A DNA stretch of 25,265 nucleotides from a virus: positions 1 through 25,265 of IMG/VR virus record IMGVR_UViG_3300031746_001596, one strand, 5' to 3'. The notes beneath the pieces were generated by a model. It was given only the letters and a program-made list of their open reading frames with translations. It was not told the origin of the DNA and did no database searches. Positions 1-25,265 of the stretch are shown one piece after another. Positions within the stretch are counted from its first letter, which is position 1; every line of letters starts with the position of its first letter. A program made the translations under genes and the position numbers.

Positions 1-165
1 CCATGTCAGGTTGTGTTCCATCGTCTCCCAGACCAGCTCTATACCGTCCCCGACTTTGATAAAATAGTGGGGTTTCTCTGCCTCTACGATTCTCAGCAGG
101 GCGTGATACTTCTCATAGTTGGCTGTTGTACCGTTGTGGAGGTCAGAGCAAGCGATAATCCTCAT
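1..165 (-). CDS. Calcineurin-like metallophosphoesterase, N-terminal fragment (runs off left edge)
   Basis: The first 55 codons are visible; the gene continues past position 1. The protein opens MRIIACSDLHNG and, about 30 residues on, has KVGDGIE. A D-x-H motif after the first strand and a GD motif after the second are the metal-binding signatures of the calcineurin-like phosphoesterase fold, which hydrolyses phosphomono- or diesters with a two-metal centre. The ATG lies 5 bases past the stop of the upstream membrane-protein gene, with a GGGGGA stretch and AGTAGG in front, so it is the last gene seen in the late operon. The substrate cannot be told: phage members include phosphatases and nucleases. 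The missing C-terminal part holds the remaining histidine ligands, so activity is unproven. Confidence 0.75.
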   Translation of the reverse strand, partial: MRIIACSDLHNGTTANYEKYHALLRIVEAEKPHYFIKVGDGIELVWETMEHNLTW

Positions 166-170
166 CCTAC

Positions 171-368
171 TTATTCCCCCTTACTGAACAAATAAGCAGT
201 TACGAAGCCTATGGCATTAGAGATTGCACCGGCCGCAAGATAGGCCAACTTCTCCAGTCCTGACGAATCGGCCTTCCATGCAAACAGGCAGACCACGAAG
301 CCGAATATCACGAAGGCAAAAGGAACGATGATAAAAGCGACTCTTGTTGCACCTGGCTTCTTTTCCAC
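171..368 (-). CDS. Small two-helix membrane protein, candidate holin/antiholin
   Basis: This 65-residue protein has two strongly hydrophobic stretches, roughly residues 9-29 and 40-60, separated by a short charged turn (KADSSGLEK), and ends in a charged SKGE. It has no recognised catalytic motif. The start is GTG with GGAGG four bases upstream. It sits between another small membrane protein and a metallophosphoesterase at the end of the structural operon, where phages usually carry lysis genes. Size, topology and position suggest a class II holin or a holin partner, but no lysin is visible beside it in this window. The holin role is inferred from position and topology only; another inner-membrane function is possible. 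Confidence 0.6.
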   Translation of the reverse strand: MEKKPGATRVAFIIVPFAFVIFGFVVCLFAWKADSSGLEKLAYLAAGAISNAIGFVTAYLFSKGE

Positions 369-379
369 GATGCCTCCCT

Positions 380-625
380 CTACGTATGATGCCCGTTTAA
401 TCTCGAAACAAGTGTAATCAATTCCTGAAGTGCCTTCGTGTTTTCTTCACGAGTTTGGGTATCCCGTTCCAATAAGGTAGCCAACCGCTGTTCCATGCTT
501 CCACAGAGTCCCGCATATCGTTCTTCGCTGGCCTTGCGGTCTATCCGATAAAGTGCGAATATGATAACCCCGAAAACAGCACCAATCCCCATACTGGCTA
601 CAGCGGATATGAAATCTGTGTTCAT
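380..625 (-). CDS. Single-TM holin-like protein (BhlA/UviB-type layout)
   Basis: The 81-residue product has one hydrophobic helix (about residues 9-27, GIGAVFGVIIFALY) followed by a long charged, predicted coiled-coil tail (EERYAG...LATLLERDTQTREENTKALQELI). This layout, one N-terminal transmembrane helix plus a cytoplasmic coiled coil, is that of BhlA/UviB-like phage holins. AAAGGG lies 7 bases before the ATG. It precedes a second small membrane gene, so the two may form a holin pair. I recognise the architecture, not a specific homologue. The alternative is a membrane anchor for the adjacent coiled-coil protein. Confidence 0.6.
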   Translation of the reverse strand: MNTDFISAVASMGIGAVFGVIIFALYRIDRKASEERYAGLCGSMEQRLATLLERDTQTREENTKALQELITLVSRLNGHHT

Positions 626-642
626 TCAATCGCCCTTTCTTG

Positions 643-831
643 CTATGTGTCTTTCGGCGTTTTAACTTCCTTTGTCTCTGCCTCTATCTGCTCCTGTATC
701 TCTTTGACAGCTCCGTCCAATCTCAACACCTCTTGCATCACCTGTTGGCGTTCGTCAGCCAGGGCATTAGCTTTATTGACCTGCTGCTGAAGCTGCGCCT
801 GCTTTAGCTTGAGCCTCTCCTGTAAGTTCAT
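643..831 (-). CDS. Small coiled-coil protein of unknown function
   Basis: This 62-residue protein is almost entirely charged/heptad-like helix (residues 1-52: LQERLKLKQAQLQQQVNKAN, then EVLRLDGAVKEIQEQIEAE) with a short Lys/Thr tail. It has no signal peptide or membrane helix. Translation should be strong: AGGAGGG stands four bases before the ATG and is itself preceded by a run of six A. It lies between the large tail protein and the holin-like genes. A trimeric tail-fibre cap or a cytosolic partner of the downstream membrane protein are both possible; I cannot decide from the sequence. Confidence 0.65.
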   Translation of the reverse strand: MNLQERLKLKQAQLQQQVNKANALADERQQVMQEVLRLDGAVKEIQEQIEAETKEVKTPKDT

Positions 832-843
832 ATCCCTCCTTTT

Positions 844-3057
844 TTATTCCAGCTTTATAATTCTTTCTTCTAGTTTCATTATCTTATCTGCCAACTGATT
901 TATTGCACCAAGAGCTAGGCCAATCCCAGCTCCCATGCTGATAAAACTCCCATCAGGTGAAGCAACTTCCTTGGGTATGATTCCCTTTTCAAGGTCTGCT
1001 ATTAAAGCCAAGTCGTCTTTATCTGCAAAGGTAGTATGCGTCTTGTAGTAAAGTACATTTATATAGGCTGTCCCCCAGTAATCGCCTGAAGTTCCTAATG
1101 TGCCAGAATTAGCGACACCAGGCACTACAGTTGCTGTAGCGAGAACAATCGTGCAACTTCCATCGCCTGGCGAGATACATATCCCTACGTCAGATTCCAG
1201 CCTGAGATAACTACTATCCTGGTATAAGTCCCCCACAGTGGAACCAGATTTTAAAAAAAGCCACTTACCAGTAATCTCTACGCCGCTTGCGTTAAGTTTA
1301 ACCGCCCCCGCCCCTGCATAAATAGCCCCATTTGACCCTACATAGCACTGTATCGTGCCTGTCTTTGTGGCTCTCGTGGTCAGGGCATTGTTTGTCCCAT
1401 AGATATTGATTCCGTGCGCGGCGTCTATCTCAACCCCAGATTCGTCGTACCATGCCCCGCTAACCTGTGTGTATTGGTTTAGCTGAAGATACCCTGCCGA
1501 CAGACAGCTGACACTAAGTAGCCCATACCCTCCCGTTACCACTTGATCTAGCAGCACCAATCCCGAGGCATTCAGTGAGGCGGTGTTGACCCTCGAATAG
1601 GTTGTGCCGTTGGGCAGGTCGTCCAGGTCTTTAGGAGTGCATACAACCCATGCCCCGCCTGAGTACCGCTTTATCCGGCTGGGTGTGGTGTTGGTGTCAA
1701 TCCAGAGCTTTGTAGTGTCTCCGGGCGCTGTTGTGCCTCTTTCGATTTGCAATTCCTTTGTTGTGGGATTGTACCCTGCGCCATAATAAACCTGGTCATC
1801 TAACTTGAGTTGCCCACCGGTAAGGTGCAGTCCTTTAATCTTGGCGTAGACAGTCCCATCCACAATATCGTCAAGATATATGTCTTGCCCCTTTAAGGTC
1901 GTCCGTGCCAGGCTACTCCCCACATCGCTGTTGACCTCCAGGTCGGAGAGCAAACCCGCTACACTCAGCCACCCTCCGAAGCTGAACGTCATCCTGAAAG
2001 CGCCCTTGCGCCAATATCTTCTTATCGAGCCCAGATTCCCTACCCTGTTATCACCTTCCCGGGAGTCTGTGACCTTCACATAGTCGAATATCTCAGCCCC
2101 GCAGTTCATGGGCACCTCGGCAGACCCCATGTTGGCCTGCATCTGGTACTTGCTTATTACGGCAGTTGCTATGGCGGTTGCCTGAGCATTGCTGGCAAGG
2201 CTGGTCTGGATATAATTCCTCACCTCACGGAACGCTGTGATGCTATCTGCGTCCGTGTAATAGCCGGTGTACTGAGGGCTGTCAGCATCCCTGCTCTGCA
2301 CTACGACATAGTTCGGTATCACCAGCGCCTTGCGGTACGCTTTGGCAAAGAAGACGTGGCCACCCTCCAGTGTGTACTCGTAATCATAGGTCGTGCCCGT
2401 AGTGGTCGGTGACATGATGTGGTACTTGCCGTCAGCCTGGAACCGCCCCACGCACTTGGTATAGTCCAACAAGCGTCTTATCGCAGCCATGCGGCTTCCG
2501 CCAATGTAGATTCTGAAAGAATCTTTGGGCTGGTAGACATCTATCAGCGAGTCCTCGCTGTCCCAGACCACATCATAGGCCGGACAGTGGTTATAGCAGG
2601 CCAGGGTCGCAGCCAGGATCTCTCCGATAAGGGTTTTAACTGTCTTGGTATCGCTGGACGTGGGAATATAGGAATCGTTGGCCCTGTCTTCAGCGAGGAT
2701 ATCTGAAAGCCCGATAGCGGTAAGGACACAGACTAGACTACCTTCCTGACTATTTAGCGTCTGACCTACTACATATAGTGGTGCGGCATCCGAGGTTTCC
2801 TCCCCCGCGGGAGTCCTCATGCCGTAGGACAGCACGAGTTTGTAGCCTTTGAGGTCTAGGGCGGTGAGAGCGCCATCCGAGTTATTGAGGACTATCTCCG
2901 CTTTCTGCTGATATGGTTGCTCGGTGTGGTCTAAATCCTTAATCTGTGTCAGGTCGTAGGTATAGGTCGTTGCCCCATGAGTCAGCGTAGCCTTCAGGAC
3001 AGCAATATAGGAGTTTGCCTGCTGCCTGGCTGTCAGTGTACTCGTGAGTGTTCTCAT
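844..3057 (-). CDS. Large tail hub/fibre protein
   Basis: The 737-residue protein is beta-rich. The first ~390 residues (ATLTHGATTYTYDLTQIKDL..., EIVLNNSDGALTALDLKGYK..., then a part with RRLLDYTKCVGRFQADGKYH) look like a tail-hub/baseplate domain. After residue ~390 come Gly/Ser/Thr-rich strand segments typical of fibre shafts (YLDDIVDGTVYAKIKGLHL, LKLDDQVYYGAGYNP). The C-terminus has KTHTTFADKDDLALI and ends in a coiled coil (INQLADKIMKLEERIIKLE), a layout common in trimeric phage fibres, where a C-terminal helix drives trimerisation. I see no S74 chaperone protease motif. The ATG abuts the stop of the upstream gene. The role is inferred as adsorption device or baseplate; the exact type is unknown. 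Confidence 0.72.
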   Translation of the reverse strand: MRTLTSTLTARQQANSYIAVLKATLTHGATTYTYDLTQIKDLDHTEQPYQQKAEIVLNNSDGALTALDLKGYKLVLSYGMRTPAGEETSDAAPLYVVGQTLNSQEGSLVCVLTAIGLSDILAEDRANDSYIPTSSDTKTVKTLIGEILAATLACYNHCPAYDVVWDSEDSLIDVYQPKDSFRIYIGGSRMAAIRRLLDYTKCVGRFQADGKYHIMSPTTTGTTYDYEYTLEGGHVFFAKAYRKALVIPNYVVVQSRDADSPQYTGYYTDADSITAFREVRNYIQTSLASNAQATAIATAVISKYQMQANMGSAEVPMNCGAEIFDYVKVTDSREGDNRVGNLGSIRRYWRKGAFRMTFSFGGWLSVAGLLSDLEVNSDVGSSLARTTLKGQDIYLDDIVDGTVYAKIKGLHLTGGQLKLDDQVYYGAGYNPTTKELQIERGTTAPGDTTKLWIDTNTTPSRIKRYSGGAWVVCTPKDLDDLPNGTTYSRVNTASLNASGLVLLDQVVTGGYGLLSVSCLSAGYLQLNQYTQVSGAWYDESGVEIDAAHGINIYGTNNALTTRATKTGTIQCYVGSNGAIYAGAGAVKLNASGVEITGKWLFLKSGSTVGDLYQDSSYLRLESDVGICISPGDGSCTIVLATATVVPGVANSGTLGTSGDYWGTAYINVLYYKTHTTFADKDDLALIADLEKGIIPKEVASPDGSFISMGAGIGLALGAINQLADKIMKLEERIIKLE

Positions 3058-3363
3058 CTACATCACCTTGACGCTAAATGGGTAATTGGTGTTCTTGGCG
3101 CTCCCTCCGGAGCCATCGGTCAGCTTTGCCAGCCCTTGCCATTCCCCGTGAGGGTCTTCTGGTAGAATGTTATAGGTGACCTGGTACGTCCCGGTCGCGG
3201 TCTTCGTCATCGCCTCTGCATTTAGTTTCTTTGCAGCCGCCGAGTCAGTAAGAGTGCAAACCACAGCCGTGCAATCCTCCAGGACTCCTGCATCGCTATA
3301 CGAGTAGGCAAGAATCCGAATCGTGTCATCCTCGATAAAAACGCTAACAGGCTCTATCGACAT
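3058..3363 (-). CDS. Small Ig-like/beta-sandwich phage structural protein
   Basis: This 101-residue protein has alternating strand-like segments (VSVFIEDDTIRILAYSY, AVVCTLTDS, GTYQVTYNIL, GEWQGLAKLTD, YPFSVKVM) with an acidic turn between, the look of a single Ig-like or baseplate-upper-protein domain. The phrase GTYQVTYNILPEDPHGEW resembles the domains that measure material properties in BppU-like or bacterial Ig-like proteins. GAGGTGAG precedes the ATG. It lies between the proline-rich repeat protein and the tail hub, and its stop touches the start of the hub gene, so the two are probably translated together. No catalytic motif is seen. Confidence 0.6.
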   Translation of the reverse strand: MSIEPVSVFIEDDTIRILAYSYSDAGVLEDCTAVVCTLTDSAAAKKLNAEAMTKTATGTYQVTYNILPEDPHGEWQGLAKLTDGSGGSAKNTNYPFSVKVM

Positions 3364-3371
3364 TGCTCACC

Positions 3372-4433
3372 TCACTTCCACAGGATAATCTTCACATGGC
3401 GGTACTTAGCCACAATAACCCTGGCCAACCTGTTCTTAGAGACGGCAGCTATCCCCTGACGGTATTTGGTTGTAATCACTTCTCCGAGACGATTCCTTGC
3501 CGTGATAATCTGACCTGCACGGTACTTTACCGTGATAACGTAAAAGTCGTGAAATTTCCCATCCCAGTACCCAGGGATTCCCATAATCTGTTTCTGCTGT
3601 GGCAGATGTGGTATGTATTGGAAAAAACGTAATACGGCATAGAGCCTGGTATCCCGATTGCCCACAGGCGGGTTATCAGTTGGGGCTGACAAGGGCGCCC
3701 ACTTTGTCGGCTGCCCTGGCGGCCTTTCCAGAACACCACGCAAAGCGGCATACAGCCTAGTTACGAGGTTACCAACGGGAGGCTGGTCAACTGAATCAGG
3801 AGTCTGCTTTATCGGTTGTTTGGGTGGCTGGTATGGTATGTCTATGAAAGAGCGTATCGCTGTGTATAGCCTGGTCGCCAGATTGCTGACAGGCGGAGGC
3901 TGGTCAACTGACTCTGGCGTCCCTTTCTTCGGCTGCGCAGACGGCCATTCCGCAGCGGCACGCAAGGAAGCGTAGAGCCGACTAGCCAAGCCGACAACAG
4001 GAGGCTGGTCAACTGACTCTGGCGTCTGCTTCGTTCTCTTTTGCTGCAGGAACTGTATGTCCCAGGCGGAGCGCAGGGCAGCATAGAGTCTGGTCGCCAG
4101 ATTGCCAACAGGAGGCTGGTCAACTTGCTCAGTTCTTGGTAGCTTTGCCTGCCTCTGTTGTTGCGACGGTATGTCCCAGACGGAGCGTAAGGCAGCGTAT
4201 AACCTAGTGACTAGGCTGCCAATAGGCGGATTGTCTACTGGAGGAACTGCCTCAGCCGAGGCAGGTGTGCGTTTTGTTGGCTGCCTCGGCTGAATAGATG
4301 GCAAGTCCAGAACAGTACGCAACAAGGCATATAGCCTGGTCGCTAGATTACCCACGGGCGGGGGGTCCACCGAGTCGGGTACTTTCTTTGTCGGTTGACT
4401 CGGGTGAGGAGGCGGTATTCTCCAAATGGGCAT
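3372..4433 (-). CDS. Proline-rich helix-repeat protein with basic 10-residue-repeat tail
   Basis: I do not recognise this 353-residue protein. Residues ~12-275 contain seven imperfect repeats of about 36-43 residues. Each repeat is a Pro/Gln/Lys linker ending near TPESVDQPPVGN followed by an amphipathic helix, LATRLYAALRSAWDIP. After a linker (IPGYWDGKFHDFYV), residues 303-353 hold five copies of a 10-residue unit with alternating KYR and RNR/KNR openings (KYRAGQIITA, RNRLGEVITT, KYRQGIAAVS...). There is no signal peptide or membrane helix. It starts nine bases after the upstream stop. The low-complexity design suggests an extended virion component or a multivalent binding protein. Repeat copy number may vary between strains or be affected by assembly. 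Confidence 0.7.
   Translation of the reverse strand: MPIWRIPPPHPSQPTKKVPDSVDPPPVGNLATRLYALLRTVLDLPSIQPRQPTKRTPASAEAVPPVDNPPIGSLVTRLYAALRSVWDIPSQQQRQAKLPRTEQVDQPPVGNLATRLYAALRSAWDIQFLQQKRTKQTPESVDQPPVVGLASRLYASLRAAAEWPSAQPKKGTPESVDQPPPVSNLATRLYTAIRSFIDIPYQPPKQPIKQTPDSVDQPPVGNLVTRLYAALRGVLERPPGQPTKWAPLSAPTDNPPVGNRDTRLYAVLRFFQYIPHLPQQKQIMGIPGYWDGKFHDFYVITVKYRAGQIITARNRLGEVITTKYRQGIAAVSKNRLARVIVAKYRHVKIILWK
3375..3527 (-). repeat. Five tandem 30-bp repeats encoding a 10-residue basic motif
   Basis: Five consecutive 10-residue units (starting KYRAGQ, RNRLGE, KYRQGI, KNRLAR, KYRHVK) end the proline-rich repeat protein. Position 2 alternates Tyr/Asn, giving a 20-residue higher-order period. At each unit a hydrophobic pair (II, VI, AA, VI, II) falls at positions 7-8. 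The DNA repeats are diverged but in phase. Confidence 0.8.
3600..4400 (-). repeat. Seven imperfect tandem repeats of about 110-130 bp
   Basis: On the plus strand the array is visible as recurring blocks such as ggaggctggtcaactga and gcatagagtctggtcgcc. It encodes the Pro-rich linker plus RLYAALR helix unit. Linker lengths differ between copies while the helix core is nearly constant, so indels accumulate in the linker and selection holds the helix. Confidence 0.8.
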
Positions 4434-4441
4434 CCGAACTC

Positions 4442-4942
4442 CTAATAGATTTCTTCAAAATCTATTGTGACGTTCCACCCTGTTAGAGTGCCAGGGTCGG
4501 CTATGAATCGCACCACAAAGGCTACCGCACCTGTGACGAAGATTTTCTCCGACGGTGTTGGAATCCAGAGGTAGCCGTTCAGTGCGTTGAATGACGCAAC
4601 TACCATGTCAACATACGTTGGCGTTGCGTCTGCCGAGCCAGTGATTCCGCACTTGCCAGCAGCGAGCGTTCCCGCTATTCCTGCGATAGCGGAGGCAGCG
4701 CCGCCGTACATCACTGGTGAGGGTGTAACGGTAGCAACGGTCAAGTTGCCACCAGTCCTCATGGACAGTGCAGCCCTCACCTGCGCTGATGTGGCGTTGG
4801 CATTTTGACTAATTTCCACCCTGTTGATTGCCAACACAGAGCCAGCCGCAGGCGGCGTGGCAACGGGGTAAATGCCCGCCAGGACATTGACCGCCGTTAT
4901 CATTGTTGCGTTGGCCGAGACGATTTGGTACGTCCTTCCCAT
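4442..4942 (-). CDS. Beta-rich phage structural protein of unknown role
   Basis: The 166-residue protein is rich in Ala, Thr, Val and Gly with regular strand-like segments: VLAINRVEISQNANATSAQVRAALSMRTGG, VTPSPVMYGGAAS, LWIPTPSEKIFVTGAVAFVVRFI, TGWNVTIDFEEIY. This is typical of capsid decoration or tail-associated jelly-roll proteins, but I cannot assign a family. The ribosome site is very strong: AAGGAGG eight bases before the ATG, preceded by two A7 tracts, which suggests a high copy number. It sits between the tandem-repeat protein and the proline-rich repeat protein in the tail region. Confidence 0.7.
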   Translation of the reverse strand: MGRTYQIVSANATMITAVNVLAGIYPVATPPAAGSVLAINRVEISQNANATSAQVRAALSMRTGGNLTVATVTPSPVMYGGAASAIAGIAGTLAAGKCGITGSADATPTYVDMVVASFNALNGYLWIPTPSEKIFVTGAVAFVVRFIADPGTLTGWNVTIDFEEIY

Positions 4943-4976
4943 GCTTTTGACCTCCTTTTTTTATTTTTTTACTGCG

Positions 4977-5654
4977 CTATTGAGAGAGTATATGAGGATA
5001 ATAAGAACCCTTTGGGAACCTTCCCCAATATACTCTATCATCCCATTCAACCCCATAAGGGACGTTTGATGGGCTTGAGAATGAGTTAGAAATGGTTGAA
5101 CTGAAACCTGTATGAAGATAGATTTTGGCCACGTTCTGGTCAGCACTTAATATATTTGTGCTATCCCAGGAAAGTCCAGTAATTACAGTTGACGGGCTTG
5201 AGAATGAGTTGGAGATGGTTGAACTAAAGCCAGTGTGGAGATAGATTTTGCTCGAGATATAATCACAACTTAACGCATTTATACCATTCCATGAGACATT
5301 AGTGCAACCGTTTGATGGGCTTGAGAATGAGTTGGATACAGTGGACGAGAAACCTGTGTGGAGATAGATTTTGGCCGAGTTCTGGTCAGCACTTAATATA
5401 TTTGTGCTATCCCAGGAAAGTCCACGAGGGGCGGTTGACGGGCCTGAGAATGAGTTAGAAATGGTTGAACTGAAACCTGTGTGAAGGTAGATTTTGGCCG
5501 AGTCAGCATCGGTACTCAGAACATTAGTTCCGTCCCAGGAGACCCCAGCTAGGCCAGTTGATGGGCTTGAGAATGAGTTAGAAATGGTCGAACTGAAACC
5601 TGTATGAAGGTAGATTTTATCCAAGCCGTCATCAGTGCTTAATACATTAGCCAT
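4977..5654 (-). CDS. Tandem-repeat protein, propeller-like 41-residue repeats
   Basis: The 225-residue product is five nearly identical 41-residue repeats, typified by TNVLSTDADSAKIYLHTGFS followed by STISNSFSSPST and GLSWDS, plus a divergent 20-residue tail (RVYWGRFPKGSYYPHILSQ). The first copy lacks its usual opening, so translation enters mid-repeat. The pattern of WDG/S-TN-hydrophobic-S-D then KIY recalls NHL/beta-propeller-like blades. The start ATG overlaps the stop of the glycosyltransferase gene by eight bases. Five or six blades could close a ring, but strand count is not provable here. Location among tail genes and beside glycan enzymes suggests a surface-exposed, perhaps carbohydrate-binding, virion protein; this is inference. 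Confidence 0.75.
   Translation of the reverse strand: MANVLSTDDGLDKIYLHTGFSSTISNSFSSPSTGLAGVSWDGTNVLSTDADSAKIYLHTGFSSTISNSFSGPSTAPRGLSWDSTNILSADQNSAKIYLHTGFSSTVSNSFSSPSNGCTNVSWNGINALSCDYISSKIYLHTGFSSTISNSFSSPSTVITGLSWDSTNILSADQNVAKIYLHTGFSSTISNSFSSPSNVPYGVEWDDRVYWGRFPKGSYYPHILSQ
4995..5654 (-). repeat. Five tandem 123-bp repeats with a recent 246-bp duplication
   Basis: The 123-bp unit encodes 41 residues and repeats in frame. Positions 5133-5178 and 5379-5424 are identical over 46 bp and lie exactly 246 bp (two units) apart, so a two-unit block was duplicated or converted. The segment encoding LHTGFSSTISNSFSSPS is nearly constant in all copies, while the flanks vary. Confidence 0.9.
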
Positions 5655-6999
5655 AGTTCACCATCAGGTCGTTGACTTCCTTAATGTCCAGACTCTTGAA
5701 ATGCTTGCACAACAGACCATAGTGGGTATAGAGTTTATAACCCAACTTCTGAGCCTGCTGTGAGAAGTAGAAGTCCTCGCTCAGAATCACCGTGCCATTG
5801 GCATGGTAAGTGAACGCAAACGGCCTATCCATCTTCTCATAGACCTCTCGTTTAACTAAGAACATCCCGCCTGTGATGACATCGGTTTCCTCAATCCCTT
5901 TGCCGAGATAAGGTCTATATTCTCCGTTCTCGGCGTATCTGTGTGCTACAGGCATGGGGAATCCTTGCCCCTTGTCATCTCTCTGCCACGCAAAGCACAA
6001 CGGAGAGATAATGTCTTTGTCTGCATTTAGCAGTTCTCTCAAGGTGTTCGGAGGCGGCACTATGTCGTTATCAATAAACAGCAGGTAATCGTAATAATCC
6101 TCAAGGAAGTCTTTGACACAGGTGTTGCGGGCATTGTCTAAGGGAGACAACCCCATCGGCATATTGAGATGAATCGCTACCTCTGGATCGTGTGTCCACT
6201 CAAGTATCCTGATTGCCAGTTCAGGGTGAATCCAGCCGTTGTTCGGTACGGCGATATAGACTCGGGGCTTCTGGTTGAGTTCCTTTTTCCACTTGCGTTT
6301 GAACAGGGAAAACACACTTGAGGAATACTTCCGTGAGTAGGCCACGTCATTGTGGAACAACTCTCTATAAGAAGCAGAGCCGTAGTGATAGATAAACGAT
6401 TTGCGGGCTATGACTGTTTTCCACCCGCCCAGCTTAATCCGCATACAGATGTCGTTATCCTCACCACCGCCCATCTTGAATTGCTCATCGAATAGACCTA
6501 TCTGGGTAAGTGCCTCCCGACTAAAGAGCATACATACCCCAGATACCTCATCACACCAACTGTAGTCTAAGCCCTCTCTGTTGTGGTCAACATGCTGGAG
6601 TCCTTGCGTTTCTGAGTATGTAGGGGCTACCAGACCAACCTTCTCATCCTGCTTAAAAGCCTTTAGCATCTCAGTCGTCCAGTTTGGCGTGGCAACTGTG
6701 TCCAGGTTCAAGACCATGATATACTCGCCCTTGGCCTCTGCGATGCCTCTGTTGACAGTCTTGGGGAATCCTAGAGCCGTCTCGTTGTATAGTATCGTGG
6801 CCTTGTACTGCTTCAGGAAGTCGAACTCGCCCTTGCCTACGCCATCGCAGACCAGGATAAACTCGTACTTCTCAGGTGTGTAGGCGATTATGCTGTCAAG
6901 ACAAACCCTGAGCAAGTCTGGCCTGAATCGGACAGGGATGATTATGCTAACTAAGCCTTCTTGCACAAAACCACCTTTATATCTGCTATTACATTCCAA
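5647..6999 (-). CDS. Two-domain GT-A glycosyltransferase (GT2 + second GT-A domain)
   Basis: The N-terminal half (residues ~15-235) is a GT2 family transferase: VSIIIPVRFRPDLLRVCLDS, the nucleotide-sugar segment VLNLDTVATPNW (98-101 as the DXD-like site), and GGGEDNDICMRIKLGGW. The C-terminal half (~246-440) is a second GT-A fold: RVYIAVPNNGW, FIDNDIVPPP with DND at 310-312, TGGMFLVKREVY, and SEDFYFSQQAQKLGY. It should transfer sugars from nucleotide donors in the cytoplasm; acceptors are unknown. The ATG used here overlaps the methyltransferase gene by 49 bases; a GTG at 6966 with AAAGGTGG four bases upstream is a credible alternative start and would keep both domains whole. It ends overlapping the repeat-protein start. 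Confidence 0.88.
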   Translation of the reverse strand: MECNSRYKGGFVQEGLVSIIIPVRFRPDLLRVCLDSIIAYTPEKYEFILVCDGVGKGEFDFLKQYKATILYNETALGFPKTVNRGIAEAKGEYIMVLNLDTVATPNWTTEMLKAFKQDEKVGLVAPTYSETQGLQHVDHNREGLDYSWCDEVSGVCMLFSREALTQIGLFDEQFKMGGGEDNDICMRIKLGGWKTVIARKSFIYHYGSASYRELFHNDVAYSRKYSSSVFSLFKRKWKKELNQKPRVYIAVPNNGWIHPELAIRILEWTHDPEVAIHLNMPMGLSPLDNARNTCVKDFLEDYYDYLLFIDNDIVPPPNTLRELLNADKDIISPLCFAWQRDDKGQGFPMPVAHRYAENGEYRPYLGKGIEETDVITGGMFLVKREVYEKMDRPFAFTYHANGTVILSEDFYFSQQAQKLGYKLYTHYGLLCKHFKSLDIKEVNDLMVNYG

Positions 7000-7478
7000 A
7001 AGTGCCTCATGGCAAATTCCAAATCATCTTTGGGGAATCCCCTGAACTCCTCCTCTATGACATAGGACACATCTTCAAGAATGAAATCGGCGTGTATCGG
7101 GTAGTGCTCAAGGTTGTTATCCTTGAGGTACTTCTTTGTGTAATAGAGAAAGGTCGCCTCTGAGATTGTCCTTTTATGAGTGGGGTCTTGCCACGCTCTT
7201 ACCGATGTATAGTAAGGGGCTACGAAGGTCACTTTCGCATTGGGTTTTAATATCCTGTAGACCTCATTCATAAACAAGACCAGGTCTGAGGTGTGCTCAA
7301 TGTAGTGGGAACACCATATCTCGTCTATGGAGTTATCCTCAAAAGGCCACGGGTGCTTCTCTAGGTCATGGCACACATCTGCTTGCGTGCCGACCAGGGT
7401 GATGTCCACTCCTAGATAGCCTGGGCGTTTGTTGTTGCCGCAGGCTAAATCTAGTCTCTTAGCAAACACAGTTGTCAA
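6951..7478 (-). CDS. Class I SAM-dependent methyltransferase (COG4627-like)
   Basis: The protein opens MTTVFAKRLDLACGNNKRPG: motif I (DLACGNN) at residues 10-16 binds S-adenosylmethionine, then GVDI ends strand 2, with IDEIWCSHYIEH (motif IV region) and a post-core YRILKPNAKVTFVAPYY. This is the small methyltransferase type found in surface-polysaccharide gene clusters. I chose the TTG at 7478 because a perfect AGGAGG stands eight bases upstream; an ATG at 7514 would add 12 residues with no function and deepen the overlap with the deacetylase gene from 20 to 56 bases. It lies between a deacetylase and a glycosyltransferase, so a sugar O-methylation role is likely, though not shown. Confidence 0.85.
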   Translation of the reverse strand: MTTVFAKRLDLACGNNKRPGYLGVDITLVGTQADVCHDLEKHPWPFEDNSIDEIWCSHYIEHTSDLVLFMNEVYRILKPNAKVTFVAPYYTSVRAWQDPTHKRTISEATFLYYTKKYLKDNNLEHYPIHADFILEDVSYVIEEEFRGFPKDDLEFAMRHFWNVIADIKVVLCKKA

Positions 7479-7944
7479 TATCGCACCCTCCTGAGATAAA
7501 GCTAAACTCTCCATTCTCTATCCCCTCCAATGACTTATCGTAGATATGGGTGTTGATAATATCTCCCTGCTGGAATGTACCCTTTAGCGGTTGTATTCTG
7601 AATTGATGAGCGATAAAGCTAAACCCCAACTCTCTCAGTATTGGGTAGGTTGAGGCGGTCATCTGGAATCCAGGTGCTCGGAAGCCGAACCGCTTGGGTA
7701 GATATGGCCTGAGAGCTTCCAGCCCTTTCAGGATATAGTCCCACTGGTTAGCCCTCTCGCACTCTGGCGGGTAGGTATGCTCCCAACCGTGCACACCCAC
7801 CTCTACCCAGTACCTCAAGAGGTACTGACCTGCATCCTTGCCCATCACGAAGCAATTTACTTTCAAGTTTGGAACCTTCTCCCTTAGTCTTTCCAGCTTA
7901 TAGAACTCTGCCTCATTCACGTCGTCACAAATCAGGAAGGTCAC
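7459..7944 (-). CDS. Short polysaccharide deacetylase (NodB-like)
   Basis: This 161-residue protein carries the NodB-fold landmarks: an N-terminal strand ending in an acidic pair (TFLICDDVNEAEF), the metal-binding histidine motif VGVHGWEHT (H-x3-H), and GFRAPGFQ (R-x-P motif). These enzymes remove N- or O-acetyl groups from polysaccharides using a divalent metal. It is shorter than the usual ~200-270 residues; the C-terminal strands (IINTHIYDKSL) remain. The start is GTG, overlapping the upstream stop in a GTGA, so translation is coupled. In the cassette it could edit a glycan made or modified by the neighbouring transferases, or the host envelope. It has no signal peptide, so it should act in the cytoplasm. 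Confidence 0.82.
   Translation of the reverse strand: MTFLICDDVNEAEFYKLERLREKVPNLKVNCFVMGKDAGQYLLRYWVEVGVHGWEHTYPPECERANQWDYILKGLEALRPYLPKRFGFRAPGFQMTASTYPILRELGFSFIAHQFRIQPLKGTFQQGDIINTHIYDKSLEGIENGEFSFISGGCDIDNCVC
7487..7492 (-). promoter_or_regulatory. Ribosome binding site AGGAGG deciding a TTG start
   Basis: A perfect AGGAGG lies eight bases before TTG (7478) of the methyltransferase gene, inside the end of the deacetylase gene. It supports the non-ATG start. Confidence 0.75.
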
Positions 7945-8351
7945 TTAATTCCCATCCTCGTTTTCACCTTGTCAATGAACCTCACCCTGTACTGTATTCC
8001 AGGCGTGGAGTCTGCGGGGTCGAGTGCCTTCAAGTCTGTGGAACTTAATGCGACACCTGCCTTTGCTTTTATTTCCATCGCCCTGACTATGCCCTCATCT
8101 GTGACTTCCGTATTGCGGGGGTCATGCTTGTCAACAAAAGTTCCCGCATCGAGCACAGTCAATTCCTCCACATCTTTCATGTCGGTAATCTTGTCCAGGT
8201 TCTTGTCTTCTATCAGGACGATAAGCCAGCATATTCCTGTTTCCAACTCGTCACAGTAAATATGCTCCAGGCAGCTAAACGTCAAAAAGCCCTCGGGGTA
8301 ACTCATGTTCCCCTTTTCGTCTGCACGCACCCTGATTTTTAGCAGTTTCAT
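7941..8351 (-). CDS. Phage protein of unknown function, head-tail region
   Basis: I do not recognise this 136-residue protein. It begins with strand-like segments (MKLLKIRVRADEKGN, FLTFSCLEHIYCDELETGICWLIVLIED), then a mixed central part (DMKDVEELTVLDAGTF) and a basic C-terminus (YRVRFIDKVKTRMGIK). It has no membrane segment. AAGGAG lies six bases before the ATG. It sits directly after the putative connector gene and its stop overlaps the deacetylase start, so it marks the join between structural genes and the sugar cassette. A small head-completion or tail-terminator role is possible from position alone. Confidence 0.6.
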   Translation of the reverse strand: MKLLKIRVRADEKGNMSYPEGFLTFSCLEHIYCDELETGICWLIVLIEDKNLDKITDMKDVEELTVLDAGTFVDKHDPRNTEVTDEGIVRAMEIKAKAGVALSSTDLKALDPADSTPGIQYRVRFIDKVKTRMGIK

Positions 8352-8382
8352 GCTTTCTCCTTAGCTTCCAAGTTTAATCTGA

Positions 8383-8982
8383 TTAGAATTGGTCGCTGTT
8401 CGCCTGTCTCTGCCTCGCCATCTTCTTGATGTCCGCCCTGAAGATACTTAGTTCGTTCATTGCCCACTGGAGCATCTGGCTAGCCACATTGCCCCCACCT
8501 TGATTGACCTCGTTGATATGCTCCCTGGCCTTAGATGCTGCCAGACTTGCGCATGTGCCGCGTATCAAGAGTTGTTCCAGGTTCGCCCCCAGGGTTGAGC
8601 TGCTGTTTGTGACGGCGTGCAGCTTGCGGCAATAGGCATAGGCGCTTTCGGCTATGCTCGGCTTTGTATCCCCTCCCAGCGTCAACGTGGTGCCCCACGT
8701 GGTGAAGGGAATGAACCCCCTCGGGTCACCCCCCACCGGATACTCTACTCGTTCCACGCTCATCAAGTCGGTGACAGTCGCCAGGGATATGTCCCGTGTC
8801 GCTGCAACAGTGGTGAGCGTTTCCTTTGTCTCATAGGGCACATGAGCCGAGATTTCCTCCAGGATTTGCTGAATGTGAACGTCTATCTCATCGTCCTCCC
8901 ACTCAGGCGTCGTGCTAACGACAATTTCGTCCCGTAGCTTTTGCCTCACTATCTGCCTGATCGCCGCGATATATCTAGCCAT
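8383..8982 (-). CDS. Putative head-tail connector/adaptor protein
   Basis: The 199-residue protein is helical at both ends: ARYIAAIRQIVRQKLRDE and EIDVHIQQILEEISAHVPY at the start, then a beta segment (RDISLATVTDLMSVERVEYPVGG, TTWGTTLTLGG), then long helices (LEQLLIRGTCASLAASKAREHINEVN, MLQWAMNELSIFRADIKKMARQRQ). This layout, with helices first and a DxxI/xxxL-type bundle, is seen in gp6/gp4-like head-tail adaptors of about 150-220 residues that bind the portal. It follows the coat protein (with cassette genes between) and precedes tail genes, which fits. A strict family match cannot be claimed without a profile search. Confidence 0.6.
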   Translation of the reverse strand: MARYIAAIRQIVRQKLRDEIVVSTTPEWEDDEIDVHIQQILEEISAHVPYETKETLTTVAATRDISLATVTDLMSVERVEYPVGGDPRGFIPFTTWGTTLTLGGDTKPSIAESAYAYCRKLHAVTNSSSTLGANLEQLLIRGTCASLAASKAREHINEVNQGGGNVASQMLQWAMNELSIFRADIKKMARQRQANSDQF

Positions 8983-8997
8983 AATCGTCCCCCCTTT

Positions 8998-9204
8998 CTA
9001 ACGCAGTGGCTGCCCCGGGCTGGCTGCTGCAGCAGGTGGCTGGCTTCCCTGCACCTTTGCCCCGCAGTAGTCTGCCAGGGTCTTCTCATCCATTTCATTC
9101 GCCATCTTCGCGGCCTCGGCGCTGTAGGAAGGGTCGGTCTCGCCGCGCTTAATGGACAGGGCTATGCACATCAATTTGCGCTGGTTCTCACTCGTACTGG
9201 GCAT
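8998..9204 (-). CDS. Small QRxLM-motif phage protein
   Basis: A 68-residue protein opening MPSTSENQRKLMCIALSIKR with SYSAEAAKMANEMDEKTLADYC. This matches the pattern of short phage/bacterial proteins that begin S-x-x-Q-R-x-(L/F)-M and end in a helical A-K-x-M-x-x-(K)-x-L-x-(D/F) segment (DUF3008-like in look). The C-terminus is a disordered Pro/Ala tail. Its stop shares one base with the next ATG (TAATG). The function of these small proteins is unknown; they often lie among virion genes. Confidence 0.7.
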   Translation of the reverse strand: MPSTSENQRKLMCIALSIKRGETDPSYSAEAAKMANEMDEKTLADYCGAKVQGSQPPAAAASPGQPLR

Positions 9205-10403
9205 TATCTACCTCCTACCATTACTGGATTTCTTACCTGATACCCCGGGAACGACTCCAAAAGGTCGTAATCTAACTCATCGGTGCGGCAGATCACCAGG
9301 CCATATCTATAGTCCGCATAGTCAAAATCCCTCTTGTGTCCTTTTGCGGTGACTTCCTTATCAAATTCTGTGTGGGGAAAAGGGCAAGCATAAACCCAGC
9401 CCATGTGCTCGGGCATCAAGTCATAGATTAAAGCCTGGGTTTCCTGTAGGCTTTCAAGGTTCTCTCCGGGCATCCCCACTATGAAACTGGCCTGCGTCTG
9501 CATTCCGTAACGATGTGTCAGGCTGAAGGCTCGCTTTATCTCCGGGACGGTGATGCCCTTCTTCATGTGATCAAGCAATCGCTGACTTCCCGATTCGACT
9601 CCGTAAAAGATATTCCAGACTCCGGCTCTTCTTGCCATTTCCAGGAAGGGTTCAGTCACAAGTTTCTCATTCACCCTGCAAGCCAACTTGAAGACCATCT
9701 TGTTGTTAAGGCGGCGCCGTATGATTTCCTCAAATATCCCGTTTGCCCATCCGTGATTGAGGTTAAAGGTGTCATCCTGAAAGAAGACCTCGGCTACCCC
9801 GAACCGCTTGTTCAGGTATGCAACCTCATCTACAACCAGAACCGGGTCTCGATACCTTACCCTGCGCCCCCAGAAGAGAGGCGTATTACAGAAAATACAG
9901 CCGAAGCCGCAGCCCCGTGAGCTCATCATCATCATGCTGGGTATTCCGCCTATGGGGAAGACGCCGCTGAATCTCACCGGGTTTATCAGGTCGTAATCAA
10001 CCATGGGCAACTCATCAAGGCTATTGATTCTCCGGCTCGACCCCAGATACTCAAGCCATTGATTGTCGCCCTCTCCGATTACAACCTTGTCTGCTTCCCC
10101 GTCCCATACCACAGCATGAGGACCGCCCACGACTATGCGAATGTCTCGGCTCACCTCTCTGATCTGCTTTGTTACCTGTCGGGCAGACCGTACCTGGAAG
10201 GTGTTGACGGTGAGTCCCACTATGTCCGCTTTGAACTCCTTGACCTCGGCGGCCATATCAACCTTATCAATGTCCAAATGCAGGACCTTAACCTTGTGGC
10301 CTTCCTGTTCAGCCAGAGTGCCCAGGGTTAGCAAGGCGCGGCTTGGTGCCTCGCAGTAAGGGTGATGCCAATTCATTTCAGGTTGCACAAGTATTATGTT
10401 CAT
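9204..10403 (-). CDS. B12-binding radical SAM enzyme
   Basis: Residues 1-~120 form a cobalamin-binding Rossmann domain (MNIILVQPEMNW, ADIVGLTVNTFQ, IVVGGPHAVVW, VVIGEGDNQWLEYL) without the DxHxxG His ligand, as usual in this class. The radical SAM domain follows, with SSRGCGFGCIFCNTP giving Cys 165, 169 and 172 (C-x3-C-x2-C) for the 4Fe-4S cluster, then FFQDDTFNLN, FYGVESGSQRLL and QASFIVGMPGE. Members of the B12-radical SAM class methylate or rearrange unactivated carbons, in anaerobic or low-oxygen cells. AGGAGG lies upstream of the ATG. It sits between a GT4-methyltransferase fusion and a small phage gene. The substrate is unknown; a sugar, lipid or peptide target is possible. Confidence 0.92.
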   Translation of the reverse strand: MNIILVQPEMNWHHPYCEAPSRALLTLGTLAEQEGHKVKVLHLDIDKVDMAAEVKEFKADIVGLTVNTFQVRSARQVTKQIREVSRDIRIVVGGPHAVVWDGEADKVVIGEGDNQWLEYLGSSRRINSLDELPMVDYDLINPVRFSGVFPIGGIPSMMMMSSRGCGFGCIFCNTPLFWGRRVRYRDPVLVVDEVAYLNKRFGVAEVFFQDDTFNLNHGWANGIFEEIIRRRLNNKMVFKLACRVNEKLVTEPFLEMARRAGVWNIFYGVESGSQRLLDHMKKGITVPEIKRAFSLTHRYGMQTQASFIVGMPGENLESLQETQALIYDLMPEHMGWVYACPFPHTEFDKEVTAKGHKRDFDYADYRYGLVICRTDELDYDLLESFPGYQVRNPVMVGGR

Positions 10404-10407
10404 ATCA

Positions 10408-11961
10408 TCACCACGATATGAGACCGTCCCCTGAAGCTACAACGGAATACTTTATCCCCTGCACAACCTTATGGTCAGGGTCAATTCTGAAGTTGGAATT
10501 AGCCGGCGTGCTGAACAGGATTATCCCGTGATTCGCTACCCTCTTGGCCTCCGCTACAACCTGCCTCGGGTCCCGGGCATGTTCCAGCATCTCAGAGCAC
10601 CATACAAATCCGAACTCCTTTGTCTTGAAGGGCAGGTTGTGCGCATCTCCCTGCACAACATCAGGCCCGGGCTTAATATCGAAGCCCACATATTCGCCCA
10701 GGTGTTCCAGCACCTTCTTATAGGGCTGAGTGATACCGCAACCCAGGTCAAGGACTTTCCGGGGCACACAAGACTGAGGCACAAATAGCAGACGCCATTG
10801 CTGTATCCCTTCAAGGTTCTTGGGCTGCTTCAATCGCTTCTCAATATCATCAAGCACCTTGGGCCAGTATTCGGCATATACCTTGTCGTCATCGTACTCA
10901 AGTGCCTTCTCCCTGGCCTTGGTTTTCTTGTCCTGGATAGAGCCATCTTTCCATGCCTGGTATGCCTGCTCTAATCGTTCAGCGACTTCCTCAGCATCGC
11001 ATTCAAACTGCCACGAACCTTGCCCAGTCCAGACCTTTCTCAAGCCATTGATAAGCCATCCCCCGCCGACCAGCTCGGGTTGTGCCGTGCAGTTTGTGGT
11101 AATCACCGGCACTTCGCAGGCTTGAGCCTCAACCAGGGGGATACCAAACCCCTCGCCCTTGGAGGGCAGAAGGAAGACATCCATGACGTTATATGCCCTG
11201 GCGAGGACATCACGCGGTATGCCGATTATCATCTGGGCTAGGGAAGGAAAGAAAACAACCTCTTCCAGGTGTAGATTTTCTCTCAACTCCACCAGGTTTA
11301 TGCCCCGTTCATCCCCGGGGTGAGTGTGGCAATAGTACCTGATCTCCCCCGGGTGCCTGTCTGCCAGTATCCTTGCAGCCTGAAAAGACGTAGACCAGTT
11401 CTTGCGTTCGGAGTGATTTGTGGCTACAGTTCCTATAACAAATTTGTCCTGCCACTTGTAGCGCTCCCGCCCAGTCTTTCGGGCTTCCGCATCGGGGCTA
11501 AACAGTTTGGTATTAACCGAGTGAGGAATGTAATAGCAGTCAATACCGCTTTTGGCGACCTCCATAACCCCATATTTAGACATGGCTATGGGCTTCACAA
11601 TGCCCGGTGATTTCAGTGCCTTGATTATCAATGGCGGGCATGGGGTGTGGTCTACCGGGAACCAGGGACACCAGGGCAAAGTCGGGTCCATGTCGCCTAG
11701 TACCCACACATCCACGAGGGTTATCAGAAGGTCAGCCTGAAAATCCTTGAAGAAATCAGGGGCTAATTTAACGCCCCAGTCGTGTTTCGGATTCGGATAG
11801 ATGGGCATACCAAACCAGTCGAGCTTCGAGCCATCGAGACCATAGAAGGCGAAGATACCCATATCATGCCCCATGCCTTGAAGACGGGCGCAGGCTGTCG
11901 CTGTCTGCATCCCATACCCCGTGGCTGCGAAGGGACTATTGGAAGACCATAAGATACGCAT
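10408..11961 (-). CDS. GT4 glycosyltransferase fused to class I methyltransferase
   Basis: Starting at the ATG at 11961 the protein is 517 residues. Residues ~1-370 are a GT-B, GT4 family transferase: MRILWSSNSPFAATGYG, a second Rossmann part from KFVIGTVATNHSERKNW, and the EX7E catalytic signature in GEGFGIPLVEAQACEVP. Residues ~402-517 are a SAM methyltransferase: KVLDLGCGITQP (motif I), VGFDIKPGPDVVQGDAHNLPF, and FVWCSEMLEH. The methyltransferase domain is shorter than usual and may be truncated at the C-terminus. I set the start here rather than at an in-frame ATG 69 bases upstream because the added N-terminus (RPGKLRERGGAPLPSPH) is non-conserved and spans a hairpin. AAGGAG lies three bases before it, after A8. 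Confidence 0.88.
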   Translation of the reverse strand: MRILWSSNSPFAATGYGMQTATACARLQGMGHDMGIFAFYGLDGSKLDWFGMPIYPNPKHDWGVKLAPDFFKDFQADLLITLVDVWVLGDMDPTLPWCPWFPVDHTPCPPLIIKALKSPGIVKPIAMSKYGVMEVAKSGIDCYYIPHSVNTKLFSPDAEARKTGRERYKWQDKFVIGTVATNHSERKNWSTSFQAARILADRHPGEIRYYCHTHPGDERGINLVELRENLHLEEVVFFPSLAQMIIGIPRDVLARAYNVMDVFLLPSKGEGFGIPLVEAQACEVPVITTNCTAQPELVGGGWLINGLRKVWTGQGSWQFECDAEEVAERLEQAYQAWKDGSIQDKKTKAREKALEYDDDKVYAEYWPKVLDDIEKRLKQPKNLEGIQQWRLLFVPQSCVPRKVLDLGCGITQPYKKVLEHLGEYVGFDIKPGPDVVQGDAHNLPFKTKEFGFVWCSEMLEHARDPRQVVAEAKRVANHGIILFSTPANSNFRIDPDHKVVQGIKYSVVASGDGLISW

Positions 11962-11980
11962 ACACTCCTTTTTTTTATGA

Positions 11981-12009
11981 GGAGAGGGGAGTGGTGCGCC
12001 TCCCCTCTC
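11981..12009 (-). promoter_or_regulatory. Ten-pair hairpin between coat and GT4-methyltransferase genes
   Basis: Arms 11982-11991 and 12000-12009 pair (about ten base pairs, eight-base loop) in the short gap between the two genes. On the minus strand it is followed by CTCATAAAAAAAAGGAG, so an A-tract not a T-tract; it is not a standard terminator. It could shield the coat mRNA end from exonucleases or lower translation of the next gene. Confidence 0.55.
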
Positions 12010-12035
12010 TCTCAGTTTACCTGGCCTCAATAGGC

Positions 12036-13145
12036 TTAGTTGGTGCTATCAACGAACCTGGCCGCCAGTTTGGCATCAAGCGTCTTGACTCCACAGAGTA
12101 GGTCTATGGAAATCAAGTTCTGCTTGGTCATCATCGTGTAATCGTAAACTACACGAGCACTTAACCCCTTGTACTCCAGGACTGCCGCACCAGCTCCGCC
12201 GATGGGAGGAGCCAGGGGCGCAGTCACCAGGGCAAAGGCGTTCTTGTGGAACGCTAGGTTCGCCTTGTGCGTCTTGGTGAAGTTCACTACGGACGTGGTG
12301 GCAATCACCCGGTCTGCCACCGGCGTGAAGACCACCGTGATAGTCGCTGCGCTGGCAGTAGCGTTTGTGGTCACAACACCCCAGACTGGATAGCCGGTAA
12401 TTTTGAAGCAGTCCCCTGCGAGAACTGTTCCACCGCTGGTTATCGCGTCAATGGTTGCTGTGCCATCGCCTACAGCCAGAGCGCCTTTCATAGCGCCTGT
12501 TACGTCAGCCATGTCCCCGCCGGTGTGGGTTTTGATGTTCTGATCCATATAGAAGTCCATGCCCATCACTCGCCCCATGTGAGCTTCCTTGATTGCATCA
12601 GTGCTACCCTTCTTGTCTGCGTGCAGGAAAGCGTCGAGCGAGACATAGGCTGCTTCAGTGGATGGATGCAGAACACATCTCCGGTCTTCCATCGGAGCCC
12701 CGTTGAGGTTGAGCACTTCTCTCAGGTGTGCTATATCGGCAGCAACGGCGGTAGATGTTACCGTGTAGAAATTCGGTATATCTACATATAGTGCTGCCAG
12801 ATACGCATCGATAGCCTGCGCGTGTGCCCTCATCGCTGGCTGAATCAACTGCTCGCTGAAGTCCACTATAGTCAACGAGAGTTCCTGGGACGAGACGTTG
12901 AACGTAACATCCAGGTGCTTGTCCAGCACAACTGCCACGCTGCTCTCAGTCGCCGTGCTCAAGTTCACCGTGTTGGATACGGTCGTGGACGTGAACGTGG
13001 TCGGTTTCCGCACAATTACGGTAGAACCGATTTTCTTGTATTCCTTCGAGTAGTCTCGGTGCACCAATCCTGCCAAGACTAAGTTGTTTTCCAACACTAT
13101 CAACGCCTCTTTAGCGATGATAGTTGGAGTTAAGTATGTTCCCAT
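12036..13145 (-). CDS. Major capsid protein, P22 coat-like (HK97 fold)
   Basis: The 369-residue protein follows the P22 gene 5-like coat pattern: an N-terminal arm with LTPTIIAKEALIVLENNLVLAG, the beta-rich region GSTVIVRKPTTFTSTTVSNT, LDVTFNVSSQELSLTIVDFSEQLIQPA, the spine helix AHAQAIDAYLAALYVDI, and near the end KNAFALVTAPLAPP followed by GLSARVVYDYTMMTKQN. This is the HK97-fold capsid subunit that assembles with the scaffold encoded just upstream. It includes an insertion domain of Thr/Gly/Ala-rich strands (ATIDAITSGGTVLAGDCFKITG), as in P22-type coats. AGGTGA precedes the ATG; the gene starts four bases after the scaffold stop. Confidence 0.9.
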   Translation of the reverse strand: MGTYLTPTIIAKEALIVLENNLVLAGLVHRDYSKEYKKIGSTVIVRKPTTFTSTTVSNTVNLSTATESSVAVVLDKHLDVTFNVSSQELSLTIVDFSEQLIQPAMRAHAQAIDAYLAALYVDIPNFYTVTSTAVAADIAHLREVLNLNGAPMEDRRCVLHPSTEAAYVSLDAFLHADKKGSTDAIKEAHMGRVMGMDFYMDQNIKTHTGGDMADVTGAMKGALAVGDGTATIDAITSGGTVLAGDCFKITGYPVWGVVTTNATASAATITVVFTPVADRVIATTSVVNFTKTHKANLAFHKNAFALVTAPLAPPIGGAGAAVLEYKGLSARVVYDYTMMTKQNLISIDLLCGVKTLDAKLAARFVDSTN

Positions 13146-13149
13146 TTAG

Positions 13150-13848
13150 TCACCTGCCTTTTTTTTGCTTGTCGCGGTAAGTTTTGTACTCATCCATCGA
13201 CATCTTTTCTAATTGTTCTTGGGTAGGTTCCCCACCACCTCCGACACTCAACCCGGAATCAGTAACCAGACCTTCGCCGGTCCTGTTCCCTTTGCTGGCT
13301 GCCAATCTCTCAGCCACCTTGTTGAAGCGGGCGGGGTCGGTGATCCCCAGGTCTTCCAATTCTTGCTCCAATGCTTCCACGCTGACCTTGTGGGATACCG
13401 CAGTCTCGGCAATCCTCGCGCCTACTGAGACCTTCGCAATCTCCCTCTCCATAGCAGTCAGAGTTACCTCTTTCTGCGTCAATGCCTGTTCCTTCTGAGC
13501 CAGGGCTTTAGTCTTCTTCTCAATGTCCTTTTGATTCTGATAGAGTTTCAACAGCCCCGGGTCGCCCTTGACCTTGGAGAGTTCGGCATCTTCGATTCTG
13601 GCCTTGACCGCTTCAAGTTCCTCAGCGAGAGAACCCTGTGCTTTTGAGAGATCATCCTTTTCACCGGAGAGCCTATCAATAAGCCTTTTCTGCTCGGCAA
13701 TAGTCTTGTCCAGCGTGGAATGCCTCTCATTCACCAGTTTTTTGACCTGTTCCTCCGTGAATGTCTTTGGTGTTGAAGGCTCCTGTTTCTCGGCAGAAGA
13801 CTGTCCCCCTTCGGGAAGAGCGTCCTGCTTTGTTTCCTGAGCATCCAT
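13150..13848 (-). CDS. Capsid scaffold protein
   Basis: The 232-residue protein is mostly charged coiled coil (residues ~28-150: EEQVKKLVNERHSTL, EKDDLSKAQGSLAEELEAVK, KDIEKKTKALAQKEQALTQKE) between a disordered acidic N-terminus and a Gly-rich spacer. It ends with a short basic helix (MSMDEYKTYRDKQKKGR), the C-terminal coat-binding element typical of tailed-phage scaffolds. It directly precedes the P22-like coat gene, as expected. AGGAGG nine bases before the ATG and a nearby A6 tract predict strong translation. A transcription terminator stands just upstream, so its expression may need antitermination. Confidence 0.9.
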   Translation of the reverse strand: MDAQETKQDALPEGGQSSAEKQEPSTPKTFTEEQVKKLVNERHSTLDKTIAEQKRLIDRLSGEKDDLSKAQGSLAEELEAVKARIEDAELSKVKGDPGLLKLYQNQKDIEKKTKALAQKEQALTQKEVTLTAMEREIAKVSVGARIAETAVSHKVSVEALEQELEDLGITDPARFNKVAERLAASKGNRTGEGLVTDSGLSVGGGGEPTQEQLEKMSMDEYKTYRDKQKKGR

Positions 13849-13876
13849 GAATACCTACCTCCTGTTTTTTATTAAT

Positions 13877-13910
13877 CAAAAAGGGCGGTTCCCTTGCGGG
13901 ATTCCGCCCT
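13877..13910 (-). terminator. Intrinsic terminator before scaffold gene
   Basis: Minus-strand stem AGGGCGG/CCGCCCT (13882-13888 with 13904-13910), with an inner TCCC/GGGA stem, is followed by TTTTTGATTAAT. It lies between the giant gene/plus-strand gene block and the scaffold gene. Unless read through, it would cut capsid-gene transcription. Confidence 0.82.
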
Positions 13911-13912
13911 CG

Positions 13913-13931
13913 TTGACGATTGTGGTATAAT
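13913..13931 (+). promoter_or_regulatory. Extended -10 promoter for the plus-strand membrane gene
   Basis: TGTGG-TATAAT (TATAAT at 13926-13931) matches the TRTGnTATAAT extended -10. TTGACG stands seven bases upstream, too close for a normal -35. A start seven bases past the hexamer falls on position 13938, the A of the ATG. Confidence 0.7.
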
Positions 13932-13937
13932 TAAGCT

Positions 13938-14279
13938 ATGAAAATGTGGGCTGCAATCTTTGTCTGCGTTGCCTTGTTCCTGACTGTCTTGGGTCTATGG
14001 CTCTATCAGTCCTATCACTATGGTAATGGTGTCACAACTTGCCAACAGACTGACGATTACGAATGCTATCTCGACAGGGCTTGTGGTTATGTAATGGACT
14101 GCCATACTGTACAGCCCCCTATGCCATTCTGGGCTAGTTTCCTGCGAAGATGGTCTCCCCTTACTATAGTGGGTCTAGCGATTCTCTCCCTCATACTATG
14201 TGTCTATAAATTCGATTTGAATAACAAGTTCACTGGAAGCCGTTATGACCGATGGCCTCAACCCCCTGTTGACCAATAA
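13938..14279 (+). CDS. Plus-strand two-helix membrane protein (moron candidate)
   Basis: This 113-residue protein is the only clear plus-strand gene. It has an N-terminal membrane helix (residues ~4-24, WAAIFVCVALFLTVLGLWLY), a 40-residue loop with four cysteines (35, 43, 49, 55), and a second helix (~72-91) ending in a charged tail with a proline-rich end. The four loop cysteines could form two disulfides outside the membrane. I see no homologue by eye. No ribosome site precedes the ATG; instead the predicted transcription start is the ATG itself, suggesting leaderless translation. It sits convergent to the giant gene, AT-richer than its neighbours. Superinfection exclusion or lysogenic conversion are plausible but unproven. 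Confidence 0.7.
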   Translation: MKMWAAIFVCVALFLTVLGLWLYQSYHYGNGVTTCQQTDDYECYLDRACGYVMDCHTVQPPMPFWASFLRRWSPLTIVGLAILSLILCVYKFDLNNKFTGSRYDRWPQPPVDQ

Positions 14280-14290
14280 CCACATTCTAA

Positions 14291-17200
14291 TCACACTAGC
14301 GGGGATGTCATATCACCGAATGGTTCGGATTTGGGCCAAGGGAAAGAGTCATTGATGGGATACTTATAAAAATACTCCCCTATATTGATGCCTTTCGGCA
14401 CAGGAAGTTCAAGAGTCTTGGTTGATTCAATCGCCCCAGGGCCATGAATTCCTGAAAATTCAATCAAGTAGCCCGAAAGTTTAGCACACAACTTGACAGT
14501 TGTTTCTAGTCCAATCTTTTTTGCTAGTTCAATGAATTTGTCTGAAGATATGAGGTCTTTAAGGCTCAAATCCTGTTCGTTGTAGAACTCATCAAGGCGG
14601 CCATAAACTTCGTCAGCAATGCGATCAGGTTTTCCTACATACCAGTCATGATCTTCTGGGAAATAATAGGCTATTTCACCTTCTTTGGGCTGTCTCTGTA
14701 GGGGAGGAATCTGTTGCTCCTGAGAAGTTACATTACCCTCGCCAGGAACATCCGTTTCCGTTAATGACATCTTTTCCAGCGTCTGCGGCCCCTGTACCTC
14801 TATCCCCTTGCTCACCAACTTGCTCCACTTACCCACCAACTTGCCCCATACATCCAAAGCACGGTTCTCTATCCTGAACTCCACCCTGACCTTGCCCAGG
14901 GGAAGCGTGTTATATTCCTCGTAAAGTGCCCAGACAGCCTTTGTCGGCACCTTGCTGAAGTGTTCCTTGCTGTATGTTTCTTCGGATATCAACTTCGCGG
15001 CTTTCGCTGCCTCGAAGAAGTCCCCATGCTCCTGAAGATACCAGTCGTCCTCATAGTCTTTGAAATCAGTCTGTCTCCACTCCACAAAGGTGTCAACCTG
15101 TGCCTCGGGAAGTTCAGCTTTATAGGCGGTTATCCTGATTCGGTCAGCGTCATACTCAGGATTCGCAGCTAGATAACTCTGGCGTGCCTCATCTGTGGTC
15201 AAGGCGCTGTACTCCGCCTCCTGAGTCCTATCCTTGACCTGCAACTTCAGGACGTTGATGTTAGGCAGTTCGCCATTCTTGTCTGTTAAATCCCTCCCTG
15301 TCCAATTAAGGTACTTCTTATTCTTGGGGTCTAGGAGATAGAGTTTGGCCTCGGCTGTATTGCTAAAGCCTGCCCCATATTCGGCAGACATCTTGTTATA
15401 CTCGAATTCAAATGGTGCTATCTCCTCAGGTGGCAAGCCCGTGATTCGGCTCAATGGTATCCCCAGTTCATCGGCCTCTTTGACCAGGATGTCGTAAGCC
15501 TCTTTAGTCTGGATGTTCTGCCTATAGCCCCAGAGCACCAGCAGGGCGTCAGCTTGAGGATTGTTTGTCAGGTAATCCGTTCTTGCTGTCTTCTCGTCTG
15601 AGGTAGCATAGGGCAGTTTCCAGTACTCATTCAGCAGGTCTTTATCGTCTGCCAGCCTCACAAAGGTGGGATTCAATCCCTCCCTCAGCTTTTTGTCTGA
15701 GTACATCTTCTTGATAAGCTGGTAAACATCCTCACCCCACGTATCTTTGAACTCCTGCACTGCAGCGTCTTTAGCGTCCCAGTCCCACTCCCCCTGTGCA
15801 TCAAGGTAATCGCTGAACATCACGGCTTGATAGTCCTGCAAGGCCAAATCCATGTACTGAGAATCTTTACTGCCATCAGCTTGAGAAACTTCGAGTTCGT
15901 CATAAATGGCTTTGTAGACAGAAGACCTTTCAATCTGGCCTATGGAGATGCCGTACATCTGGCCCGCGTCACTCCACGACTCGCGCATGGCCTTTGTGTC
16001 TTTGTCTCCAGCCAGTAACTGCTTCCAGAGTTCATCGCCACGCGTATAATAGATAGTCTTGTCATCGGCCATATCGGCAGTCCAGCTTTTCCATAGGTCG
16101 CTGTCCCTCTTCTTGGAATCATCCAGGGCAAGGTTGTATTTGGCCGTCAGGTCGGGATAAAGCATCTTCAACTGTTCTTGCAATAGTTTGGGCAGGTTAG
16201 CCCACCCCAGAGTCCCGTTGTCTCTGGCCTCCAAGTATTTCGGCAGTTCCTCGGCAGAGGTATATTGAGCCATCATATCGTCGGTAATCCTGGCTATCAG
16301 GGGCTTGGCAGCATCGTAGAACTTAGTCCACAAGAAGTCGGGGTTCACCCTCAAGCCCAGAATTTGCCCGATAGGGGTTGCAATCTTGGCTAATGTCCCT
16401 TCGGGCACTTCGTATTGCTCCGCCAGCTTGGGGATAAGCGGGTTTATTCCCCCCTCCATCCAGATAGGCTCCATCAGACTCAGGACATACTTCCCGAACT
16501 GGGCGGGGGACTCAAGAGGATCACCCAAAAAATACGGATTCTTGCCCACCAAGGAAGATACTGCTCCCACCAACGGCGAGGACCTGTTATACCACCACTG
16601 AACGAGGGGGTTATCCCTGTCCAGAGCGAGGAAGTCAGTCCTTTTATTTCCTCCCGTCTCCTGTAAGGATTGGCCTATATTGCTTGCCAGTGAGGTCAGC
16701 CCATACCAGAATCCGCCAAACCCGAAGTTGTAATTCCCTATAGGCAAGGTCATAAATGTGCTTGAGGTCTTCCACGACCAGTCCCCTGTAATCGGGTCCT
16801 GCACGAATCCGAACCCTGCCAGCATCCTATCCATCGCCTGCTCATCGGTAGCACCTTCCAGCAGCGCCATGGAATAGACCGTAGCGCTGTAGAATGCCGC
16901 ACCTGCCCCTAACATGCCTCCCAGCGCCTTCCGTGCCTCTGTCCCAGTCATACCGCCCCTGAATATATCGGCCAGTAGTGTCAAGCAACTCCTTGTGTAG
17001 TTAGGGGCAAACCAGGCGAAGGTCTGCTCTAACTGCCGGGCAGTAAGCGGCACCATGCCAGCCCGAGAATCAGCGAGTCCAGTCAGCCTATCCAGGAACT
17101 GAGCCAACTCAATCTCTTTCCCCTGTGCTATCGCCTTGGGTGACATGATCTTCCAGAACTCATTTCTGACAACCTCGCCTCCAGCGTAGAAAGATTGGTT

Positions 17201-20200
17201 TGCCCTCTCAAAAGGCTTGAGGGGAATTTTGGAAAGACCTTTCTCCGCTAACCCGCCCAGTCCTGTTCTTGCTTCCAGGGCAGAGAAGTAGTCTACCACC
17301 CTGGATGAACCTGTTGCGGCTATCCGCCCCATCTCCGAGTCTATGTCCTTGGCGATATACTTTGATAACGTCTCGGGGTCAAAGAAAGCCCTAATCGAGT
17401 ACCCGTAGGCTTTGTACCACTCGCCAAGCATCTTCACCCCAGTCGCGGGGTCACTCAGCAGCGTGGCATGGGCTAACCCCCAGGAAGGCAGTCCCTGGAT
17501 GCTCATGGCCGAGAAGTCCAGAGATGCCTTAGTCAGTCTTAACACGCCTGCAATATCGGCTGTTGCCTGAAGTTCTGGCCGCCCGGGTGTATAGCCAAAG
17601 AACTTATTGAAGGCGTCAATGGCCTCTTGGTCGTACTTCTTGCCGCCCGCGAACGCCTGTCTGATATAGCCTTCGGTAAGGGTAGGTTGTCTTGCCAGTT
17701 CAGTCTTAGCTGTAAGTTCGCCCCTGGTTTGATACCATGTGGGGTTGCGGCTGCCGATCGCTTGTTTAATATCTGCGCTTAAATCTCTTAGGGCAGAGGT
17801 GCGGTTCTGTCCGGTTAGAGCTAAAGCTGTTTCTAAACGCTCTCCCAAGGACCTGGTTACAGGAGTGCCACCGAAAGGAATCTCAACCCCTAATCTCTTG
17901 AGAGCATCGATGGTTTGACCCGGGATATTCTCTCCCCTTATCGCCTGATTAACTAAGGCCTGTGCCTTGCCCAAAGCCCCTGCTTCCGTCTTTATTGCCC
18001 CCCACTTTGCTACCAGGTCGGGGTATTGCCCGGCAACAATCTCTTTCACTGTTCTTGGCGCCATCCCCAGCTTCCCGAGCTGAGAACTCATCTCGGTCAG
18101 CGCCCTCTCGTCGCCTATCTTCCTGAATGCCTCCTGGATATAGGCGCTTGTAGAAGTCCTCATGGACTGGCCGTATCTATAACCCGCTGCTATGCCGTCC
18201 GCCATCGTCTCGAACTGGCGGTGCATCTCGTAGGCTGGCTTCCCGCCCAGGCTGGTAGACTTAATACCAGGTTGCCCCTTAACAGGGATGAACTTGCCTG
18301 TTTCCGTGTCGGTGTAGCCCTCAACTATCCTCTTGAGATAGTCCTCAGTAACTACTTTGGGGTCAACGCCCTCTTTAATCAATAAGGCTGTAACCTTCTG
18401 GTTGACCTCTTTTACCCGTTCAATATAGGTCAACCCCTGCTCTATCCCAGTCCAGTCATACATATCAGGCTTCTGGAAGATGTGCTCCAGCGTGCCGAAC
18501 TGAGCAGCCGCCTCGGGTCCCGCCGCTTCAGCCGCCGCCTTGTATTCGGGTAGAATCCTTTTTGCCATCATCTCAGAATAGGCGTTGTCAGTGAAGCCAA
18601 AGAATCCCCTGTCGTCAGAGATCGGAGCGGCGAGTTCATTAACCTTGAGCGAAGCGGCGTCTACCCCCATTCTATCTATAGCGCCTTTGATTACAGCAGA
18701 TTGCCCCATGGCATTCTCAACATCCTTGACGCCCTGCTCAATCAAAATCCTCTTGCCCAGTGAGACTTCAATCCCTGTTTTGATGGCCGGTACTTTAGCG
18801 GCAGTCTGCACCACGGTCCTCATCCAGTTGGGGGCCAGGAGTTCGGTTAGAAGTTTCTCATTGCTGGGCAGTTCCATCAGGGGAAGGAGGTGCCCGGAAT
18901 CTTTGATGAGTTGGGCTACGGCAACGTCCCCTATCTCTTTGCCGACTGCTTCCAGGGCTTTGCCTGTGTACTTGGCTGCACCTTTTATAGGTGCAACTAT
19001 CAGGATCTCTCCCACACCCTTCTCGATTGCCTGGACTCCCCCTGCTATCTTCATCAACGATTCGCCGATGATGGGAATCTTGCTGGTGAACTTTGCCGCA
19101 AGGCCGAAGGACCCGCCCACAGGAATAAGATAGACCGGGTTGAGGAAGCTGAGGGCGGTTGTAGTGAACTTTCCCCCGGGCAGGGTGGCCGCGAAGTCGT
19201 TCCATATATCGGGCACGTCCTCTGATACTAAAGCCCCCCAGAATCCGTACTTGTCCCGGTTCTCCTGAAGTTTCTTAGTAACAGCATCGTCCAGGGGGTC
19301 AACCTGCCCTACCATTCCCTGCCCCAACACTCCACTGACGAGATTTAGACTGGCCTGTGCCTGCATGACTGCCACTTCCCAGGGGCGATCAACATACTTG
19401 TTGAGAATACCAAGTGCATCCTTAAATGGCGCGAGAAGGTCGCCCCCTGAAACGGGCTTCAGTCCTCCCAACGGCATGGTGGTATCGCCCCAGTTATAGA
19501 CACCTGATTCCTGTTGGGGGCCAAAACCAGAGTCTATAGGGCTTTTAGCAGAGGCAAGAGACAGGTTGCCGTAGATAGTATTTATGTCTTCGTCAGTTAT
19601 GCCAGGTATCGCAGTCTTGACTACCTCATTACGCTGCACTCCGAGTTTGCCTGTCTCCTCCAGCCATGCTACCTTCTCCGTATCCGTTTTGAACATCCAG
19701 TCCTTTTGTGGGGCTGTCATGCCGGGGAATATCTGGCTCAACAGGGTTTCCGTGGCAGGTGTGTATCCGAAAGCCGCTATGTCCTTCAGAAAAGCATCTC
19801 GCGAGTTTGTGGCGTAATCTAGTACCTCTTCAATGCTTTTGTCAGGCCAGACCTCCATCGCCCTTGCCACAAGAGCCTGTTGGTCAAGGGTTGGTACTGT
19901 TGAGGGATTGAATATCTGATGAATCTGAGCATCGGTTATACCAGGGACAGTATACCTGAGCAGCACCTCGGTCTGCGGGTTCTGTCCCTCTGCTGCCAGC
20001 GCATTGGCGTACTCTTCCGGGTTCTCTTGTGCCCACTGAAGTATATTTGTCTTGTCCTTATCAGGAAGGGCACCAGCCACGAGCCCGGTAAGTTCATCTA
20101 GTTTATCTGATGCGGCTTGCCTTGCAGTTACCTCCGTGGGGGTGAGCCAGACGCCGGCCTCATCCTGGAAGAGCTGGCCTTCAGGCACTTCGGACTTGTC

Positions 20201-20983
20201 GGGTCCTATGTAGACGACACTGTACCCTTGCTCGCTCTTGTCCGGGGTAAGTTTGACAAACCATCCCTCCGGTATCTCTATGCCCTTTACCAGAGCCTGC
20301 TCAGGATTCAAGACTTCGGGCATAGTGAGGAAAGGATACTGAATAGTGCCAGGTTGACCAAGATACTCAGGCGTGATGGTAGGTGAAATTCCAGTCGCCT
20401 TCTTAGCCTCTATGCCCGACTGTTGCTCATAGGCTGCCATGGTGTATTGGATGCCATACTTGCCCACTTCTTTAAAAAAGGTCTGCCAGTCAGGGGCTTT
20501 GGCCTGTAGGCCGTACATGGTGAGGTTGCTGATCATACCCTGATAGGCTCGGGCTGTATCCCCTGGTTGGCCTGCGAATCCCTGAGCTAGGGCTTCTTGG
20601 AGGGGGAGATACTGAGAATTCCAGGCTTCTACACCGACTGGGGAAGGTTGTTTGGTGATGGGGTCTGGTGCAGCCACAGGTGCAGGAGCCGCTACTTCTT
20701 GGGGTACTGTTCCAGCCTTAAAGAAGGTGCCGCCACGTGCTACCTGCGCATCATATGTCGTTTTGAGATTAGCGATTGCTCCGTAGGGGTTAACATCGAT
20801 TCTGCCTCGATATGCAGAAATAGTCTCCACATTCGGAGCATCCGCCATAACCTGAGTAAAGATGTCAGCGGCATCATTCCAGAATTGTGCATCACCAGGG
20901 AAACTGTTTTGAGCAATCCTGCGATAATAGTTCGCAATCTCTTGCACCGCTAGTTGAACATCAGTTAGTGTCTCGGTCGTCAT
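14291..20983 (-). CDS. Giant virion-associated protein (LPD38-like region), possible ejection protein
   Basis: The protein has 2230 residues. Residues 305-473 hold three diverged ~50-residue repeats, each ending near PGITDAQIHQIF, PGMTAPQKDWMF or PGITDEDINTIY. Residues ~598-690 are hydrophobic/amphipathic (TTTALSFLNPVYLIPVGG...). Residues ~1140-1440 (FERANQSFYAGGEVVRNEFW, TFAWFAPNYTRSCLTLLAD, FMTLPIGNYNFGFGG) resemble large polyvalent protein-associated domains of the LPD38 type. Residues ~1790-2050 contain four diverged repeats around YLTNNPQADALLVLWG. The last ~160 residues are encoded by visibly AT-richer DNA. Lying between portal and scaffold, it may be packaged and ejected with DNA. No polymerase, MuF or lysozyme motif is identified; function is inference. 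AAGGA lies three bases before the ATG. Confidence 0.7.
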   Translation of the reverse strand: MTTETLTDVQLAVQEIANYYRRIAQNSFPGDAQFWNDAADIFTQVMADAPNVETISAYRGRIDVNPYGAIANLKTTYDAQVARGGTFFKAGTVPQEVAAPAPVAAPDPITKQPSPVGVEAWNSQYLPLQEALAQGFAGQPGDTARAYQGMISNLTMYGLQAKAPDWQTFFKEVGKYGIQYTMAAYEQQSGIEAKKATGISPTITPEYLGQPGTIQYPFLTMPEVLNPEQALVKGIEIPEGWFVKLTPDKSEQGYSVVYIGPDKSEVPEGQLFQDEAGVWLTPTEVTARQAASDKLDELTGLVAGALPDKDKTNILQWAQENPEEYANALAAEGQNPQTEVLLRYTVPGITDAQIHQIFNPSTVPTLDQQALVARAMEVWPDKSIEEVLDYATNSRDAFLKDIAAFGYTPATETLLSQIFPGMTAPQKDWMFKTDTEKVAWLEETGKLGVQRNEVVKTAIPGITDEDINTIYGNLSLASAKSPIDSGFGPQQESGVYNWGDTTMPLGGLKPVSGGDLLAPFKDALGILNKYVDRPWEVAVMQAQASLNLVSGVLGQGMVGQVDPLDDAVTKKLQENRDKYGFWGALVSEDVPDIWNDFAATLPGGKFTTTALSFLNPVYLIPVGGSFGLAAKFTSKIPIIGESLMKIAGGVQAIEKGVGEILIVAPIKGAAKYTGKALEAVGKEIGDVAVAQLIKDSGHLLPLMELPSNEKLLTELLAPNWMRTVVQTAAKVPAIKTGIEVSLGKRILIEQGVKDVENAMGQSAVIKGAIDRMGVDAASLKVNELAAPISDDRGFFGFTDNAYSEMMAKRILPEYKAAAEAAGPEAAAQFGTLEHIFQKPDMYDWTGIEQGLTYIERVKEVNQKVTALLIKEGVDPKVVTEDYLKRIVEGYTDTETGKFIPVKGQPGIKSTSLGGKPAYEMHRQFETMADGIAAGYRYGQSMRTSTSAYIQEAFRKIGDERALTEMSSQLGKLGMAPRTVKEIVAGQYPDLVAKWGAIKTEAGALGKAQALVNQAIRGENIPGQTIDALKRLGVEIPFGGTPVTRSLGERLETALALTGQNRTSALRDLSADIKQAIGSRNPTWYQTRGELTAKTELARQPTLTEGYIRQAFAGGKKYDQEAIDAFNKFFGYTPGRPELQATADIAGVLRLTKASLDFSAMSIQGLPSWGLAHATLLSDPATGVKMLGEWYKAYGYSIRAFFDPETLSKYIAKDIDSEMGRIAATGSSRVVDYFSALEARTGLGGLAEKGLSKIPLKPFERANQSFYAGGEVVRNEFWKIMSPKAIAQGKEIELAQFLDRLTGLADSRAGMVPLTARQLEQTFAWFAPNYTRSCLTLLADIFRGGMTGTEARKALGGMLGAGAAFYSATVYSMALLEGATDEQAMDRMLAGFGFVQDPITGDWSWKTSSTFMTLPIGNYNFGFGGFWYGLTSLASNIGQSLQETGGNKRTDFLALDRDNPLVQWWYNRSSPLVGAVSSLVGKNPYFLGDPLESPAQFGKYVLSLMEPIWMEGGINPLIPKLAEQYEVPEGTLAKIATPIGQILGLRVNPDFLWTKFYDAAKPLIARITDDMMAQYTSAEELPKYLEARDNGTLGWANLPKLLQEQLKMLYPDLTAKYNLALDDSKKRDSDLWKSWTADMADDKTIYYTRGDELWKQLLAGDKDTKAMRESWSDAGQMYGISIGQIERSSVYKAIYDELEVSQADGSKDSQYMDLALQDYQAVMFSDYLDAQGEWDWDAKDAAVQEFKDTWGEDVYQLIKKMYSDKKLREGLNPTFVRLADDKDLLNEYWKLPYATSDEKTARTDYLTNNPQADALLVLWGYRQNIQTKEAYDILVKEADELGIPLSRITGLPPEEIAPFEFEYNKMSAEYGAGFSNTAEAKLYLLDPKNKKYLNWTGRDLTDKNGELPNINVLKLQVKDRTQEAEYSALTTDEARQSYLAANPEYDADRIRITAYKAELPEAQVDTFVEWRQTDFKDYEDDWYLQEHGDFFEAAKAAKLISEETYSKEHFSKVPTKAVWALYEEYNTLPLGKVRVEFRIENRALDVWGKLVGKWSKLVSKGIEVQGPQTLEKMSLTETDVPGEGNVTSQEQQIPPLQRQPKEGEIAYYFPEDHDWYVGKPDRIADEVYGRLDEFYNEQDLSLKDLISSDKFIELAKKIGLETTVKLCAKLSGYLIEFSGIHGPGAIESTKTLELPVPKGINIGEYFYKYPINDSFPWPKSEPFGDMTSPLV

Positions 20984-20989
20984 CTATCC

Positions 20990-21163
20990 TTAAACTCCGC
21001 CTGTTGGGGGTTGATTCTGTGCCCCTCGATTCAACATCCTTTGCAGGGATTTCTGGCCGCTCACAGCCTTCGTGCCCTGTACTTGCTCTCCCCTGAGCTC
21101 CGCCATGATATTCGCTATCTCCTCGTCAGCCATTGCATGTGTCAATTTAGGCAGCTTTGCCAC
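20990..21163 (-). CDS. Small protein between portal and giant gene
   Basis: The product is 57 residues from a GTG at 21163 (MAKLPKLTHAMADEEIANIM...), chosen because GGAGG stands six bases upstream. A longer reading from 21226 would overlap the portal end by 80 bases instead of 17. It is helical in the middle (DEEIANIMAELRG) and ends in a Gln/Pro tail. I do not recognise a family. Small head-associated or portal-accessory proteins occur at this place in many phages. Confidence 0.6.
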   Translation of the reverse strand: MAKLPKLTHAMADEEIANIMAELRGEQVQGTKAVSGQKSLQRMLNRGAQNQPPTGGV

Positions 21164-22826
21164 GTTGTGCCTCCAATAGTTGCTGATTGGGCTGCGGACC
21201 GCGACCTTGCCCGCCCTTCTGGGCAATCTTGGGATTTATAGGTTCTTGTGTCACTTCCGCAGGTGCTGGAATGTTCTGTGCTGCCGCGGGTAAGGCGGGT
21301 TGGAACTGAGTCTTCAACATCATCTTCAACCTCTCCAGCGTCAGCCACGCCTCAGCGTTCTTGCCCTCATCAATCAAGTCGTGCATCTGCCTGTAAAGGG
21401 CTATGGCCGGGTCTAGTTTCTCCGCCTGCTCAGACCGAATCTTCGTCATCTCGCCGCCCGGGTCCTTGAGCTTGATGATGTCCCGTCTCTTGCTGTCGTC
21501 GCTAATCATATTGCCCGCAGCAGCAGCCGTAGCGTAGTTTGCCATGTCCGCTTCAGGCGATGTGGCGAAGTACCGCTGCTTAATCGTGTAATCGCCTTCC
21601 AGACTGCTGGGCTGATATGACTTCTTGTGCCCCGTCTCACCAATCTTAAACGCCCTCTTGAGCATCTTGTACTGGCTAATCCACATCTCCATGTTTTGCT
21701 GCGCAGAGATGGCCAGGGCTTGCAAGATGGGTAGGGTGATCTGATTACGCTGCTCCATAAGCCTCCCCAACGCTATGTCAGGCAGAGGGAAGGCTAAGTT
21801 GCCATAGTCCACCTGTGTCATGCTGCCCTGTTGTTTCCTGGAATCAAGCACCTGCCAGGCCAACTGTATCGAGGCATCCACACCCACCTGATTAACAGGG
21901 AGATAGCCTCCGCCCTTTTCCACAGGAGTAATCACATCCGTGTCGGCCGGGTGTTCCTCTAGTTGCCTCGGCTTCTGACTCGCCTCCCCCTCATCGCTGG
22001 CATACTGCATACCCGGCCTGAGTACCTGCCGCCCCCTGGTCAGATAGATGGTCATGATCTGATTCAGGTAAGGGTAAACCGTCCGGGACAAGGACAACAG
22101 GCTCTCGCCCCGGTGTGACTTTGCATCCGAATCCCCTAGATGTAATCCGGTAGGGGCTTCGACAATAGTAAAGGGCGGGTATCCGTAGGGATTACGCTGT
22201 TGCTTTGCTTCTTCCCTCCCTATCCAAATGCGATTGACTTTCGAGTCCCAGAAGTCCCACACCGTCTCAGTAGCGGTTTGAATCTCTTTCTTATACTCAG
22301 CCTGAATCATGGCCTTAGAGCGAGTGGTCTTATTTGCCACCCACACATAGCCATCCATGCCCACTTCATAGGTTACAAACCGAGCATCGCAGGGCAATAC
22401 ATCGGGGATCAGGGTATCCCCCAGGGCTCGCAGACAGTTCCGGGTGATGACATAACCCCGCAGGGAGGCTTGCTCAACGCAAAAGCGGAATAGCGGTGTC
22501 CTCCCCAGCTTAATCAGCCTGCTGTCAATCTCGTATGCCATAGCAGCCAGGAAGTCCTCAACAAGCGTACTTTCCTTGTCAGACAGTTCCTCGCCCTCAA
22601 CCTCAGTCTGGGGGTCAGCAGAAGAGAGTAAGCCCATGACGCGCCCCACGAAGATGGCCGGGTCGGGCAAGGTCACATTATCAACCCGTTTTAGCGCAAC
22701 CCCGGTCTTCAGGGACTTCATCTGGAAAGCCTCCAGGAAAACCAGCGCCTTGTCTGCGTCCATGCGAGTAAAAAGCTCGCTGAACTCCTGCTCCTTTTCC
22801 TCGATGTCCTTTAATTCAATGTCCAT
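21147..22826 (-). CDS. Portal protein
   Basis: The 559-residue protein has the usual portal order: an N-terminal helical part (EKEQEFSELFTRMDADKA), clip/wing beta strands (DVLPCDARFVTYEVGMDGYVWV, RNPYGYPPFTIVEAPTG), the long helical region LSRTVYPYLNQIMTIYLTRGRQVL, PLPDIALGRLMEQRNQITLPILQALAISAQQNMEMWISQYKML, and a Pro/Gln-rich C-terminus. Such proteins form the dodecameric ring at one capsid vertex for DNA packaging. It directly follows the large terminase (11-base gap), as expected. AAGGTGG precedes the ATG. Sequence family within portals cannot be fixed by eye. Confidence 0.85.
   Translation of the reverse strand: MDIELKDIEEKEQEFSELFTRMDADKALVFLEAFQMKSLKTGVALKRVDNVTLPDPAIFVGRVMGLLSSADPQTEVEGEELSDKESTLVEDFLAAMAYEIDSRLIKLGRTPLFRFCVEQASLRGYVITRNCLRALGDTLIPDVLPCDARFVTYEVGMDGYVWVANKTTRSKAMIQAEYKKEIQTATETVWDFWDSKVNRIWIGREEAKQQRNPYGYPPFTIVEAPTGLHLGDSDAKSHRGESLLSLSRTVYPYLNQIMTIYLTRGRQVLRPGMQYASDEGEASQKPRQLEEHPADTDVITPVEKGGGYLPVNQVGVDASIQLAWQVLDSRKQQGSMTQVDYGNLAFPLPDIALGRLMEQRNQITLPILQALAISAQQNMEMWISQYKMLKRAFKIGETGHKKSYQPSSLEGDYTIKQRYFATSPEADMANYATAAAAGNMISDDSKRRDIIKLKDPGGEMTKIRSEQAEKLDPAIALYRQMHDLIDEGKNAEAWLTLERLKMMLKTQFQPALPAAAQNIPAPAEVTQEPINPKIAQKGGQGRGPQPNQQLLEAQRGKAA
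21170..21174 (-). promoter_or_regulatory. GGAGG ribosome site deciding a GTG start
   Basis: GGAGG lies six bases before GTG 21163, inside the end of the portal gene. It supports the shorter reading of the small gene. Confidence 0.6.
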
Positions 22827-22837
22827 CTCTTACCACC

Positions 22838-24082
22838 TTAAAATAGTGCCTGCGCTATCGTATTGCTCCGTACTGTCTCAGGTGTAAAATCAGAAAGAAT
22901 ATATCTCTCGGCGGCACATAAATGGTATCTCGCCTCGTCCTCAATGTCTTCTGTCGGCATCCCCCTGCTATCGAGCTTGCGACTGAAGGTTCTTTTCTCA
23001 TCAAGATAATTTCGCAGGTCGTTGAACACCTCAATCTTGTTTAGCTGGTGCATCCCCTGTACTTTGAGTATCTGATATTCGACCTTGTTATTCTTGGGCT
23101 CAATGATATGCCAGCCGTGCGCGCTGTACCCTTGCCTGATCTCGTCCTCCTGGTGGCTGCCTCCCACACGCCTCACTACATTGTAGCCCGCGGTTATCTT
23201 CTCGAACTCCTGCACATGCTGGTGAATAGACCGCCCAGGCCCGGGGAGGTACTCATGGAATAGCCTGAACTGTCCGGTCGCAGGATTAAGAGCATAGAAC
23301 AGAGCAGCGGGATTGGAGGCCCCGAAGTCGTGCCCTACATAGATTTCCCACGTTTTCGGTATAGGCGCTCTGTTAATCAGGCAGGCTCTCTCATCAAAAG
23401 CCTGATAGATAAGCCCCGCCGGCCTTTCAAACCTGCCGTCGTAGAGCATGGCAAAGCGCCAGGGGGGTAATCTCTGCCTCTCCTCTTCGTAACTTGCGAT
23501 GGGATAACCAGGTCTGTCGATACTGCGCCACGTTCTGACACAATAGCCTGGCTGGTTGCGCTTATCCCAGACCTCAGTCAGCAGCCAGCCCAGGTTATAG
23601 GGCGTGGTTGCTATCAGTATCTGGCCTCTCATCATAGACACACGTTGCCGGGCGGTATCATAGGCCAGGAGCTTCATCTGCCCGCCCTCGTCAAGCACAT
23701 AGCCTTTCACGGCAGCCCCCTGCATGGAGTCGGGGTTGTCAGCACTACCCAGATATATCTGGCCGAAGTCCGTCTTGAGTATCTTGTCGACGGCGTGATA
23801 ATCCGGGTGGTGTCCTACCTGTCGGAAGTAGTCTATGAGCGAAGGTCTGTCAGGGTCGGAGCTGGTAAGCATAATCTTCGCCAGCATGTTAAACGTCGGC
23901 TCTGCGAGTCCCCAGGTGTTGCCGGGAAGTGCCTCCATGCGGGAATGCAACCACCAGTATGCGAGTATCGTTTTGCCTCCGCCCGTTCCGGATATGGCAG
24001 CCTGCACAGACGACTTGTAGTCAGTCAGGATGTCCGATTGCCCTGGCAGCAGCCTAATCTGTTTCACTTTTGCTGTCACCAC
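22838..24082 (-). CDS. terL: Terminase large subunit
   Basis: The 414-residue packaging motor has an ATPase Walker A at residues 31-38 (SGTGGGKT), Walker B at 127-133 (GYVLDEG, with the catalytic Glu), and the coupling motif ATTPYN at 158-163. The C-terminal RNase-H-like nuclease is marked by VGHDFGASNPAALFY (Asp 252), then QEDEIRQGY and EDEARYHLCAAERYI (Asp 382). It pumps DNA through the portal and cuts it. The start is GTG with AAGGAG seven bases before it, inside the small-terminase gene, which it overlaps by 29 bases, so translation is coupled. Confidence 0.93.
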   Translation of the reverse strand: MVTAKVKQIRLLPGQSDILTDYKSSVQAAISGTGGGKTILAYWWLHSRMEALPGNTWGLAEPTFNMLAKIMLTSSDPDRPSLIDYFRQVGHHPDYHAVDKILKTDFGQIYLGSADNPDSMQGAAVKGYVLDEGGQMKLLAYDTARQRVSMMRGQILIATTPYNLGWLLTEVWDKRNQPGYCVRTWRSIDRPGYPIASYEEERQRLPPWRFAMLYDGRFERPAGLIYQAFDERACLINRAPIPKTWEIYVGHDFGASNPAALFYALNPATGQFRLFHEYLPGPGRSIHQHVQEFEKITAGYNVVRRVGGSHQEDEIRQGYSAHGWHIIEPKNNKVEYQILKVQGMHQLNKIEVFNDLRNYLDEKRTFSRKLDSRGMPTEDIEDEARYHLCAAERYILSDFTPETVRSNTIAQALF

Positions 24083-24431
24083 TCATCATCTCCTTGGCTG
24101 TGCGCGTTGTTCCGTCCGAGCAAAAAAACAGAGAGGTTTCTACCGGGTCTCCCGGCTTTGAACCTTCAAGCCCCATCACCTGCCTCGGTTTGCCGAGTTG
24201 CCGGTCACACAGATAGATACAAGCCTGATGATTCCCAGCAAGGCAAAGTTCAGCGAGTTTCCTGAGAATCTTAACGGTATCGATGGCGTCAACTGCGTCG
24301 GCGATCATAGTTTTAGGTGTTTTTTTGCGGCCTGTCTTAGTCCCATCTTTCGAACGGTAACATGGATGACCTGGCGCAAAGCAGCCATTCTTTGCCCGTC
24401 CATTACCAGTTTCCTGACCATTCTCAGCCAT
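24054..24431 (-). CDS. Putative terminase small subunit
   Basis: This 125-residue protein has a basic, Gly/Lys-rich start (GNGRAKNGCFAPGHPCYRSK, then DGTKTGRKKTPK), a helical core (IADAVDAIDTVKILRKLAELCLAGNHQACIYLCDRQLGKP) and a charged tail. Opening with x-x-F-x-P-G-x-P-x-x-x-S/K-G resembles DUF5681-type proteins found beside phage terminases. It lies directly upstream of terL and overlaps it by 29 bases. I prefer the ATG at 24431; a GTG at 24443 is only one base from its AAGGG and so is less likely. The role in DNA recognition is inferred from position. Confidence 0.75.
   Translation of the reverse strand: MAENGQETGNGRAKNGCFAPGHPCYRSKDGTKTGRKKTPKTMIADAVDAIDTVKILRKLAELCLAGNHQACIYLCDRQLGKPRQVMGLEGSKPGDPVETSLFFCSDGTTRTAKEMMSGDSKSETD
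24090..24095 (-). promoter_or_regulatory. AAGGAG ribosome site for the GTG start of terL
   Basis: AAGGAG ends seven bases before GTG 24082, within the last codons of the small-terminase gene. Confidence 0.65.
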
Positions 24432-24460
24432 TGTTTTAATCACACCCTTTTTAGTTCACT

Positions 24461-24488
24461 CCCCCCCACCCCCTACCCCCTCCCCCCC
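24461..24488 (-). promoter_or_regulatory. Perfect G-quadruplex motif upstream of small terminase
   Basis: On the minus strand it reads G7-A-G5-TA-G5-T-G7: four G runs with loops of one, two and one bases. It would form in the mRNA about 30 bases before the small-terminase ATG and in the non-template DNA. Confidence 0.85.
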
Positions 24489-24712
24489 ATGCCGCAACCA
24501 CGTTTTAGGACAATATAACCGCCCCAGTAGTAAGCCGACCAGCCGGAGAGGATACAGAACTTGACCAGCTCGGGGAAGGTGCTAACTGATGGGCGGGCTA
24601 CCCCCTCGCCAACAGAAGTAGGGTTGCCTGCGTTCTGGTCGAACTGGGCGAGCATGGCCTCTTCTTTCACTCGGGCTCGCTCTACGACTGCGCCTGCTTT
24701 ACTGCTTCTCAT
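24473..24712 (-). CDS. Weak 79-residue open reading frame upstream of terminase
   Basis: The frame is open for 79 codons (MRSSKAGAVVERARVKEEAM..., FCILSGWSAYYWGGYIVLKRG) and its stop lies inside the G-quadruplex run. It has a hydrophobic C-terminal half that could be a membrane helix. There is no convincing ribosome site for the ATG at 24712; an internal ATG at 24655 has AGAGG two bases before it. Composition does not favour a strand strongly. It may be a small leader-encoded protein, or chance. Confidence 0.33.
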   Translation of the reverse strand: MRSSKAGAVVERARVKEEAMLAQFDQNAGNPTSVGEGVARPSVSTFPELVKFCILSGWSAYYWGGYIVLKRGCGMGGRG

Positions 24713-24784
24713 TTCCGTGCCGGTGCCGGTGAAGTCATGTCTGGCCTCACCAGCACCAAATCAGAAAGGAGGGTGAAACGGAGA

Positions 24785-24828
24785 ATCCCCTCAAGGGAGG
24801 GGATAACCAGGGGGAGAAGGCCCTGGTT
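24785..24828 (-). promoter_or_regulatory. Two abutting leader hairpins
   Basis: Arms 24785-24792/24797-24804 (eight pairs, four-base loop) and 24805-24812/24821-24828 (eight pairs, eight-base loop) directly adjoin. No T-tract follows, so they are leader structures rather than terminators. Confidence 0.65.
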
Positions 24829-24830
24829 GC

Positions 24831-24860
24831 AGTCAAATAAAAAGGCACTCTTTAAGCGCC
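24831..24860 (-). terminator. Terminator just downstream of the late promoter
   Basis: Minus-strand stem GGCGCT/AGTGCC with loop TAAAG (24844-24860) is followed by TTTTTATTTG. It lies about 20 bases past the predicted transcription start, so it would end the transcript at once unless antiterminated. Confidence 0.7.
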
Positions 24861-24884
24861 CTCTGATACGATTCCGCTAGGATA

Positions 24885-24904
24885 AGTATAACACACCCTG
24901 TCAA
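24885..24904 (-). promoter_or_regulatory. Putative late promoter, extended -10
   Basis: TGTGT-TATACT (hexamer 24885-24890) matches TRTGnTATAAT, with TTGACA (24899-24904) only eight bases upstream of it. Predicted start near 24878. It faces the packaging genes. Confidence 0.6.
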
Positions 24905-24907
24905 GGA

Positions 24908-24951
24908 CAAAAGCGACAAAAATGGCATTTTTTGAACCTGGCCTTGTCGCT
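24908..24951 (-). terminator. Terminator of the regulator gene
   Basis: Stem AGCGACAA/TTGTCGCT (24912-24919 with 24944-24951) with an inner GGC/GCC pairing is followed on the minus strand by TTTTGTCC. It lies about 33 bases past the regulator stop. The T-tract is short, so termination may be partial. Confidence 0.55.
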
Positions 24952-24983
24952 GGTTATTTGGAGCTAGTTGTCATAATGAGGTT

Positions 24984-25265
24984 TCATTTTCTCCTCGCAT
25001 CCTCTTTCATCCAATGGATAGCCCAATCGATTACCTGTGCAATATCCCGCTCTACCGTGCGCTCATGGCAGCCTAGCAGTTTACCGATCTCCTCATAGCT
25101 TTTGCCGTGAAACAGATAGAGCCGAGTCGCCTTGTGTTGGCGGTATCCCGACTCCTGGCTGGCCTCCGTCATGTAGAACAGCACTTCCAGCATATTGGTG
25201 AAGGCTGGGGTAAGTTCTGAACCTCCGCCTCGCGTCATGGACATGGTATCGGTTTGGTGTCCCAT
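24984..25265 (-). CDS. Sigma region 4-like HTH regulator (ArpU/RinA-like), start at window edge
   Basis: The 93 visible residues end in a sigma-70-region-4-like helix-turn-helix: ATRLYLFHGKSYEEIGKLLGCHERTVERDIAQVIDWAIHW (residues 46-86). The recognition helix is CHERTVERDIAQV. The N-terminal ~24 residues (TMSMTRGGGSELT) look disordered, followed by a helix. Small proteins of this type, the ArpU/RinA late regulators, lie just upstream of the small terminase and turn on late genes; some phage late activators act by antitermination. The ATG is the last base triplet of the window, so the true start may lie further right. A terminator follows. Confidence 0.72.
   Translation of the reverse strand: MGHQTDTMSMTRGGGSELTPAFTNMLEVLFYMTEASQESGYRQHKATRLYLFHGKSYEEIGKLLGCHERTVERDIAQVIDWAIHWMKEDARRK

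Follow-up and report, generated by a model that had tools for sequence, protein, structure and literature searches.

An antisense membrane-protein gene behind a predicted near-leaderless promoter in a putative exchangeable cargo slot of a phage that encodes a P22-type coat protein

Background

The sieA gene of phage P22 is located between genes 16 and 9, has its own promoter, encodes a small membrane protein and is convergent with the ejection gene 16. Types of SieA are about 25% identical to one another yet have similar helices, and mutations that allow escape from SieA are found in the C-terminal regions of ejection proteins (PMC10883804). Other extra genes, such as the morons gp15 of HK97 and Ltp of TP-J34, also have their own promoters and separate genes that are neighbours in related phages; they are of deviant base composition and encode membrane or surface products. 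The MuF polymorphic toxins of temperate phages, which are associated with immunity proteins, are large proteins encoded between portal and scaffold, with an exchangeable C-terminal tail beside a small gene. Leaderless mRNAs are produced from cI of lambda and PY54, and from cro of PY54. In the prophage defence loci of Sbash, CarolAnn and Butters, a variable slot encodes a membrane protein, read in Sbash from its own promoter (PMC6426606).

Here, a small antisense gene, ORF113, is described in a window of 25,265 bp that comprises the whole IMG/VR record of an uncultured phage. It was compared with related records, principally L002, which is approximately 85-98% identical to the window over nearly its whole length. 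The relevant features are:

12036..13145, minus strand, P22-type coat protein gene (Pfam P22_CoatProtein, 3.5e-48)
13150..13848, minus strand, scaffold-like gene with a strong Shine-Dalgarno sequence, the next late gene past the slot, assigned by position, coiled composition and conserved order
13878..13911, minus strand, late-strand intrinsic terminator separating the giant gene from the scaffold gene (hairpin 13881-13911, U-run 13878-13882)
13923..13931, plus strand, predicted extended -10 promoter TGGTATAAT, identical in L002
13938..14279, plus strand, ORF113, 113 aa, antisense to the late operon; L002 has a homologue in the corresponding position
13941..14776, no strand, block exchanged between the window and L002
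14291..20983, minus strand, giant late gene of 2230 aa between portal and scaffold

Comparison with described systems

Of the described arrangements, that of sieA comes closest: here too a gene for a small membrane protein, with a predicted promoter of its own, converges on a late gene, the stop codons of ORF113 and the giant gene being 11 bases apart, as against the 22 bp gap between sieA and its late neighbour. Alleles that are about 25% identical and similar in topology are a further point in common. Both phages have a P22-type coat protein, but the position of the slot relative to the coat gene differs, and the giant gene only probably encodes an injected protein, whereas gene 16 of P22 is an ejection gene. 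SieA has three helices, as opposed to two in both alleles of ORF113, and sieA has a leader with a Shine-Dalgarno sequence, which ORF113 does not. As ORF113 also shows no similarity to SieA sequences and does not contain the motif FxRYPxEAxxFNK, it was rejected as a SieA homologue.

With the morons of HK97 and TP-J34, ORF113 shares several characteristics. It has a putative promoter of its own, conserved in L002 and with analogues in a more distant clade; it stands between two genes that lie side by side in relatives, five of which have an empty slot (L015, L016, L017, L023 and L024); and its GC content of 46% deviates from the 52% of the window, that of the adjoining giant-gene tail being 43%. 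It is unlike them in that prediction yields no plus-strand terminator from 14279 to 14944, so that the ORF113 and late transcripts probably overlap, and in that the near-leaderless promoter appears to stay in place while the coding part is exchanged. The locus resembles those of Sbash, CarolAnn and Butters in its variability and its membrane protein, but ORF113 is a lone gene for a protein of two helices, in a phage that may be lytic, whereas these systems consist of a four-helix protein and a cytoplasmic partner (PMC6426596, PMC6426606, PMC7542560). Like the leaderless mRNAs of lambda and PY54, the ORF113 transcript is predicted to begin on the AUG behind a strong -10; unlike them, it does not encode a repressor, and the predicted leaderless promoter is common to unrelated coding sequences. 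The similarity to MuF toxins lies in a giant protein that is encoded between portal and scaffold and has an exchangeable tail, with a small gene next to it, although the small gene here is antisense and, in one clade, not tied to the tail.

Results

Organisation of the late operon

All late genes are on the minus strand, in the order terminase, portal, giant, scaffold-like and coat, followed by further head, glycan-type and tail genes. No family match to the giant protein could be found in Pfam, PHROGs or NCBIfam, nor was a MuF or toxin domain found in it. Behind the coat gene (5647-12030), glycosyltransferase-, methyltransferase- and radical-SAM-like genes can be read from the sequence among the late genes. 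Two further late genes, at 3372-4433 and 4977-5654, encode repetitive proteins with PPVGNLATRLYAALR-type and KIYLHTGFSSTISNSFSSPS-type repeats, and the gene at the window edge before the terminase (24984-25265) has a sigma-70 region 4-like DNA-binding domain.

The late-strand terminator folds at -21.4 kcal/mol (z = -4.1). The original prediction placed it at 13877-13910 and had late RNA traversing ORF113 in antisense before ending there; a strong minus-strand hairpin is indeed present at 13878-13911, and late RNA would cross the gene before terminating at it. However, a hairpin with a U-run is found between the giant and scaffold genes of L002, L016 and L024 as well as in the window. Because similar hairpins occur in relatives without an antisense gene, the terminator belongs to the late operon, and it was rejected as a component of the moron. 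In several relatives the hairpin and U-run directly precede the Shine-Dalgarno sequence of the scaffold gene, and it is possible that they control the expression of scaffold and coat within the late operon.

The ORF113 protein

ORF113 is the sole plus-strand ORF of more than 80 aa in the window that does not lie mostly inside minus-strand genes, as anticipated by the description of a lone gene opposing the operon. The two hydrophobic membrane helices that had been proposed are also predicted here, at residues 4-22 and 74-92, with a loop of about 50 residues between them. Four loop cysteines (C35, C43, C49 and C55) had likewise been pointed out; they exist in ORF113 but are not conserved, being missing from the L002 homologue, and hence no weight is placed on them. 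An AlphaFold model based on two sequences only (pLDDT 76, pTM 0.49) consists of a helix, a beta-hairpin and a helix. Nothing significant was retrieved with ORF113 from Pfam, PHROGs, NCBIfam, PADLOC, tblastn in phages, PDB sequences or two fold searches, and these family, sequence and fold searches gave no relation to any exclusion protein. The family is known from just two alleles, those of the window and L002, and none of the slot protein families occurs outside these phages in the collections searched.

Promoter and translation start

Six bases separate TATAAT from the ATG at 13938, so a start seven bases after the -10 would fall on the A of the ATG, as originally predicted. The sequence TGNTATAAT occurs once in the window, against 0.54 occurrences expected under a first-order random model; the same model gives an expectation of 0.04 for occurrences followed by an ATG 5-7 bases later. 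This promoter has no -35 element, the candidate TTGACG at 13913 having been rejected for its 7-base spacing to the -10. An upstream start codon for ORF113 is ruled out by an in-frame TAA at 13932-13934. The suggestion that the gene has no ribosome site also holds: it is the only gene in the window without a Shine-Dalgarno sequence. Just AAG precedes its ATG, at a distance of two bases, whereas each of the other 19 listed genes with sequence upstream shows a match of at least four bases. A chance ORF and a chance promoter were both rejected on the strength of the conserved promoter, the protein homology described below and the expected counts. At the level of the DNA, the promoter motif with its spacing, the missing Shine-Dalgarno sequence and the antisense position are evident, and leaderless initiation and translation of ORF113 would be consistent with them. 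Scans of IMG/VR with promoter patterns returned known phages only, plus four chance matches with no frame behind them.

Exchange of the coding sequence

The alignment of L002 with the window has two gaps, at 13941-14776 and 20651-20950. The latter falls in the region that encodes the N-terminal part of the giant protein and is a second island lacking DNA similarity. The former begins right behind the ATG of ORF113 and ends within the giant gene, and throughout it the DNA of the two phages is entirely different, while the flanks are 97.5% identical beside the promoter and about 91% identical on the other side. L002 is the same as the window from the promoter through the ATG, after which dissimilar DNA encodes a protein of 111 aa. 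This protein is 27% identical to ORF113 and has the same two-helix layout: an N-terminal helix, a loop of about 50 residues in which YLDR is common to both alleles, and a second helix at approximately residues 74-94. The similarity is detected by phmmer (E = 2.6e-5 in the L002 record) and by Smith-Waterman local alignment, which gives a score of 69 compared with 31 ± 5.8 for shuffles preserving the composition of each segment, none of 2000 reaching 69; BLASTP with composition adjustment does not detect it. The two alleles are thus homologous, and a protein only 27% identical within 97% identical flanks implies exchange rather than drift.

The last 160 or so codons of the giant gene (14291-14776) are inside the exchanged block, and hence differ between the window and L002 along with ORF113. 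The tail of L002 (L002:3913-4830) is a longer replacement with a HEIAHWYQ zinc-protease-like motif and no Pfam match.

Slot contents of other relatives

A second clade (L004-L014), with coat proteins 61% identical, has a slot gene wherever the record covers that part, always antisense. In L004, L007 and L010-L014 it encodes an 81-aa protein with three predicted helices, and in L005, L006 and L008 a 72-aa protein with one; these are unrelated small membrane proteins. Comparison of L004 with L011 reveals nine synonymous codon changes and one nonsynonymous change in the 81-aa gene (dN/dS about 0.03), and dN/dS for the 72-aa gene is about 0.16 between L005 and L006, which shows these to be real proteins under purifying selection.

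The promoter predicted in this clade has the form TTGACA/T-N17/18-TATTTT-N8/9-ATG, placing the ATG 0-3 bases behind the predicted transcription start, so that there would be little or no leader. Up to the last base of the promoter, L004 and L006 match at 99.3%, and past that point they show no similarity, L006 having one extra G before its ATG. L004 and L011, by contrast, have the promoter and gene in common but not the sequence just upstream, and all that L011 and L006 have in common there is a 22-bp island from the -10 region to the ATG. These breaks imply that the promoter is a joint in both directions, and together with the comparison of L002 they show exchange of the slot at the promoter.

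The tail of the giant gene behaves differently in this clade. The small gene of L004 and L007 is the same (99.5% identical), yet the tail is extended in L004 alone; L006 combines a slot gene with an unextended tail. A strict pairing of membrane gene and giant tail was therefore rejected for the 61% clade, and a fixed pair is not general. In L004 (L004:3900-4800), the codons for the shorter giant C-terminus, which in L007 encode AYGTDRCSE, seemingly persist beyond the stop codon of that extension, which points to insertion of the tail.

Where no antisense gene is present, the slot can be empty or otherwise occupied. In L024, one of the five phages with an empty slot, the giant gene stops nine bases before a short late-strand ORF. 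The slot of L003 contains a tRNA-Met (CAT; L003:4805-4879) and short forward ORFs. A conserved micro-ORF of 32-37 aa (KRDGSG[KR]GVRANRGRGGC) with a Shine-Dalgarno sequence is found on the late strand in the slots of L024 (7209), L025 (434) and L011 (4949, +); that of L011 adjoins the antisense membrane gene.

Discussion

As judged from sequence comparison, the locus appears to be an exchangeable cargo, or moron, slot with a near-leaderless promoter, flanked on one side by the giant late gene and on the other by the scaffold gene, in a phage that has a P22-type coat. The function that we tentatively favour for ORF113, at somewhat short of even confidence, is superinfection exclusion through an action like that of P22 SieA, though without membership of that family. 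Host RNA polymerase would read the gene from its own extended -10, starting on or beside the AUG, and by virtue of this promoter ORF113 would be expressed separately from the late operon. The protein would be a two-helix hairpin embedded in the cell membrane, its loop presumed external, and would most likely block the entry of DNA from competing related phages. Recombination between phages would exchange the coding part of the slot, with the conserved promoter and ATG at the joint. The topology of ORF113, the timing of its expression, the exclusion of other phages and the ejection of the giant protein are all suggested by this reasoning, and that the giant protein is injected at all is a guess from its position.

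The original prediction was that of a prophage moron, on in the lysogen and off when the late genes run. Independently transcribed, (near-)leaderless cargo in a variable slot fits what is observed, but the restriction to lysogens does not find support. The carriers L002 (28.5 kb), L010 (27.9 kb) and L011 (37 kb) yielded no tyrosine integrase, nor did seven records yield a large serine recombinase, although the records may be incomplete; a Pfam scan of ORFs in L002, L011, L016 and L017 identified methyltransferases, ERF and a DnaB-like domain, and tyrosine integrases in the L016 and L017 records only, in both of which the slot is empty. An equally good fit would be a lytic phage in which the promoter acts early or constitutively. 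It nevertheless remains conceivable, if rather unlikely, that ORF113 is expressed in lysogens and protects or alters the host for the benefit of the prophage, by abortive infection through an ion channel or by a change to the envelope, as with Sbash, CarolAnn and Butters. A membrane protein with its own promoter, antisense to the late genes in a variable slot, would suit such a role, the distant relatives with integrases might be cited in its favour, and prophage genes with leaderless mRNAs exist in the cI of PY54 and lambda (PMC4488713). Against it stand the three longest carrier records, which are without integrase, the integrase-bearing relatives, which are without the gene, and the lack here of any visible gene for the cytoplasmic partner of the cited systems.

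Other functions have less to recommend them. The joint replacement of ORF113 and the giant tail in L002, the protease-like motif of the L002 tail and the position of the giant gene, occupied in the related phage Keanu by a MuF-like minor capsid gene, would all fit ORF113 as the immunity partner of an effector tail, the two travelling as a single cassette. This seems improbable given the independence of slot gene and tail extension in L004, L006 and L007 and the failure to find a toxin or MuF domain in the giant protein; furthermore, immunity genes are usually on the same strand. A part in lysis or its timing, as a holin, antiholin or spanin-like membrane protein, is very unlikely: the protein is small with two helices and matches an Rz-like spanin profile very weakly (E = 0.09), but the late operon has its holin-like membrane genes at the opposite end (171-625), ORF113 is antisense to the late genes, and the slot proteins of relatives are unrelated and vary in helix number. 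Finally, as no plus-strand terminator is predicted, the transcript would enter the giant gene in antisense, and the functional product might be an RNA directed against the 3' end of the giant message, the frame being incidental. This is scarcely credible, since the L002 allele is homologous as a protein though its DNA differs, and since strong purifying selection acts on the slot protein of the sister clade.

Conclusions

Exclusion by a membrane protein encoded in an exchangeable slot is thus our preferred reading, and a bolder extension of it, speculative and on balance doubtful, can be envisaged. The near-leaderless promoter may be a fixed exchange joint for any small membrane-protein frame, forming a slot for interchangeable exclusion proteins that are partly matched to the injected giant protein's exchangeable tail. 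As neither a leader nor a ribosome site would be needed, a frame recombined behind such a promoter would be expressed at once.

Phage cargo genes are thought to move whole, with promoter and terminator included. In the two phage clades studied here, the promoter is instead retained up to the start codon while the sequence behind it changes. A leaderless start would ease such refitting, as the promoter alone would carry everything that expression needs. This would provide a simple and testable rule for how phages refit their accessory genes, and reading the frames behind such promoters in environmental phages may offer a route to new exclusion proteins.
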